From NCBI GenBank assembly GCA_002255935.1, contig NKIO01000005.1, positions 1-64,000 of the forward strand: DNA of 64,000 bases. Reading direction: 5' to 3'. This DNA is from Comamonadaceae bacterium PBBC2. GTDB lineage: Bacteria; Pseudomonadota; Gammaproteobacteria; Burkholderiales; Burkholderiaceae_C. Below, piece after piece: positions 1 through 64,000 of this stretch. Position 1 is the stretch's first letter; every line of letters begins with the position of its first letter. Made by a program: the position numbers and the translations under genes. The notes beneath the pieces are model-generated. The model saw only the letters and a list, made by a program, of their open reading frames with translations, was not told the origin of the DNA and did not search any database.

Positions 1-151
1 AGGCAAACAAGGCAAAGCACATGACCTTCATCAGGAAGATCGGATAGACCCAGATGGGCGCGATGACCAGCAGCATCACCATGATGGCAAAGGCCACCCA
101 CTGGTGCGTGAACGACTGGGTCTTGAAGGAGGGCGTCGAGACTGTGGTCAT
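1..151 (-). CDS. livM: Branched-chain amino acid (HAAT) ABC transporter permease LivM, N-terminal fragment
   Basis: Only the first 50 codons lie in the window; the gene runs off the left edge. The protein begins MTTVSTPSFKTQ and then shows a first membrane segment (about residues 19-35) followed by the WVYPIFLMKVMCFALF stretch typical of LivM N-termini. Its ATG lies 4 bp beyond the stop of livH on the same strand, so it is translated as the last visible cistron of livG-livF-livK-livH-livM. LivM would pair with LivH to form the inner-membrane channel. Family assignment rests on context plus this short stretch. Confidence 0.85.
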   Translation of the reverse strand, partial: MTTVSTPSFKTQSFTHQWVAFAIMVMLLVIAPIWVYPIFLMKVMCFALFA

Positions 152-155
152 GGTC

Positions 156-1040
156 TTACTTCTGGGTGCCGAACAACCCGGCAGGCTTGATCAGGAGAAC
201 AATGGTCATGATGATGAAAATCACCGTGCTGGAGGCTTCGGGGTAAAACACTTTGGTCAGGCCTTCGATCAAGCCCAGGCCAAAGCCCGTCAAGATCGCG
301 CCCATGATGGAGCCCATGCCGCCGATCACCACCACTGCGAACACCACGATGATGATGTCAGCACCCATGGTGGGGTTGACTTGGTAAATCGGGGCGGCCA
401 TCACGCCTGCGAAAGCCGCCAGGGCCACGCCAAAGCCATAGGTCAGCGTGATCATGCGGGGCACGTTGATGCCAAAAGCTTGCACCAGACTGGGGTTCTC
501 GGTGGCGGCACGCAAATACGCGCCCAGCTTGGTGCGCTCGATCACGTACCAGGTGGACAGGCACACCACCAGCGAGGCCACGATGACCCAAGCGCGGTAT
601 TTCGGCAAGAACATGAAGCCGGTGTTGAACGCACCCCGGAACACTTCAGGCACCGGATAGGGCATGCCCGACGAGCCAAACTCATGGCGGAACAAGCCTT
701 GGATGATCAGCGCCAAGCCAAAGGTCAGCAAGAGGCCGTACAGGTGGTCCAGTTTGTAGAGCTGTTTGAGCATGGTGCGCTCAATCAGCACCCCGGTCGC
801 ACCCACCAAAATCGGTGTGATGATGAGCGAGACCCAGTAATTGATCCCCAACTTGGTCAGGGAGAGGTAGGCCACGAAGGCGCCCAGCATGTACTGGGCG
901 CCGTGCGTGAAGTTGATGATGTTCAGCAAGCCGAAAATCACGGCCAGGCCCAAGGAGAGCAGAGCGTAAAAGGACCCGTTGATGAGTCCGATCAGCAACT
1001 GCCCGAACAGCGCTTGAGAGGGAATGCCAAAGATTTCCAT
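156..1040 (-). CDS. livH: Branched-chain amino acid (HAAT) ABC transporter permease LivH
   Basis: This 294-residue polytopic membrane protein matches LivH in length and in its N-terminal LLIGLINGSFYALLSLGLA and GLLNIINFTHGA motifs. The EAA-like cytoplasmic loop near RAATENPSLVQAFGINV (about residues 180-195) contacts the ATPases. It forms the inner-membrane channel with LivM. The ATG at 1040 is 33 bp after the binding-protein stop. The importer family moves leucine, isoleucine and valine but also amides, urea and aromatic acids, so the real cargo is not fixed by sequence. Confidence 0.93.
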   Translation of the reverse strand: MEIFGIPSQALFGQLLIGLINGSFYALLSLGLAVIFGLLNIINFTHGAQYMLGAFVAYLSLTKLGINYWVSLIITPILVGATGVLIERTMLKQLYKLDHLYGLLLTFGLALIIQGLFRHEFGSSGMPYPVPEVFRGAFNTGFMFLPKYRAWVIVASLVVCLSTWYVIERTKLGAYLRAATENPSLVQAFGINVPRMITLTYGFGVALAAFAGVMAAPIYQVNPTMGADIIIVVFAVVVIGGMGSIMGAILTGFGLGLIEGLTKVFYPEASSTVIFIIMTIVLLIKPAGLFGTQK

Positions 1041-1073
1041 GGTGATTTCAGGCTTGCTTGAACAGGTTGCTGA

Positions 1074-2288
1074 TTACTTCTTGACCAGAGGGCAATCGCT
1101 CTCGGACAGTGGGCGGAAAGCTTCGTTGGCCGGAATGGTGGCCACCAGCTTGTAGTAGTCGTAAGGGCCTTTGGATTCGGCAGGCTTCTTGACTTGGAAC
1201 AGGTAGGCAGGATGGATCTTGCGACCGTCTGCACGAACGCTGCCTTTGCCGAACAATGGATCGTCAGTGGGCAGCTCTTTCATCTTGGCAGCGACCTTGG
1301 TGCCGTCGTCGGTCTTGGCGGCATCCACAGCTTTCAGGTAGTGGATCACGCTGGAGTAAACACCGGCTTGCACCATCGATGGGTTCTTGCCGCCGTTCAA
1401 TGCCGCGAAACGCTTGCTGAATGCGCGGGTGTTGTCGTTCAGATCCCAGTAGAAAGTTTCGGTGAGCATCAGGCCTTGCGCGATGTTCAAGCCCAAGGAG
1501 TGCACGTCAGGCAGGAACACCAACATGCCGGCCAGGTTCTGGCCACCTTTGGTGATGCCAAATTCAGCCGCTTGCTTGATCGAGTTGGTGGTGTCGCCAC
1601 CCGCGTTGGCCAGGCCAATGATCTTGGCTTTGGAGGCTTGAGCCTGCAACAAGAAAGACGAGAAGTCTTGTGTGGGGAAGGGCGTGCGGACTTTGCCCAC
1701 CACTTTGCCGCCGTTTTTGAGCACCACGGCTTCGGTGTCGCGCTCCAGGGCGTGACCGAAAGCGTAGTCAGCGGTCAGGAAGAACCAAGAATCACCACCG
1801 CTTTTGACAATGGCTTTGCCCGTGCCGTTGGCCAGCATCCAGGTGTCATAGACCCAGTGGATGGTGTTGGCGTTGCAAGCCTTGCCGCTCAGATCGGCCG
1901 TGGCCGAGCCCGAGTTGACGTGCAGTTTGCCTTTGTCGCTGGAAATTTTGGCGATGGCCAAACCCACCGACGATGTGGGCACGTCGGCGATCATGTCCAC
2001 CTTGTCGGTGTCGTACCACTGGCGGGCCACGTTAGAGCCCACATCGGGTTTGTTTTGGTGGTCAGCGCCCACGACTTCCACTTTGAGCGTGCTCTTGGTG
2101 GCTTTGATGTAGTCCTCAACGGCCATCTTGGCAGCGACCACCGAGCCGGGGCCAGTGATGTCGGAGTACAGGCCCGACATGTCGTTGAGCACGCCGATCT
2201 TGACGATGCCGTCAGAGATTTGGGCTTGTGCACCGCCGGCAAAGGCGCAAGCGGCCATGGCGGCCAGGGAAAGAAGTTTGCGTTTCAT
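1074..2288 (-). CDS. livK: Periplasmic substrate-binding protein of the HAAT ABC transporter
   Basis: This is a 404-residue periplasmic binding protein. A Sec signal peptide is clear: MKRKLLSLAAMAACAFAGGA, with likely cleavage after AQA. The mature part starts DGIVKIGVLNDMSGLYSDITGPGSV, the usual first strand of the type I periplasmic-binding fold of the LivJ/LivK family. The start at 2288 is preferred over an in-frame codon at 2321 because it begins the signal peptide and follows GGAGAC at good spacing. It sits between the ATPase and permease genes. Relatives from Burkholderiales often bind aromatic or other non-amino-acid ligands, so substrate is open. Confidence 0.92.
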   Translation of the reverse strand: MKRKLLSLAAMAACAFAGGAQAQISDGIVKIGVLNDMSGLYSDITGPGSVVAAKMAVEDYIKATKSTLKVEVVGADHQNKPDVGSNVARQWYDTDKVDMIADVPTSSVGLAIAKISSDKGKLHVNSGSATADLSGKACNANTIHWVYDTWMLANGTGKAIVKSGGDSWFFLTADYAFGHALERDTEAVVLKNGGKVVGKVRTPFPTQDFSSFLLQAQASKAKIIGLANAGGDTTNSIKQAAEFGITKGGQNLAGMLVFLPDVHSLGLNIAQGLMLTETFYWDLNDNTRAFSKRFAALNGGKNPSMVQAGVYSSVIHYLKAVDAAKTDDGTKVAAKMKELPTDDPLFGKGSVRADGRKIHPAYLFQVKKPAESKGPYDYYKLVATIPANEAFRPLSESDCPLVKK

Positions 2289-2313
2289 CGTGTTGTCTCC
2301 AGTTAGAAAAAAA

Positions 2314-3024
2314 TCAGACACCCAGGTACTCGTTCAACATGCCCATCTTGGAGGACAGCTCTTGCGCGCTGAAGTTCTCCACCATCTGGCCATGCTCCAT
2401 CACATAGAACCGGTCGGCCAGCGGCGCGGCAAACCGGAAGTTTTGCTCCACCATGATGATGGTGAAGCCCTTGGCTTTGAGGGCCAAGATCATGCGCGCC
2501 AAGGCTTGCACGATGACAGGGGCCAAGCCTTCGGAAATTTCGTCCAGCAACAAAAAGCGTGCGCCCGTACGCAAGATGCGGCCCACAGCCAGCATTTGCT
2601 GCTCACCGCCCGACAGGCGTGTGCCTGGGCTGTTGCGACGCTCCAGCAGGTTGGGGAACATCTCGTAAATTTCTTCCACCGACATGCCGTTGGGGGCAAT
2701 CACGGGCGGCAGCAACAGGTTTTCTTCGCAGGTCAATGCCGAGAATATGCCGCGCTCTTCAGGGCAATAACCCAGTCCGAGTTTGGCAATCTGGTGCGGT
2801 GCCCAGTTCACGGTTTCCTGACCCTTGATGGTGATGGAGCCGGTGCGACGGCCCACCAAGCCCAAAATGGATTTGACGGTGGTGGTGCGGCCAGCGCCGT
2901 TGCGGCCCAGCAAGGTCACCACTTCGCCTTCGTTCACCGTCAGGTCCACCCCGTGCAGGATGTGCGACTCGCCGTACCAGGCTTGCAGGTTGCTGATGCG
3001 CAGGAATTCTTTGGATTCAGCCAT
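2314..3024 (-). CDS. livF: HAAT ABC transporter ATP-binding protein LivF
   Basis: This 236-residue ABC ATPase has the LivF layout: P-loop LLGRNGAGRTTT (about residues 38-49), signature RLSGGEQQMLAVGRIL, Walker B FLLLDEISEGL and switch His in IIMVEQN. The Walker A lysine is arginine (R46, codon at 2887-2889). The usual DEP of Walker B reads DEI, which is common in LivF. The start at 3024 gives MAESKEFLRISNLQAWYGE and overlaps the end of livG by 8 bp, implying translational coupling. It would form a heterodimer with LivG. Confidence 0.92.
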   Translation of the reverse strand: MAESKEFLRISNLQAWYGESHILHGVDLTVNEGEVVTLLGRNGAGRTTTVKSILGLVGRRTGSITIKGQETVNWAPHQIAKLGLGYCPEERGIFSALTCEENLLLPPVIAPNGMSVEEIYEMFPNLLERRNSPGTRLSGGEQQMLAVGRILRTGARFLLLDEISEGLAPVIVQALARMILALKAKGFTIIMVEQNFRFAAPLADRFYVMEHGQMVENFSAQELSSKMGMLNEYLGV

Positions 3025-3793
3025 GGGCCCCCTCCAGCTGGTTGTCGGTGGTGCCCATGTAGGCTTCGAGCACTTGGGGGTTTTGCGACACCACGGCGTA
3101 AGGTCCTTCTGCAATCACTTGTCCGCGCTGCAAAACACTGATGGTGTCTGCAATTTTGGACACCACATTCATGTTGTGCTCCACCATCAAGATGGTGCGG
3201 TTGGCACCCACTTTTTTGATCAGTTGCGTCACGCGGTCCACGTCTTCGTGGCCCATGCCCTGGGTGGGCTCGTCGAGCAGCATCAACTCGGGGTCCATGG
3301 CCAAGGTGGTGGCAATTTCCAAAGCGCGCTTGCGGCCATAAGGCAGCTCCACCGCGGTCAGGTCGGCCATGCTGCCCAGATCGACTTGGTCGAGCAGGTC
3401 CATGGCCTTGTCGTTGAGCTGGTTCAGGCTGCGTTCAGAGCGCCAAAAGTGCATCGAAGTGCCCGTGGCCCGTTGCAAACCGATGCGCACGTTTTCCATG
3501 ACCGTGAGGTTCGGAAAGGTGGCCGAAATCTGGAAAGACCGCACAATGCCGCGCCGCGCCACCTGCGAGGGTTTTTCGGCCGTGATGTCGTTGCCGTTGA
3601 ACACAATCTGGCCCTTGGTGGGGATCAGAAATTTCGTCAACAGGTTGAACACCGTGGTTTTGCCTGCACCGTTGGGGCCAATCAAGGCATGGATCTGCCC
3701 ACGCTGGACCCCCAGGTTGACGCCGTTGACGGCGACAAAGCCCTTGAACTCTTTGACGAGCTCACGGGTTTCGAGAATGAAATCTTTGGACAT
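3017..3793 (-). CDS. livG: HAAT ABC transporter ATP-binding protein LivG
   Basis: This 258-residue ABC ATPase has a canonical P-loop (ALIGPNGAGKTTVFNLLT), a RRGIVRSFQI Q-loop region, a modified signature (LPYGRKRALEIATTLA in place of LSGGQ), Walker B LMLLDEPTQGMG and the switch histidine in ILMVEHNM. It is the first liv gene on the minus strand. The gap to the upstream SDR gene is 162 bp, so the liv genes could have their own promoter or be read through from the catabolic genes. Confidence 0.93.
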   Translation of the reverse strand: MSKDFILETRELVKEFKGFVAVNGVNLGVQRGQIHALIGPNGAGKTTVFNLLTKFLIPTKGQIVFNGNDITAEKPSQVARRGIVRSFQISATFPNLTVMENVRIGLQRATGTSMHFWRSERSLNQLNDKAMDLLDQVDLGSMADLTAVELPYGRKRALEIATTLAMDPELMLLDEPTQGMGHEDVDRVTQLIKKVGANRTILMVEHNMNVVSKIADTISVLQRGQVIAEGPYAVVSQNPQVLEAYMGTTDNQLEGAHG

Positions 3794-3955
3794 GACTTGT
3801 GAACAAGGTTCCGGTTAAGGCCCATGCAAGCACGAAGTTGCAGGGTCGGCTCATTCTGTGGTGATCGCCCAATCCATGCTGTAGTGGTTATCCCGAAGCC
3901 TTGTCTCACACGTGTCTGAGCGCCTGGTGCGATTCACAAAAGCGTTGAAAAAAGC

Positions 3956-4738
3956 TCAACTCAAGACCATGCCGCCATCCAGGTGAATCGACTGGCCCGT
4001 CATGCCGCGCGATTCGGCCGAGCCCAGATACACCGCCAAAGAAGCGATCTCGTCCGGGTCCAGCACACGGCCCAGCGGCACCCGTGCCAGTGCGGCTTTG
4101 ACCATGTCTTCACCGCTGATGCCCGAGCTCTTGGCCACTTGCGCTTTGAGCTCTTCGACCATGTCGGTCTGGATGAAGCCCGGGCAAATCGCGTTCACGG
4201 TCACCTTGTAGGGGCTGGCCTCGAGTGCCAGGCAACGCGTCAGACCCACCACCGCATGCTTGCTCACGTTGTAGGCGCTTTGGTTGCGCGAGCCCCATTT
4301 GCCGGCGGTAGACGCCATGTTGATGATGCGGCCATGCTGGCGCGCCTGCATGCCCGGCAAGCACGCTTGTGTGAAGTGCAGCACGCCAAACAGGTTCACA
4401 TCGAGCATGTCCTGAAAGTCTTGTGGCACATAGTCCATGAAGGGCTTGGCGCGGTACACCCCGGCGTTGTTGACCAGCACATCCACACGGCCAAAGCGTT
4501 GCTCGACCTGTTCCACCGCGGCAAAGCAGGCATCGTGGTCGGTCACGTTCAGGCCCACGGTCATGATCCGCTCGGCCGGCAAGCCCAGTGCGTCTTTGAC
4601 TTCGCTCAAGCGGGCGGTGTCGGTGGCCACCAGGCACAGGCTGGCACCTTCGGCAGCGTAGGCCTCTGCGATGGCGCGTCCAATGCCTCGGCTGGCACCG
4701 GTGATGATGGCCACTTGTTGGTCGAGTCGGTGTGCCAT
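3956..4738 (-). CDS. Short-chain dehydrogenase/reductase (3-hydroxybutyrate dehydrogenase or 3-oxoacyl reductase type)
   Basis: This is a 260-residue classical SDR. It has the nucleotide-binding TGASRGIG motif near residue 12, the NNAG motif near 90, the catalytic Ser region (NMASTAGKWG) and the YNVSK catalytic Tyr/Lys. The C-terminus ends GQSIHLDGGMVLS as in tetrameric FabG/BdhA-like enzymes. The start at 4738 follows AAGGA at 6 nt; an earlier in-frame start would add a low-complexity Arg-rich leader. The stop of the upstream desaturase is 23 bp away, so both are probably co-transcribed. The exact substrate cannot be read from sequence. Confidence 0.85.
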   Translation of the reverse strand: MAHRLDQQVAIITGASRGIGRAIAEAYAAEGASLCLVATDTARLSEVKDALGLPAERIMTVGLNVTDHDACFAAVEQVEQRFGRVDVLVNNAGVYRAKPFMDYVPQDFQDMLDVNLFGVLHFTQACLPGMQARQHGRIINMASTAGKWGSRNQSAYNVSKHAVVGLTRCLALEASPYKVTVNAICPGFIQTDMVEELKAQVAKSSGISGEDMVKAALARVPLGRVLDPDEIASLAVYLGSAESRGMTGQSIHLDGGMVLS

Positions 4739-4761
4739 GTTCAATCCTTGAAGTGTGAAAG

Positions 4762-5769
4762 TCAGATGAGGGCTGCGCTTTTGCGTTGGTCGGCGGGTTT
4801 GCCGTGATCGGGATCGTCGTGCGGATTGGAGATGGCCTTGCGCAGCACTTGCCGGTAGCCCTGCGTCAGCTCCATGCGCGGGCCAAAGCCTTGCGCGATC
4901 AGCATGCGGTGGGCGGCGGGCAACTTCCAGCAAGGCGTGAAGACAAACAGGTGATGCTCCAGGTGGTAGTTGACCCAATACGGCGCCAGCACCATGCGCA
5001 TGCCCCAGTTCGTCAGTGTGGTGCGGGTGTTGCGCAAGCGGTCATCGTTGTTGCCCACCACCGCGTGTTCGGCGATGTTGCGGATGCGGCTGATCACCTG
5101 GTACCAAGTCAGCAAAGGCAAGAGCCACAGCGCAAAGTACGCCCACCACACACCGGCAGCAGCGCAAACCAGCAAGATGGCCAGGTTGCTCAAAGCGAAA
5201 TACTTTTCGGCACGCCAAAGGTTCAGCCAGCGCTTGGCGCGGCTGGGGTCATCGCCCATCTCCATGCGGAAAAATTCCATGCGCCGCTGGTATCCGGTGA
5301 CGCCCAAAATGTCGCGCCGCATCTTGCGCCAGAAGCTGGATTTGCTGATGGGAAACGGCGCCGACAGGGTCAGGTCGGGGTCTTCTTTTTGTTGCGTGTG
5401 GCGGTGGTGGCTCAGGTGGTAGGGCCGGTACAAAGTCAAACTCGCGCCCACCGGCCAGCCGCACAAAAATGCGCCCAGCGTGTCGTTGAGCCAGGTCGTC
5501 TTGAACAGGGCGCGGTGCGCAGCGTCGTGCATCAAGATCGCCAAGCCCAGTTGCCTGCCGCCGATGACGATTACCGCCACGATGAAGCTCAAGGGGTTGG
5601 GCCAGGCGATGAAAAACGCCATGGCCAGTGCGATCACCCCCCAGGCGTGCAGCACCAAATAAGCGCCCACCACATCGGAGCGGCCGCGCAGGTAAGCGTC
5701 TTGTTCGGGGCTGAGCGCGGGTTGGGCGTCTGTGACCATGGTGGCAATGCAAAAAGGCAAAGGAATCAT
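4762..5769 (-). CDS. Fatty acid desaturase family membrane di-iron protein
   Basis: This 335-residue membrane protein carries the three histidine boxes of the desaturase/hydroxylase superfamily: HDAAH (about residue 106), HLSHHRH (about 142) and HLEHH (about 275). Hydrophobic segments lie before box 1 and around residues 200-245. The family inserts double bonds or hydroxyl groups into acyl chains or hydrocarbons using O2 and a di-iron centre. An alternative start is an in-frame ATG 10 codons later (5739); neither has a clear ribosome binding site. Its position in a catabolic run suggests a hydroxylase or oxygenase role, which is inference. Confidence 0.85.
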   Translation of the reverse strand: MIPLPFCIATMVTDAQPALSPEQDAYLRGRSDVVGAYLVLHAWGVIALAMAFFIAWPNPLSFIVAVIVIGGRQLGLAILMHDAAHRALFKTTWLNDTLGAFLCGWPVGASLTLYRPYHLSHHRHTQQKEDPDLTLSAPFPISKSSFWRKMRRDILGVTGYQRRMEFFRMEMGDDPSRAKRWLNLWRAEKYFALSNLAILLVCAAAGVWWAYFALWLLPLLTWYQVISRIRNIAEHAVVGNNDDRLRNTRTTLTNWGMRMVLAPYWVNYHLEHHLFVFTPCWKLPAAHRMLIAQGFGPRMELTQGYRQVLRKAISNPHDDPDHGKPADQRKSAALI

Positions 5770-5848
5770 CTTGAGATGAAACCTTGGCCCAATCAGTCAC
5801 TGACGTGACCAGTCCGTGCGGCCAGACGCTTGGCCCAGCGAATGTGCT

Positions 5849-6427
5849 TCAGCGTTGGCCGTCGTGGACCGAGACCTTGTCTTTGGTCAAGCCACCCAAG
5901 CGCGAGTGCACACGGCCACCAGTGCCCATGACCAAGGCGAACAAAATCTCGTTGGGGCGCGGCGCATCCTGAATGCCCACTTCCATGCTGTTGAAGTGGC
6001 TGCGCACGTAGCTGGCGTGGATGTAATGCAGCGGCACCATCAGGCGATAACCGGTGTGCGCCACCGCTTTGCTGGCAGGCACCATGGCTTTGGGCTCGCC
6101 CAACACCGTGCGCATGGCCCAGCCGCCCGCTTCGTGCCACACCGCGCCGTGCTCCATCTCGCCGTTCACGCCCACGATGGCGGCTTTGCTGTACACCTCG
6201 ATGTTGTCTTTGCCCAGTGTGTCCACCAGCTCTTGGGCCAGCACTGTGCCAAGCGACCGGAGTTCCGCCATGAAAGGCATCAGGTCTGGCTCGTAACGCC
6301 CGGCATAAGGGTTTTGGATCACGGCGCACGCAGCGGCCAGTTTCAGCGGTGTGTCTGTGACCGGGCCGCCTTCGTGGTAAGTGGTTTCGATCGTCAGGCT
6401 GCGTTTGCGAATTTCAATCAATGACAT
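5849..6427 (-). CDS. Amino acid synthesis family protein (PF06684-like)
   Basis: This 192-residue soluble protein resembles the amino acid synthesis family, a poorly characterised group usually encoded beside transporters and catabolic genes. Supporting stretches are IRKRSLTIETTYHEGG at the N-terminus, NPYAGRYEPDL near residue 40 and the MEHGAVWHEAGGWAMR region. It lies 24 bp downstream of the Bug-protein stop and 79 bp before the desaturase, so it is probably co-transcribed. No catalytic residue is established for the family as far as I know. The family name does not prove a biosynthetic role. Confidence 0.75.
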   Translation of the reverse strand: MSLIEIRKRSLTIETTYHEGGPVTDTPLKLAAACAVIQNPYAGRYEPDLMPFMAELRSLGTVLAQELVDTLGKDNIEVYSKAAIVGVNGEMEHGAVWHEAGGWAMRTVLGEPKAMVPASKAVAHTGYRLMVPLHYIHASYVRSHFNSMEVGIQDAPRPNEILFALVMGTGGRVHSRLGGLTKDKVSVHDGQR

Positions 6428-6451
6428 GAGAGGTCCTTGGTTCAGAGGGCT

Positions 6452-7420
6452 TTATTGTTTGGGAATTTTGGCGTCGTTGACGACCTGGATCCATTTCTGG
6501 GTCTGGTTGGCCACCATGGTTTTCATCTCTTCGGGTGTGCTGCCCCGCACCTCGCCGCCCATATCTTCCAGGCGGGTTTTCACACCCGGCACCACCAGCG
6601 CTTTTTGCAGCTCGGCGTTGAGGCGGTCGATCACAGGGCGGGGTGTGCCTGCAGGCGCCATCAGGCCGGCCCACGAGCGCACGTCGTAAGCGGCCACGCC
6701 TTGCTCGGCCACGGTGGGCACATCGGGCATGCCCGGCCAACGCTGCGGCCCTGTGGTGGCGATCGCGCGCAATTTGCCCGCCTTGATGTTGGCCAACACC
6801 GCAGTCGGCGGCGCAATGATCATGGGGATGTCGCCGGCCAACAAAGCCGTGACCGAACCCGAATCGCCTTTGTAGGGCACGTGCAGCAGCTGGGTTTTGG
6901 ACATGCTGGACAGCAACTCGCCCGCCAGGTGATGGGTCGAGCCGATGCCGGCTGTGCCGTAACTGATCTCCGTCGGGTTGGCTTTGGCCGCGGCCAGCAA
7001 GGCCGACAAATTGGCGAACTTGCTGTTGGCGGGCACCACGATCAAGAAGGGGAAATACGTGATGGTGCTGACCATCTCGAAGTCTTGCACTGTGCGGTAA
7101 GCCAGGTTGTTGTACAGCGCCCCTGCCACTGCGTGGCCACCGGTGGCCAAGAGCAAGGTGTAGCCATCAGGCTTGGCCTTGGACACGGTGGTGGCCGCAA
7201 TGGTGCCGCCAGCGCCGGCTTGCGCTTCGACCACCATGGACTGGGCCAGGCCCTTGCTCATTTCTTGGCCCACGGCGCGGGCAATCGCGTCGGCATTGCC
7301 GCCTGGGGCAAAGCCTTGAAGAATTTTGATCGGGCGATCGGGATAGGTTTGGGCCCCAGCCTGAAAAGGCATGGCCAGCGATGTGGCGCTCAAAGCGATG
7401 AGCAATTGTCTGCGAAGCAT
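6452..7420 (-). CDS. Bug-family (tripartite tricarboxylate transporter) substrate-binding protein
   Basis: This 322-residue periplasmic protein starts with a Sec signal peptide (MLRRQLLIALSATSLAM, cleavage after AGA) and continues YPDRPIKILQGFAPGGNADAIAR, the hallmark of Bug/TctC proteins. The APAGTPRPVIDRLNAEL motif near the C-terminus is also typical. The start at 7420 is supported by AGGAGAC 4 nt upstream. Most Bug proteins in Burkholderiales are orphans without TctAB permeases, as here, and bind carboxylates or aromatic acids. The neighbours suggest it captures the substrate degraded by the adjacent enzymes. Confidence 0.9.
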   Translation of the reverse strand: MLRRQLLIALSATSLAMPFQAGAQTYPDRPIKILQGFAPGGNADAIARAVGQEMSKGLAQSMVVEAQAGAGGTIAATTVSKAKPDGYTLLLATGGHAVAGALYNNLAYRTVQDFEMVSTITYFPFLIVVPANSKFANLSALLAAAKANPTEISYGTAGIGSTHHLAGELLSSMSKTQLLHVPYKGDSGSVTALLAGDIPMIIAPPTAVLANIKAGKLRAIATTGPQRWPGMPDVPTVAEQGVAAYDVRSWAGLMAPAGTPRPVIDRLNAELQKALVVPGVKTRLEDMGGEVRGSTPEEMKTMVANQTQKWIQVVNDAKIPKQ

Positions 7421-7479
7421 TTTTGTCTCCTGATGGATAAACCCTGCAGCTTCTCTGTGGACGCTTGCAGGGGTGAACT

Positions 7480-8475
7480 TCATGGCCGCATGATCAGCTT
7501 GCCGCTGACCATGCCCTGATCGAGCAACTCGTGTGTTTGGCGAACCTCGCTGAGTTTGAAAATCCGGTGTTCGGGGGCCTTCACTTGCGCATGGGCCATC
7601 AAGTCCATGGCCTCGTGCATCAAGGCGCGTCTGGCCTCGGGGTCCTCGTCAAAGGTGTGCATTGAAAAGCAGCGCACAGCCAGGCTCTTGCCCAAGAAAT
7701 GGCGCAGCACCTGGAACACATCTTGTGTGGGCATGCCCTGAACAATGTTGTAGGACACCACCGTGCCCAGCGGCGCCAGGCAGTGCAAACCATCGATCAG
7801 GCTTTGCCCACCCAGGTGGTCGAACACCACATCCAAGCCACGGCCTTGCGTGATCGCTTGCACCTGCGCTTTCAGATCGCCTTGCTCGGTGCACACCACA
7901 TGGTCAAAACCTTGTTGCAGGGCGTCTTGGCATTTGCCCGGGGTTCGGCTGGTGCCGATGGTCTTGTAGCCCCGGCTTTTTGCGGCCTGACACAGCATGC
8001 CTGCCACGCCACCCGAGGCGCCGGTGATCAGCACCTGCGGCTGTGCGCGGTGCATGGGCCCGGCCACACGCAAGAGGGCCAAAGCCAGCTGCAAGTTGGG
8101 CAGGCTGACGGCATCTTCAAACGCGACGGTCGGCGGCAAGAGATATGGCGCGTCTTGCGGCACCACGATGGCCTCGGCATAACAGCCACCGCGCTGCGCC
8201 AGCTCGCGGGCGCTCACCAACACACGATCGCCGATGTGCCACTGCGTGACCCCTTCCCCGATGGCATCGACCACGCCGGCCAATTCCGCGCCGGGAATGG
8301 CGGGCAGTGGCGGCATCCATTTGTAGGTGCCTTGGCGGATCAACACGTCCGGGCGGCCCACGCCAATCGCTTGAGCCTTCACGCGCACCTGTCCAGGGCC
8401 AGGCAGCGGATCGGGCAGATCCACCAACAGCAAACGCTCGGGTCCGCCGGGCACCTGGACTTGGATGGCTTTCAT
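7480..8475 (-). CDS. Zinc-independent MDR / NADPH:quinone oxidoreductase family protein
   Basis: This 331-residue medium-chain dehydrogenase/reductase has the N-terminal GroES-like fold (GQVRVKAQAIGVGRPDVLIRQG) and a Rossmann domain with ITGASGGVAGMLCQAAKSRG (about residues 148-167). The structural zinc cysteine cluster of alcohol dehydrogenases is absent, which fits the quinone oxidoreductase branch. The start at 8475 yields MKAIQVQVPGGPERL. The upstream FAH-family stop is 2 bp away, so the genes are tightly coupled. The electron acceptor and substrate are unknown. Confidence 0.85.
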   Translation of the reverse strand: MKAIQVQVPGGPERLLLVDLPDPLPGPGQVRVKAQAIGVGRPDVLIRQGTYKWMPPLPAIPGAELAGVVDAIGEGVTQWHIGDRVLVSARELAQRGGCYAEAIVVPQDAPYLLPPTVAFEDAVSLPNLQLALALLRVAGPMHRAQPQVLITGASGGVAGMLCQAAKSRGYKTIGTSRTPGKCQDALQQGFDHVVCTEQGDLKAQVQAITQGRGLDVVFDHLGGQSLIDGLHCLAPLGTVVSYNIVQGMPTQDVFQVLRHFLGKSLAVRCFSMHTFDEDPEARRALMHEAMDLMAHAQVKAPEHRIFKLSEVRQTHELLDQGMVSGKLIMRP

Positions 8476-8477
8476 GT

Positions 8478-9344
8478 TCAGGCTTGGGCAGCGATCGGGT
8501 TGACCAAGGTGCCGATGCCCTCGATCTCGACCTCGCACACATCGCCGGGCTTCATGAACCAGGCCGGCTTGCGGCTCCAGCCCACACCCGCAGGCGTGCC
8601 CGTGGCGATCACGTCGCCGGGCACCAGCGTGAAGATGGTGGAGGCGTAGCTGATGAGCTTGGCGATCGAGAAAATCATGTGGCCGGTGTGGCTCGACTGC
8701 ACCACTTCGCCGTTCAGACGCGTGACCAGCTTGAGTTGCTGGTTGGGTGCGATTTCGTCGGCGGTGACCATCCAGGGGCCAAAGCCGCCGGTGGATTCAA
8801 AGTTCTTGCCCGAGGCAATTTGCTTGGCGTGGAATTGCCACTCGCGGATGCTGCCATCGTTGTAGCAAGAGTAGCCCGCCACGTGGTCAAAAGCATCGGC
8901 CTCGGCGATGTTGCGGCCTTCCTTGCCGATGATCACGGCCAACTCGCCTTCCCAGTCGAGCGAGCCCGACACCTTGGGGCAAATGATGGGCTGGCCGTGC
9001 GCCACTTGCGAGCGCCACACGCGCAAGAAGATGGGCGGCTCTTCAGACAGCTCGCGGTGCATGCCGGCGGCCAGCACTTCTTGGTGGTGGTCCATGTAGT
9101 TGCGCACGGCGCAGACGATTTTTTCGGGCTTGGGAATCACCGGCAAGAAGGTGATGTCGGCCAGTTTCACATCGGCGGTTTTATGGGCCACATCCTGCTG
9201 GGCGTTCAGGTAGGCGCCCGAAGCGATGTAGTCCGTCAGCGTGGCGTATTGCGGCAGCGCTTTGCCCAGGTCAACGATGGCGTCTGCGCCGACGAGTGCG
9301 CCCCAGGTTTCACGGCCTTGGTGGATGAAAGAAAGCAATTTCAT
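8478..9344 (-). CDS. Fumarylacetoacetate hydrolase (FAH) family protein
   Basis: This 288-residue protein has the FAH fold signatures: metal-ligand acidic residues in LDWEGELAVIIGK (about 130-142), the CYNDGSIREWQ loop (about 159-169) and the C-terminal TGTPAGVGW and KPGDVCEVEIEGIGTLVN motifs. Members hydrolyse or decarboxylate ring-cleavage products such as fumarylpyruvate, 2-hydroxyhepta-2,4-diene-1,7-dioate or acylpyruvates. The start at 9344 gives MKLLSFIHQGRETWGALVG. It lies 25 bp after the VOC dioxygenase-like gene, an arrangement that suggests aromatic meta-cleavage or a similar pathway. Confidence 0.9.
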   Translation of the reverse strand: MKLLSFIHQGRETWGALVGADAIVDLGKALPQYATLTDYIASGAYLNAQQDVAHKTADVKLADITFLPVIPKPEKIVCAVRNYMDHHQEVLAAGMHRELSEEPPIFLRVWRSQVAHGQPIICPKVSGSLDWEGELAVIIGKEGRNIAEADAFDHVAGYSCYNDGSIREWQFHAKQIASGKNFESTGGFGPWMVTADEIAPNQQLKLVTRLNGEVVQSSHTGHMIFSIAKLISYASTIFTLVPGDVIATGTPAGVGWSRKPAWFMKPGDVCEVEIEGIGTLVNPIAAQA

Positions 9345-9369
9345 GGGTGTTCCTTGATGGGTGAAGAGT

Positions 9370-9909
9370 TCATTGAGCGTTGGCGAATTTCGCTTGCCAT
9401 TGTTCGATCGGCATGAAGCTCGGATCTTGTCTGCAGATGGCTTCGGTCTCGCGCAGGATGGTCTCGTCGTCTTGGCACAAGTCGAGTGGATCACCGTGCG
9501 GCTGTGAAATGTAGAAAGGCATGTCGATGTAGATCTCGATCGTGTTGCCCTCCGGGTCGGCGAAATACACCGACAAGGCATTGCCGTGGTTCAAGGGCAG
9601 CACTTTGCTGGCGCCCAGGGCCACGGCTTGGTCTTTCAAGTCACGCAAAGACTGGATGGAGGGCACCGCAAACGACAGCTGCATCACCGTGCTGAAAGTC
9701 GCTTCGGCGGGGCGGCCACCTGCGATCACCAGTTGATGGTGCTGGTGCGGGCTGGAGCTCAGAAACACCAAGGGCGCCTTGAAGGTCTTGCCCACACCCC
9801 GGTCGGTCTCGACCAGACCGAACACGGTTTTGTAGAAGTGCACCATCTTCTCGACATCGGTCACGTAGATGCCGAAATGCGAGGGCGTGGGTTGACTGAC
9901 TTTCAGCAT
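9370..9909 (-). CDS. VOC superfamily protein (single-domain glyoxalase / extradiol dioxygenase type)
   Basis: This is a 179-residue vicinal-oxygen-chelate protein. The first beta-alpha-beta unit starts SHFGIYVTDVEKMVHFYKTV with a probable metal His near residue 11. A second His lies in the PHQHHQLV stretch (about 55-58), and the glutamate ligand in DPEGNTIEIYID (about 125). These fit the 2-His-1-Glu metal site of type I extradiol dioxygenases and glyoxalases. The start at 9909 has a GGAGACCCCC leader. It is the first enzyme gene after the regulator, 31 bp downstream of it. Confidence 0.85.
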   Translation of the reverse strand: MLKVSQPTPSHFGIYVTDVEKMVHFYKTVFGLVETDRGVGKTFKAPLVFLSSSPHQHHQLVIAGGRPAEATFSTVMQLSFAVPSIQSLRDLKDQAVALGASKVLPLNHGNALSVYFADPEGNTIEIYIDMPFYISQPHGDPLDLCQDDETILRETEAICRQDPSFMPIEQWQAKFANAQ

Positions 9910-9940
9910 GGGGGTCTCCTGGGATTGGTTTTTGTGCGGA

Positions 9941-10672
9941 TCAGCGGCGTTGCTTTTCTTGCAAAGCAAAGGCCGCCATCACATGGGTCTGTGTGCTGCA
10001 GATGTGCTCGGACAACATGGCGGTGGCGGTCGCGCCGTCACGCCGGAGCACCGCTTTCATCAAGGTGCGGTGTTCTTCGTCTTTCTTTTTCGAGACGGTG
10101 CGGTGGCGTGCCGCAAAGTGCCGGTAGCGCTCGGCCTGGTCGAACAGGCTCATGCTCCAGAGCAGTTGACGCTCCGAAGGGCAAGCCGCAATCATGGCCA
10201 TGTGAAAGTCGCGGTGGCGCTGGCTCCATTCGGCGTCCAGCACCACGGGGCCTTGGGGCAGACGGGACTCGATCTTTTCGAGGCGGTGGAAGGCGGCCAC
10301 GATCTGGGCTTCCCAAGCGTCATCCCCCGCAGCGATGGATTCTTGCAAGGCCGGGATGTCCAGCATCAAACGCATTTTGGTGATGTCGGCCAGATCCGTT
10401 GGCGAGATGGGCGTGACCCGAAAGCCCCGGCGCTCGTCCGCTTTGACCAGGCCTTCTTGCACCAGCCGGTTGAGGGCCTCGCGCAGCGGACTGCTGGAAA
10501 AACCATACATCTGCTGCAAAGCATCGACCTTGAGCTTGCTTTCTGGCGCATGGCGACCCGACAAAACATCGCCGCGCAAGACCTGAAAGGCTTGTTCTGA
10601 CAAAGTGGCGTTGGGTGCTGAATTTTGCATGATTTGGAAATTGTGCATAAAAAAGAAATGGTGCGCATTCAC
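9941..10672 (-). CDS. GntR-family transcriptional regulator, FCD subfamily
   Basis: The protein (up to 243 residues) has an N-terminal winged helix (LSEQAFQVLRGDVLSGRHAP; SSSPLREALNRLVQEGLVK) and a C-terminal FCD effector domain. Candidate metal ligands are in RHRDFHMAMIAA and EEHRTLMKAVL. It is the promoter-proximal gene of the minus-strand catabolic run and probably its ligand-responsive regulator. The start is uncertain: a GTG at 10672 follows AGGG closely, while ATGs at 10648 and 10630 lack a ribosome binding site but give a more usual N-terminus. Confidence 0.9.
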   Translation of the reverse strand: MNAHHFFFMHNFQIMQNSAPNATLSEQAFQVLRGDVLSGRHAPESKLKVDALQQMYGFSSSPLREALNRLVQEGLVKADERRGFRVTPISPTDLADITKMRLMLDIPALQESIAAGDDAWEAQIVAAFHRLEKIESRLPQGPVVLDAEWSQRHRDFHMAMIAACPSERQLLWSMSLFDQAERYRHFAARHRTVSKKKDEEHRTLMKAVLRRDGATATAMLSEHICSTQTHVMAAFALQEKQRR

Positions 10673-10759
10673 GCAAACCCTGATGCGTTGGCATCGGGGT
10701 CAGGGCTTATTGCGAATGGATGTTGAAGTGCGGCTTGCGCAACAAGCGCAAGGGAAGGC

Positions 10760-12172
10760 TTATTTGCCGATGCAAAAACTCGAGAAGATCACACCCAGCA
10801 AATCGTCGGCGCTGAACTCGCCGGTGATCTCGTTCAGAGCGTTTTGGCCCAGGCGCAGCTCTTCGGCCAGCAGGTCCAGGTTTTGCGCCTGTGCGGCCAG
10901 GTGGGCGTCGGCGATCTCCAAGTGCTCGCGCACCCGGTGCAAGGCCTGCACATGGCGTTCGCGGGCAATGAACAGGCCTTCGCTGGCTTGCTGCCAGCCC
11001 GCTTGTTGCAGCAGTTGCTGGCGCAGCGCCTGCAGGCCTTCGCCGGTGCGGGCCGACAGGGTCAGGCCCGAGCGATCGCTCAAGGCGCTGGCGGCATCGG
11101 CTTTGTTCCACACATCGATCACCGCCACACCCGCAGGCAAGCGGCTTTGCAGGCCGGTGGCGATGTCGGCATCTGCGCGGTCGTAGTCGGCCTGGCCCAC
11201 ACGGGTCAGGTCGTGCAAGAACAGCACCGCATCGGCGTTTTCAATCTGCCCCCAGGCGCGGGCAATGCCGATCAGCTCGACCTCGTCCACGCCCTCGCCT
11301 TCGCGCAAGCCTGCGGTGTCGATCACATGCAGCGGCACGCCTTCGATCTGGATGGTTTGCTGCACCACATCGCGCGTGGTGCCGGCAATGGGCGTGACGA
11401 TGGCCAGCTCGGCACCGGCCAGCGCGTTGAGCAGCGAACTCTTGCCCGCATTGGGCTGGCCCGCGATCACCACCTTGATGCCCTCGCGCAGCAAGGCGCC
11501 TTGTTTGGCGCGGCCCAGCACCGTTTGCAAAGCCGCTTGCAATCGCGTCAATTGCCCCTGTGCATCGGCTTTTTGCAAGAAGTCGATTTCTTCTTCCGGA
11601 AAGTCCAGCGTGGCCTCCACCAGCATGCGCAGGTGAATCAGGGCATCGCGCAGCTGGTGGATCTCTTTGGAAAAGTCGCCCGCCAAGGATCGGCTGGCGC
11701 TGCGGGCTGCGGCTTCGGTGCTGGCGTCGATCAGGTCGGCAATCGCTTCGGCCTGGGCCAAGTCGATCTTGTCGTTCAAAAAGGCCCGCTCGGAAAACTC
11801 ACCCGGCTGCGACACGCGCAATCCGGTCAAGCGTGGCTGGCCGGTGGCCGGGTCGGTTTCGGCCGCGGCTTGCAGGCAACGCGCCACCAAAAGTTGCAGC
11901 ACCACCGGCCCACCGTGGGCCTGCAGCTCCAGCACGTCTTCGCCGGTGAAGGAGTGCGGCGCCACAAAGTGCAGCGCCAGGCCATGGTCGATCGGGCTGC
12001 CATCGGCATCGGCAAAGGGCAGGTAGGTGGCTTCGCGGGGTTTGAGGCTGCGCCCGCACAAGGCCTGAATCAGGGAGGACAAGTTGCGGCCTGACACGCG
12101 CACAATGCCCACGGCCCCTCTGCCGGGGGCGGTGGCAATGGCGACGATGGGTTCTTGATGGCGGGCAAGCAT
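10760..12172 (-). CDS. mnmE: tRNA uridine-5-carboxymethylaminomethyl modification GTPase MnmE (TrmE)
   Basis: This 470-residue protein has the three MnmE regions. The N-terminal folate-binding domain opens [20 protein letters not shown]. The G domain has P-loop [15 protein letters not shown], the TPIAGTTRD switch, DTAGLR and NKAD. The C-terminus ends FSSFCIGK with the catalytic cysteine. With MnmG it modifies the wobble uridine of certain tRNAs. It follows yidC on the same strand but is separated by a strong hairpin terminator, so it probably has its own promoter or depends on read-through. Confidence 0.98.
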
Positions 12173-12187
12173 GGCGGTTCCTCAAAC

Positions 12188-12210
12188 AAAAAGGGCCGCT
12201 TGCGCGGCCC
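12188..12210 (-). terminator. Rho-independent terminator between yidC and mnmE
   Basis: On the minus strand a GGGCCGC / GCGGCCC stem (12210-12204 with 12199-12193) and a four-base loop are followed by five T residues. It would end the rpmH-rnpA-yidD-yidC transcript just before the mnmE start codon. Confidence 0.8.
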
Positions 12211-12228
12211 CATCAGCATATACGCTGC

Positions 12229-13914
12229 TTACTTGAACTTGGGCAGATTGAACTGCGGTGGCACGCCCATGCGGGTGTTGATGATCCACTGCTGTGCAAT
12301 CGAAAGCACGTTGTTGGTGATCCAGTACAGCACCAGACCGGAAGGGAAGAAGAAGAACATCACGCTGAACACCAGCGGCATGATCCACATCATCTTCGCT
12401 TGCATCGGGTCTGGTGGCGCGGGGTTGAGCGCCGTTTGCAGCAAGGTGGTCAACGTCATCACCAAAGGCAAGATGAAGAAGGGATCGGGTGCCGACAAGT
12501 CGTGGATCCAGAGCGTCCAAGGCGCATTGCGCATCTCGACGGTGGACAAGAGCACCCAGTACAAAGCGATGAACACGGGGATCTGGATCATGATCGGGAA
12601 GCAGCCACCCATGGGGTTGACCTTTTCCTCGCGGTAGATGCGCATCATCTCTTGTTGCATCTTTTGCGGATCACCTTTGAGGCGCTCGCGCATTTCCATG
12701 ATCTTGGGGTTGATGGCTTTCATCTTGGCCATGCTGGAGTAGGCCTTGGCGTTGAGCCAATAAAAAGCAATCTTGAGCAAGAGCACCAAGGCCACAATCG
12801 ACCAGCCCCAGTTTTGGAGGATGCCAAACAGCTTGTCCAGCAGCCAGTACAAAGGCTTGGACAACATGGCCAACCAGCCGTAATCCTTCAAGAGGTCCAG
12901 GCCCGGGGCCAAAGCTTCGAGGACTTTCTCTTCTTGAGGACCCACAAACAGTTGCGAGCTCACGGTTTTGGACTGACCGGGGGCCACATCGGCCACAGGT
13001 GTGATCATGCCGACGGCGTACAGGTTGTTGTCCACTTTGCGCACGAAGTTTTCGCGGTGGATGCCATCACCCAGCAACCAAGCCGAAGCGAAGTAGTGCT
13101 GCACCATGGCCACGTAGCCGTTGGGCGAAGTCTTGTCGATCTCGGCCTTGTTCTTTTCGATGTCGCTGAACTCGACCTTGTGGTATTTCTTGGCATCGGT
13201 GTAAATGGCCGGGCCGGTGAAGGTCGAGTAGAACGAAGACTCGCCCGCAGGCTTGTTGCCGTCACGCACCAATTGCAGGTACAGCTGAGGCGACACAGCG
13301 GCCGTGCCGGTGTTGACCACTTCGTGCTTGACGCCGATGGCGTAGCTGCCGCGCTGCAGGGTGTAGGTCTTCACCAGCTTCACACCGTTTTGCACCTCGG
13401 ACTCGAAGCGCACGGTCAATTCGTTCTGGCCGTCTTTCAGGCTTTTCTCACCCGCAAAGCGCATGGCGCTCTTATGGGTCGGGAAGTTGCCGCCGATCAG
13501 GCCGGTTTGTGCGGTGTAGACGCGAACAGGGCTCTGGTCCAGCAAAACAAAGGGCAATTTCGAATCGACCATGTCCTTGTGCTGGGTGAACTCGGCGCGT
13601 GTGAGCGTACCGCCTTCGGTGTCAAAGCGCAGCTTGAGCACGTCGGTGCTGACCTCGATTGGCTCGCTGGCGCTGGCGGTGGCTGCGCCAGCAGGCACTT
13701 GGCCTGGCGTGGCTGCAGTGGCAGCGGTCGCCACGGGGGCCGATGCGGTGGGCACGCCACTGGCCGTGCTGGCTGGGGCTGCAGCGACTGGGGCCGCGCC
13801 GGGCTTGGGGAAGAAAGTGGCTTTTTGGCCGTTGTGGACCTGCCAAGCGTCCCACAGCAGGACCATGGAGAAGCCAAAAATCACCCAGAGGATGGTGCGA
13901 CGGATATCGTTCAT
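12229..13914 (-). CDS. yidC: Membrane protein insertase YidC
   Basis: This 561-residue inner-membrane protein starts MNDIRRTILWVIFGFSMVLLW, the conserved first transmembrane helix. An Ala/Pro-rich linker leads to the large periplasmic beta domain (about 90-330), then five C-terminal membrane segments containing NWGWSIVALVLLLKIAFYWL and NPMGGCFPIMIQIPVFIALYW. The start at 13914 overlaps the yidD stop (ATGA), indicating coupling. The reading frame extends upstream to 14013 but that part is not conserved. YidC works alone or with SecYEG, and SecDF-YajC is also in the window. Confidence 0.98.
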   Translation of the reverse strand: MNDIRRTILWVIFGFSMVLLWDAWQVHNGQKATFFPKPGAAPVAAAPASTASGVPTASAPVATAATAATPGQVPAGAATASASEPIEVSTDVLKLRFDTEGGTLTRAEFTQHKDMVDSKLPFVLLDQSPVRVYTAQTGLIGGNFPTHKSAMRFAGEKSLKDGQNELTVRFESEVQNGVKLVKTYTLQRGSYAIGVKHEVVNTGTAAVSPQLYLQLVRDGNKPAGESSFYSTFTGPAIYTDAKKYHKVEFSDIEKNKAEIDKTSPNGYVAMVQHYFASAWLLGDGIHRENFVRKVDNNLYAVGMITPVADVAPGQSKTVSSQLFVGPQEEKVLEALAPGLDLLKDYGWLAMLSKPLYWLLDKLFGILQNWGWSIVALVLLLKIAFYWLNAKAYSSMAKMKAINPKIMEMRERLKGDPQKMQQEMMRIYREEKVNPMGGCFPIMIQIPVFIALYWVLLSTVEMRNAPWTLWIHDLSAPDPFFILPLVMTLTTLLQTALNPAPPDPMQAKMMWIMPLVFSVMFFFFPSGLVLYWITNNVLSIAQQWIINTRMGVPPQFNLPKFK

Positions 13915-14183
13915 GAGGTCTTCTTTGACGAAGTAGGGGAAAACAAAGCCGTGAACAAGCGAGGCGCCTGTTCGGGAATGGGGTCGTTGCCACCCGCGCA
14001 CCAAGGGTGGCAACGCATCAGGCGGTGAACGGTCATGTAACTGCCAGCGGCGGCGCCATGGCGCTCCAGCGCTTGCAAGGCATAGACCGAGCAGGTGGGC
14101 TCAAAGCGGCAGGCCGAACCGAGCCAAGGGCTCAGCAACAGGCGGTAGCCGCGAACCACACCGATGAGCAACTGCCGAATCAT
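13911..14183 (-). CDS. yidD: Membrane protein insertion efficiency factor YidD
   Basis: This small protein (90 residues) has the YidD core: GYRLLLSPWLGSACRFEPTC, SVYALQALERHG and RLMRCHPWCAGGNDPIP. It helps YidC-dependent insertion at the inner face of the membrane. It overlaps rnpA by 4 bp upstream and yidC by 4 bp downstream, the classic arrangement. Confidence 0.97.
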   Translation of the reverse strand: MIRQLLIGVVRGYRLLLSPWLGSACRFEPTCSVYALQALERHGAAAGSYMTVHRLMRCHPWCAGGNDPIPEQAPRLFTALFSPTSSKKTS

Positions 14184-14614
14184 GCCACCACCTCCGGGCG
14201 GCTGGCCCGTTCAAACAATTGTTCCAGCTCCAGCCGAACCGCCAGTTTGAGGTGCTCAGATGTCGCGCTGATGAATTGTTTGCGATCAAAGCCCGTGCGC
14301 AGCCGCACCACATGGGCCGCAAGGGGCAAACGGGCTGCAAAACCTTGGCTCACGGTGTAGATCTGGCGCTTGATGGTGTTGCGCGTGACGGCTCGGCGCG
14401 CCCAGCGCTTGGGCACCATGGCCCCCATCCAGACATCAGGCAAGTCAAAAAGGGCCTGCTCCGGTGAAGGTGCAGGCCCGATTGAATCGGCTTGTGCCAA
14501 AGGGGGTGTCGGTGCTGTCAAGCTCAAACGGTGCAAAGCAAAATGCGCCGTGCGCGAGACGGTGCCACCAGCCAGGGCGGCCTGAAATTGTGGGCGTGTT
14601 TTTAGACGCTGCAC
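14180..14614 (-). CDS. rnpA: Ribonuclease P protein component
   Basis: The basic protein subunit of RNase P processes tRNA 5' ends with the rnpB RNA. The N-terminus VQRLKTRPQFQAALAGG and the RNR-type motif (VPKRWARRAVTRNTIKRQI, about residues 68-86) are diagnostic. I chose the GTG at 14614 because homologues start at this point and a GGGG leader sits about 10 nt upstream. An in-frame TTG at 14653 would add 13 residues. An insertion of about 25 residues (APTPPLAQADSIG...) makes it longer than the usual ~120. Confidence 0.92.
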   Translation of the reverse strand: MQRLKTRPQFQAALAGGTVSRTAHFALHRLSLTAPTPPLAQADSIGPAPSPEQALFDLPDVWMGAMVPKRWARRAVTRNTIKRQIYTVSQGFAARLPLAAHVVRLRTGFDRKQFISATSEHLKLAVRLELEQLFERASRPEVVA

Positions 14615-14681
14615 GATGACCAGGCCCCGGCATGAACCGCCAGCCGTGGCCAAAAGCCACCGCCCGACGGCCGGATGGACA

Positions 14682-14816
14682 TTAGACAGCCAGACGCTTG
14701 CGGCCCTTGGCGCGGCGTGCGTTGATCACAGCACGGCCGCCACGGGTTTTCATGCGAACCAGAAAGCCGTGGGTACGGGCGCGACGTGTTTTGGATGGTT
14801 GGTAGGTGCGTTTCAT
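14682..14816 (-). CDS. rpmH: 50S ribosomal protein L34
   Basis: This 44-residue, very basic protein begins [20 protein letters not shown] and ends AKGRKRLAV, matching bacterial L34 along its length. The start at 14816 is fixed by conservation and an AAGGAAGAG leader. It is the first gene of the minus-strand rpmH-rnpA-yidD-yidC operon and faces away from dnaA across the origin region. Confidence 0.99.
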
Positions 14817-14982
14817 AACTCTTCCTTTGTGCCCAGAGCCATATGGCTGCGTTGGGCGAAACCCAAGATTATCGCAAACTTTCCGGTCTACCGCAAATTT
14901 GCTTGCATTTAGGCTTTCGGGATGACCCGCATCCAAATCCTGTGGATGTGGTTTATGATGCCCTTCCAGTTGCTTTTGCGAT

Positions 14983-14991
14983 TGTGGATAA
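14983..14991 (-). promoter_or_regulatory. DnaA box, perfect match
   Basis: TGTGGATAA on the plus strand is the exact complement of the consensus TTATCCACA. It lies 65 bp upstream of the dnaA start and may serve both origin firing and dnaA autoregulation. Confidence 0.8.
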
Positions 14992-15032
14992 GCTCTTGAT
15001 AAAGTCAGCTGTCCTGCCGTTTTTCTTCTTCT

Positions 15033-15041
15033 CTATCCACA
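15033..15041 (+). promoter_or_regulatory. DnaA box, one mismatch
   Basis: CTATCCACA differs from TTATCCACA only at the first base. It lies 14 bp before the dnaA start codon, in the opposite orientation to the box at 14983. Confidence 0.65.
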
Positions 15042-15055
15042 AAAACAAATACAAC

Positions 15056-16456
15056 ATGTCCGAGGGATCCCCCCCAGAATTTCAGATGGATGCAGGCCAA
15101 GCGCTGTGGCAGACCTGCGTGGACGAACTGTCCCGCGAGCTGCCCGAGCAGCAGTTCAACACCTGGATCAAACCGCTCACCGCCCAGGTCGCTGAAGACC
15201 AGCAACGCGTCACCTTGTTCGTGGCCAACCGCTTCAAACTCGACTGGATCCGCGCCCAATACGCCGGCCGCCTGTCGGCACTTCTGGAGAACCTGCAAGG
15301 CCATCCGGTTCAAATTGAGTTAGCGATCACTCCTCGCGAAGCTGGCGTCAGGCCTGTGCGTCAGTCCACGCCATCGTCGATGGAGAACGCCCCCGAAGTG
15401 CTGGAGGCTGCCGACGAACCGGTGGCCAACACCTTCCGCAGTCGCCTCAATTCGGCCCTGACTTTTGACACCCTGGTCGAGGGCACGGCCAACCGCATGG
15501 CGCGTGCAGCGGCCATGCACGTGGCCGGCCAGCCCGGGCACCTGTACAACCCCTTGTTCATCTATGGCGGCGTCGGTCTGGGCAAGACCCACCTGATGCA
15601 CGCCATTGGCAACAAACTGCTGGCCGACCGCCCAGAAGCCAAGGTTCTCTACATCCACGCCGAACAGTTCGTCTCGGATGTGGTTAAAGCCTACCAGCGC
15701 AAGACTTTTGACGAATTCAAGCACCACTACCACTCGCTCGATCTGCTCTTGATCGACGATGTGCAGTTCTTTGCCAACAAAGACCGCACCCAAGAGGAAT
15801 TCTTCAACGCTTTTGAGGCCTTGTTGGCCAAAAAGTCCCACATCGTGATGACCAGCGACACCTACCCCAAGGGCCTGGCCGACATCCACGAGCGCTTGGT
15901 GTCGCGTTTTGACTCCGGCCTCACGGTGGCGATCGAGCCGCCCGAGCTGGAAATGCGTGTGGCGATCTTGATCAACAAAGCCATCAGCGAAGGCAGCGAA
16001 ATGCCCGAGGAAGTGGCGTTTTTTGTGGCCAAAAACGTGCGCTCCAACGTGCGCGAGCTCGAAGGCGCCCTGCGCAAAATTTTGGCGTATTCGCGTTTCA
16101 ACCAGAAGGAAATCTCCATCCAGCTGGCCCGCGACGCCCTGCGCGATCTGCTGTCGATCCAAAACCGCCAGATCAGTGTGGAAAACATCCAGAAAACCGT
16201 GGCCGATTACTACAAGATCAAGGTCGCGGACATGTACAGCAAGAAGCGCCCGGCCAGCATTGCCCGCCCGCGCCAGATTGCCATGTACCTGGCCAAAGAG
16301 CTGACCCAAAAAAGCCTGCCCGAGATTGGCGAGCTGTTTGGCGGCCGCGACCACACCACGGTGCTGCACGCGGTCCGCAAAATCAATGCCGAGCGCCAGC
16401 AATTGACCGAGCTGAACCAGCAACTGCACGTGCTGGAACAGACCCTCAAAGGCTGA
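15056..16456 (+). CDS. dnaA: Chromosomal replication initiator protein DnaA
   Basis: This 466-residue protein has the four DnaA domains: N-terminal DnaB-interaction ([25 protein letters not shown]), a linker, the AAA+ domain with P-loop [19 protein letters not shown] (about residue 170) and Walker [11 protein letters not shown], and C-terminal domain IV with the DnaA signature [15 protein letters not shown] chose the ATG at 15056 because it gives the normal N-terminus; an upstream frame to 14843 would run through the origin. An in-frame ATG at 15086 is possible. Neither start has a strong ribosome binding site. Confidence 0.97.
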
Positions 16457-16608
16457 GCCACATGAGCACCCGGGCACCCCTGCAAAAGAATGGCCTCGAG
16501 GCCACTTTGGCGGGGCAAATGACCCAAAAAACGGCGAAAATGTCGCTTGTATCTGAAAACCGTCGCCCAGCCGGGCCCGACGCCTGAAAAACCACCAAAG
16601 GTAGACAA

Positions 16609-20399
<3,791 letters not shown>

Positions 20400-20408
20400 T
20401 TTTTCTTG

Positions 20409-20433
20409 GCCCAACGTAACGCCATCGTTGGGC
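20409..20433 (+). terminator. Hairpin after gyrB, weak terminator
   Basis: An 8-bp perfect stem GCCCAACG / CGTTGGGC lies 9 bp after the gyrB stop. It is followed by TGAAGCTTTT rather than a clean U-run, so termination may be partial. Confidence 0.4.
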
Positions 20434-20458
20434 TGAAGCTTTTACAAGCCAGAAAGCG

Positions 20459-20485
20459 AAAAGCCCCGATGAACCCACCGAGGCT
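20459..20485 (-). terminator. Possible second terminator on the minus strand
   Basis: On the minus strand AGCCTCGG and TCGGGGCT (20485-20478 with 20469-20462) form an 8-bp stem with two G-U pairs and an 8-base loop, followed by TTT then CGCTTT. It lies downstream of the stronger terminator at 20548. The remaining bases of 20434-20547 show nothing else recognisable. Confidence 0.35.
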
Positions 20486-20547
20486 GTAGCGCCGACCGGG
20501 AACCCCCAATCCACTTGAGCGCGAGTTTAAAACAAAAACGAGCGGCT

Positions 20548-20573
20548 AAAAAAAAGGGGCCCTTGCAGGCCCC
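20548..20573 (-). terminator. Strong Rho-independent terminator on the minus strand
   Basis: On the minus strand the stem GGGGCC / GGCCCC (20573-20568 with 20561-20556) with a 6-base loop is followed by eight T residues (20555-20548). No intact gene ends just before it, so it implies a transcript from the DUF3427 remnant or from a small RNA. Confidence 0.75.
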
Positions 20574-20700
20574 GGTGGGATCCTATTGACCAGACAAGCC
20601 GGGGTTCAGATCCGATATGCATCGTACCCCGATTAATGGCATTTTGGCAATCCGTGGTTCTTGAACCGAGGTGAGTTCCCCGCCAGCCATTGCCCATAGA
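20548..20700 (-). ncRNA. Candidate structured small RNA ending in the terminator
   Basis: No protein is evident here, but the minus strand has a series of foldable segments. GGCAAT (20694-20689) pairs with ATTGCC (20651-20646) and encloses a GGTT/AACC hairpin. CGGGGT (20631-20626) pairs with ACCCCG (20605-20600) and encloses CGAT-ATGC-ATCG. The terminator hairpin follows. It does not match 6S, SRP, tmRNA or RNase P RNA by eye. The 5' end is unknown. It could equally be the 3' end of the DUF3427 transcript. Confidence 0.3.
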
Positions 20701-20726
20701 GCTGGGTGGCTTAGGTGAAGGCTTGT

Positions 20727-21089
20727 TCAATCAAGAGGGCTTGAGCCCACTGCCGCATCCAGCCCAAACACAATGCTCATGGGCCTGCTGCCCTGGTGCG
20801 ACTGGTAGCGCACCCGGCCGTGGTACGTGAACGGTGCCGCCTTGCCAGCGGTCAGCTTGGTGTCGCGCACAAAGAGGTGGATGTCGATTCCTAAAGCGGC
20901 GTGGCGAATGATTTCGTCCCCGCGTTTGCTGGTCGGGTCGGTGGCGTTTTGGCTTTGCCAGTGAAAGTGCGTGTCATCGATCCAGTGGTCCATGTACTTG
21001 TGCTTGTCAGCCCGGCCTTGTTTGTTGAGTGTGACCAGCAGGATGTGCGCCTTTTTCTGGGGCACCCCAACAAAGCCAACTGAGAACAT
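20727..21089 (-). pseudogene. C-terminal remnant of a DUF3427-containing protein
   Basis: The 120-residue frame matches only the last part of DUF3427, a domain found at the end of large helicase or restriction-like proteins. Matching stretches are ILLVTLNKQG, THFHWQSQN, IHLFVRDTKL and PFTYHGRVRYQSHQGSRPMSIVF. The frame begins abruptly at MFSVGFVGVPQKKAH, inside the domain, and nothing upstream (21090-21193) continues it in any minus-strand frame. I read it as a relic of a larger accessory gene. It lies back to back with the nuclease-helicase gene at 21194. Expression as a short protein cannot be excluded. Confidence 0.6.
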
Positions 21090-21193
21090 TGCGTTGCTAA
21101 CTCAGGTGGTTGAGGATCAAGCAGGCATCCCTGAATCACCATCAATCCGTTTAAGATCATCTGAATTTAAAAAATAAGCACTTTAGGTAACAC

Positions 21194-23182
21194 GTGCAAT
21201 ATTCCAATCGTTCGTTTTATGCGGCACCCATCTCGCAATTCGTGACCACAGAACCCAGCTTGGTGCTTGGCGTCCTGACCGATATGAGCGGATTTTCGAT
21301 CGAGACGACCCAGCGCGATGCATGGCGTTCACAGATCCAAATTCTGCAGCCAGCGCTGAAGGCCTTTGAAGGCCGGGGCACGGTTTTCTTTGAGTTCATC
21401 GTGCCGCGTTTGGGCAAACGCATCGACGTACTGGTTTTGATCGATCACGCTATTTTTGTCATCGAGTTCAAGGTGGGGGAATCGTCTTTCAACCGTGCTG
21501 CAGTTGATCAGGTTTGGGACTACGCGCTTGACCTCAAAAACTTTCACGAAACCAGCCATCACTGCGTGATTGCTCCCATTTTGATTGCTACGCAAGCAAA
21601 AGGCATCAGCGGTCAGATCGTCACCAGCCACCACAACGACGGTGTGCTCTACCCCATCAACACATCACCCGCGTTCTTGGCCTCCACCATCGAAGATGTG
21701 TTGACGTTTTCGTCGGGCGCCCAACTGGATGCATCCTCTTGGGCCAACGGGCGTTACCGTCCCACTCCCACCATCATCGAAGCCGCGTCCGCGCTTTACG
21801 GCAACCACTCTGTGGCTGAACTCTCTCGCAATGATGCAGGGGAGAAAAACTTGGCACAAACTTCGGTTGCCATTGCGCAACTGATCCAAGAGTCAAAGCA
21901 ACGGAAGCAAAAGGCCATTTGTTTTGTGACGGGTGTTCCCGGTGCTGGCAAGACTTTGGTCGGCTTGGACATTGCCACTAAGCACATGGACGCTGAGAGC
22001 GATTTGCACAGCGTGTACCTATCGGGCAATGGCCCTTTGGTGGCAATTCTGCGTGAAGCCTTGGTGCGCGATGAAGTGGCCCGAAAGAAAGCCGTGGGTC
22101 AAAAGTTGCGCAAAGGCGAAGCCAGAAAAGCCGTTGAAGCCTTCATTCAAAACGTCCACCATTTCCGCGATGCGTATTTGTCGGACGAGCGGCCGCCAGT
22201 GGACCACGTGGTGATCTTTGATGAAGCGCAGCGCGCTTGGACGCTGGAACAAACCACCCAGTTCATGGCCCGCAAAAAGGGCTACCCAGACTTCAACCGC
22301 TCCGAGCCCGACTTCTTGATTTCTTGTCTTGACCGTCACCCTGACTGGGCCGTGGTCGTTTGTTTGGTGGGCGGTGGTCAAGAGATCAACACGGGTGAGG
22401 CGGGCATTGGCGAGTGGCTCAAGGCCATTCACGAGCACTACCCCGATTGGGCGGTGCACATCTCGCCGCACCTTCAAGACTCAGAGTACGGTGCAAACGA
22501 AGCGCTGACGCAGCTGAAGTCGCGGGACAACGTTCACCACAACGACGATCTGCATTTGTCGGTGTCCATGCGTTCCTTCCGTGCTGAGCACGTGTCCACC
22601 TTCGTGAAGCATTTGTTGGACCGAAATACCAACTTGGCAAAAGACATGTTCCAAGAGGTGCAGGCGCGCTATCCGATCGTGGTGACCCGCGATTTGGACA
22701 AGGCCAAGCGATGGCTCCGTGACAAAGCTCGGGGCAGCGAGCGCTTCGGTATGGTCGTTTCTTCGCAAGCGGTTCGCCTGCGCCCACATGCCATCGACGT
22801 TCGGTCGCCCATGGACCCCATCCATTGGTTTTTGGATGACCGCGATGACGTGCGCTCGTCTTATTATTTGGAAGACGTCGCTACCGAGTTTCACGTTCAA
22901 GGCCTTGAGTTGGATTGGGCTTGCGTGGTGTGGGATGCCGACCTGCGCTTTGGCGAGGCCGATTGGGAATACCGTTCGTTTGTGGGCAACAAATGGCAAA
23001 AAATACATCTGTCCCATCGCCAGATGTATTTGAAAAATGCCTATCGGGTCTTGCTTACCCGCGCTCGCCAAGGCATGGTGATCGTGATCCCGCCCGGTGA
23101 TCCCGAGGATCCCACCAGAGACCCATCTTTTTATGATCCCATTTTTGGTTATTTGACCTCTTTAGGTATTCACGCTATTTGA
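21194..23182 (+). CDS. Nuclease-helicase fusion: N-terminal PD-(D/E)XK-like domain plus DUF2075 SF1-type helicase
   Basis: This protein has 662 residues. The N-terminal part has [20 protein letters not shown] (about 77-96), an Asp followed by E-x-K as in PD-(D/E)XK nucleases. The rest is a superfamily 1-like ATPase of the DUF2075 type: Walker [18 protein letters not shown] (about 240), Walker [49 protein letters not shown], and motif [22 protein letters not shown]. The GTG start at 21194 follows TTTAGG. Such proteins sit in variable islands and may act in DNA restriction or repair; defence is inference from the accessory context. Confidence 0.85.
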
Positions 23183-23188
23183 TTGAGC

Positions 23189-23620
23189 TTATGCAATGGA
23201 ATCGCCGCTTAAGGGATCCTTGAGTTTGGCTTGCCTCCGCAATTCGTTCGGCCTGATGTTTTGCCTGAAAGTGTCGGGTGGCCTGAAGCATTCTTCGGGC
23301 GTCACCATGTAGACGGTCCAATCGCCGTATAGCTTGCCGTCAAAGCTGAGCAGGTCACCGTTGATGGCCAAGTCCATCTGCATGTCGTGGGTGCCTGTGA
23401 ACAGTTGGGCATCTGTGGGGCTGACAAATTCCACATTCACCGAGCAGACGTAGGTGGTGTGAAAGTACCTGAGCGGCCCAATGGCCGGACCATCAAAGCC
23501 CCAGCCGTGCATGACTTGGTTGGGTGTATCGCGGCCATGAAACAGGCCCAGATACAAGCCGGGCTTGCTGGGGCGAACGCCATAAACGGGCGTGGTGCTT
23601 GGGTCTGTTTCGGGGTTCAT
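23189..23620 (-). CDS. Hypothetical protein
   Basis: I do not recognise this 143-residue protein. The start at 23620 follows a good GGAGGC leader, and the product begins MNPETDPSTTPVYGVRP. It has no signal peptide or membrane segment. It is rich in Gly, aromatic and acidic residues: PGLYLGLFHGRD, GWGFDGPAIGPLRYFHTTYVC, and a SFDGKLYGDWTVYMV stretch, which suggests a small soluble beta-rich fold. It is convergent with the nuclease-helicase gene, with only 6 bp between the stops. Confidence 0.7.
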   Translation of the reverse strand: MNPETDPSTTPVYGVRPSKPGLYLGLFHGRDTPNQVMHGWGFDGPAIGPLRYFHTTYVCSVNVEFVSPTDAQLFTGTHDMQMDLAINGDLLSFDGKLYGDWTVYMVTPEECFRPPDTFRQNIRPNELRRQAKLKDPLSGDSIA

Positions 23621-23755
23621 GTTGCCTCCATGTGAGTGAGGCAATCAGCTTAAGTAAAGGGTGCGGCATTGTGTACCAGGGCTTTGCCTGGGGTGCGCTG
23701 GGTTATTCAAAAGCTCGGTAGTGGATGGCGACAACTACGACCTGTGTGACCTCAT

Positions 23756-23770
23756 TGGCATAACATGCCA
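23756..23770. promoter_or_regulatory. Inverted repeat upstream of parD, candidate operator
   Basis: TGGCAT-AAC-ATGCCA is a perfect 6-bp inverted repeat 26 bp before the parD start codon, where a ribbon-helix-helix antitoxin would repress its own promoter. The rest of 23645-23796 shows nothing recognisable. Confidence 0.45.
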
Positions 23771-23796
23771 TTCCTGTTTCAAGAAGGAGCTCTCCC

Positions 23797-24078
23797 ATGC
23801 CCACCCGAAATGTCGTGCTGACAGATCACCAAGCTGCGCTGGTCGAGCAGCTGGTCCAAAGTGGCCGCTATCAAAATGCCAGCGAAGTTCTGCGTGAGGG
23901 GCTGCGCATGGGGGAGCAGCGAGACGCCGAGGACGCTTATCGACTTGCGGCTTTGCGAAAAGCAGCTCAAGAGGGCATGGCCGATATTGACGCGGGGCGT
24001 TTCAAGACTTTTGAATCCAAGCAAGGCTTGCGCGATCACCTGCAGGGCATTGCTGCCAAAGTACCTACTGACCAATGA
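23797..24078 (+). CDS. parD: Type II antitoxin, ParD family
   Basis: This 93-residue protein has the N-terminal ribbon-helix-helix of ParD (RNVVLTDHQAALVEQLVQSGRYQNASEVLREGLRM) and an acidic C-terminal tail with DIDAGRF that would wrap the ParE toxin. An AAGGAG leader precedes the ATG. Its stop overlaps the ATG of the former toxin gene (ATGA at 24075-24078). The partner is broken (next feature), so the antitoxin is now an orphan. Confidence 0.9.
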   Translation: MPTRNVVLTDHQAALVEQLVQSGRYQNASEVLREGLRMGEQRDAEDAYRLAALRKAAQEGMADIDAGRFKTFESKQGLRDHLQGIAAKVPTDQ

Positions 24079-24211
24079 GTCCGGTAAGGTCAGTTGGGTT
24101 GGCAGAAAAGGCCGACATTTGGTGGTTTTCAGGATGGCGGACGGTCAAACCATCGATGTCATCCGCTTGCTTCATGACAGCATGGATTTGGCCAAGCATT
24201 TGCCGGATTAA
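24075..24211 (+). pseudogene. parE: parE toxin remnant with internal deletion
   Basis: The start codon and first codons (ATG AGT CCG GTA AGG, coding MSPVR) are in place after parD. The following bases belong in another frame (codons from 24074) to the last ~35 residues of a ParE toxin: GRKGRHLVVFRMADG then IDVIRLLHDSMDLAKHLPD. About 50 central codons with the substrate-binding core are missing and the two ends are out of frame. The toxin cannot be made. Confidence 0.75.
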
Positions 24212-24239
24212 GTCGGCGGCTGTTGATATCGGTTGACGA

Positions 24240-24917
24240 TCATTTCAGCCCATCCACCACCATCACCCCCCGCAGCCCCACCCCAAAACTCTTGAACCCT
24301 TGCGCATCCCAGTGGGCGCTGCTGTCGATGCTGTCGTGTTGGTGGCCGTGCACCGTGGTGTGCACGCCCATGCGGCGGGCCAGTGTGTCCAGCTCTTCAA
24401 AGCCATAGGCGTGGTAGCCGGGGGCTTCGTGCGTGATCAAGATGTCGGCTTCTTGGGCGGCCAGTTGTTCCACTTCGTCGGGGTAGATGCTGGACCAGTG
24501 TTTCAGGTGTGCGCTGCCTTGCCAGCGGTCTTGGCGCGGGGTGTTGCGGGCGTGTTCGTCGCGGTTGCGGTAGTGGGCTGGGCGCCTGTTTTTGGGGTAC
24601 CACACCGCGCCGCGAAACACGCCGCCCAGCCCGGCAATGCGTGTGCCGCAGGGCAGCGTGACCACGCGGCCATGGATGTGCCGCTCGGCCAGCTCGGGGT
24701 GCCACACGTTGGCAAAGGTGTCTTCGCTGTCCGTGTCGTGGTTGCCGTGGATGAACCAGACGCGGTCCCAGATGGCCTCCAGCTCCACGTGCAGCGGCCG
24801 CGCAGGCTCCAGGTCGCCCAGCAAGATGACGGCGCGGGCGAGGGTTTGCAGGGCGGCATCGATGATGTGCTGCCATTGGCCGTGCGGGTCGCCGCAGAAG
24901 AGGATGGGGCCGGTCAT
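24240..24917 (-). CDS. Metallophosphoesterase (calcineurin-like)
   Basis: This 225-residue protein has all metallophosphoesterase motifs in order: GDPHG (residues 9-13), GDLE (about 34), GNHD (about 58), a His in THEAPGYHAYG (about 163) and GHQHD (about 190). These bind two metal ions that hydrolyse phosphoesters. There is no signal peptide, so it is cytoplasmic. It begins 20 bp after the fitB toxin gene on the same strand and is probably translated from the same mRNA. The substrate is unknown. Confidence 0.87.
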   Translation of the reverse strand: MTGPILFCGDPHGQWQHIIDAALQTLARAVILLGDLEPARPLHVELEAIWDRVWFIHGNHDTDSEDTFANVWHPELAERHIHGRVVTLPCGTRIAGLGGVFRGAVWYPKNRRPAHYRNRDEHARNTPRQDRWQGSAHLKHWSSIYPDEVEQLAAQEADILITHEAPGYHAYGFEELDTLARRMGVHTTVHGHQHDSIDSSAHWDAQGFKSFGVGLRGVMVVDGLK

Positions 24918-24937
24918 GTGTGCGCAGCTTGCGGCGG

Positions 24938-25363
24938 TCAGTGTTGAACTGTCCAGGGGTTGATCACGGCAACACCCGCTGCTTCAAAGGGGCTGGCGTC
25001 GCGCGTGGCCACCATGAAGCCATGGCGCTTGGCTGTTGCGGCGATGTAACCGTCAGCCGTCGAGATGGCTCGGCCCTGGGCGCGTGCTGTCGATAGGATG
25101 TCTGCATAGGCCTGAGATGCGCTGGCGTCAAAAGGCAGGATTCGATCTGCGAAAAGGGGCAGGATGCGTCGCTCTAGGCCCAGGTGCAGCGTCTCTTTGC
25201 GTTTGCCCGTTGGCAGGGCTGCGATGCCAAAGCGCAATTCGGCCAGGCTGATGGCGGACAGGTAAAGGGTGTCGATGGATTGCGCGTCGATCCACGCCAA
25301 AACGCCCGCGTCTGCTGACAACTTCAGTGGCTCCGAGATGACGTTGGTGTCGAGCAAGATCAT
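24938..25363 (-). CDS. fitB: PIN-domain toxin, FitB/VapC type
   Basis: This 141-residue protein has the PIN-domain acidic residues: D5 in LLDTNVISEP, E42 in LSAISLAELRFGI, the acidic residue in STADGYIAATAKRHG (about 102) and TRDASPF (about 120). This family consists of Mg-dependent RNases that cut tRNA or rRNA. The LAELRFGIAALPTGKRK stretch is typical of FitB. Its ATG overlaps the fitA stop (ATGA), the usual coupling of antitoxin then toxin. Confidence 0.92.
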   Translation of the reverse strand: MILLDTNVISEPLKLSADAGVLAWIDAQSIDTLYLSAISLAELRFGIAALPTGKRKETLHLGLERRILPLFADRILPFDASASQAYADILSTARAQGRAISTADGYIAATAKRHGFMVATRDASPFEAAGVAVINPWTVQH

Positions 25364-25599
25364 TCGAACCTCATGGGTTCTGCGGGTGTTGGGTCGCGCT
25401 CCATATTCAAGTCAAAGCCGCCCGCTTGTTGGCCAATTTCGGCCAGCAGAGATCCCAGTTGGATGCGCCCTTGAGGGCGTGCGGCTTGCTCCAGAATGGC
25501 GCGCACTTCGGCCTCTGTGCTGCGGCCCGCCAAGGCGGCACGCTGTCGCAGAGCTCTGTGGGTTTCTTCGGGCAAGTTGCGGATGGTGATGGATGACAT
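25360..25599 (-). CDS. fitA: FitA-type ribbon-helix-helix antitoxin
   Basis: This 79-residue protein has an N-terminal ribbon-helix-helix (MSSITIRNLPEETHRALRQR then AALAGRSTEAEVRAILEQA) that binds DNA. The C-terminal tail has an Arg that would block the FitB active site. It is first in a fitA-fitB-metallophosphoesterase unit and lies opposite a paired palindrome at 25626-25653. Confidence 0.9.
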   Translation of the reverse strand: MSSITIRNLPEETHRALRQRAALAGRSTEAEVRAILEQAARPQGRIQLGSLLAEIGQQAGGFDLNMERDPTPAEPMRFE

Positions 25600-25625
25600 G
25601 GCAGGGTCTCCTGATTGACGCCAAA

Positions 25626-25653
25626 TGATATCAATAAATAAATTTTGATATCA
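25626..25653. promoter_or_regulatory. Tandem palindromic operator upstream of fitA
   Basis: Two copies of the palindrome TGATATCA (25626-25633 and 25646-25653) are separated by 12 bp, giving a 20-bp centre-to-centre distance (two helical turns). They lie 27-54 bp from the fitA start. This is the geometry expected for FitA dimers bound to an autoregulatory site. Confidence 0.65.
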
Positions 25654-25705
25654 AAACTTGTTTTGCGAGTGGCAGCATGCTCATGGCAGTGAAAGCCGCC
25701 ATTGG

Positions 25706-25727
25706 TGGTGTTTACAAGGTAACACCA
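25706..25727. promoter_or_regulatory. Inverted repeat upstream of the RHH/ParE pair, candidate operator
   Basis: TGGTGTT and AACACCA form a 7-bp inverted repeat around TACAAGGT, 33 bp before the antitoxin start. It is distinct in sequence from the fitA operator on the other side of the same intergenic region. Confidence 0.5.
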
Positions 25728-25759
25728 TTTCATATAATCAATGAAACAGGAGCCTCAAA

Positions 25760-26062
25760 ATGCCGACCTTCTCTGTCAAATTAGACGAACAATCCCGAGC
25801 CAAGGTGCAAGCTGCGGCCAGCCAACGTGGTGTGACGCCGCACGCCTTCATGGTGCAGGCCATTGAGTTGGCCGTGACTCGCTCCGAAGAAGAGGACGCT
25901 TTGGTTCAGCGTGCTTTGCAGGCGCGGCAAAACCTGCTGCAAACAGGCATGGTTGTGGATGGAAGTGCAATGGCCGAATACCTGAAAGACAAGGTGCGAG
26001 GCGGCACGCGCAAGCGACCTGCGGCACAAGGGCTTGAGCAGTTCCTGGCCCCGCGGTCATGA
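25760..26062 (+). CDS. Ribbon-helix-helix antitoxin paired with a ParE-type toxin
   Basis: This 100-residue protein starts TFSVKLDEQSRAKVQAAASQRG then HAFMVQAIELAVTR, which fits an RHH DNA-binding dimer. The C-terminal half is charged and basic at the very end. A CAGGAG leader precedes the ATG. The stop overlaps the toxin start by 4 bp. The family name of this antitoxin is not obvious to me. Confidence 0.8.
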   Translation: MPTFSVKLDEQSRAKVQAAASQRGVTPHAFMVQAIELAVTRSEEEDALVQRALQARQNLLQTGMVVDGSAMAEYLKDKVRGGTRKRPAAQGLEQFLAPRS

Positions 26063-26349
26063 CGCGACTGGTGCATTCTCCGGAGGCGGCTGACGATCTC
26101 GAGGAGCTGGTAGATTTTTTGTTGGTAAGTCGACCTGAACACGCGGTTGAAACGGTGGACTTGGTGCTGGATGCTTTGTCAGTGTTAGAGCGCCATCCGT
26201 TGATGGGACGCCCTGTGGCACAGGGTATGCGCGAGCTCGTGATTTCACGCGGAAGATCGGGTTATCTGGCGCTGTATGCTTTTGACGCCGCAGCCGATGT
26301 GGTGTTCGTGTTTGCCATCAAGCACCAGCGTGAACAAGACTATCACTGA
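26059..26349 (+). CDS. RelE/ParE superfamily toxin
   Basis: This 96-residue protein has the ParE/RelE core: SPEAADDLEELVDFLL at the N-terminus, ERHPLMGRPVAQGMRELVISRGRSG in the middle, and the C-terminal VFVFAIKHQREQDYH strand with KHQRE. It is full length, unlike the parE remnant at 24075. ParE proteins poison DNA gyrase while RelE members cleave mRNA; the sequence favours ParE. Coupling to the antitoxin by ATGA is clear. Confidence 0.88.
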   Translation: MTRLVHSPEAADDLEELVDFLLVSRPEHAVETVDLVLDALSVLERHPLMGRPVAQGMRELVISRGRSGYLALYAFDAAADVVFVFAIKHQREQDYH

Positions 26350-26355
26350 AACCCC

Positions 26356-26946
26356 ATGACCTCTATCGCCGTCATCGACTTCGAAACCACGGGCATTTCG
26401 CCCCATATGGGCGACCGCGCCACCGAGGTGGCCATCGTCATGCTCGAGGGCGGTCAGGTGGTGGACCGTTACCAGAGCCTGATGAACGCGGGGGTGCGGG
26501 TCAACAGTTTCATCACCCAGCTCACCGGCATCACCAACGAGATGGTGCAGGCCGCGCCGCCGGCCGAGCAGGTCATGCGCGAGGCGGCCCGCTTTGTGGG
26601 CGGGCGGCCCATGGTGGCGCACAACGCGGCCTTTGACAAAAAGTTTTGGCAGGCCGAGTTGGCCCGTTGCGGCGAAGACGGCGCACATCCGTTTGCCTGC
26701 ACCTTGCTGTTGTCGCGCCGCCTGTACCCGCAGGCGCCCAACCACAAGCTGGGCACGCTGGCGGCCTTGCACCATTTGCCGTCGTCAGGCCGTGCGCACA
26801 GGGCCTTGGCCGATGCCGAGATGGCCGCGCATTTGCTGGCGCAGATGCAGCACGACCTGAAAACCCGCTACGGCTGCAGCCAGGCCGACCACGCTTTGCT
26901 GATGGGCCTGCAACGCACCAGCCGCCAGATGGTGGGGCCGTATTGA
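26356..26946 (+). CDS. DnaQ-like 3'-5' exonuclease
   Basis: This 196-residue protein has the three DEDDh exonuclease motifs: VIDFETTG (Exo I, residues 6-13), VAHNAAFDKKF (Exo II, about 85) and HRALADAEMAAHLL (Exo III, about 145). It lacks the rest of polymerase III epsilon and is a stand-alone DnaQ family exonuclease that could act on DNA or RNA. It starts 6 bp after the ParE-like toxin. Confidence 0.9.
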   Translation: MTSIAVIDFETTGISPHMGDRATEVAIVMLEGGQVVDRYQSLMNAGVRVNSFITQLTGITNEMVQAAPPAEQVMREAARFVGGRPMVAHNAAFDKKFWQAELARCGEDGAHPFACTLLLSRRLYPQAPNHKLGTLAALHHLPSSGRAHRALADAEMAAHLLAQMQHDLKTRYGCSQADHALLMGLQRTSRQMVGPY

Positions 26947-26967
26947 AGCAGCGGGCCGCTGCCTGAC

Positions 26968-28005
26968 TCACTTGAACAAACTCGGCGGCGAGACCACGCC
27001 GTAGTTGGGGCCGATGCCTGTGCCCCATGGGGCTTTGCACTTTGTGCTCATCTCGGCCTCGATGTACTTGCTGCCTTGGTCGGCATCCAAGATGTGCACA
27101 CAGGCAAACGCGATGATGGGCGTGCGTGAGTGTGAGGTGACGGTGTTCACGGTGGGGATGACCACGTACTCGCACTTCTTGTTGCCCGCTGCGCTGCAGG
27201 CTTTGACGGTGCCGAAGACCGCGGCTTTGGCGCCGGTTTGTATCCAGATGGATTGACCAATGCTCAGGTCCACCGGGTTGCCTTCGTCGATCAGGTTGTT
27301 GATGTCCGATGTGCTGTTGGAATCGTCCAGCAAAGAGGTCCATTCGCCCGAGGCACAGGTGCCGTAATGGTAGGCACTGCCAATTCTGAAAATGTAGGGC
27401 TTGCCTGTGGCCGGGTCGATTTTGGGGCCGGCTGGGGTGGTGTTGAAGTTCCAGTAGTTGTCGTACAGGCATTGGGCAATGGCCATAGGGAACACCCCAC
27501 CGGGCAAGATGGTGCTGGGGCTGGACAGTCCGGCCACCGCCGTGGCCTGCATGGGCCGCGAGACGATGCCCCAGTAACGCGCAAAGAAGGTGGGCACTTC
27601 GCCACCGTTGGTGCTGTTGGCCTTGGCCACGGTCACTTGGATGGCTGGCGCATCGTAGGCCTTGGGCACCATGGGCAGGGCTTGCAGCACTTTGGGCGTG
27701 TCCACCAAGTTCCAATAGCCGGTGGCCACGGTGCCGGTGGTCAGCGCCGCACCGTCTGCCGTGTTGCGGGTGATGGCCGTTTGTGCTTTTTGGCTGGCCA
27801 GGGTCCAGTTGGGCGTGGCGTTGGTGCCGTCAAAAAAGTAGCCCGCACCGGTCAGTGCGGCGGCGTCGGCATCGTTTTGCATTTCGTTGCGCACGACTTG
27901 CAAATAGACCAGGTCAATCGCCAAGGCGGCCAAGCCAATCAAGACCGGCAGCAAGAAGGCCACCATCAGGCTCACCGAGCCGCGTTGGGTGTGGTCGGTT
28001 TTCAT
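26968..28005 (-). CDS. tadG: Tad pilus assembly protein TadG-like
   Basis: This 345-residue protein begins with a short charged stretch and a single membrane helix (RGSVSLMVAFLLPVLIGLAALAIDL) followed by RNEMQNDADAAALTGA, the Tad-like N-terminal signature. The rest is a large extracytoplasmic domain rich in Thr, Gly and Asn with several cysteines (KACSAAGNKKC). It is translationally coupled with tadE (4-bp overlap) and divergent from the main tad operon. It probably acts as a pseudopilin or periplasmic component. Confidence 0.83.
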   Translation of the reverse strand: MKTDHTQRGSVSLMVAFLLPVLIGLAALAIDLVYLQVVRNEMQNDADAAALTGAGYFFDGTNATPNWTLASQKAQTAITRNTADGAALTTGTVATGYWNLVDTPKVLQALPMVPKAYDAPAIQVTVAKANSTNGGEVPTFFARYWGIVSRPMQATAVAGLSSPSTILPGGVFPMAIAQCLYDNYWNFNTTPAGPKIDPATGKPYIFRIGSAYHYGTCASGEWTSLLDDSNSTSDINNLIDEGNPVDLSIGQSIWIQTGAKAAVFGTVKACSAAGNKKCEYVVIPTVNTVTSHSRTPIIAFACVHILDADQGSKYIEAEMSTKCKAPWGTGIGPNYGVVSPPSLFK

Positions 28006-28436
28006 TCGTTCACCATCGATGTGCTGCTGGTCAAGACAATGGGCGCGCCCAATGCGCCCAGCATGGTGCCCACACCCAAGCCCTTGTAGGTGTAGCTCAC
28101 CGTCACGCGCAAAGGGTTGGGAAAGCTCGCCGGTGTGGATTGTTCAATGGTCACCGTGGGCGCGGTGGTGCTGCCCAGCGAGATCAAAGCACCGTTGGTG
28201 TAGTTGAGCACCACGGTGCGGATTTGTGCATCGGTGAGTTTGGGCGAGCTCAGCACAATGCCTGCCCTTGCGCCTTCGCGGCTGGCGTTGGTGAGGATGG
28301 CTTTGTCGTACAGCGCCAGGCTCAACTCGATCATGCCGAAAAACACCAGCAGCAAGATGGGCAGGATGAGTGCGAACTCCACGGCGGCAGCGCCCTGCTG
28401 TGCTTGCCGCCGGATGGCCATGTGATGTGGGTGCAT
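28002..28436 (-). CDS. tadE: TadE-like pseudopilin
   Basis: This 144-residue protein has the TadE signature QQGAAAVEFALILPILLLVFFGMIEL, a type IV pilin-like segment cleaved by the prepilin peptidase TadV, with the conserved Glu after the hydrophobic start. I chose the start at 28436 because GGAGAAG lies about 8 nt upstream; an ATG at 28478 lacks such a signal. It overlaps tadG by 4 bp. Confidence 0.85.
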   Translation of the reverse strand: MHPHHMAIRRQAQQGAAAVEFALILPILLLVFFGMIELSLALYDKAILTNASREGARAGIVLSSPKLTDAQIRTVVLNYTNGALISLGSTTAPTVTIEQSTPASFPNPLRVTVSYTYKGLGVGTMLGALGAPIVLTSSTSMVNE

Positions 28437-28718
28437 GTGTCTTCTCCGTGTGCGTGCAAGGCCCCTGTGGCCATGCATGGATCACGCACCTTAGGCCACT
28501 TGCGCCCGTCATTCGGTGCGCACGCTCACACACAGCATCACAAAAATCAAACCGCTCAACATGCGCTTCAAAGCCATTTGCACAGATGCATGGTTTTTGT
28601 GCGGTGGAGAACAGACCCAAGCCTTTTCGATTTTTAAAGTAGCGCCACGGTGCTTGGAAATTTGTTCAGGACCGGCGTGAACCCTCACGTTTCATCACTT
28701 TTGATTTGGAGTTCCATC
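28437..28718. other. Divergent intergenic region between tadE and flp
   Basis: This 282-bp stretch separates tadE (minus) from flp (plus) and must contain both promoters. I see no gene and no clear -35/-10 or -24/-12 match. The leftmost part (CTTCTCC at 28441) is the tadE ribosome binding site; TTTGGAG at 28706 belongs to flp. Confidence 0.6.
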
Positions 28719-28907
28719 ATGAAAAACCTGACAACCGCTGTAACGCAATTTTTGAACGATGAGTCTGGCGCTACCGCCATCGAGTACGGCCTGATCGCTG
28801 GCTTGATCTCTGTGGTGATTGCCGCATCGGTGACCACCATCGGTACCGATCTGAAAACCATCTTCGCTTCGATCGCCACCAAGCTGACCGCTGCGGCCAC
28901 ACCTTGA
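28719..28907 (+). CDS. flp: Flp/Fap-type major pilin
   Basis: This 62-residue prepilin has a short leader (MKNLTTAVTQFLNDESG) and the Flp motif ATAIEYGLIAGLISVVIAA. Cleavage by the prepilin peptidase would follow the Gly before ATAIEYG. The ATG at 28719 follows TTTGGAG. It is the first gene of the plus-strand tad operon and encodes the fibre subunit for surface adhesion and biofilm. Confidence 0.95.
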   Translation: MKNLTTAVTQFLNDESGATAIEYGLIAGLISVVIAASVTTIGTDLKTIFASIATKLTAAATP

Positions 28908-28935
28908 TGCGTGTGTGAAACACCAGGAGCGCAAC

Positions 28936-29472
28936 ATGCCCACCTTCAATACACAGACACAAGGCCTATGGGTATTGGGCTTGGTTTTGCTGATCGCCAT
29001 GTGGAAAGACATGACGCAACGCAAGATCCCCAATGCTTTGCTGGTCGTGGCCAGCGCTTTTGCATTGCTCTGGTCAACGACCGCAGGCGGTGTGGGTCTG
29101 GCGTCTGCCTTGGTGGGGGGTGTGGTCGCGCTGTTGGTGTTTGTGGTGTTTTACGCCATCGGGGCCATGGGCGCCGGTGACGTCAAGCTCATGGCCACCG
29201 TGGGCTTGTTCCTGGGGCGCGCCGATGTGATGGGCCTGTGCATCACCGTGCTGATCGCCGGTGGGGTGCAGTCACTCATCTGGGCCTTGTGGAAGGCGCG
29301 CCTCCAGGAAGTCTTGCGCAGCACTTGGCAGACCTTGTGCAACGGCATGTTTTCGCTGGCCTGGGGCGATGTGCCCCTGCGCCTGGACAAGTCCACCGTG
29401 CATGGCTCCATGCCTTATGCCTTGGCCATCGGTGCGGGGACCTTCGCTTACCTGCATGGGCCAACTTGGTAA
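28936..29472 (+). CDS. tadV: Prepilin peptidase TadV/CpaA type
   Basis: This 178-residue multi-spanning aspartic protease has the two catalytic Asp contexts: WKDMTQRKIPNALL (about residue 25) and the GAGDVKLM motif (about 80). The small size without the N-methylation domain fits TadV/CpaA. The ATG at 28936 follows CAGGAG; an upstream in-frame GTG at 28915 has no such leader. It would process Flp and TadE. Confidence 0.9.
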   Translation: MPTFNTQTQGLWVLGLVLLIAMWKDMTQRKIPNALLVVASAFALLWSTTAGGVGLASALVGGVVALLVFVVFYAIGAMGAGDVKLMATVGLFLGRADVMGLCITVLIAGGVQSLIWALWKARLQEVLRSTWQTLCNGMFSLAWGDVPLRLDKSTVHGSMPYALAIGAGTFAYLHGPTW

Positions 29473-29492
29473 CGCCCTCAAGAAAGAAAAAA

Positions 29493-30359
29493 ATGAGAAA
29501 CATACGCGTCGTGGTGATGCTGCTGCTGGCCGTGGGCCTGGGCATTGCAGCCGTGGTCATGGCCGCCCTCTGGCTCAACAGCAAATCCTCCGTGCTGACC
29601 AGCCATGTGGTGGTGAGCACCGAAGACCTGCAAATCGGAACCCGCTTGCAGGCCAACATGGTGGAGCTGGTCGATTGGCCCAGCACCAGCCTGATCAAAA
29701 ACCCCATGACCTCGGTCGACCAAGCGGTGGACCGTGTGGTGACCATGCCGGTGTTCAAGGGTGAACCGATTCTGACATCCAAGTTGGCAGCCAAAGGCGA
29801 AACCGGCGGATTGTCAGCGGTGCTGCAAGACGGACGCAGGGCTGTCACGGTCAAGGTCAACGAGATCGTCGGTGTCGCAGGTTTTGCCTTGCCGGGCACC
29901 TTTGTCGATGTGATGGTCAATGCCGTGGACGAGAAGAACAGTCAGGTCTCCAAGATCGTGATCGAGCGGATCAAAGTCTTGGCGGTGGCTCAGGATGTCT
30001 CCAATCTGGAGACCAAGCCCAAGGTGGTCAATGCCGTGACGCTGGAAGTCACACCCGCCCAGGCCGAGAAGATTGATCTGGCGCGAAGCATCGGTTCTTT
30101 GTCGCTGGTCTTGCGCAGCCAGGTGGACATGAAAAGTGTCTCGACCGGTGGGGCTCGCAAGAACGATTTGCTCGAGACCGCAGAAAGCACGCTGGGCAAT
30201 TTGTCCAATGCGTTGGGCAGTGTGTTCACAGGCGTCAAGCCCCCAGCGGCCAAGCCACCCACAGCCGCTGTGCGTGCCGCCATGGTCCCTCCTCACAACA
30301 CCGCACCAGCGCCCGAGACCACCGAAGTCATTCGCGGCCTGAACAAAACAACGGAGTAA
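29493..30359 (+). CDS. cpaB: Flp pilus assembly protein CpaB/RcpC
   Basis: This 288-residue protein has an N-terminal membrane anchor (VVVMLLLAVGLGIAAVVMAALWL), a SAF-like domain with HVVVSTEDLQIGTRL, and the RcpC-type domain RAVTVKVNEIVGVAGFALPGTFVDVM. The Pro/Ala-rich C-terminus could span the periplasm. It is followed by the secretin 3 bp after its stop and probably positions or stabilises it. Confidence 0.9.
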   Translation: MRNIRVVVMLLLAVGLGIAAVVMAALWLNSKSSVLTSHVVVSTEDLQIGTRLQANMVELVDWPSTSLIKNPMTSVDQAVDRVVTMPVFKGEPILTSKLAAKGETGGLSAVLQDGRRAVTVKVNEIVGVAGFALPGTFVDVMVNAVDEKNSQVSKIVIERIKVLAVAQDVSNLETKPKVVNAVTLEVTPAQAEKIDLARSIGSLSLVLRSQVDMKSVSTGGARKNDLLETAESTLGNLSNALGSVFTGVKPPAAKPPTAAVRAAMVPPHNTAPAPETTEVIRGLNKTTE

Positions 30360-30362
30360 GGC

Positions 30363-31745
30363 ATGAAGACCCCCGAACAAAAAAACAATCGCCGCTGGTT
30401 GCCGTCATGGCCTGTGGCCTTGGCATGCGCCATCACCTGTTGGGCTCCAGGGGCGCAGGCCGCTGAACCGGCCGAAACGCCTAAGGCCAGAGCCACCAAA
30501 GTGGCCTCCGCCTTGCCCCCCACACAAGGGCCGGTGCGCGTCGAAGCGCCCGTGCGCTTGACCGCGGGCAAGTCCTTGGTGATGAGCTTGCCCGACAAGG
30601 CGGTGCGCATCTCGATCGCCAACCCGGATGTGGCCGATGTGATGCTGCTCAACCCCAAAGAGGTGTACTTGCTGGGCAAAAAATCGGGCTCGACCAATTT
30701 GTTTGTCTGGTCGGTGGGCGGTGCCACCAGCTTGCGCGATGTGACGGTGCATGTGGACACCGAGGCCTTGCAAAGCCGGCTGCGCGAATGGGTGCCCACG
30801 GCCGATGGCGTGCAAGTGGACTCGGTGGCCGACACCTTGGTGGTGCGCGGCCGCGTGGCCGATGCCATGAAGGCCCAACGCATCATGGGCTTGGCCGAGG
30901 CGTTTTCTGGCGGCAAGAAAGCCGTCAACATGCTGCGTGTCGAAGGCGGCCAGCAGGTCATGCTCGAGGTCAAGGTGGCCGAGGTCTCCAAAACCCTGCT
31001 CGACGAGTTGGGTGTGGACCTGAACCTGACGCGCAACATCGGTGGCGCTTCGGTGAATTTGCTCTCGCAGTTGTTGACCAATGGCTCGACCTCGATCACC
31101 AGCACCCGCACGGGCAACAACATCGCCTTGACGGCCGAGATGAAAAAAGGCCTGGTCAAAGTGCTGGCCGAACCGACCATCACCGCCGTCAACGGACAAG
31201 AGGGTTCGTTCTTGGCCGGTGGCCGCATCTACATTCCGGTGCCGCAGTCGAACGGTTTGGGCGGCACGTCCATCACCCTCGAAGAAAAAGAGTTTGGCGT
31301 GGGCCTGAAGTTTTTGCCCACGGTGCTGGAAGACGGCCTGATCAATTTGCGCGTGACGCCCGAGGTGTCGGAGTTGTCGCAGTACGGCACCACGGTGCAA
31401 AGCTTGGGCGGGCAAACCAGCTTGTTGCCATCGATCACCACGCGCCGCGCCTCGACCACGGTGCAGCTGCGCGACGGCGAGAGCTTTGCCATTGGCGGGC
31501 TGATCAAAAGCAATGTGACCGAGTCCATCAAGGCCTTGCCGCTCTTGGGCGAGTTGCCGGTGTTGGGTGCTTTGTTTCGCAGCACGGCTTTCCAAAAAGA
31601 GCAGTCCGAGTTGCTGTTTGTGGTGACGCCGCGTTTGGTCAAGCCCACCCTGGCCAGGCCCGCCTTGCCCACCGACAACTTCAGGCAGCCCACACGCACC
31701 GAGTTGTTCATGGACGGGCAACTCGAAGGCAAGGACAAACCATGA
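30363..31745 (+). CDS. cpaC: Tad secretin CpaC/RcpA
   Basis: This 460-residue outer-membrane secretin has a signal peptide (about residues 12-36: WLPSWPVALACAITCW to AQA), an N-terminal CpaC domain (LVMSLPDKAVRISIANPDVADVMLL), a BON-like segment, and the C-terminal secretin domain from EVKVAEVSKTLLDELGVDL with ALPLLGELPVLGALFRSTAF and QSELLFVVTPRLV. The oligomeric ring is the pilus exit pore. A GC-rich, strongly biased gene like its neighbours. Confidence 0.93.
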   Translation: MKTPEQKNNRRWLPSWPVALACAITCWAPGAQAAEPAETPKARATKVASALPPTQGPVRVEAPVRLTAGKSLVMSLPDKAVRISIANPDVADVMLLNPKEVYLLGKKSGSTNLFVWSVGGATSLRDVTVHVDTEALQSRLREWVPTADGVQVDSVADTLVVRGRVADAMKAQRIMGLAEAFSGGKKAVNMLRVEGGQQVMLEVKVAEVSKTLLDELGVDLNLTRNIGGASVNLLSQLLTNGSTSITSTRTGNNIALTAEMKKGLVKVLAEPTITAVNGQEGSFLAGGRIYIPVPQSNGLGGTSITLEEKEFGVGLKFLPTVLEDGLINLRVTPEVSELSQYGTTVQSLGGQTSLLPSITTRRASTTVQLRDGESFAIGGLIKSNVTESIKALPLLGELPVLGALFRSTAFQKEQSELLFVVTPRLVKPTLARPALPTDNFRQPTRTELFMDGQLEGKDKP

Positions 31746-31771
31746 CAAACCCATCACCACAGGAGAACCCC

Positions 31772-32101
31772 ATGCGCACATGGACACCCCGACTCATGAG
31801 GCTGCTTGGCAAAGGCGCTGCGCTGTGCGCTGTGCTGGCGCTCAGCGCCTGCGCTTCATCGATCTGGACGCCGCAGGCCTCGTTTGGCGAGGCGGTGCGT
31901 CAGGCCCAACAAATCCAGGTGCTGGACCCCGCAGCGCCCAAAGCACCGGTGGCCGAGGTGGGCACCGACGGCGTCATCGCCAAATCGGCGGTGGACCGTT
32001 ACCAAAAATCGTTTGAAATCTTGCCCCTGCCCGTCAACGTGCTGAATATCGGTGTGGGCACTGGCACAGCGGCTGGCGCCGGTGCCATGGGTGTGCGTTG
32101 A
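31772..32101 (+). CDS. Small outer-membrane lipoprotein of the tad locus
   Basis: This 109-residue protein has a lipoprotein signal with lipobox LSAC (LLGKGAALCAVLALSACASS), the Cys near residue 22. The mature part is short, with KSAVDRYQKSFEILPLPVNVL and a Gly/Ala-rich end. CAGGAGAACCCC precedes the ATG at 31772; a longer frame would start at 31742, overlapping cpaC. It occupies the position of RcpB/CpaD and may act as a secretin pilotin. That role is inferred from position. Confidence 0.7.
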   Translation: MRTWTPRLMRLLGKGAALCAVLALSACASSIWTPQASFGEAVRQAQQIQVLDPAAPKAPVAEVGTDGVIAKSAVDRYQKSFEILPLPVNVLNIGVGTGTAAGAGAMGVR

Positions 32102-32109
32102 GGAATGCC

Positions 32110-33291
32110 ATGAATGCCGATCTGATTTTGTTCAACGCCACGCTGGCCAAAGCCGTGGCGGGCAGTTTGTCGGCTGCTGGCCTCACGGTGCAGACCCAGA
32201 GCCTGCGCCAACCGGCGCATGCGCTGGACTTGGCGGCATTGACGGGCGATGCGCTGATCGTGGAGAGCTCGCAGTTCCATGAGGCGGCGGACCTGCAAGC
32301 GATCGAGGCGCTGACCTTTGCCAAGCCGCAGCTGTATGTGATTTTGATGACCGACAACACCGACAAGGCTTTGCTCTTCAACGCCATGCGCGCTGGGGTG
32401 CGCGAGGTGCTGAACCTGCCGGTGCCCGAGGGTGCGCTGGACGAAGCCTTCAAGCGCTGCGCATCGCACCAGATCAAGACCCAGGCGCAGGCCGTGAGCG
32501 CAGGCCCCAAGGGCAAGGTGGCGGCCTTTGTGTCGTGCAAGGGCGGCAGTGGCGCCAGTTTTGTGGCCACCAATTTGGCCTACTTGATGGCCACGGAGTT
32601 TGGCAAAAGCTGTGCCTTTCTGGATTTGGATTTGCAGTACGGCGATGCCTCCTTTTACTTAGGGGGCGCTGCTGTCAAAAACAACATCAGCGATTTGACG
32701 CAGCAAATCGATCGGCTCGATGGGCAGCTGTTGCTCAGCTGCATGCACCAGGTGGCGCCTGGCTTGGTGCTGTTGGCCGCGCCCCACGACATCGAGACCG
32801 CTTTGTCGGTCACGGCCAAGCAGCTGGAAAAGGTGTTGCTCTTGGCGCGTCAGCGGCACGAGGTGGTTTTGCTGGACGTCCACCGCGCCATGGATGGCTT
32901 GGCCATCCAGTCGCTGGACATGGCCGATGTGGTGTATTTGGTGATGGACAACACCATGCCCTCGGTGCGCGATGCCAAGCGCTTGGTCAAGCTGTTTCGC
33001 ACGCTAGCCTACAACGATGACAAATTGCGCTTGCTGGTCAACCGCTACGACAACCGTGGCTTTGTGGACGTCAAGAGCATCGAAGAAGCGGTCGGTTTGC
33101 CGGTGACGCAAACCTTGCCGCCGCAGTTCGAGGTGGTGACCGAGTCGATCAGCTTGGGGCAACCCTTGGTCAAGACCCATCCGAAAAATCCGGTGGTCGA
33201 TGCTTTGCGTTTGGTGGGGGCCAACTTCTTGGAAACCGCACCGCCCAAGAGCAAGACTTGGCTCTCGCGTTGGGTGGGTGCCCATGCTTGA
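32110..33291 (+). CDS. cpaE: Pilus assembly ATPase-like protein CpaE/TadZ
   Basis: This 393-residue protein has an N-terminal receiver-like domain (YVILMTDNTDKALLFNAMRAGVREVL) and a C-terminal MinD/ParA-like domain. Its P-loop is atypical: VSCKGGSGASFVATNLA instead of KGGVGKT, as in other TadZ proteins. Walker A' is seen as CAFLDLDLQYGD and a switch as HEVVLLDVHRAM. TadZ localises the Tad machine to a pole or site. The ATG at 32110 follows GAGG. Confidence 0.88.
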   Translation: MNADLILFNATLAKAVAGSLSAAGLTVQTQSLRQPAHALDLAALTGDALIVESSQFHEAADLQAIEALTFAKPQLYVILMTDNTDKALLFNAMRAGVREVLNLPVPEGALDEAFKRCASHQIKTQAQAVSAGPKGKVAAFVSCKGGSGASFVATNLAYLMATEFGKSCAFLDLDLQYGDASFYLGGAAVKNNISDLTQQIDRLDGQLLLSCMHQVAPGLVLLAAPHDIETALSVTAKQLEKVLLLARQRHEVVLLDVHRAMDGLAIQSLDMADVVYLVMDNTMPSVRDAKRLVKLFRTLAYNDDKLRLLVNRYDNRGFVDVKSIEEAVGLPVTQTLPPQFEVVTESISLGQPLVKTHPKNPVVDALRLVGANFLETAPPKSKTWLSRWVGAHA

Positions 33292-34681
33292 TGCGTCTGC
33301 GCTCCACCACACCGAGGCGCCTGAGCCATCGCCGGGCATTCGCCACCACTTTGAAACCCGCATGGCCGATGCAGGCGCGCCCCATTTGGGCAGCAGCAAG
33401 CTGAGCCATTTGCGCTTTGACCAGATCAAGTCGCACATTCACCGGCAGATCCTCGAAGAGATGGATTTGCGCCGACTGGAAAAGCTCTCCCCTGAGCGCT
33501 TGCGCACCGAACTGCAAAGCCTGACCGAAAACCTGATCGTTCAAAACCACTTTGCTTTGAACGAAACCGAGCGCAAGCAAATCGGCCAAGGCATTCAGGA
33601 CGAGATGCTGGGCTTGGGGCCCATCGAGGCCTTGCTGAGCGACGAGACGGTCTCGGACATCTTGGTCAACGGGCCCTACAAGGTCTTTGTGGAGCGGCGC
33701 GGCAAGATCGAATTGACGGCCATCCGTTTTGAAAACGATGCCCACTTGCTGCGCGTGATCGACCGCATCGTCTCGCGCATCGGGCGGCGCATCGACGAGA
33801 TGAGCCCGATGGTCGATGCGCGCCTGGCCGATGGCTCGCGGGTCAACGCGGTCATTCCGCCCTTGGCCATCGATGGGCCGCTGCTGTCGATCCGACGCTT
33901 TGCGGTGGTGCCTTACACCATGAAGGATTTGCTGGCCTTTGACACCTTGACGCCCGACATGGTCAGCCTGATCGAAGGCGTGATCAAAGCCAAGCTCAAT
34001 GTTTTGATTTCGGGCGGCACGGGCAGCGGCAAGACGACCTTGCTGAATGTGATCTCGGCCAGCATCCCACCCAACGAGCGGATCGTGACGATCGAAGACG
34101 CCGCCGAGCTGCAGTTGCAGCAACCCCATGTGGTGCGCATGGAAACCCGGCCACCGAACATGGAGGGCACGGGCGAAGTGTCGCAACGCGCCTTGCTGCG
34201 CAACAGCTTGCGCATGCGACCCGATCGCATCATCTTGGGCGAGGTGCGTGGCGTGGAGGTGATGGACATGCTGCAGGCCATGAACACCGGGCATGAAGGC
34301 TCGATGAGCACCATCCATGCCAACACGCCGCGCCATGCCATGACGCGGCTGGAGCACATGCTGGGCATGGCCGGCATGCAATCCGATGTGCGCAGCATGC
34401 GCCAGCAAATCGCAGCGGCCTTGACGGTGGTGATCCAGGTCTCGCGCCTGTCGGACGGCAAGCGAAAAATCACCAGCATCCAAGAGATCACCGGCATGGA
34501 GGGCGACGTCATCACCATGCAGGAGATTTTCAAATTCGAACAAACCGGTTTGTCAGAGGCGTCCGAGGTGCAGGGCAAATTTTTGGCCACGGGCATTCGG
34601 CCGCGCTTTGTGCAGCGCTTGCACACACGGGGCATTGAACTGAACCCGGCCATGTTCATGTTGGAAGGAGGTCCGCCATGA
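33284..34681 (+). CDS. cpaF: Tad pilus motor ATPase CpaF/TadA
   Basis: This 465-residue type IV secretion ATPase of the VirB11/CpaF family has NDILVNGP-like SDILVNGPYKVFVERRGK (about residue 124), P-loop ISGGTGSGKTTLLN (about 241), the His and Walker B boxes (RPDRIILGEVRG) and HEGSMSTIHANTPRHAM. It starts at 33284, overlapping cpaE by 8 bp; an upstream frame has no sensible N-terminus. It powers Flp pilin polymerisation at the inner membrane. Confidence 0.95.
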   Translation: MLDASALHHTEAPEPSPGIRHHFETRMADAGAPHLGSSKLSHLRFDQIKSHIHRQILEEMDLRRLEKLSPERLRTELQSLTENLIVQNHFALNETERKQIGQGIQDEMLGLGPIEALLSDETVSDILVNGPYKVFVERRGKIELTAIRFENDAHLLRVIDRIVSRIGRRIDEMSPMVDARLADGSRVNAVIPPLAIDGPLLSIRRFAVVPYTMKDLLAFDTLTPDMVSLIEGVIKAKLNVLISGGTGSGKTTLLNVISASIPPNERIVTIEDAAELQLQQPHVVRMETRPPNMEGTGEVSQRALLRNSLRMRPDRIILGEVRGVEVMDMLQAMNTGHEGSMSTIHANTPRHAMTRLEHMLGMAGMQSDVRSMRQQIAAALTVVIQVSRLSDGKRKITSIQEITGMEGDVITMQEIFKFEQTGLSEASEVQGKFLATGIRPRFVQRLHTRGIELNPAMFMLEGGPP

Positions 34682-35655
34682 GCGGTGTTTGGTATTGGAT
34701 GACGTTGTGCATCGCCGGTCTGGCCACGGCTTTGCTGGTGGTGGGCTTGTGGATGACCTGGGAGCACACCATGGGCCCCGGGCACAAGCGCTGGCAGGCG
34801 CGTTGGCGTGTGGTCGCGCAAGAGGATGGGTCTGAAGCAGCGGTGCGCCTGACCCAAAAGCGCCAGCTCAGCGAGAACGTGGCGCTGCAGGCCTGGCTGC
34901 AAAAAATGCCGGTCATGAAATCGTTTGACCGCTTGCTGGTGCAGGCGGGCTTGCCCATCAGCTTGGCCCAGGCCTTTGGCATGGGGGTGTTCTTGACGGT
35001 GGCGGGCACCGCGGTGGTCTTTTTTGCCGGTGCGCCGATGGCGCTGGCGGTGTTCGCCATGCCCTTGCTTTGGGGTGTGGCGGGTTGGTATGTGCTGTAC
35101 CGCAAGCGGCGTCGCTTGATGCAGATTGACCGGCAACTGCCCGATGCGCTCGACATGATGGCCCGGGCCTTGCAGGTGGGTCACGCCTTGAGCGGGGCCT
35201 TGCTGATCGCGGCCAAGGAGTCGCGCCAGCCGATCGCCAGTGAGTTGCAAACCGTGTTCGACGAAGTGAACTTTGGCATCTCACTGCAAGTGGCGCTGCC
35301 GCACTTGGCCGAACGGATTGCCAGCGACAACGTGCGCTACTTTGTGGTGGCGGCGCTGGTGCAAAGCGAGACGGGCGGCAACTTGGCCGACATCTTGCGC
35401 AGCACCGCCTTTTTGATTCGCGAGCGGCACAAGCTGACCGCGACGGTGAAGGTCTTGTCGGCCGAAGGGCGGCTGTCGGCTTGGATTTTGTCGGCCTTGC
35501 CTTTTGCGATCGCGGCCTTGCTCAGCTGGGTCAACCCCGAATTCATCTCCAAACTCTGGACCGATCCACTGGGCCTGAAACTCTTGATCGGCTCCTTGGT
35601 CTTGGCCTTGGTGGGCATCGTTTGGATGCAGCGCTTGGTCAGTGTCCGCATTTGA
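34678..35655 (+). CDS. tadB: Tad inner-membrane platform protein TadB
   Basis: This 325-residue protein has an N-terminal helix and a type II secretion F-like domain (RQLPDALDMMARALQVGHALSGALL then FDEVNFGISLQVALPHLAER) plus C-terminal membrane helices. It overlaps cpaF by 4 bp. With TadC it forms the platform on which CpaF acts. Confidence 0.92.
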   Translation: MSGVWYWMTLCIAGLATALLVVGLWMTWEHTMGPGHKRWQARWRVVAQEDGSEAAVRLTQKRQLSENVALQAWLQKMPVMKSFDRLLVQAGLPISLAQAFGMGVFLTVAGTAVVFFAGAPMALAVFAMPLLWGVAGWYVLYRKRRRLMQIDRQLPDALDMMARALQVGHALSGALLIAAKESRQPIASELQTVFDEVNFGISLQVALPHLAERIASDNVRYFVVAALVQSETGGNLADILRSTAFLIRERHKLTATVKVLSAEGRLSAWILSALPFAIAALLSWVNPEFISKLWTDPLGLKLLIGSLVLALVGIVWMQRLVSVRI

Positions 35656-35664
35656 AAGCACAAC

Positions 35665-36627
35665 ATGTCTTGGATGCTCCTCTCGATTTACGCGCTGGTG
35701 TTCGCTTTGGTGTGCGGGCTCAGTTATGGGGCCATGGCGGTCCTGATGCCCAACGCCATGACCCAGCGCATGGACAGCATGAAAGCAGATGTTGCGGGCA
35801 AGTCGGCGCCAGCGTCTTCGGCCTGGTGGGGCAAGTGGTGGCGGCAGACCCAGCAGATGTTGGAGTGGCTCAGCCCTTTGTCCTCGAGCAGCGAACCGGA
35901 AGATCCGGCGCAGACCTTTCGCTTGCGCCTGCGGTTTTACAACGCAGGCCTGCATTCGCGTTTGGCCCCCATGGTCTATCTGGCCAGCAAAACGGCCCTG
36001 ACGTTTGCCCTGCCCGGGGTGGCCATGCTGGTGCTGTGGCAGATCAAGGTCAATTTCGCGCAATCGGTGGACATGGCCATCTTGCTGTCGTGCGCCGTGC
36101 TCGGTTACTACCTGCCCAACGCCGTGCTGGCCCACTGGGTGCAGAAATACCAGCAGGCCTTGTTCAATTCATTTCCAGATGCACTCGATCTGATGCGCGT
36201 GTGCGTGCAGGCCGGTTTGGGGCTGGATGCCGCCATCGACCGGGTGGGGCGCGAAATGAAACTGAGCAGCCCGGAGTTGTCTTTTGAGTTTGAGTTGACC
36301 GGTCTGGAATTGCGCGCCGGTGCAAGCCGGGCCGATGCCTTGCGGCATTTGTCCTCGCGCATCGGGCTGGAAGACTTGGACGCGCTGGTGGTGATGCTGA
36401 TCCAAGCCGATCTGCTGGGCACCAGTGTCAACGAGTCACTGCAGGTGCACTCGCAAGCCCTGCGCACCAAGCGCCGCCTGCAGGCCGAAGAAGCCGCCGC
36501 CAAGCTGCCCGTGAAGCTGCTGATCCCCTTGGTGTTTTGTGTGTTCCCGGCGCTGCTGACGGTGCTCTTGGGGCCCGCAGTGATCAGCATCCACGAGATC
36601 TTGGCGCCCACGGCGCAGGCCAATTGA
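35665..36627 (+). CDS. tadC: Tad inner-membrane platform protein TadC
   Basis: This 320-residue protein is the second type II secretion F-domain component (FPDALDLMRVCVQAGLGLDAAIDRVGREM, then RADALRHLSSRIGLEDLDALVVMLIQ). Membrane segments lie near residues 5-25, 110-160 and 285-310. It is the last gene of the plus-strand tad operon; no tadD-like TPR gene follows. Confidence 0.92.
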   Translation: MSWMLLSIYALVFALVCGLSYGAMAVLMPNAMTQRMDSMKADVAGKSAPASSAWWGKWWRQTQQMLEWLSPLSSSSEPEDPAQTFRLRLRFYNAGLHSRLAPMVYLASKTALTFALPGVAMLVLWQIKVNFAQSVDMAILLSCAVLGYYLPNAVLAHWVQKYQQALFNSFPDALDLMRVCVQAGLGLDAAIDRVGREMKLSSPELSFEFELTGLELRAGASRADALRHLSSRIGLEDLDALVVMLIQADLLGTSVNESLQVHSQALRTKRRLQAEEAAAKLPVKLLIPLVFCVFPALLTVLLGPAVISIHEILAPTAQAN

Positions 36628-36636
36628 GGCAGGGCC

Positions 36637-37233
36637 TCAGGCCTGCACCACCGCCTGGTAAGCCTCGCGCGTTGCGGGGCTGACGCCGTCCAGCGCTTGC
36701 TCGTAACGGGTTTGGTGCTGCGCCAGCATGCGGGCCGAGGCGATGGTTTTGGATTTGCAAAACCAATGGCAGCTGTGCTGCATCAAGAACATCTCGGCCA
36801 TGATGCGAAAGGACCGCTCTTTGGCGCCCTGCGGCGTTTGCGCGATGGCCCGGTCGATGCCTTGGGCGTGCACTTCGAGCAAACGGCGCATGTCGAAGGT
36901 GGCTTTGGGCGAGAGCTGATCGATGTAGGGCAACGCGATCTTGAAGCCCCGGGCCGCGGGGGCGGCCAGCCGGCCGAAATCCTTGGCCAAGGCCTTGAAC
37001 TCCTCGGCCAGTTGCTGCTCGGCCATCTCTTGCAATTGCAAGATCTGTTGCTGCCGCTCGGGCTCGGCCTCGCCCAGCGCTCGCATGTAAGCGCTGGTCA
37101 ACTGCTCCATGTGTTTTTCAATTTGGTAGGGCCGCAGGTGCTCCGCCAGCAAAGCCGTGCGTTTGCGCTGCCCTTGCTTGTTCAGCCATTGCAGGGCCAC
37201 GCCGCATAAAAACAAAAAACTCAGAAGTTCCAT
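36637..37233 (-). CDS. Hypothetical membrane-anchored coiled-coil protein
   Basis: I do not recognise this 198-residue protein. An N-terminal hydrophobic segment (MELLSFLFLCGVALQWL) is followed by a highly charged helical stretch (about 20-85, rich in Glu, Gln and Arg) likely to form a coiled coil, and a helical C-terminal half with two cysteines (HSCHWFC). The start at 37233 is chosen; a TTG 15 bp upstream is possible. It is convergent with tadC (9-bp gap) and may be unrelated to the pilus. Confidence 0.6.
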   Translation of the reverse strand: MELLSFLFLCGVALQWLNKQGQRKRTALLAEHLRPYQIEKHMEQLTSAYMRALGEAEPERQQQILQLQEMAEQQLAEEFKALAKDFGRLAAPAARGFKIALPYIDQLSPKATFDMRRLLEVHAQGIDRAIAQTPQGAKERSFRIMAEMFLMQHSCHWFCKSKTIASARMLAQHQTRYEQALDGVSPATREAYQAVVQA

Positions 37234-37327
37234 ACCTGCCCGGTTCAAGGGCTACTGGGCCCGATGCCCCAAGTGTAAAGAAGCCAAGCCCTTCAATCCC
37301 CTCAGCTCCAGAAAGCCCAGTCTCCTT

Positions 37328-37353
37328 GTAGGAGCCCAACTGTATTGGGCGAT
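37328..37353 (+). repeat. REP-like palindrome, family B
   Basis: A 26-bp unit beginning GTAGGAGC and ending GGGCGAT with internal complementary arms (GCCCAA/TTGGGC). It pairs with the inverted copy at 37381. The 37234-37544 interval holds no gene other than these repeats and the phasin ribosome binding site. Confidence 0.75.
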
Positions 37354-37380
37354 TCTCAAACCCCCGCGGATGTTTGGCCC

Positions 37381-37406
37381 ATCGCCGAACAAAGTTCAGC
37401 TCCCAC
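37381..37406 (-). repeat. REP-like palindrome, family B, inverted copy
   Basis: Read on the minus strand it starts GTGGGAGCTGAAC and ends GTTCGGCGAT. With the copy at 37328 it makes a head-to-head pair spaced by 27 bp. Confidence 0.8.
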
Positions 37407-37544
37407 AAAGTCAGCTCACCCCTTCAACTCCTTTAATCCCCTGAAATTGGAGTGCCGCCTCTAAAGTTCGGGTAATCCCTTGCTTTGGCCCATGGCTGGT
37501 GTTCAAATTGCTGCACTGCAACAAACCTTTTCAAGGAGTCCCAC

Positions 37545-38099
37545 ATGACCTTCAATGCTGAACAACTCGTCGCTACCCAACAAGCCAACCTGAAGGCCGC
37601 TGCTGGCCTGTCGCAATCGGCTTTCGCTGGTTTCGAGCGCCTGGTCGAGCTGAACATGGCCGCTGGCAAAGCCGCTGTGGGTGAGTCTTTCGCCAACGCG
37701 CAAGCCATGTTCGCTGCCAAGAGCCCCCAAGACCTGTTGGCCGCTCAAGCTGCCTTGGTGCAACCCGCTTTCGAAAAAGCCGTGTCTTATGGCCGTCACC
37801 TGACCGACATCGCCAACACCACAGGCGCTGAGTTCACCAAAGCGGTCGAAGGCAAGTTCGCTGAGACCGAGCAAGCGGTCAAAAGCCTGGTTGAAAACAG
37901 CCTGAAGAACGCTCCTGCTGGCTCTGACGCCGCTGTGGCCGCCATCAAGACCGCTTTCGAAGCCAGCCAAAGCGCTGCTGAAACCCTGAAAAAAGTGGCC
38001 AAGCAAGCCGCTGACACCGCCGAGTCCAACATCAAGGCCGCCACTGCCCAAGCTGAAGCTTCGGTCAAAGCCGCCATGAGCAAGGCCAAAGCCAAATAA
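37545..38099 (+). CDS. phaP: Phasin family protein (PHB granule-associated)
   Basis: This 184-residue alanine-rich, helical protein has the phasin pattern: MTFNAEQLVATQQANLKAAAGL, FAGFERLVELNMAAGKAA, and a Lys/Ala-rich C-terminal tail (KAAMSKAKAK). Phasins coat polyhydroxybutyrate granules. AAGGAG precedes the ATG. A strong terminator follows 25 bp after the stop, so it is monocistronic. Codon choice looks strongly biased, as in highly expressed genes. Confidence 0.92.
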   Translation: MTFNAEQLVATQQANLKAAAGLSQSAFAGFERLVELNMAAGKAAVGESFANAQAMFAAKSPQDLLAAQAALVQPAFEKAVSYGRHLTDIANTTGAEFTKAVEGKFAETEQAVKSLVENSLKNAPAGSDAAVAAIKTAFEASQSAAETLKKVAKQAADTAESNIKAATAQAEASVKAAMSKAKAK

Positions 38100-38124
38100 G
38101 CAGCCCCGCTGCTTTCTACAATCA

Positions 38125-38147
38125 AGGCGTCTTCGGACGCCTTTTTT
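38125..38147 (+). terminator. Rho-independent terminator of the phasin gene
   Basis: AGGCGTC and GACGCCT form a 7-bp stem with a TTCG tetraloop, followed by six T residues. Confidence 0.92.
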
Positions 38148-38163
38148 GTTTCTGGATCGCCCC

Positions 38164-38952
38164 ATGCCCCTCTTGCCCGCCCAGCCCTCTGCCCCAGCCC
38201 TGCACATCGAAGGCGGCGTGGCCACCCTCACCTTGAACCGCCCGGCCCAGCGCAACCGGCTGGAAAACGGCGACCTCAAGACCTTGCTGGCGCATTTCGA
38301 GGCCGTGAACCAAAACCCCGATGTGCGCGTGCTGGTGCTCACCGCCAACACCGAAGGCCAGCCCAAGCCGGTGTTTTGCGCAGGCTACGACATCGGCGGT
38401 TTCAACGAACCGGGTCACGGCTCAACTTTCTTTGAAGAAATCCCCGACGCACTGGCCAAGCTGCGGCCGGTGACGATTTGCGCCTTGAATGGCAGCGTGT
38501 ATGGCGGCGCCACCGATGTGGTGCTGGCCTGCGACCTGCGCATCGGCTTGCAGGGCATCGAGTGGCGCATGCCCGCCACCGCGCTGGGCTTGCATTACTA
38601 CCCCAGCGGCTTGCAGCGCTACGTCAGCCGCTTTGGCGTGGCGGGGGCCAAGCGGGCGTTTTTGACGGCGCGGCCTTTCTCGGCCGAGCAACTGAACGCC
38701 ATGGGTTTGTTCGAGGCGCTGGTGACGGATGCCGATTGGGCTGCAACCCTGCAAGTGCTGGTCAGCGACATCTTGGCCCTCGCCCCTTTGGCGGTGCAAG
38801 AAACCAAGAAGTCCATCAATGAAATCGCCGCAGGCCAGATGGACACCGATCGCCTGCGCGCCCGCGAGCACATGACCAGCGACAGCGTGGACTTTGCCGA
38901 AGGCCGCGCCGCCTTTGCCGAGCGCAGAAAACCCGTGTTCGTGGGGCGCTGA
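38164..38952 (+). CDS. Enoyl-CoA hydratase/isomerase (crotonase) family protein
   Basis: This 262-residue protein has the crotonase core: VATLTLNRPAQRN (about 20), the oxyanion-hole loop PVFCAGYDIGGF (about 78) and NGSVYGGATDVVLACDLRIG (about 110). The second catalytic Glu region reads WRMPATALGLHYYPSG where hydratases have LPE, so the canonical acid/base residue looks absent. It may be a decarboxylase, isomerase or other crotonase-fold enzyme rather than a hydratase. ATG at 38164. Confidence 0.85.
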   Translation: MPLLPAQPSAPALHIEGGVATLTLNRPAQRNRLENGDLKTLLAHFEAVNQNPDVRVLVLTANTEGQPKPVFCAGYDIGGFNEPGHGSTFFEEIPDALAKLRPVTICALNGSVYGGATDVVLACDLRIGLQGIEWRMPATALGLHYYPSGLQRYVSRFGVAGAKRAFLTARPFSAEQLNAMGLFEALVTDADWAATLQVLVSDILALAPLAVQETKKSINEIAAGQMDTDRLRAREHMTSDSVDFAEGRAAFAERRKPVFVGR

Positions 38953-38960
38953 GCGCGCCG

Positions 38961-41015
38961 ATGGCCTTGCCGCTTCATTGGCGCTCATCGCTGTCCTTGC
39001 TGTGGGCCGCGGCCAGCGTGGGTCTGTGCGCCAGCGTGCAGGCACAAGGCGCCGACACGGTGGAGGTGCGTGCCGAAATAGAAAACATGGCGGGCCTGGC
39101 GCGTTCGGCCAGCGAAGGCATTGTCTCGGGCGAGCGCTTGCGTGCCATGCCATTGCTGCGCCCCGGCGAGGTCCTCGAGATGGTGCCCGGCCTCATGGTC
39201 ACGCAGCATGCGGGCGACGGCAAAGCCAACCAATATTTCTTGCGCGGCTTCAACCTGGACCACGGCACCGACTTCGCGACCTTTGTGGCGGGGATGCCGG
39301 TCAACATGCCCAGCCACGCGCATGGGCAGGGCTACACCGACCTGAACTTTTTGATCCCGGAGCTGATCCAAAAGGTGCGCTACCAAAAAGGCCCCTACGA
39401 CGCGCAGGTGGGCGACTTCGCTTCGGCGGGCACGGCCCACATCGACTACCTGCGGCAGATGGACAGCCCCTTGGCGCAAGTCACATTGGGGCAAGGCGGC
39501 TTTCGGCGCATGTTGTTGGCGGGCTCGCCCACGGCGGCACCCGGGCAGGGCCAGCTGCTGTATGGCCTGGAGGCCTTTCGCAACGACGGCCCTTGGCAAA
39601 CGCCCGAAGACTTGCGCAAGCTCAATGGGGTGCTGCGTTACAGCGACGGCAGCGCACTCAACGGCTTTGCGCTCACGGCCATGGCCTACAAAGGCCAATG
39701 GACCTCGACCGACCAGGTGCCCCAGCGCGCCATCGACCAAGGCGTGATCGGTCGCTATGGCAGCTTGGACAGCACCACCGGCGGGCAAACGCAGCGCTAC
39801 AGCCTGTCGGGCGAATGGTCTTGGCTGCAAGGCGACACGCGCACCCGCGCCAACGCGTGGTGGCTGAAGTCATCGCTCGATCTGTGGTCCAACTTTCAGT
39901 ATTGCCTGAGTGACCCCAGCACCCACTGCCCCACTGGCGACCAGTTCATGCAGCGCGAGCAGCGCCAGGCGATGGGCTTGGCGCTCTCGCAATCGGTGCC
40001 TGCGCAATGGGGCGACAAAGCGGTGGACAACAGCTATGGCTTGCAGCTGCGCCAAGACAACATCGCGCCGATCGGCCTGTACGCCACGCGTGAGCGCGAG
40101 GCGCTGCGCACTGTGCGGCAAGACCAAGTGGCGCAGCGCAGCGCGGCAGTTTGGTTCCAAAACGATGTGCGCTGGTGGCCTTGGTTGCGGTCCATCGCGG
40201 GCCTGCGTGCCGATGCCTACCAGTTCGATGTGCAGTCGAGCTTGCCTCAGCATTCAGGCCGATCCAATGCGCACATGAGCTCGCCCAAGCTGGGGCTTGT
40301 CTTGGGGCCGTGGCACAAGGCCGAGGTTTACCTCAACCACGGCCAGGGTTTCCATTCCAACGATGCGCGAGGCACCACCCAGCCGGTGGATCCGGTCAGC
40401 CCGCTGGTGCGCACGCGTGCGTCGGAAGTCGGTGTGCGCTGGACCGTGCAGCCGGGCTGGACGTCCACCGTGTCGCTGTGGCAATTGAAGTCCGATTCGG
40501 AGTTGCTGTTTGTGGGCGATGCGGGCACCACCGAGCCCTCGCGCCCCTCACGCCGCACCGGGCTGGAGTGGGGGCACTTTGTGCGGGTGGGCCAGCATGT
40601 GGCGCTGGACGCGGACCTGTCTTGGTCGCGTGCGCGCTTCACCGACGCCGATGCGGCCGGCCCCTTCATTCCGGGCGCGGTCACCACCACGGCCAATCTG
40701 GGCATCACGCTGGACGCGTGGGGCCCTTGGTCGGGGTCGTTTCGCGTGCGCTACTTTGGGCCACGCCCTTTGATCGAAGACGCCTCGGTCCGGTCGGCCT
40801 CGTCACTGATCGGCAACCTGCGCTTGGGCTACCGCTGGGATGCACGCAACCGGCTGAGCCTGGATGTGTTCAACCTGTTCAACACCCGCAGCAACGACAT
40901 TGAATACTTTTATGAATCCCGTCTGAAGGGCGAGGCCGTGCCCGTCTGGGACCGCCATGTGCACCCGGCCGAGCCGCGCCAGCTGCGCCTGAGCTGGAGC
41001 CACCGCTTCGACTGA
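38961..41015 (+). CDS. TonB-dependent outer-membrane receptor
   Basis: This 684-residue protein has a signal peptide (MALPLHWRSSLSLLWAAASV to VQA), a plug domain with VLEMVPGLMVTQHAGDGKANQYFLRGF (in part) and a large beta barrel ending in the aromatic-terminated strand LRLSWSHRFD. The ligand cannot be read. It starts 8 bp after the crotonase gene. The plug sequence (FNLDHGTDFATFVAGMPVNMPSHAHGQGY) is close to the receptors of unknown substrate found in many proteobacteria. Confidence 0.9.
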   Translation: MALPLHWRSSLSLLWAAASVGLCASVQAQGADTVEVRAEIENMAGLARSASEGIVSGERLRAMPLLRPGEVLEMVPGLMVTQHAGDGKANQYFLRGFNLDHGTDFATFVAGMPVNMPSHAHGQGYTDLNFLIPELIQKVRYQKGPYDAQVGDFASAGTAHIDYLRQMDSPLAQVTLGQGGFRRMLLAGSPTAAPGQGQLLYGLEAFRNDGPWQTPEDLRKLNGVLRYSDGSALNGFALTAMAYKGQWTSTDQVPQRAIDQGVIGRYGSLDSTTGGQTQRYSLSGEWSWLQGDTRTRANAWWLKSSLDLWSNFQYCLSDPSTHCPTGDQFMQREQRQAMGLALSQSVPAQWGDKAVDNSYGLQLRQDNIAPIGLYATREREALRTVRQDQVAQRSAAVWFQNDVRWWPWLRSIAGLRADAYQFDVQSSLPQHSGRSNAHMSSPKLGLVLGPWHKAEVYLNHGQGFHSNDARGTTQPVDPVSPLVRTRASEVGVRWTVQPGWTSTVSLWQLKSDSELLFVGDAGTTEPSRPSRRTGLEWGHFVRVGQHVALDADLSWSRARFTDADAAGPFIPGAVTTTANLGITLDAWGPWSGSFRVRYFGPRPLIEDASVRSASSLIGNLRLGYRWDARNRLSLDVFNLFNTRSNDIEYFYESRLKGEAVPVWDRHVHPAEPRQLRLSWSHRFD

Positions 41016-41018
41016 GCT

Positions 41019-41948
41019 TCAAGGGCTGCTGGGGCTGTTGGCGCTGCGCCTTCCGGCCGACCCAGCGCTGCCCATGCAGGCGCCGATGATGAAGGCCATG
41101 GCGGCCCATTGGCTGGTGCTCAGCCGCTCGGACAGCACCACCCAGCCGGCCAACGCGCCCACGGCGGGCTCCAGACTGAGCAAGACGCTGAAGGTGTTTT
41201 TGGGCAGGTGGTTCAGGGCGTACATCTCCAGCGTGTAGGGGATGGCGCTCGACAGCAAGGCCACGGCCAGGCCTGCGGCCAGCCATTGGGTGTTGAGCAA
41301 GGCGCTGCCCGCCTCATACAGACCAAAGGGCGTGACCACCAGGGCAGCGGCCAGCATGCCCATGGGCGTGGCCATGGCGCCGTAACGCTTGGCCACGCGT
41401 TGGCCAAACACGATGTACATCGCCCAGCAGCCCCCAGCCGCCAGCGCAAAGGCCATGCCCGCGGGGTCCAGCGCGTCGCTGGCGCCCGGCCAAGGCAAGA
41501 TCAGGCCCAGGCCCACCACGGCCAGCGCCACCCAGACCAGATCGCTGGCTCGGCGCGAGGTCCACAAGGCCACGGCCAGCGGGCCGGTGAACTCGATCGC
41601 GATGGCCAAGCCAAAGGGAATGGTCTTGATGGCGTTGTAAAACAGCAGGTTCATCACGCCCAGCGTCACGCCATACAGCCCCAGCGGCCAGGCATCGGCC
41701 CACACCCAGCGGCGACGCCAGGGCCGCCAAAACGCCATCAGCATCAGCGTGGCAAACACCAGGCGGTAAAGCGTGGTGCCCTCGGCCCCCACGGCCGGGA
41801 ACAGGCTTTTGGCAAACGAGGTGCCGATCGACAGCGAAACCAGCGAGCCCAGCAGGGCGGCCACAGGCCAAACAGGGAAGGTCAAAAGTGGACTTTCGGG
41901 GTGAAATCGGCCGTCTCCGGGCCTAAAACCCGACGGTGGCGGGTGCAT
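41019..41948 (-). CDS. EamA/RhtA-family transporter
   Basis: This 309-residue inner-membrane protein has ten hydrophobic segments and two EamA repeats. FYNAIKTIPFGLAIAIEFTGPLAVAL and LPKNTFSVLLSLEPAVGALAGWVVL match the RhtA branch (threonine/homoserine export), but the substrate is a guess. It is convergent with the TonB receptor (3-bp gap) and divergent from yajC. Confidence 0.85.
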   Translation of the reverse strand: MHPPPSGFRPGDGRFHPESPLLTFPVWPVAALLGSLVSLSIGTSFAKSLFPAVGAEGTTLYRLVFATLMLMAFWRPWRRRWVWADAWPLGLYGVTLGVMNLLFYNAIKTIPFGLAIAIEFTGPLAVALWTSRRASDLVWVALAVVGLGLILPWPGASDALDPAGMAFALAAGGCWAMYIVFGQRVAKRYGAMATPMGMLAAALVVTPFGLYEAGSALLNTQWLAAGLAVALLSSAIPYTLEMYALNHLPKNTFSVLLSLEPAVGALAGWVVLSERLSTSQWAAMAFIIGACMGSAGSAGRRSANSPSSP

Positions 41949-42049
41949 TCGGGGGCATCATAGCCCCGCATACAATCCTTCGTTGGTCTGCCCGGTGGCG
42001 CTTTGGCGCGGGGCAGAAGACAGATGTCCCGTTTTTGTGGAGTTTCCCC

Positions 42050-42382
42050 ATGTTCATTTCTTCCGCTTTTGCCCAAACCGCTCCTGCTGCCGCTGCTGGT
42101 GGCGACATGCAGTCCACCCTGATGAGCATGCTGCCTTTGCTGCTGATGTTCGCGGTGCTGTATTTCGTCATGATCCGCCCCCAGATGAAAAAGCAAAAAG
42201 AGCACCGCGCCATGATCGACGCGCTGGCCAAGGGCGACGAAGTCGTGACCGCTGGCGGTTTGCTGGGCAAGGTCAGCAAAATCGGTGACAGCAACATCGG
42301 CGTGGAAGTTGCCGCCGGCGTCGAAGTGCAAATGCAGCGCAGCGCTGTGGTGCAGGTTTTGCCCAAAGGCACTTTGAAGTAA
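42050..42382 (+). CDS. yajC: Preprotein translocase subunit YajC
   Basis: This 110-residue protein has one membrane segment (LLLMFAVLYFVMIRPQMKK) and a cytoplasmic tail with GDEVVTAGGLLGKVSKI, the standard YajC pattern. The ATG at 42050 follows GTGGAG. It is the first gene of yajC-secD-secF. Confidence 0.97.
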   Translation: MFISSAFAQTAPAAAAGGDMQSTLMSMLPLLLMFAVLYFVMIRPQMKKQKEHRAMIDALAKGDEVVTAGGLLGKVSKIGDSNIGVEVAAGVEVQMQRSAVVQVLPKGTLK

Positions 42383-42452
42383 TTCGGTCCGGTTTCGGCT
42401 TTTTCAGCGGGGCGCTTGTCGCCCCGGTTTTTCATCCTGTACGCGAGTCCTT

Positions 42453-44333
42453 ATGAACCGTTACCCGGTCTGGAAATACGCGATCATCGTGATCGCATTG
42501 TTGCTGGGGGTGGTCTACACCCTGCCCAACTTCTTTGGTGAGGCGCCTGCCGTTCAGGTGTCTTCGGGCAAGGCCACCATCAAGGTGGACACCGGCACGC
42601 TGCAAAAAGTCGAAGACGCGCTCAAGGCTGCGGGCGTCAATGCCCAAAGCGTGGCCCTTGAAGGCGGCTCCATCCGGGCACGCTTTGACAGTACCGACAA
42701 CCAGCTCAAGGCCAAGGACGCGGTTCAAAAAGCCCTGATCCCCGATGCCGCCGACCCGCAGTTTGTGGTGGCGTTGAACCTGGTGTCGCGCTCGCCCGAT
42801 TGGCTGACCGCCTTGCATGCCTCTCCCATGTATTTGGGCCTGGACTTGCGTGGTGGCGTGCACTTCATGCTGCAGGTGGACATGCAGGCGGCGCTCACGC
42901 AGCGCGTGGAGTCCATCACCGGTGACCTGCGCAGCTTGCTGCGCGAAAAAGACATCCGCCACGGCGGCATCAGCCGCAATGGCCAGACGGTGGAGATCCG
43001 CCTGCGCGATGCGCAGCAGCTCGAAGCCGCCAAGCGTTTGATTTTGGCCCAGTTGGCCGACCTGCAAACCCAGGATGTGGCCGAAGGTGCCGAGTTCCGC
43101 ATGGTGGTCAGCGTCAAGCCCGAAGCCGCCCGCAGGGTGCAAGAGCAGGCCTTGAAGCAAAACATCACCACCTTGCACAACCGGATCAACGAACTGGGCG
43201 TGGCCGAGCCGGTGATCCAGCAGCAAGGTCTGGACCGCATCGTGGTGCAACTGCCCGGCGTGCAAGACACCGCCAAGGCCAAAGACATTTTGGGCCGCAC
43301 CGCGACGCTGGAAGTGCGCATGGTGGACGAAAGCACCGAAGCGCGTGCCGCCGAGCAGCCTGGCGGCATCGTGCCCTTTGGCACCGAGCGCTATTTGGAG
43401 CGCGAAGGCCGTCCGCTGATCGTGAAAAAACAAGTGGTGCTGACCGGCGACAACCTGACCGATGCCCAGCCTGGCTTTGACAACCAGACCCAAGAGCCGG
43501 TGGTCAACCTGACGCTGGACGCCAAGGGCGCCCGCATCTTCAAAGACGTGACCCGCGAGAACATTGGCAAGCGCATGGCCATCCTCTTGTTTGAAAAAGG
43601 CAAGGGCGAAGTGGTGACGGCGCCGGTGATCCGCTCTGAGATCGGTGGCGGTCGCGTGCAGATTTCGGGCCGCATGACCACGGCCGAGGCCAACGACACC
43701 GCGCTGCTGCTGCGTGCCGGCTCGCTGGCTGCACCAATGGAGATCATCGAAGAGCGCACCATTGGCCCGAGCCTGGGCGCTGAAAACATCGCCAAGGGCT
43801 TCAACAGCGTGACCTGGGGTTTCCTGGTGATCGTCGCCTTCATGGTCGTCTATTACGCGGTGTTTGGTTTGTTCTCCGGCATCGCGCTGGGGGTCAACCT
43901 GCTGTTCTTGGTGGCCATTTTGTCGATGCTGCAAGCGACCCTGACCCTGCCCGGTATGGCCGCGATGGCGCTGGCATTGGGTATGGCGATCGACTCGAAC
44001 GTGCTGATCAATGAGCGCGTGCGTGAAGAGCTGCGCAACGGTGTCAGCCCGCAAGCGGCCATCCATGCCGGTTACGACCGCGCTTGGGCCACGATTTTTG
44101 ACTCCAACATCACCACCCTGATCGCCGGCGTGGCCTTGTTGGCCTTTGGCTCCGGCCCGGTGCGCGGCTTTGCGGTGGTGCACTGCATTGGCATTTTGAC
44201 CAGCATGTTCTCGGCCGTGTTCTTCTCGCGTGGCTTGGTCAACCTCTGGTACGGCGGCAAGAAAAAACTCAAATCGGTATCGATCGGCACCGTCTGGCGG
44301 CCTGAAGGCGGCACTGCGGTGAAAGCCGACTAA
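42453..44333 (+). CDS. secD: Protein translocase subunit SecD
   Basis: This 626-residue membrane protein has an N-terminal anchor (WKYAIIVIALLLGVVYTLP), the periplasmic P1 base and head with YLGLDLRGGVHFMLQVD (about 126-142), and the six-helix RND-type domain with GMAIDSNVLINERVREEL. SecDF uses the proton gradient to pull proteins across the membrane. The gap to yajC is 70 bp. Confidence 0.98.
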   Translation: MNRYPVWKYAIIVIALLLGVVYTLPNFFGEAPAVQVSSGKATIKVDTGTLQKVEDALKAAGVNAQSVALEGGSIRARFDSTDNQLKAKDAVQKALIPDAADPQFVVALNLVSRSPDWLTALHASPMYLGLDLRGGVHFMLQVDMQAALTQRVESITGDLRSLLREKDIRHGGISRNGQTVEIRLRDAQQLEAAKRLILAQLADLQTQDVAEGAEFRMVVSVKPEAARRVQEQALKQNITTLHNRINELGVAEPVIQQQGLDRIVVQLPGVQDTAKAKDILGRTATLEVRMVDESTEARAAEQPGGIVPFGTERYLEREGRPLIVKKQVVLTGDNLTDAQPGFDNQTQEPVVNLTLDAKGARIFKDVTRENIGKRMAILLFEKGKGEVVTAPVIRSEIGGGRVQISGRMTTAEANDTALLLRAGSLAAPMEIIEERTIGPSLGAENIAKGFNSVTWGFLVIVAFMVVYYAVFGLFSGIALGVNLLFLVAILSMLQATLTLPGMAAMALALGMAIDSNVLINERVREELRNGVSPQAAIHAGYDRAWATIFDSNITTLIAGVALLAFGSGPVRGFAVVHCIGILTSMFSAVFFSRGLVNLWYGGKKKLKSVSIGTVWRPEGGTAVKAD

Positions 44334-44345
44334 GGGGAAAAGACC

Positions 44346-45296
44346 ATGGAATTGTTCAAAATCAAAAAAGACATCCCGTTCATGAAGCACGCGTTGGTGT
44401 TCAACGCGATTTCCTTCATCACCTTTGCGCTGGCGGTGTTCTTCTTGTTCAGCCGTGGCCTGCACCTGTCGGTGGAGTTCACGGGCGGCACGCTGATGGA
44501 AGTCAGCTACAGCCAGCCTGCAGACCTGAACAAGGTGCGTGCCACCGTGGGCACCTTGGGTTTCAGTGAAGTGCAGGTGCAAAACTTTGGCACCGCCCGC
44601 GACGTGATGATCCGCCTGCCCGCCCAAAAAGGCGTGAGCTCGGCCCAGCAAAGTGAAAAAGTGCTGACCGCCCTCAAGGCCGACAACGCCGAGGTGACGC
44701 TGCGCCGCACCGAGTTTGTCGGCCCGCAAGTGGGTGACGAATTGGCCCACGACGGCTTGAAGGCTCTGGCCTTTGTGGTGATCGGCATCGTGATCTACCT
44801 GGCGATCCGCTTCGAGTGGAAGTTCGCTGTCTCGGCCATCATCGCCAACTTGCACGACGTGATCATCATCTTGGGCTTTTTCGCCTTCTTCCAGTGGGAA
44901 TTCTCACTGGCGGTGCTGGCCGCTGTACTGGCCGTGTTGGGTTATTCGGTGAACGAATCGGTCGTGATTTTTGACCGGATCCGCGAGAACTTCCGCCGCT
45001 ACCGCAAGATGAACACGGTGGAGATCATCGACAACGCGATCACTTCCACCATCAGCCGCACCATCATCACCCACGGCTCGACCCAAATCATGGTCTTGTC
45101 GATGTTGTTGTTTGGCGGCGAGACGCTGCATTACTTTGCCATGGCGTTGACGATTGGCATTTGCTTTGGCATTTACTCGTCGGTGTTTGTGGCCGCGGCC
45201 ATTGCCATGTGGCTGGGCATCCAGCGCGAAGACTTGATCAAGCCGCTCAAAAAAGACCGCGACAACAGCGACGAGAACTCGGGCGCGGTGGTCTGA
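44346..45296 (+). CDS. secF: Protein translocase subunit SecF
   Basis: This 316-residue partner of SecD has the SecF signature (LSVEFTGGTLMEVSY, about 40-55) and a C-terminal RND domain with GYSVNESVVIFDRIRENFRRYR and TRTIITHGSTQIMVLS-like residues (SRTIITHGSTQIMVLSM). It starts 12 bp after secD. A strong terminator ends the operon. Confidence 0.98.
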   Translation: MELFKIKKDIPFMKHALVFNAISFITFALAVFFLFSRGLHLSVEFTGGTLMEVSYSQPADLNKVRATVGTLGFSEVQVQNFGTARDVMIRLPAQKGVSSAQQSEKVLTALKADNAEVTLRRTEFVGPQVGDELAHDGLKALAFVVIGIVIYLAIRFEWKFAVSAIIANLHDVIIILGFFAFFQWEFSLAVLAAVLAVLGYSVNESVVIFDRIRENFRRYRKMNTVEIIDNAITSTISRTIITHGSTQIMVLSMLLFGGETLHYFAMALTIGICFGIYSSVFVAAAIAMWLGIQREDLIKPLKKDRDNSDENSGAVV

Positions 45297-45313
45297 GACC
45301 TCGCCACCCCCAC

Positions 45314-45340
45314 AAGGGCACCTTCGGGTGCCCTTTTTTT
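45314..45340 (+). terminator. Rho-independent terminator of yajC-secD-secF
   Basis: AAGGGCACC and GGTGCCCTT form a 9-bp stem with a TTCG loop, followed by T7. Confidence 0.95.
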
Positions 45341-45353
45341 GTCCTGTAGTCCT

Positions 45354-45378
45354 GTAGGTCGGCACCTTCAGGTCCGAC
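45354..45378 (-). repeat. REP-like palindrome, family A
   Basis: On the minus strand a 25-bp unit starting GTCGGACCTGAAGG and ending CCGACCTAC. Its arms pair imperfectly. The same 25 bases occur at 53150-53174 on the plus strand. Confidence 0.8.
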
Positions 45379-45395
45379 GTTGACTGGTTTGTCTT

Positions 45396-45419
45396 GTCGG
45401 AGCTGAAGCTCCGACCTAC
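45396..45419 (+). repeat. REP-like palindrome, family A
   Basis: A 24-bp unit: perfect GTCGGAGCT/AGCTCCGAC arms flanking GA, then CTAC. Identical to 54464-54487. It forms an inverted pair with 45354-45378 between the convergent secF and dprA. Confidence 0.85.
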
Positions 45420-45429
45420 TGGTACCGGC

Positions 45430-46578
45430 TTAGGCTGAGCCGATGCGCTGGAACAGCCCGCCGGGCAAGCGCCCTATTTGTCCCATCAATTCCAGCTCCA
45501 ACAACTGCGCTTGCAATCGGGCCGTTGGCCAGCCGCAGCGCGCTTGCAGGGCATCGAGCCCCACCGGGTCGTGGCCCATGTGTTGCAGCAAGGCATCTTC
45601 GCTGTCCGCCTCGGTGCTGGCGGCATCGAGTGCCAGTGGCACCTGCGCAAACGGATCGGGCAGGCGCAGCTCTTCGAGCACGTCTTGTGCCGACTCCACC
45701 AGCTTGGCGCCTTGCTTGATCAGGGCGTGGCAGCCTTTGGCCTGCGCCGAGTGGATGGAGCCGGGAATGGCCAGCACGTCGCGCCCTTGTTCAATGGCCT
45801 GTTTGGCGGTGATCAATGAGCCCGATTGCAGCGCGGCTTCCACCACCAAGGTGGCTTGCGATAAGCCAGAAATCAAGCGGTTGCGCTTGGGGAAGTTGGC
45901 GTTCAGCGGCGGCGTGCCCAGGTGGTATTCGCTCAGGATCAGGCCGCGCTGGGCGATGCGGTGCGCCAGCTCGCGGTGCTGGCGCGGGTAGACCCGGTCT
46001 AGGCCCGTGCCGACCACGGCGATGGTGGCCAACGCTTGGGGCCCAGCGCCCAGCAGTGCGCCATCGTGCGCTGCGCCGTCGATGCCCAGCGCCATGCCTG
46101 AGACGATGGTCAGACCGCTGCTGGCCAAGGCGCGGGCAAATTCACGCGCATTGGCCTGGCCTTGGGGGGTGGGGTTGCGGCTGCCCACCATGGCCAGTGA
46201 GTGTTCGGCCTTCAAGTTTTGCAGCGCTGCGGTTTGCCCCAGCGCATAGAGCATCAAAGGCGGATCGGGGATGAGCAGCAAGGGCGCAGGGTAGTCGGCA
46301 TCGCCCAGCGTGACCAGCGCGCAAGTGGTGTCGGCAGACGGTGGGTTTTGCAGCCATTCCCAGGTCTCCTGGGTGAGTTCGGCCCAGCCGTCGGGCAGGC
46401 TGGCCAGTTGCCGGGCCTGCGCGGCCGAGACCACTTGCCGCAAGGCCGATTCGCTTTGTGCAAAGACCTGCTCGGGCTGGCCAAACGCGGCCAGCAGTTT
46501 GCGTGCGCCTTCGTTGCCAATGCCGCTGGTGAGCGACAGTCGCAACCACGCGCCAAGTTCTTCGGGGGTGTCCACCAT
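45430..46578 (-). CDS. dprA: DNA-processing protein DprA
   Basis: This 382-residue protein has the N-terminal helical part (LGAWLRLSLTSGIGNEGARKLL) and the Rossmann-like DprA core: LAMVGSRNPTPQGQANAREFARAL, SGMALGIDGAAHDGAL, TGLDRVYPRQH and SEYHLGTPPLNANFPKRNRLISGLS. DprA loads RecA on incoming single strands during transformation. The start at 46578 is preceded by GGGAGAC. A C-terminal winged-helix region (DALLQHMGHDPVGLDALQ) is present. The organism may be naturally competent. Confidence 0.95.
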   Translation of the reverse strand: MVDTPEELGAWLRLSLTSGIGNEGARKLLAAFGQPEQVFAQSESALRQVVSAAQARQLASLPDGWAELTQETWEWLQNPPSADTTCALVTLGDADYPAPLLLIPDPPLMLYALGQTAALQNLKAEHSLAMVGSRNPTPQGQANAREFARALASSGLTIVSGMALGIDGAAHDGALLGAGPQALATIAVVGTGLDRVYPRQHRELAHRIAQRGLILSEYHLGTPPLNANFPKRNRLISGLSQATLVVEAALQSGSLITAKQAIEQGRDVLAIPGSIHSAQAKGCHALIKQGAKLVESAQDVLEELRLPDPFAQVPLALDAASTEADSEDALLQHMGHDPVGLDALQARCGWPTARLQAQLLELELMGQIGRLPGGLFQRIGSA

Positions 46579-46661
46579 GCTTGTCTCCCTGTGCAGCCTT
46601 GGCGGCTGTCTGTGGGGCATTGTGGTGGGCGCAAGCTGAGGGCGTCAAGCGCCCACAGGCA

Positions 46662-47375
46662 TCAAACGGAGGCCTGCCTGCGGTGCGCCAGCCTGTCAAA
46701 TGCCCAGTGGTTGAGCATGGCCACTACCCAGCAAATCAGACCCGTCCACAGGGTGTGGCTGGGGTAGTGCGCGCCGCGCGCCGTTTGGGTCATGCCCAGT
46801 AGGAAGCCCAACACCAGCACCCAGGCCAAGAGCAGGCGGCCACGGCGGCGGGCCTCGGGGGTGGCGTTGGTCAGCCAAGGCAGGCACAGCGCCAAGAAGG
46901 CCAGCGCCGACGAGGCATGCCCACCCGGAAAGCAATGGCCGCCGCCGCCATCGGCCACGCCCCAACGCCAGTGCGAGACATAGACGGCCGCGCCGCCAAA
47001 GTCTTGCAAGTCCCAGGGGCAGCTGGTCAGGCTGATGCGCTTGAGGCTGCTGATGCACAGCAGACCCCACAAAATGCCCATGACGATTTCGATGCGCTGC
47101 AGGCGGCTGAGCGCGCGAAACCAGCCGCGCGGCCACCAGACCATGAGGACCAGCACGGCCAGCACCACGCCCGACAACTGGCGGGCTTTGGTGTGCAGGA
47201 TCTCTTCGAGCCACCAGTTGGTCTTGAGCGCAAAGCCCTGCGCGTTGCCCAGCGCTTGCATGACCGGGTAGTCCAGGCCCGAGTAGTCCCAGGCCAGCAC
47301 ACACAGCAAAGCCACCACGCTGTAGAGCGTCAGGTCTCTCAGGGGGCTGTGTTCGCGTGTCAGGGGTGTCTGCAT
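46662..47375 (-). CDS. PAP2-family membrane phosphatase
   Basis: This 237-residue inner-membrane protein has the lipid phosphatase motifs: KRISLTSCPWDLQDFGG (phosphate-binding region), CFPGGHASSALAFLAL (about 150) and HYPSHTLWTG (about 206). It is divergent from eptA (47493), sharing a 117-bp promoter region. Such pairs commonly modify lipid A: one removes phosphate and the other adds phosphoethanolamine. Confidence 0.88.
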   Translation of the reverse strand: MQTPLTREHSPLRDLTLYSVVALLCVLAWDYSGLDYPVMQALGNAQGFALKTNWWLEEILHTKARQLSGVVLAVLVLMVWWPRGWFRALSRLQRIEIVMGILWGLLCISSLKRISLTSCPWDLQDFGGAAVYVSHWRWGVADGGGGHCFPGGHASSALAFLALCLPWLTNATPEARRRGRLLLAWVLVLGFLLGMTQTARGAHYPSHTLWTGLICWVVAMLNHWAFDRLAHRRQASV

Positions 47376-47492
47376 GGGGGGCGGGGTCTCAAGAATGGCA
47401 GGATTACACCACGGTCATGCCCTCAGGGCTTTCATGGCGCAGACACCTTGGCCGACTAAAATCAGCCCGCCCATTCACCATCAAAGCACCGC

Positions 47493-49145
47493 ATGAAAAG
47501 CCTTTTTCACAAACAGCCTTGGCACCCCACCACTTTGTTGCTGGTGTTGGCCGTCTGGCTGACCACGGCGGGCAATTTGCCTTTGTGGCTCACGGTCTGG
47601 AAATTGCCTGAAACACAAGGCCTCAAGGCGCTGACCACGATGGGCAGCCTGATGCTGATTTTGCTGAGCATGGTGAGCTGGCTGTTGCTGTTTTTCGTGT
47701 GGCCCAAGTGGCTCAAGCCGGCAGGCCTCGTGTTCATGGCGGTGGTGACGTCCAGCAGCTATTTCATGCTGACCTACAACGTGGTGATCGACGCGAGCAT
47801 GATCGCCAACGTTGTGCACACCGATGCACGCGAAGTGCGTGACCTGCTGTCATGGCGCATGTTGGGCGCTTTGCTGTTGGGCGTGGTCTTGCCGGGCATC
47901 TGGTGGTGGCGTCAGCCCGTGCGGGCGGTCAAGGTCAAACCTTTGCTGCTGCGCCAGTTGGGCCTGTTTGTGCTGGCTTGGGCGTTGATGTTCGTGTTCG
48001 TCTGGGCGTCTTTCCAAGACCTGGCTTCGCTCATGCGCAACCACATCACCTTGCGTTACATGGCCAACCCTTTCAACAGCGTTTACGCGGTGGTCCGTTT
48101 GTCGGTGGGCCAGGCTTCGCAAGCGGCCAAGCCTTTGTTGCCCATTGGCGAAGACGCCAAACTGCTGGCCGTGCCCGCTTCTGAAAAAGAGGCCCCCCTG
48201 GTGGTGCTGGTGGTGGGTGAGACGGTGCGAGCGGCCAACTTTGGCCTGTCGGGCTATGCACGGCAGACCACACCCGAGCTGAATAAGCTCAAGGCACAGG
48301 GCGATCTGGTGTATTTCTCGGAAGTCAGCTCTTGCGGCACCAGCACGCAGACCTCGCTGCCCTGCATGTTTTCGCACCTGGGCAAGGCGGGTTATGAAAG
48401 CAGCGACCAGCCTTACGAAGGCTTGCTTGACGTGCTGCAACGCGCGGGTCTGGCGGTGCTGTGGATCGACAACCAATCGGGCTGCAAAGGCGTGTGCAAC
48501 CGGGTGGCGCAACACGAAACCCAGGCCCTGAAAGAGCCCGCGTATTGCCAAGACGGTGAGTGCTTTGACGAAATCATGCTGCAAGAATTGCCCAAGCAGC
48601 TGAGCTTGCTGGACCCGGCCAAACGCGCCAAAGGCACGGTGGTGGTCTTGCACCAGATGGGCAGCCATGGCCCCGCGTATTACAAGCGCTCGCCAGAGGC
48701 CATCAAACAGTTCAAGCCCGAGTGCAAAACCAGTGCTTTGCAAAACTGCCCGGTGGAGCAAATCGTCAACGGCTACGACAACTCGGTGCTCTACGCTGAC
48801 CATTTCATCGCCAAAACCATCCAGTGGTTGCAGGCCCAGTCGCGGCCCACGGCCTTGATGTACCTGTCGGACCACGGCGAATCGCTGGGTGAAAAAGGGC
48901 TGTACCTGCACGGCATGCCCTACCGCATGGCACCTGTGGAGCAAAAGCATGTGCCCATGTTGGCTTGGCTGTCCAAGCCCATGCAGCAGCAGCGCGGCTG
49001 GCGCATGGCCTGCCTGCAGGCTCAGGCGGGCAAATCGTGGTCGCACGACAACCTGTTTCACTCCATGCTGGACCTCAATCAGGTGGGCACGGCTTTGGCC
49101 AAGCCTGAGCTGAACATCTTCGCGGCTTGCGCAGCTGGCCGTTGA
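47493..49145 (+). CDS. eptA: Lipid A phosphoethanolamine transferase (EptA family)
   Basis: This 550-residue protein has five N-terminal membrane segments and a C-terminal sulfatase-fold domain: VVGETVRAANFGLSGYARQTTPELNK, the nucleophile Thr283 in SSCGTSTQTSLPCMF, HQMGSHGPAYYKR and YLSDHGESLGEKGLYLHGMPY. Cysteine pairs (SGCKGVC, YCQDGEC, CKTSALQNC) would form the periplasmic disulfides of EptA. It transfers phosphoethanolamine to lipid A and can give resistance to cationic peptides. Confidence 0.93.
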   Translation: MKSLFHKQPWHPTTLLLVLAVWLTTAGNLPLWLTVWKLPETQGLKALTTMGSLMLILLSMVSWLLLFFVWPKWLKPAGLVFMAVVTSSSYFMLTYNVVIDASMIANVVHTDAREVRDLLSWRMLGALLLGVVLPGIWWWRQPVRAVKVKPLLLRQLGLFVLAWALMFVFVWASFQDLASLMRNHITLRYMANPFNSVYAVVRLSVGQASQAAKPLLPIGEDAKLLAVPASEKEAPLVVLVVGETVRAANFGLSGYARQTTPELNKLKAQGDLVYFSEVSSCGTSTQTSLPCMFSHLGKAGYESSDQPYEGLLDVLQRAGLAVLWIDNQSGCKGVCNRVAQHETQALKEPAYCQDGECFDEIMLQELPKQLSLLDPAKRAKGTVVVLHQMGSHGPAYYKRSPEAIKQFKPECKTSALQNCPVEQIVNGYDNSVLYADHFIAKTIQWLQAQSRPTALMYLSDHGESLGEKGLYLHGMPYRMAPVEQKHVPMLAWLSKPMQQQRGWRMACLQAQAGKSWSHDNLFHSMLDLNQVGTALAKPELNIFAACAAGR

Positions 49146-49210
49146 GCGGCAAGTCCATTCGAAATTAGGGACAATAGGGCATCGGTTTTGACCTTTGCCC
49201 CACTTGACCC

Positions 49211-49717
49211 ATGGCCCTGCTTCCAATTCTTTGCTATCCCGACCCCCGCCTGCACAAGGTGGCCCAACCCGTCGCCGCCTTCGATGAGCGCTTGAGTGCC
49301 TTGATCGACGACATGCTGGAGACCATGTACGACGCCAATGGCATCGGTCTGGCCGCCACGCAAATCGATGTGCACCAACGCTTGGTGGTGATCGACGCCT
49401 CGGAAGAGCGCAACAAGCCGCTGGTCCTGATCAACCCCGAAATCACCTGGATGAGCGACGAGCGCGTCAAAGGCGACGAAGGTTGCCTGTCGGTGCCCGG
49501 CATCTACGACGGCGTGGAACGCGCCACCGCGGTCAAGGTCACGGCCTTGGACCGTCATGGTCAATCCCAAAACATCGAAGCCGAGGGCCTCTTGGCCATT
49601 TGCATCCAACACGAGATGGACCACCTCAAGGGCAAGGTGTTTGTGGAGTACCTCTCGCCCCTCAAGCAAGGCCGTATCAAGACCAAGATGATCAAGGCTC
49701 AGAAAGCCGAGCGCTGA
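49211..49717 (+). CDS. def: Peptide deformylase
   Basis: This 168-residue metalloenzyme has the three motifs: GIGLAATQ (about 45), EGCLSVPG (about 92) and HEMDHLKG (about 135), whose Cys and two His bind the metal. It removes the formyl group from new proteins. It is followed 6 bp later by fmt, which adds the formyl group to initiator tRNA. Confidence 0.98.
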
Positions 49718-49723
49718 TTGGCC

Positions 49724-50689
49724 ATGCGTTTGATTTTTGCGGGCACGCCCGAATTTGCCCAAGTGGCCATGGCCGCCCTGCACGCGGCAGGCCATGAAAT
49801 TGTGCTGGTGCTGACCCAGCCCGACCGGCCCGCCGGTCGCGGCATGAAGCTGCAACCCTCGCCCGTCAAGCAATGGGCCTTGGACCACGCTGTGTCCGTG
49901 GCTCAGCCGCGCAGCCTGCGCCTGGACGGCAAATACCCCGAAGACGCCGCAGCCGCCCAACAGACCCTGCTGGCAGCCAAGGCCGACGCCATGATCGTGG
50001 CCGCCTATGGCTTGATCTTGCCGCAGTGGACGCTGGATTTGCCGCCTTTGGGGTGCCTGAACATCCATGCTTCGCTCTTGCCCCGCTGGCGCGGTGCAGC
50101 GCCCATTCACCGAGCCATTGAGGCGGGTGACGCGCAAACCGGCATCACCATCATGCAAATGGACGCGGGCCTGGACACCGGCGACATGCTGCTGGTGCGC
50201 ACACAGGCCATCTTGCCCACCGACACCACCGCCGTGCTGCACGACCGGTTGGCCGCATTGGGCGGCGAGGCCATCGTGCAGGCGCTGGCCGACATCGACC
50301 AGCTCAAGCGTCAGCCCCAGCCGAGCGAAGGCGTGAACTACGCACACAAGATCGACAAAGCCGAAGCCGCCCTCGACTGGGCCTTGAGCGCCGAGGTGCT
50401 GGCTTGCCGCATCCGGGCGTTTGACCCCTTCCCCGGCATGACCGTGCCCTTGGCCACCGCCAATGGCAGCGAAACCCTCAAGATTTGGCAAGCGCTGGCC
50501 GAGCCATTGGCCAGCCCCGCCGAGCCCGGCACCGTGGTGCAGGCGGACGCCAGTGGCGTGCGCGTGGCCTGTGGCCAGGGCCAGCTGTGCCTCACGCAAC
50601 TGCAGCGCCCCGGTGGCAAGCGTCTGACCGCGGCCGACTTTTTGCGCGGTTGCCCCCTGCAAGTGGGCCAACGCTTGGTGGCGGCCTGA
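49724..50689 (+). CDS. fmt: Methionyl-tRNA formyltransferase
   Basis: This 321-residue protein has [19 protein letters not shown] at the N-terminus, the 10-formyl-THF binding core [21 protein letters not shown] with catalytic Asn/His/Asp ([17 protein letters not shown]) and a C-terminal OB-fold. ATG at 49724 is preferred over the TTG at 49718. It forms def-fmt and overlaps azlC by one base. Confidence 0.98.
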
Positions 50690-51420
50690 TGTTTTTCCTC
50701 TCGCGCCTGTACCGTCACCCCGCTTTTGTGGTGGGCATGCGCGAGGTGTCGCCGCAGTCGCCCGGCATTGCCGCCTGGGGCCTGATGACCGGCGTGGCCA
50801 TGGTCAAGTCGGGCATGAGCGTGTTCGAGGCCAGCGCCATGACGCTGCTGGTGTTTGCCGGCAGCTCGCAGCTGGCGGCCATACCGCTCATCGTGGCGGG
50901 TGCGCCCGCTTGGGTGATTTTGGCCACCGGCTTTTGTGTGAACTTGCGCTTTGTGGTGTTCAGCCTGCACCTGCGTGCCTTTCTCATCCATCTGCCGCGC
51001 TGGCAGCGCATGCTGCACGGCTACCTGACCGCCGACATCAGCTACGTGCTGTTCGCCCGCAAATACGCCCACCCGGCCGAGACTGCCGAGGGGCGGCTGG
51101 AGCAAGAGGCTTATTTGGCGGGCAATGACTTTTTGAATTGGTTGTCGTGGATCGTGGCCAGTTTTGCGGGCATCGCGCTGGCGAACCTGATCCCGCCCAG
51201 CTGGGGTTTGGGCTTTGCGGGCATTTTGTGCCTGCTGGGCATCCAGTGCTCGCTGGCCAGCTCGCGCATGCGCATGCTGTCCTCCGCGGTCGCAGGCGCT
51301 GCGGCCGTGGTGGCCTACAGCCTGCCGCTCAAACTCAACATCGTGGTGGCGATCGCCGTGGCGGTGATCTTGTGCCTGACGGTGGAAAAACTCCGCCCTG
51401 CCCCCGGAGCTGCGGCATGA
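50689..51420 (+). CDS. azlC: AzlC family branched-chain amino acid exporter, large subunit
   Basis: This 243-residue polytopic membrane protein has the AzlC/YgaZ core: SPGIAAWGLMTGVAMVKSGMS, MTLLVFAGSSQLAAIPLI and GFCVNLRFVVFSLHLRAFL. It works with the small AzlD subunit encoded next. The ATG overlaps the fmt stop (TGATG). Confidence 0.92.
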   Translation: MFFLSRLYRHPAFVVGMREVSPQSPGIAAWGLMTGVAMVKSGMSVFEASAMTLLVFAGSSQLAAIPLIVAGAPAWVILATGFCVNLRFVVFSLHLRAFLIHLPRWQRMLHGYLTADISYVLFARKYAHPAETAEGRLEQEAYLAGNDFLNWLSWIVASFAGIALANLIPPSWGLGFAGILCLLGIQCSLASSRMRMLSSAVAGAAAVVAYSLPLKLNIVVAIAVAVILCLTVEKLRPAPGAAA

Positions 51421-51752
51421 ACGGCACGGACCTGTGGACCTTGGCCGTCATCGTCGGGCTGGCGCTGGTCACGGTGCTCACGCGCAGCTTCTTTTTCATC
51501 TCGAGCAAAAACTGGCAGCTGCCCCACTGGGCGCAACGCGGCTTGCAATACGCGCCGATTGCCGCCCTGTCGGCGGTGGTGGTGCCCGAAATCATCACCG
51601 TGCAAGGCACCCTCATCAGCACTTGGCAGGACGCCCGCCTGTTTGCCGCCTTCATGGGCGCTGGCATTTACTTTTGGCGCCGCGACGTGCTTCTGACCAT
51701 CTTGGCCGGCATGGCCGTGTACCTGCCCTTGCACTTGGGCTTGGGCTGGTAA
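51417..51752 (+). CDS. azlD: AzlD family branched-chain amino acid exporter, small subunit
   Basis: This 111-residue protein has four hydrophobic segments and the AzlD pattern LALVTVLTRSFFFI, LQYAPIAALSAVVVPEI and RRDVLLTILAGMAVYL. It overlaps azlC by 4 bp. Confidence 0.92.
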   Translation: MNGTDLWTLAVIVGLALVTVLTRSFFFISSKNWQLPHWAQRGLQYAPIAALSAVVVPEIITVQGTLISTWQDARLFAAFMGAGIYFWRRDVLLTILAGMAVYLPLHLGLGW

Positions 51753-51785
51753 GGCGGCTTTCCAAAAGGGCTTGCGCTGTTCCCT

Positions 51786-51811
51786 GTAGGAGCTGAACTG
51801 TGTTCGGCGAT
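51786..51811 (+). repeat. REP-like palindrome, family B
   Basis: A 26-bp unit starting GTAGGAGCTGAACTG and ending TTCGGCGAT, with GAAC/GTTC arms. It lies between azlD and pgk; the rest of 51753-51949 shows only the pgk promoter region. Confidence 0.85.
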
Positions 51812-51949
51812 TCCATGCAAACCCCTGTCGTGTCTTCAACCCCATCCCCGATGAACATCGGTTTGTTCCAGTGACGTTACCGGCCATTTGTCAGCCCGCG
51901 TCAGATGCGCCTTTTAAAATGAGTACAGTTTTCCCGATACAGGACCCCC

Positions 51950-53143
51950 ATGAACGTCATCCGTTTTTCTGATTTGTGCGCCAGTGGCAAAGCCGCCGGC
52001 CAACGTGTTTTCATCCGCGCCGACCTGAACGTGCCGCAAGCCGATGACGGCAGCATCACCGAAGACACCCGCGTGCGCGCCAGCGTGCCCTGCATCCAGA
52101 TGGCTTTGGCCGCAGGCGCCGCCGTCATGGTGACCAGCCACTTGGGCCGCCCCACCGAGGGCGAGTTCAAAGCCGAAGATTCCCTGGCCCCAGTGGCCAA
52201 GCGCCTGGGCGAGCTGCTCGGCCGTGAAGTGCCCTTGGTCGCCAATTGGGTGGACGGCGTGACCGTGGCCCCCGGCCAAGTGGTCTTGCTGGAGAACTGC
52301 CGCGTCAACAAAGGCGAGAAAAAGAACAACGAAGAGTTGGCCCGCAAGATGGCCCAGCTGTGCGACATCTACGTGAACGACGCCTTTGGCACGGCCCACC
52401 GCGCTGAAGGCACCACGTACGGCATCGCGCAGTTCGCGCCCATCGCTTGCGCAGGCCCCTTGCTGGCGGCCGAGATCGATGCGATCAGCAAGGCCCTGGC
52501 CAACCCAAAGCGCCCACTGGCGGCCATCGTGGCGGGCTCCAAGGTGTCGACCAAACTGACCATCTTGAAGAGCTTGGCCCAAAACGTGGACCAGCTGATC
52601 GTCGGCGGCGGCATTGCCAACACCTTCATGCTGGCCGCAGGCCTGAACATCGGCAAGAGCTTGGCCGAAGCCGATTTGGTGGGCGAAGCCCAAGCCGTGA
52701 TCGAGGCCATGAAAGCCCGTGGCGCCGAGGTGCCGATCCCAACCGATGTGGTCACGGCCAAAGCCTTTGCCGCCGATGCACCCGCCACCGTCAAAAAAGC
52801 CACCGAGGTGGCTGACGACGACATGATCTTGGACATTGGCCCCGAGACCGCGGCCAAGCTGGCCGAGCAGCTCAAAGCCGCAGGCACCATCGTCTGGAAC
52901 GGGCCTGTGGGTGTGTTTGAGTTCGACCAGTTCGCCAACGGTACGAAAGTCATTGCCCAGGCGATCGCCGAGTCCAGCGCCTTCAGCATCGCAGGCGGTG
53001 GCGACACCTTGGCCGCGATCGCCAAGTACGGCATTGAAAAGCAGGTCGGCTACATCTCGACCGGCGGCGGCGCCTTCTTGGAGATTTTGGAAGGCAAGAC
53101 CTTGCCGGCCTTCGAGATCTTGGCCAAACGCGCTGCTGTTTGA
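51950..53143 (+). CDS. pgk: Phosphoglycerate kinase
   Basis: This 397-residue enzyme has [19 protein letters not shown] (about 22-40), SHLGRP (about 64), GGSK-like [10 protein letters not shown] (about 196) and the nucleotide site [17 protein letters not shown] plus GGGDTLAAI. Phosphoryl transfer between 1,3-bisphosphoglycerate and ADP in the cytoplasm. It stands alone here, without the gap or pyk neighbours of some genomes. Confidence 0.98.
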
Positions 53144-53149
53144 GCCAAA

Positions 53150-53174
53150 GTCGGACCTGAAGGTGCCGACCTAC
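53150..53174 (+). repeat. REP-like palindrome, family A
   Basis: A 25-bp unit starting 7 bp after the pgk stop, identical to the complement of 45354-45378. It lies just beside the IS110 element. Confidence 0.82.
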
Positions 53175-53202
53175 CGGGATGTTGTAGATACTGTGATGCG
53201 TG

Positions 53203-54360
<1,158 letters not shown>

Positions 54361-54418
54361 ACTTGGACATGTTTTAAAAGAAAAACACATCCAAAGGCAT
54401 TGAGAAAAATCATACAAG

Positions 54419-54438
54419 GTCGGGGCTTCAGCCCCGAC
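54419..54438 (+). repeat. REP-like palindrome, family A variant
   Basis: GTCGGGGCT and AGCCCCGAC form a perfect 9-bp stem around TC. It lies 25 bp before the next family A unit. Confidence 0.8.
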
Positions 54439-54463
54439 ATGGGGCTTGCGCTGAACCGCCAAC

Positions 54464-54487
54464 GTCGGAGCTGAAGCTCCGACCTAC
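54464..54487 (+). repeat. REP-like palindrome, family A
   Basis: The 24-bp unit is identical to 45396-45419, about 9 kb away. It lies between the IS element and the ahpF terminator. Confidence 0.85.
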
Positions 54488-54494
54488 GGCTGAT

Positions 54495-54524
54495 AAAAAA
54501 ACCGGACACAAGGTCCGGTTTTTT
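54495..54524. terminator. Bidirectional terminator after ahpF
   Basis: CCGGAC and GTCCGG form a 6-bp stem with a 5-base loop. It is flanked by A7 on one side and T6 on the other, so it can stop ahpF transcription (minus) and any transcription from the IS side (plus). Confidence 0.9.
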
Positions 54525-54543
54525 CATGCAACAACACAACCGA

Positions 54544-56094
54544 TCAGGAACGGATCAGGTGGTCAAAGGCGCTGAGCGCGGCCTTGGCACCTTCGCCTGC
54601 GGCAATCACGATCTGCTTGTACGGCACCGTGGTGCAGTCACCGGCAGCGAACACGCCGGGCACATTGGTGTGGCCCTTGGCGTCGACCATGATCTCGCCA
54701 AACTTGGAGAGTTCCACCGTGCCTTTCAAGAACTCGGTGTTGGGCACCAAGCCGATTTGCACGAACACACCCGCCAATTCAACATGGTGCTCGGTGCCGG
54801 TCGCGCGGTCTTTGAAGCGGATGCCATTGACCTTGCTGCCATCACCGGTGATCTCGGTCGTCTGAGCGTTGGTGTGCACCGTCACATTGGGCAGGCTGTT
54901 GAGCTTGTTCACCAAGACGGCGTCGGCCTTGAGTTGCTCGGCAAATTCGATCACGGTGACGTGTTCGACGATGCCGGCCAAGTCAATCGCCGCTTCGATG
55001 CCCGAGTTGCCGCCGCCGATCACGGCTGTGCGCTTGCCCTTGAACAGCGGGCCGTCGCAATGCGGGCAATAGGCCACGCCCTTGTTTTTGTACTCGGCTT
55101 CACCGGGCACATTCACATTGCGCCAGCGGGCACCGGTGGACAAAATCACCGTTTTGGCCTTGAGGGTGGCGCCGTTTTCCATCTGGATGTGCACCAAACC
55201 GTCGGCCCCTGCGGGCGTCAGCTTGTCGGCACGTTGCAGGTTCATGATGTCCACGCCGTAGTGGCGCACCTGCGCTTCGAGCGCGGCCGAAAACTTGGGG
55301 CCATCGGTCTCGAGCACCGAGATGTAGTTTTCAATCGCCATGGTGTCGTTGGTCTGGCCGCCAAAGCGCTCGGCGGCCACGCCCACGCGAATGCCTTTGC
55401 GGGCGGCGTAGACGGCAGCTGCCGCACCTGCAGGGCCACCGCCCACGATCAGCACTTCATAGGGGTCTTTGGCGTCGAGCTTGGCCGCGTCGCGGGTGGC
55501 CGCGCCCGTGTCGAGTTTGGCCACGATTTCTTCGACGCTCATGCGTCCCGAGCCGAACACCTGACCGTTCAAGAACACCATGGGCACGGCCATGATCTGG
55601 CGCTCATCGACTTCTTTTTGGAAGGCACCGCCTTCGATGACCACGGTTTTGACCTTGGGGTTGAAGATGGCCATGAGCGACAGCGCCTGCACCACGTCGG
55701 GGCAGTTGTGGCAGCTCAAGGACATGTAGACCTCGAAGCTGAAGTCACCGTCCAAGCCTTTGATCGCATCAATGACTTCGGGCTCGACCTTGGGTGGGTG
55801 GCCGCCGGTCCACAGCAACGCCAAGACCAGAGAGGTGAATTCGTGGCCCAGGGGCAAGCCTGCAAAGCGCACGCCTTGGGTTTCACCTTCGCGGGCCACC
55901 ACAAAAGACGGCTTGCGAGCGTCCTTGCCCGAGGTGTCGAGCGTGACCTTGTCAGACAGGCTGACGATGGTTTCCAACAAGCTCTTCATGTCGGTGCCGG
56001 TTTCGCTGTCGTCGAGCGAGGCGATCAGTTGGATCGGTTGGCGCAGCAAGCCAAGGTATTGTTGCAATTGGGCTTTGAGGGTGTCGTCGAGCAT
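54544..56094 (-). CDS. ahpF: Alkyl hydroperoxide reductase subunit F
   Basis: This 516-residue flavoprotein has the N-terminal double thioredoxin-fold domain with [10 protein letters not shown] (redox CxxC, about 128), FAD-binding [21 protein letters not shown] (about 213), the active disulfide CPHCDGPLF (about 345), an NADH site [14 protein letters not shown], and [13 protein letters not shown] plus [11 protein letters not shown]. It reduces AhpC with NADH. Start at 56094 follows GGAGAA. It lies 225 bp downstream of ahpC. Confidence 0.97.
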
Positions 56095-56243
56095 GGTTTT
56101 CTCCGGTTTCAGGCTGCACACATCCAGGGCCTCGCTTGTGGCGGGGCCTCAGAAAAAAGGGTTTGGGGGGAATCGTTGAGGGCAGCGCACACCCGGCTTG
56201 TGGCCTTGTTGCGCTGTGCTCAACGCCCTGCGTGGCAGGGGTT

Positions 56244-56300
56244 GTAGGAGCTTGCCCTGCAAGCGATCAGGGGGCAATCGCCAGCGGGGCTGGCTCCTAC
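56244..56300. repeat. REP-like inverted pair (family B) between ahpC and ahpF
   Basis: GTAGGAGC...GCGAT (56244-56267) and its inverted counterpart ATCGCC...GCTCCTAC (56277-56300) are 9 bp apart and can fold into one long hairpin. It closely resembles Pseudomonas REP pairs. Located in the ahpC-ahpF spacer, it could stabilise ahpC mRNA or reduce ahpF read-through. Confidence 0.85.
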
Positions 56301-56319
56301 AAAGAGGCTGATGGCAGGA

Positions 56320-56883
56320 TCAGATCTTGCCGACCAGGTCGATGGAAGGGGCCAAAGTCTTGGCGCCTTCTTTCCACTTGGCGGGGCACACTTGGCCGGG
56401 GTTGGCGGCGGTGTACTGGGCAGCGGTCAACTTGCGCAGGGTTTCGGACACGTCACGGGCGATTTCGTTGGAGTGGATTTCCAGGGTCTTGATCGTCAAC
56501 TCGGGGTTGATGATGAAGGTGCCGCGCAGTGCCAGACCTTCTTCTTCGATGTGCACGCCAAAAGCGCGTGTCAAAGCGTGGGTAGGGTCACCGACCAATG
56601 GGAACTTGGCTTTGCCCACAGCAGGCGAAGTCTCATGCCACACTTTGTGCGAGAAGTGGGTGTCGGTGGTGATGATGTACACCTCAGCGCCGGCTTTCTG
56701 GAAAGCAGCGTAGTTGTCAGCCGCGTCTTCGATCTCGGTGGGGCAGTTGAAGGTGAACGCGGCGGGCATGAAAATCAGCACGTTCCACTTGCCTTTGAGG
56801 CTTTGCTCGGTCACTTCGATGAACTTGCCGTTGTGGAAGGCTTGGGTTTTGAAGGGCTGCACTTGCGTGTTGATCAGGGACAT
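56320..56883 (-). CDS. ahpC: Alkyl hydroperoxide reductase subunit C (2-Cys peroxiredoxin)
   Basis: This 187-residue peroxiredoxin has the peroxidatic Cys in PAAFTFNCPTEIED (about residue 47) and the resolving Cys in GQVCPAKWKEG (about 166). The usual FTFVCPTE motif has N for V. It reduces H2O2 and organic peroxides with AhpF. AAGGAAA precedes the ATG. Confidence 0.97.
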   Translation of the reverse strand: MSLINTQVQPFKTQAFHNGKFIEVTEQSLKGKWNVLIFMPAAFTFNCPTEIEDAADNYAAFQKAGAEVYIITTDTHFSHKVWHETSPAVGKAKFPLVGDPTHALTRAFGVHIEEEGLALRGTFIINPELTIKTLEIHSNEIARDVSETLRKLTAAQYTAANPGQVCPAKWKEGAKTLAPSIDLVGKI

Positions 56884-56917
56884 GGTGTTTCCTTAGGTTG
56901 GTTGAAAAAAACTATCG

Positions 56918-56933
56918 AATGAGAAAACTCATT
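56918..56933. promoter_or_regulatory. Inverted repeat upstream of ahpC, possible operator
   Basis: AATGAG-AAAA-CTCATT lies 35-50 bp before the ahpC start on the template for its promoter. It does not match the OxyR ATAG-N7-CTAT pattern. A regulator is unknown. Confidence 0.3.
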
Positions 56934-57076
56934 GGGTTGAATCATAAATCGAATCACCCGCCTCCCGCGAGACAAAGCCATTGGAAGTTTCAATGAGCAC
57001 CATAGCCTCGGCGTGTACTTCGTCTTGGGGCCGCCCTGCTCTGCGATGGCCATCCGTGCAAACCAAGCTCGGCGCT

Positions 57077-57361
57077 GGCTGTTCGTGGGAGCTGATCTTC
57101 ATTGGCAACGGCTGTTCGTGGGAGCTGTGCTTCATTGGCTTTGGCTGTTTGTGGGAGCTGGGCTTCATTGGAGAAGGCTGTTCGTGGGAGCTGAGCTGTG
57201 CTCGGCGATTGCTCGCACACCACAACCCCCATCGCCCAACACAGTTGAGCTCCCACAAAAAAACCAAGGCTTCGCAGGACCTGCTATCAGCAACGGCTGT
57301 TTGTGGAGGCGGAGCTTCATTGGCGATGGCTGTTCGTGGGCGCTGAACTCCGTTCTGCGCT
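57077..57361. repeat. 33-bp tandem repeat derived from family B REP elements
   Basis: Three exact-length 33-bp units run head to tail (57077-57109, 57110-57142, 57143-57175), each GGCTGTTYGTGGGAGCTG followed by NNCTTCATTGG and 4 variable bases. A fourth start (57176) runs into a complete REP unit (57184-57209), which pairs with an inverted copy at 57231-57256. Two more units begin at 57295 and 57328. A frame crossing it would give an 11-residue repeat on either strand, but I see no gene. The rest of 56934-57076 holds nothing recognisable. Confidence 0.85.
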
Positions 57362-57730
57362 GCCTTGCGAAACCGCCCCTGCCGCCAGCAGCAACCACGC
57401 CAAAATCCAGGCGCTGCCGCCCCAGGGCACGGCAAAGCGCAAGGCATCAAAACCCAGCACGCTGCGGGCATAGATGTTGAAACTGAACATCACCGTCCCG
57501 GCCAGCATCAGCACGCCTGAGGCGAGCAACCAGCGCGAGGGACCGCGCCAGCCCAGCACCAAGCCCACCAGCACCACACCCACCGCATGAAACTGCTGCA
57601 GCTGCAGCGCCGACTGCACCATGGCCGGAATGCCACCCGCAAAGACCGGCAAATGGGCGAAAGCGGCGCTCAAAGCCACGCTCAGAGCGGCACTGACGGC
57701 CCCGGCAAACACAAAAAATCTGGCGGACAT
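57317..57730 (-). CDS. DUF423 family small membrane protein
   Basis: This 137-residue protein has four hydrophobic segments with the DUF423 pattern: FFVFAGAVSAALSVALSAAFAHL, FHAVGVVLVGLVLGW, GVLMLAGTVMFSFNIYA and FAVPWGGSAWILAWLLLAAGA. The function is unknown. GGGAG precedes the ATG at 57730. The last ~14 residues (SAERSSAPTNSHRQ) are encoded by the REP-derived repeat, so the original stop has probably been replaced by repeat sequence. Confidence 0.82.
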   Translation of the reverse strand: MSARFFVFAGAVSAALSVALSAAFAHLPVFAGGIPAMVQSALQLQQFHAVGVVLVGLVLGWRGPSRWLLASGVLMLAGTVMFSFNIYARSVLGFDALRFAVPWGGSAWILAWLLLAAGAVSQGSAERSSAPTNSHRQ

Positions 57731-57787
57731 GCGGCAAAGCTCCCAAGCGTTGAACTGCCGCATTCTCGCCCATGCACGCAAGGCCCC

Positions 57788-58957
57788 TCACACCAAAGGC
57801 CGTCGGTATCCGCCCGACTGGCCACGCGGCGACAGGACCACTTGCCACAACTGGTTGTCCCGCGCCCTGAACGTGCCTGCACAGCACAGCAGGTAATAGC
57901 GCCACATGCGGTAAAAACGCTCGCCGTACGTGGCCTTCAACTGCGGCCAAGCCGCTTCAAACCGCTCGTGCCAGGCCATCAATGTCTTGTCGTAATCGGC
58001 CCCCAAGTTGTGCCAGTCTTCCAGCACAAAATCGCGCTCGCTGGCCTCTGTGATGTCCGATGCCGCCGGCAATGCCCCATTGGGAAAGATGTAGCGCTCG
58101 ATCCAGGGGTCAATCGCATCGCCGGATCGGTTTTTGCCAATGGTGTGGAGCATCAACAAACCGTCACTGCGCAAGCTGCGGTGGACCAGGTCAAAAAAAC
58201 TGCGGTAATTCTTCGGGCCAACATGCTCGAACATGCCCACCGAGGCCACCCGGTCAAACTGCTGTGCGCCCTGCAGATTGAACTTTCTGTAGTCGCTCAA
58301 CTCAAAGCGTACCGGCAAGTTGCCGGCCTTTTCCGCACCCCAGCGGGCTTGTTCTTTAGAGACCGTCAGGCCCAAGCAACGCACGCCGTAATGCTGGGCG
58401 GCAAACAGCATCAAACTGCCCCAGCCGCAGCCAATGTCGAGCAAGGACATGTCTGGGCGCAACTGCAGCTTTTGGCAAATCAAATCGAGTTTGGCTTCTT
58501 GCGCGGCATCCAGCGTCTTGGCCGTCGCCCAATACCCGCAGCTGTAGGCCATGGACGGGTCCAGCATCGCCTCGTACAGGTCGTTGCCCAAGTCGTAATG
58601 AACTTCGGCCACATGCCAAGCGCGGTGTTCAGACTGCAAGTTCGTCAACCGCGCCTTCAAAGACGCCCAGATCCAGCCCGCCCGCCCCACGTGCTGGTCC
58701 AGCCGCGCCGCCAAAACGCGTGCGATGAACTCGTCCACCGCCCCGCAGTCCCACCAGCCGTCCATGTAACTCTCGCCCAGCCCCAAGCTGCCTTGCGTCA
58801 AGATGCGGTCAAAAGTGGCCGGGTGGTGCACCTGAATGTCCCAAGACCGGTTGCCGCCGACCTCGATCCCGGCCGTGGCCAGCAGCTGGGAGGCTCGGCG
58901 CCAGTTCTCGTCATCGTGCGCCAAGCGCTGCTCACCCCAAACCAAGCTGCTGTCCAT
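57788..58957 (-). CDS. cfa: Cyclopropane-fatty-acyl-phospholipid synthase
   Basis: This 389-residue SAM-dependent enzyme has YDLGNDLYEAMLDPSMAYSCGYW (about 120-143), motif I LLDIGCGWGSLMLFAAQHYGV (about 172), FDRVASVGMFEHVGPKNYR (about 236) and the YIFPNGALP loop. It adds a methylene group across double bonds of membrane acyl chains. The start at 58957 follows AGGAGACC. It is divergent from the SDR at 59141. Confidence 0.95.
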   Translation of the reverse strand: MDSSLVWGEQRLAHDDENWRRASQLLATAGIEVGGNRSWDIQVHHPATFDRILTQGSLGLGESYMDGWWDCGAVDEFIARVLAARLDQHVGRAGWIWASLKARLTNLQSEHRAWHVAEVHYDLGNDLYEAMLDPSMAYSCGYWATAKTLDAAQEAKLDLICQKLQLRPDMSLLDIGCGWGSLMLFAAQHYGVRCLGLTVSKEQARWGAEKAGNLPVRFELSDYRKFNLQGAQQFDRVASVGMFEHVGPKNYRSFFDLVHRSLRSDGLLMLHTIGKNRSGDAIDPWIERYIFPNGALPAASDITEASERDFVLEDWHNLGADYDKTLMAWHERFEAAWPQLKATYGERFYRMWRYYLLCCAGTFRARDNQLWQVVLSPRGQSGGYRRPLV

Positions 58958-59101
58958 GATGGTCTCCTGTCGTGTTGTGCCCAAGCCCATGCTGGCCCTG
59001 AGCAAGCCTTCCCACAATCCACCCTTGGATGTAGCGCGGCTCATGGAAAACCGTTAATGGATGAGTGCCCTGCTGTCATTTGGGGGTTCGAATGTGCATA
59101 A

Positions 59102-59122
59102 TTGACGTTTACGTAACGTCAA
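59102..59122. promoter_or_regulatory. Palindromic operator upstream of the HSD10-like gene
   Basis: TTGACGT-N7-ACGTCAA is a perfect 7-bp inverted repeat with a central TTACGTA core. It lies 19 bp before the start codon, in the cfa/SDR divergent region. Its shape recalls MerR-type sites such as those of LiuR, which controls branched-chain acyl-CoA catabolism in proteobacteria; this identification is from memory and is tentative. Confidence 0.6.
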
Positions 59123-59140
59123 CTGAAACAGGAGTGAGAC

Positions 59141-59899
59141 ATGGACATTCAAGGCAAGGTTTTCATCGTCACCGGCGGCGCATCGGGCCTGGGTGAAGGC
59201 ACCGCCCGCATGCTGGCGGCCAACGGCGGCAAGGTCGTCATCGCCGACATGCAAGCCGAAAAAGGCGAAGCCATCGCCAAGGAACTGGGCGGCGCCTTCG
59301 TCAAGTGCGACGTCAGCAACGAAGCCGACGGCCAAGCCGTGGTCGCCCAAGCTGTGGCCATGGGCAAGCTCATGGGCCTGGTCAACTGCGCAGGCATCGC
59401 ACCCGCCGAAAAAACCGTCGGCAAAAACGGCGCACACAGCCTGGCCGTTTACACCAAGACCATCATGGTCAACCTGGTGGGCACTTTCAACATGATCCGC
59501 TTGGCATCTGAAGCCATGAGCAAGAATGAACCCGAGGCCACCGGCGAGCGCGGCGTGCTGATCAGCACCGCCAGCGTGGCCGCCTACGACGGCCAAATCG
59601 GCCAAGCGGCTTACGCTGCGTCCAAAGGCGGCGTGGTCGGCATGACGCTGCCCATTGCCCGCGACCTGTCGCGCAACGGCATCCGCAACATGACCATTGC
59701 CCCCGGCATCTTCGGCACGCCCATGCTGTTTGGCATGCCCCAAGAAGTTCAAGACGCGCTGGCCGCAGGCGTGCCCTTCCCCAGCCGCCTGGGCACCCCC
59801 CAAGACTACGCCAAACTGGCCAAACACATCATCGAAAACGACATGCTCAACGGCGAAGTCATCCGCTTGGACGGCGCGATTCGACTCGCACCGAAGTGA
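59141..59899 (+). CDS. HSD10-like short-chain dehydrogenase (3-hydroxyacyl-CoA or 2-methyl-3-hydroxybutyryl-CoA type)
   Basis: This 252-residue SDR has [16 protein letters not shown] (about 10), [17 protein letters not shown] (about 83) and the catalytic [24 protein letters not shown] (Ser, Tyr, Lys). The GIAPA loop and [10 protein letters not shown] are typical of the HSD17B10 / 3-hydroxyacyl-CoA dehydrogenase type 2 group, used in isoleucine and fatty-acid breakdown. AGGAG precedes the ATG, and a strong palindrome overlaps the promoter. Confidence 0.9.
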
Positions 59900-59918
59900 T
59901 CTGAAAGGTCAACGCATG

Positions 59919-59942
59919 CAACAGGCCCTGCGGGGCCTGTTG
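59919..59942 (+). terminator. Hairpin after the HSD10-like gene
   Basis: CAACAGGCCC and GGGCCTGTTG form a perfect 10-bp stem with a four-base loop 20 bp after the stop. The following TCGTTTGT is only weakly T-rich, so it may terminate partly. The remaining 59943-60047 shows nothing recognisable. Confidence 0.6.
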
Positions 59943-60047
59943 TCGTTTGTAGAAGGTGCATCCAGTCTGGAAATACTGGCATATGCTCATGAGCGATGGA
60001 TTGGACGGGTCAGCACCATGGCTGCCCTTGTTTTGTCGATTCAGAAT

Positions 60048-61130
60048 TCAAAAAGACGGCAAATAAATATCACCTGTTTGAAACGTAAATTGTTTTGAAA
60101 ATGATGCGCCATCATTGGACCCATTGACTTTGACCGTGTACGAAGTATTTGGCTTCATGGGCGATTCGGCCGCCACATAAGCCACTGAGGCATCGAAATC
60201 TTTGTATGTCGAATCCTCATTACCATTACCCCCCACGTGTCGGCGAAGACCCACCGCAGTGCCCGTGGCGGTTTCGACCACCGAAATGGCATCGATGTTC
60301 AGTTTTTGGCCACGGCGTACCCGGAAGATGATCGAAGAGCCCAAGGGCTTGGTGCTCAGGTCTCGCCCCGGGATGGGGTTGGGGTCCTCGTTGTTCAATG
60401 AATAGGCCACGCCCGTGGTGCCCTCACATGGGTAAGTGGCCACCGCATCCGTCGCCAAGTCCTGGAAGCTGTCTTGCTGGAGAACGCCGAATTCGGTCAT
60501 GACCAGATCAAAACCCGAAGATTTGCCCACATCTGCGATGCGTTTGACGCCCACCCCCATGTCGCGGTAAGGGGCTGTCATGAAAACCATGTGGTACGGC
60601 GCGTTGAGCAACAGGCGCATGGAAGTGATGCCTTCGCTGGCCGATGCGGGCATGTTGGTGAAGCCGGAAAAAACCTCGCCGAGACTTTGACTGTCATAAC
60701 CATGAAATCGAGCCCGGTCGGTCAGTGTGGCACCCGTGAATCCGTTGGGATAAGTGCTGGCCAACTCAAGATGAGACAGTTGTTGGTTCAAGACACCCCA
60801 ATTGGCGTGCGCCATGGCCGATGCGTCCAATTGGGGGGCGTGACGCAAAGCACCAAAACCGCAACGGATGCGCTCAGCATTCAAGAACTTGAAGACCAGC
60901 TGTTCTTGTGATCCAGCGGCATAAGTCGAAGCTGGGATTTGAACCAAGATATCGCTGGGGATGCTGTTGACCACCGAGCCGTCTGGCAAAACAGCCACCT
61001 GAGCGCTATTGTTGTTGGAGCCAGAATTTGTGCTTTCCGTAGCGGCAGAGCCGCCACCGCCACAGGCAACAAGCCCTGCTGTTGCGCTCACAAGGCAGGC
61101 CAAACGGATCAGGTGGGTGGTGGATTTCAA
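60048..61130 (-). CDS. CAP/SCP-domain lipoprotein
   Basis: This 360-residue protein starts from TTG at 61130 (GGAGAAG leader) with a lipoprotein signal ending VACGGGGSAA (Cys about 23), then a Ser/Asn-rich linker. The CAP (SCP/PR1) domain shows FLNAERIRCGFGALRHAPQLDASAMAHANW, SHLELASTYPNGFTGA, LGEVFSGF and LLNAPYHMVFM. CAP proteins are secreted or surface-located with varied roles. The C-terminal ~110 residues form a separate beta-rich region. No ATG alternative exists. Confidence 0.8.
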   Translation of the reverse strand: MKSTTHLIRLACLVSATAGLVACGGGGSAATESTNSGSNNNSAQVAVLPDGSVVNSIPSDILVQIPASTYAAGSQEQLVFKFLNAERIRCGFGALRHAPQLDASAMAHANWGVLNQQLSHLELASTYPNGFTGATLTDRARFHGYDSQSLGEVFSGFTNMPASASEGITSMRLLLNAPYHMVFMTAPYRDMGVGVKRIADVGKSSGFDLVMTEFGVLQQDSFQDLATDAVATYPCEGTTGVAYSLNNEDPNPIPGRDLSTKPLGSSIIFRVRRGQKLNIDAISVVETATGTAVGLRRHVGGNGNEDSTYKDFDASVAYVAAESPMKPNTSYTVKVNGSNDGASFSKQFTFQTGDIYLPSF

Positions 61131-61256
61131 GGACTTCTCCCAGTCAAGACAAACTTTCCTGAATCTACGTGCAATACATCTTTCAAAGCGTTATTTTTGA
61201 CAACTTTTTGTTTCCCTATGTATCCATTGAATCAACCGACAGTGGTCAGATGAAGC

Positions 61257-61282
61257 ATCGCCGAACACAGTTCAGCTCCCAC
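61257..61282 (-). repeat. REP-like palindrome, family B
   Basis: Read on the minus strand it is GTGGGAGCTGAACTG to TTCGGCGAT. Together with 61322 it occupies the gap 61131-61453, which has no gene. Confidence 0.85.
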
Positions 61283-61321
61283 AAGGGTCCCGGCTACACT
61301 CCAGACGTTTGGATCAACTTT

Positions 61322-61347
61322 GTAGAAGCCCAACTTTGTTGGGCGAT
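61322..61347 (+). repeat. REP-like palindrome, family B, variant
   Basis: GTAGAAGCCCAAC to GTTGGGCGAT with GCCCAAC/GTTGGGC arms. Opposite in orientation to 61257-61282 and 39 bp from it. Confidence 0.8.
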
Positions 61348-61453
61348 GGTTTGAACATAGGAAAGGCCACAAGACATGCTGGTGGTGGATACGCCTAAGT
61401 GTCTGACTTCGGACGCGCAAGAAGCTACGATGCCCACTTCCAGGAGCTGATTC

Positions 61454-63259
61454 ATGAACCCCACCCTGCCTTTGAGCATCATCACCTTGGCCCTGCTCAG
61501 CGCTTGCGCCGTGCCGCCATCAGCCCCCTTGCGCTACAGCGTGCCCGAGCAACCCGAAGCCGCCAGTGGCGTGACCGCCAAGCCGGGTTGGGCCTATGGC
61601 CGTCAGGCGGTGGCGGCGGCCAATCCGCTGGCCACCGATGCAGGTTTGCAGATCTTGCGTGCTGGAGGTTCGGCGCTGGACGCGGCCATTGCGGTGCAGA
61701 TGGTGCTGGGCTTGGTGGAGCCGCAGTCGAGCGGCATTGCGGGCGGGGCCTTTTTGTTGCACTTTGACGGGCAAAAGGTCACAGCCCACGACGGGCGCGA
61801 AACCGCGCCCGCCACCGCCCAGAGCGACTTGTTCTTGGGTGCAGACGGCAAGCCACTGCCGTTTGAAGAGGCGGTGCTCAGTGGGCGCTCGGTGGGTGTG
61901 CCCGGCGCCTTGCGCACGCTCGAAGCGGCACACCGCCAGCATGGCCAGCTGCCTTGGGCGCAGCTGTTCACACCCGCCATCACTTTGGCCGAAGTTGGCT
62001 TCAAGGTCAGCCCGCGACTGCACACGCTGCTGCAAACCGAACCGCACCTGAAAAAAGACCCGCTGGCCGCCCGTTTTTATTACACCGCTGAGGGCCTAGC
62101 TTGGCCGGTGGGCCATGTGCTGCGCAACCCCGAATACGCCCATGTGCTGCGCCGCATCGCCAACGAAGGCAGCCGTGCCCTGCACGAAGGCGCTGTGGCG
62201 CAAGCCATCGTGCAACGCGTGCAATCGCCGCCACGCCCGGGCAGCCTGAGCCTGCAAGACCTGCGCGACTACCGCCCCCGCGAGCGCGAGGCGCTGTGCT
62301 TTGACCACAAGGCCCAGGCGCGGGCCTTGCGCATTTGTGGCTTCCCGCCGCCGTCTTCGGGGCAGATCGCCATCGGGCAAATCTTGGGCATGCTGTCCCA
62401 AGCGAGCGCCCAAGGGCCCGAGTTGGCGGGCGGCCTGCCCTCCCCCGACTTTTTGCACCGCTACACCGAGGCGTCGCGCCTGGCCTTTGCCGACCGAGCG
62501 CAATACGTGGCCGACCCAGACTTTGTGAGTGCCCCCGCTGGCGACTGGCGCAGCCTGCTGGCCCCCGGCTATTTGGCGCAGCGCAGCCAACTCATCGGAG
62601 CGCAGTCCATGAAGGTGGCCACACCGGGTCAGCCTTCGGGCAACGTCACGTCGTGGGCGCCCATGCCCGCACAAACCGAATACGGCACCAGCCACATCAG
62701 CGTGGTCGATGCCAAAGGCCGCGCTGTGGCCATGACCACCACCATTGAAGCGGCCTTTGGCGCACGCCGCATGGTGACGACCGACCCTGCGCGCCCAGGC
62801 GGCTTTTTGCTCAACAACCAATTGACCGATTTCAGCTTTGCCCCAGCCGATGCGCAAGGCCGCCTGATCGCCAACCGGGTGGAGCCCGGCAAGCGCCCGC
62901 GTTCGTCGATGTCGCCCACGCTGGTGTTTGACGCCACCACCGGCCAGTTGCTCATGAGCGGCGGCAGCCCGGGCGGGGCGCTGATCATCCACTACACCGC
63001 CAAGCTGCTCACAGGCACCTTGCATTGGGGCCTGAACGCCCAACAAGCGGTGAGCCTGCCCAACTTTGGCTCACTCAACGGCCCCACACTGCTCGAATCC
63101 AAAGGCTTTCCAAGCAGCACGGTGGATGCCCTCAAAGCCCGAGGCCACGACGTGCGCGAAATGGAAATGACCAGCGGCTTGCAAGCCATTGAGCGCACGC
63201 CCACCGGCTGGTTTGGCGGCGCAGACCCCCGCCGCGAAGGTGTGGTGCTGGGCGACTGA
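61454..63259 (+). CDS. ggt: Gamma-glutamyltransferase, lipoprotein form
   Basis: This 601-residue enzyme has a lipoprotein signal (SIITLALLSACAV, Cys about 18), the large-subunit start AVAAANPLATDAGLQILRAGGSALDAAIA (in part), EPQSSGIAGGAF and the RET-like DGRETAP loop. The autocatalytic Thr412 lies in TEYGTSHISVVD, and the small subunit has GSPGGALIIHY. It cleaves glutathione and gamma-glutamyl compounds in the periplasm. The ATG at 61454 follows CAGGAG. Confidence 0.93.
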   Translation: MNPTLPLSIITLALLSACAVPPSAPLRYSVPEQPEAASGVTAKPGWAYGRQAVAAANPLATDAGLQILRAGGSALDAAIAVQMVLGLVEPQSSGIAGGAFLLHFDGQKVTAHDGRETAPATAQSDLFLGADGKPLPFEEAVLSGRSVGVPGALRTLEAAHRQHGQLPWAQLFTPAITLAEVGFKVSPRLHTLLQTEPHLKKDPLAARFYYTAEGLAWPVGHVLRNPEYAHVLRRIANEGSRALHEGAVAQAIVQRVQSPPRPGSLSLQDLRDYRPREREALCFDHKAQARALRICGFPPPSSGQIAIGQILGMLSQASAQGPELAGGLPSPDFLHRYTEASRLAFADRAQYVADPDFVSAPAGDWRSLLAPGYLAQRSQLIGAQSMKVATPGQPSGNVTSWAPMPAQTEYGTSHISVVDAKGRAVAMTTTIEAAFGARRMVTTDPARPGGFLLNNQLTDFSFAPADAQGRLIANRVEPGKRPRSSMSPTLVFDATTGQLLMSGGSPGGALIIHYTAKLLTGTLHWGLNAQQAVSLPNFGSLNGPTLLESKGFPSSTVDALKARGHDVREMEMTSGLQAIERTPTGWFGGADPRREGVVLGD

Positions 63260-63284
63260 CCCGTTGGCCTAAGGCCCAAGAAAA

Positions 63285-63312
63285 ACGGCAGCCGAGGCTG
63301 CCGTTTTTTTTT
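63285..63312. terminator. Bidirectional terminator between ggt and acs
   Basis: ACGGCAGC and GCTGCCGT form an 8-bp stem with loop CGAG. A5 precedes and T9 follows, so it can end ggt (plus) and acs (minus). Confidence 0.93.
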
Positions 63313-63337
63313 GGGGCGGGCCGATGGCCCGCCAAGA

Positions 63338-64000
63338 TCAGTAAGCCTGACCCAACTGGCCCAGGATGGCTGGGTTTTCCAGAGTGGAGATGTCTTGCGT
63401 GATCTCTTCGCCTTTGGCCAGCGAACGCAGCAGGCGGCGCATGATCTTGCCGGAACGGGTCTTGGGCAAGTTCTCACCGAAGCGAATGTCCTTGGGCTTG
63501 GCGATCGGGCCGATTTCTTTGGCAATGTGGTCGCGCAATTGCTTGGCGATCGCTTTGCCTTCGTCGGTGTTGGGCAAGGCGCGCTTAAGCACCACGAAAG
63601 CGCAAATCGCTTCGCCGGTGGTGTCGTCAGGACGGCCCACCACAGCGGCTTCGGCCACCAGCTCGGTGCAGCTGACCAGTGCCGATTCGATTTCCATCGT
63701 GCCCATGCGGTGACCGGAGACGTTCAGCACGTCGTCGATGCGGCCGGTGATGGTGAAGTAACCGGTTTTCTCGTCGCGGATCGCGCCGTCGCCGGCCAAG
63801 TAGTACTTGCCCTTGAAGTCTTCAGGGTAGTAGCTCTTCTTGAAGCGCTCGGGGTCGCCCCAGATGTTGCGGATCATCGAAGGCCATGGGCGCTTGACGA
63901 CCAAAATGCCGCCTTGGCCATTGGGCATATCGTCGCCAGTTTCACTCACGATGGCGGCCTGGATGCCCGGGAAAGGCAGTGTGCAAGAACCTGGAACCAT
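63338..64000 (-). CDS. acs: Acetyl-CoA synthetase, C-terminal fragment
   Basis: The last 220 residues of an AMP-forming acetyl-CoA synthetase lie here; the frame runs off the right edge. Visible are [48 protein letters not shown] (in part), and the regulatory acetylation site [14 protein letters not shown]. It activates acetate to acetyl-CoA. Its stop faces ggt across a bidirectional terminator. Confidence 0.97.

Follow-up and report, generated by a model that had tools for sequence, protein, structure and literature searches.

Defence genes of bacteria turn over fast, and the route of their exchange is seldom visible for hotspots without integrases. Among the closest described systems are chromosomal hotspots without mobile elements (2017, PMC5635113), which, in the available part of that paper, resemble the locus described here, the DNA between gyrB and an exonuclease gene in Limnohabitans, in their high turnover between fixed core genes, discordant identity and, as far as tyrosine integrases go, the lack of a recognisable integrase. 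Compared with the same part of that source, the Limnohabitans spot adds an inner slot, tails of displaced genes as probable anchors, scars of copied tails, and the location directly after gyrB. Likewise, cDHS1 and cDHS2 of Pseudomonas aeruginosa are, in the accessible portion of PMC10250203, alike in fixed core borders, strongly varying length and varied defence systems that are not obviously one mobile element, whereas the Limnohabitans spot has other borders, a heavy share of toxin-antitoxin genes and a resolved slot of like-for-like swaps. A further parallel is offered by the sequential displacement arrays of T6SS effector-immunity genes in Vibrio cholerae and by strings of Rhs orphan 3′ ends: as far as the available text of PMC5361080 goes, a one-sided homologous anchor, a proposed illegitimate join, leftover strings and older content pushed away are common to both, but the Limnohabitans cargo consists of restriction-like and toxin-antitoxin modules, and what it leaves behind is gene tails instead of immunity genes. 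No description of a gyrB-adjacent defence spot in Limnohabitans was recognised among the literature matches listed (open-licence papers, titles and abstract starts). The comparisons below suggest, with a probability of about 65%, that in Limnohabitans the gyrB-exonuclease region serves defence and toxin-antitoxin genes as a recombination hotspot that has no tyrosine integrase and in which exchange is anchored in gene tails.

Genomes and Loci Compared

The window is a stretch of 64,000 nt from Comamonadaceae bacterium PBBC2 (GCA_002255935.1, contig NKIO01000005.1, positions 1-64,000), and the region studied is 20400-26349, between gyrB and the DEDDh exonuclease gene. Within the genus, 60 Limnohabitans genomes including the window's own were compared, with 21 colinear gyrB-to-exonuclease loci including that of the window; T6-20, MMS-10A-192, Jr-14may18-69, MsE-01oct19-88 and HM2-2 are named loci, and draft MAGs are among the compared genomes. 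Genes of the relatives were predicted with a simple script instead of a standard gene finder, and 41 of the 127 gene clusters of the spot were compared with a family library, some having no match. Beyond the genus, 73 other genomes had matched gyrB strongly, and 40 of them were picked by rank and contig room; after removal of G131 (415 bases), 39 genomes from 37 genera remained. The PADLOC scan there comprised 225 proteins (at least 80 aa, start in the first 6 kb after gyrB), with the best 25 of 121 and the best 25 of 129 families; it covers after-gyrB stretches only, and no enrichment of defence genes is claimed there. When ten after-gyrB proteins from other genera were scanned singly, three matched at E <= 1e-50.

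Table 1. Features of the region between gyrB and the exonuclease gene (window positions).
Feature	Position	Strand	Basis
gyrB, left border	17802..20399	+	ORF; 3′ tail copied inside the spot in several relatives
Intergenic DNA, terminator-like folds	20400..20726	.	No Rfam match; RNA folds
DUF3427 3′ tail, relic and probable left anchor of the swap slot	20727..21089	-	PF11907 positions 159-264 of 280, E 1.1e-17; junction map; lineages
PDC-S41, PD-(D/E)XK nuclease and SLFN-g3 helicase, intact, current slot occupant	21194..23182	+	PF09848 E 6e-83; PADLOC PDC-S41 E 5.8e-289
143-aa protein without family, putative right anchor of the slot	23189..23620	-	No Pfam match
ParD antitoxin without intact toxin partner	23797..24078	+	PF03693, TIGR02606
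Broken parE, C-terminal piece, frame lost	24079..24211	+	Alignment with G034, G032, G060; PF05016 58-88 of 89, below cut-off
Metallophosphoesterase	24240..24917	-	PF00149
FitB-like PIN toxin	24938..25363	-	PF01850; phmmer E 1.1e-45 to solved FitB 2h1o
FitA-like RHH antitoxin	25360..25599	-	PF22513
RHH antitoxin, second pair	25760..26062	+	Weak PutA_1st RHH match E 7e-4, below cut-off; position ahead of ParE
ParE/RelE-type toxin, full length	26059..26349	+	PF05016 E 1.3e-11; 7etr E 1.4e-11
DEDDh exonuclease gene, right border	26356..26946	+	Genus orthologs; PADLOC

A Variable Spot between Fixed Borders

An earlier sequence-only reading had seen about 6 kb of accessory-type genes after gyrB, and the gene content of the region bears this out (Table 1). 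It had also asked whether the island is absent in close relatives, and would have given way to ordinary vertical content if most relatives had the same genes in the same order. Comparison of the gene order from gyrB onward shows that the island is absent or different there and supports the earlier reading: the window's gene set is repeated in 0 of the 20 other colinear loci. In G029, gyrB and the exonuclease gene are 232 bases apart, and G072, the nearest by gyrB (96%) among the genomes searched, carries, in place of the window's PDC-S41, a complete DUF3427 gene together with HNH, Fic and other genes. Because the distance between the borders runs from 232 to 44,650 bases over the 21 colinear loci, because no other locus shares the gene set, and because the 30 loci with 300 bases available behind the stop of gyrB fall into 16 classes of DNA there (joined by at least 150 aligned bases in register), the region is, on these comparisons, a hotspot, without a tyrosine integrase in the loci scanned, and not one fixed island. 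The accessory character thus stands, but it belongs to a spot that varies genus-wide instead of to one island.

The modules of the spot are, by their sequence identities, mosaic and discordant with gyrB. For example, MMS-10A-192 is 95.3% identical to the window in gyrB and 94.6% in the phosphoesterase, with 84.8% in the DUF3427 tail, 87.9% in the SLFN gene and 76.7% in the 143-aa gene, while G034 shows 90.4% in gyrB, 93.9% in the tail, 90.1% in the SLFN gene and 92.9% in the 143-aa gene. Several defence types occupy this one site across strains, namely PDC-S41, mREase_IV-like, C5 methylase, PD-(D/E)XK_7, a DndD/PbeC-like piece and an AbiEii-like gene (just over cut-off). Since some cargo genes are metabolic (glpK/glpD-like, ADH/esterase and P450/thiolase), the spot is not purely for defence.

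Some genes are far more constant. The metallophosphoesterase, present at at least 70% of its length in 19 of the 21 colinear loci, lies where it had been described, but because it is near-constant it appears to be more backbone than cargo, contrary to its listing as an accessory gene. The exonuclease gene has an ortholog of at least 71% identity in 36 of the 59 other genus genomes; a homologue follows gyrB in 5 of the 39 other family genomes, and the DEDDh assignment comes from PADLOC on such homologues. These two near-constant genes are what can be said for ordinary vertical inheritance of the whole, which is scarcely credible, as the comparisons of gene set and the identities discordant with gyrB refute it for the cargo. 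The 143-aa gene reaches at least 70% of its length in 13 of the 21 colinear loci; its protein has neither a profile family nor a PDB sequence match, and its model (pLDDT 71.5) has no PDB fold match at E <= 0.001.

Present Content of the Window

Three toxin-antitoxin loci had been proposed, and two of them, fitAB and the RHH-ParE pair, look intact. In fitAB the RHH antitoxin gene overlaps the PIN toxin gene, as in FitAB/VapBC systems; the toxin of the second pair (25760-26349) has the ParE fold at full length, and the RHH profile of its antitoxin is weak and below cut-off. The first locus (23797-24211) lacks an intact toxin and its ParD is orphaned: compared with G034 and G032, parE1 is without ~196 internal bases, lost at a 14-base direct repeat (alignment read by eye), and the same deletion is present in G060.

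A "possible RNA" after gyrB fared less well. No Rfam family matches 20390-20760 even at E <= 1, and four folds in the gyrB-DUF3427 intergenic DNA have z-scores of -0.2 to -1.9, near shuffled values, so an RNA gene at 20400-20726 was rejected; the folds resemble terminators, some for gyrB and some for the DUF3427 side. The same DNA holds a short element within 20430-20546, whose core (20478-20518) was found by pattern search in 6 of the 60 genus genomes, the window counted, and lies at most ~3 kb from gyrB in 5 of those 6.

The PD-(D/E)XK/DUF2075 protein is confirmed as a PD-(D/E)XK nuclease with a Schlafen group 3 (SLFN-g3) helicase. Its PADLOC PDC-S41 match is full-length (5-661 of 662 aa), and D78, E91, K93, 247-254 (GVPGAGKT) and D343-E344 are invariant in 18 sequences, residues which we take to be the nuclease and helicase motifs. 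In its model (pLDDT 73.9), the best Foldseek matches are human SLFN11/14, at E ~4e-6 but with a TM of only ~0.2. In G034 the gene may be interrupted, because the gene caller splits it into 140 + 512 aa. The PDCs of PADLOC are phage defence candidates, chosen by guilt-by-embedding according to a figure legend of PMC10855318; to this, the present analysis adds a repeated gyrB-proximal position, with the defence role as a candidate one. In its present state, the window holds an intact nuclease-helicase as a defence candidate, two toxin-antitoxin pairs that look complete and one orphaned ParD.

A Swap Slot Bordered by a Gene Tail

Junction comparison resolves an inner swap slot, with the DUF3427 3′ tail at its left, the 143-aa gene at its right, and alternative DNA-targeting modules between them: a type-IV-like restriction gene, PDC-S41, a divergent SLFN helicase, a C5 methylase or a DUF2357 nuclease. 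The full DUF3427 gene is the occupant in G024, G072, Jr-14may18-69 and HM2-2 (the last cut by the locus end), the divergent SLFN (31%) in G008 and G027, the C5 methylase in G067 and the DUF2357-PD-(D/E)XK gene in G083, and all of these have left junctions other than that of PDC-S41. The junction between SLFN gene and DUF3427 tail is identical in 9 of 10 PDC-S41 loci (2773-2779 in G024 coordinates), all ten rejoin on the right at 7202-7227 (G024 coordinates), and the N-terminal part of the DUF3427 gene is absent from all ten within the stretch examined.

The full gene, as in G024, has PLD, ResIII helicase and DUF3427, like the type IV restriction enzyme SauUSI, described in the available part of PMC3874153 as PLD - ATPase - DUF3427, and differs from it in an extra N-terminal methyltransferase and an S24-peptidase-like domain. 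At 20727-21089 of the window, the DUF3427 tail alone is left (~20760-21080 being homologous to full genes), which agrees with its recognition as a remnant, a C-terminal piece only. Judged from these alignments, the relic is the tail of a displaced type-IV-like restriction gene; it is a recombination scar and the probable anchor of the slot. Furthermore, the PDC-S41-linked tails found in G028 and MMS-10A-192 resemble the full-length G071 gene at 96.6 and 97.0%, against ~86% for other PDC-S41 tails, and all three tails of G028 belong to the G071-like lineage regardless of module. Two tail lineages are therefore found on one PDC-S41 junction, and the tails recombine.

Alternatively, the short DUF3427 gene could be a working reader subunit beside interchangeable nuclease engines, not a relic. 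Its nine copies linked to PDC-S41 have no stop, dN/dS is 0.113 (28 pairs, 8 copies) against 0.164 for 36 pairs of full or C-terminal genes, and for SauUSI, target recognition has been proposed as the role of DUF3427 in the available text of PMC3874153. The selection argument falls, however, because a control of four tags of 29-55 codons, too short for the domain, gives an equally low ratio (0.06-0.18) with no stops and no indels. As the PDC-S41 of G080 has no DUF3427 tail and 29 of 29 PDC-S41 loci from other genera have no DUF3427 C-terminus nearby, a reader subunit is very improbable.

Copied gyrB Tails and a Proposed Mode of Exchange

There are also scars of gyrB itself; where modules adjoin, copied tails of gyrB as well as of DUF3427 genes are found. 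Copies of its tail lie within the spot in G014, G007, G022, G026, G067 and G083, with lengths of 58-62 bases (G022, G026, G067), 110 (G007), 535 and 59 (G083), and also 82. Behind the tails of G014, G022 and G067, the next 600 bases are the DNA that starts at the true gyrB stop in G077, G017, G076 or G008; in G026 such a match runs 145 bases, while for the copies of G007 (110) and G083 (535, 59), and likewise for two small G067 pieces, no after-gyrB DNA of another strain follows from base 1. On this evidence the copied tails mark insertions adjoining gyrB. The 58-62 base tails of G022, G026 and G067 may be one event resembling attachment-site duplication, because they have one common preceding sequence.

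This recurrence, together with the layout of gyrB, new DNA, gyrB tail and former neighbour, is what would be expected from site-specific integration at the gyrB 3′ end, in which small elements would take its last 58-82 bases for an attachment site, rebuild gyrB on entry and leave a copied tail at the far end, the integrase being lost or acting in trans. Yet the copy lengths vary from 58-62 to 535 bases, like scars are found also at DUF3427 tails, and among 15 genomes scanned, the 8 that have a colinear locus all lack a PF00589 match there (tyrosine integrase, the only recombinase class sought); such integration is unlikely. A tRNA as integration target was rejected, since none lies within the 64-kb window.

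We instead infer that homologous recombination uses gene tails as its anchors and that at times one of the two ends is joined illegitimately. DNA from related strains would enter the cell, perhaps via natural transformation (the ComEC family is present in 6 of 6 genomes), and pair through homology with a common gene tail; the far end would then join either at the next common gene, giving a clean swap, or illegitimately, giving a stacked insert with a copied tail left behind, and the renewed tails would serve as anchors for the next exchange. Module-level discordance and tail lineages speak for such a tail-anchored exchange. A bolder and rather doubtful extension would see an integrase-free chromosomal gene-capture locus, where the 3′ tails of gyrB and of a displaced restriction gene would be renewable anchors that function much as attachment sites do in integrons; through them, strains of this planktonic genus would swap and stack whole modules for defence or toxin-antitoxin function next to the replication origin, and gene conversion would keep the tails of a genome alike and the locus exchangeable.

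PDC-S41 beside gyrB in Other Genera

Outside Limnohabitans, 6 of 30 carriers have PDC-S41 close to gyrB, at 28, 54, 117, 228, 377 and ~1,200 bases as measured between match ends, against ~0.02 expected within 1.2 kb by simple arithmetic, and a seventh carrier has it at 7.6 kb. The gyrB-adjacent state needs four changes on the tree. It might follow that PDC-S41 adjoins gyrB for function, e.g., to sense the state of gyrase or the origin or to gain from early replication. This is quite improbable, as 23 of the 30 carriers have no gyrB within 10 kb or the stretch examined, orientation to gyrB varies (convergent in G412 and G526), and Wadjet, type I restriction and CARF genes are also found after gyrB in other genera, so that the spot may favour any cargo. 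At E <= 1e-40, 4 of 72,556 plasmid records match PDC-S41, and at E <= 1e-20 a single one of 50,697 phage records does; no match reaches 60% identity, and no recent plasmid or phage source is seen in those records.

Biological Meaning

Probably, the spot is variable beyond Limnohabitans too, and the hotspot has an older counterpart in other Burkholderiales, where accessory genes recurrently settle immediately behind gyrB, close to the origin. Its scars show the displaced gene, the join position and partly the arrival order of modules, and PDC-S41 is a testable candidate with a repeated gyrB address. In the freshwater genus Limnohabitans, the after-gyrB stretch apparently works as a landing strip on which strains swap and stack genes for defence and toxin-antitoxin pairs, with gene-tail scars such as the window's relic left behind.

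A variable spot beside gyrB

In Limnohabitans, the genus to which the window belongs, the DNA between gyrB and the DEDDh exonuclease gene is a hotspot rather than one island. Pieces matching the whole stretch were found by DNA search in 24 of 59 other genomes, in differing combinations. With the two genes as borders, 21 colinear loci were obtained: 18 from genomes of relatives (G handles, including the window's own), and those of strains T6-20, MMS-10A-192 and Jr-14may18-69. The borders lie as little as 232 bases apart (G029) and as much as 44,650 (G067), with a median of 6,652; in the window they are separated by 5,956. Counted at ≥70% of length, the phosphoesterase is present in 19 loci, the unknown gene in 13, PDC-S41 in seven, FitAB in six, ParD1 in five and RHH-ParE2 in three, and the window's gene set is repeated in none of the other colinear loci. 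The DNA directly after the gyrB stop falls into 16 sequence classes among 30 loci. The sequence-only reading had proposed an accessory island here; the place is instead a spot whose content differs among relatives.

Further cargo in relatives includes Fic, HipA with HTH, HNH, an AbiEii-like gene, a DndD/PbeC-like piece, C5 methylase and DUF2357-PD-(D/E)XK_7, as well as FGGY kinase/DAO (glpK/glpD-like), ADH/esterase, P450/thiolase/AMP-ligase and TRAP genes. One protein (L053:4260-5315), whose cluster is represented in three loci of the spot, has the unusual combination of MarR-like, histidine-kinase-like ATPase and STAS-like DUF4325 parts. The 44.65-kb spot of G067 (L029-L031) holds palindromic repeats of ~75 bases, in several copies and both orientations. 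The two borders lie apart in the assemblies of G007, G022, G026 and G027; the exonuclease-side block of G022 and G026 nevertheless keeps a 59-62 base gyrB tail on its left. The searches for the two borders found no exonuclease ortholog in a more divergent group (gyrB DNA ~82%). Record L074, titled Akkermansia muciniphila, is the Limnohabitans-group genome G014, the title being a binning or naming error; record L096 is titled Klebsiella pneumoniae.

Gene content of the window

Features of the window
Feature	Coordinates	Remark
gyrB	17802-20399	left border of spot
Short DUF3427 gene	20727-21089 (-)	
PDC-S41 nuclease-helicase	21194-23182	PADLOC match over almost entire length
DEDDh exonuclease gene	26356-26946	right border of spot
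DprA-like gene (presumed)	45430-46578	by look of sequence
IS110-type transposase-like ORF (presumed)	53203-54183	recognised by its start

The nuclease-helicase is intact; D78, E91, K93, 247-254 (GVPGAGKT) and D343-E344 are invariant in an alignment of 18 sequences. Three toxin-antitoxin loci, one with a broken parE, had been described: compared with its counterparts in G034 and G032, this first parE has indeed lost ~196 bases, a loss identical in G060, and the remaining two pairs look intact. We infer the functions of PDC-S41 and these pairs from their families only. Beyond the exonuclease gene lies what we take, by the look of its genes, to be a Tad-like cluster. The window's assembly (G000) consists of 144 contigs and is rated at 95.28% completeness and 8.74% contamination; the window's contig agrees with relatives.

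A swap slot and its tails

G024 has a minus-strand gene of 1,292 aa that reads toward gyrB and combines methyltransferase, PLD, ResIII helicase, S24-like and DUF3427 parts; before it, on the far side, come an HNH gene and the unknown one. When junctions were mapped in G024 coordinates, nine of ten PDC-S41 loci depart from this gene at 2773-2779, inside its last 350 bases (the locus of G080 lacks the left DUF3427 tail), and all ten return to register at 7202-7227, where the unknown gene has its 3′ end. An SLFN helicase 31% identical to PDC-S41, on the opposite strand in G008 and G027, joins at 2912 and 7083-7092, while G067, G032, MsE-01oct19-88, G083 and G021 depart at 3093-3373, the next module being a C5 methylase in G067 and a DUF2357-PD-(D/E)XK_7 protein in G083. 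Within the stretch compared, no PDC-S41 locus shows the big gene's N-terminal part; the DUF3427 remnant of the earlier reading is therefore the tail left by a restriction-type gene that was displaced.

The remnant was also considered as a selected short gene. It has no stop codons in nine of nine PDC-S41 loci and its dN/dS is low (eight copies; G076 was missed by the motif used); four very short control tags are likewise stop-free with dN/dS of 0.06-0.18, and selection was rejected: the low values reflect recent copying or renewal, not function. In other genera, no DUF3427 C-terminus was found near PDC-S41 (0/29 loci, E ≤ 1e-3).

Two tail lineages exist, ~86-88% alike. In G028 and MMS-10A-192, the tail next to PDC-S41 matches the full-length G071 gene (1,301-aa open frame) at 96.6% and 97.0%, whereas in the window and six other PDC-S41 loci it matches the full-length G072 gene at 96.3-98.3%. 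Since one PDC-S41 junction carries either lineage, crossover inside the tail would be the simplest explanation. Three tails on three different modules in G028 are all of the G071 lineage and four in G083 are all of the other, as if tails were kept alike within a genome. In HipA-bearing modules the tail is cut at almost one point (window 21013-21021) in G021, G025, G028, G067 and G083; HipA itself is truncated in G025, and just part of the tail is left in G067.

Copied gyrB tails

G014, G022, G067 and G026 share the layout gyrB, new DNA, gyrB-tail copy. For example, the last 82 bases of gyrB recur in G014 as a copy 913 bases past the gene, and the 600 bases behind this copy match what follows the true gyrB stop in G077 (94.8%, from base 1) and in G017 (94.5%, from base 3). 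Behind the G022 and G067 copies lies DNA that in G076 and G008 begins no more than 12 bases from the gyrB stop (90.7-93.6%), and behind the G026 copy the same two match over 145 bases (86.9 and 79.3%). No match from base 1 to another strain's post-gyrB DNA was found for the copies of G007 (110 bases) and G083 (535 and 59 bases), or for two small gyrB pieces in G067. Copies of 58-62 bases have a common preceding sequence and may therefore stem from a single event. Integration at an attachment site is compatible with such copies; however, their lengths vary and a tyrosine integrase is absent from the locus in all eight of the scanned genomes with a colinear locus, which favours one-sided homologous entry, with which the pattern is also compatible.

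PDC-S41 beyond the genus

Outside Limnohabitans, 30 carriers of PDC-S41 were found: 14 among 149 other genomes of the family (E ≤ 1e-100), and the remainder among 399 genomes of the order, where 18 matched (E ≤ 1e-80; the window and one already-counted genome included). Flanks of 8-10 kb were examined for most carriers, shorter at contig ends. PDC-S41 lies 28 to ~1,200 bases from gyrB in six (G195, G185, G412, G094, G127, G526) and 7.6 kb away in G146. In G215 (L243:8238-11160), it follows an exonuclease homologue by ~390 bases, far from gyrB, suggesting that the two can travel together. The gyrB-adjacent state takes four changes on the protein tree (4-5 in bootstraps; shuffled mean 8.7), which points to repeated arrival or repeated loss. 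Of 39 other genomes of the family, five have an exonuclease homologue ~0.5-7 kb past gyrB. The DNA after gyrB also holds Wadjet, type I restriction, CARF and methylase genes there, counted as occurrence without a control region, not as enrichment.

Probable working of the spot

DNA of kin strains would be taken up by the cell; the ComEC family was found in six of six genomes, and the window holds the presumed DprA-like gene. Incoming DNA would recombine through shared gene tails: homology at both ends would swap a module, and homology at one end only would stack it, leaving a copied tail. The nearest parallel described is found in Vibrio cholerae, where T6SS effector genes are displaced, and homology-facilitated illegitimate recombination was proposed for it (PMC5361080; also PMC9711863); PMC5635113 offers a general frame for such a hotspot. 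Most likely, uptake of kin DNA and recombination via shared gene tails is how the spot works.
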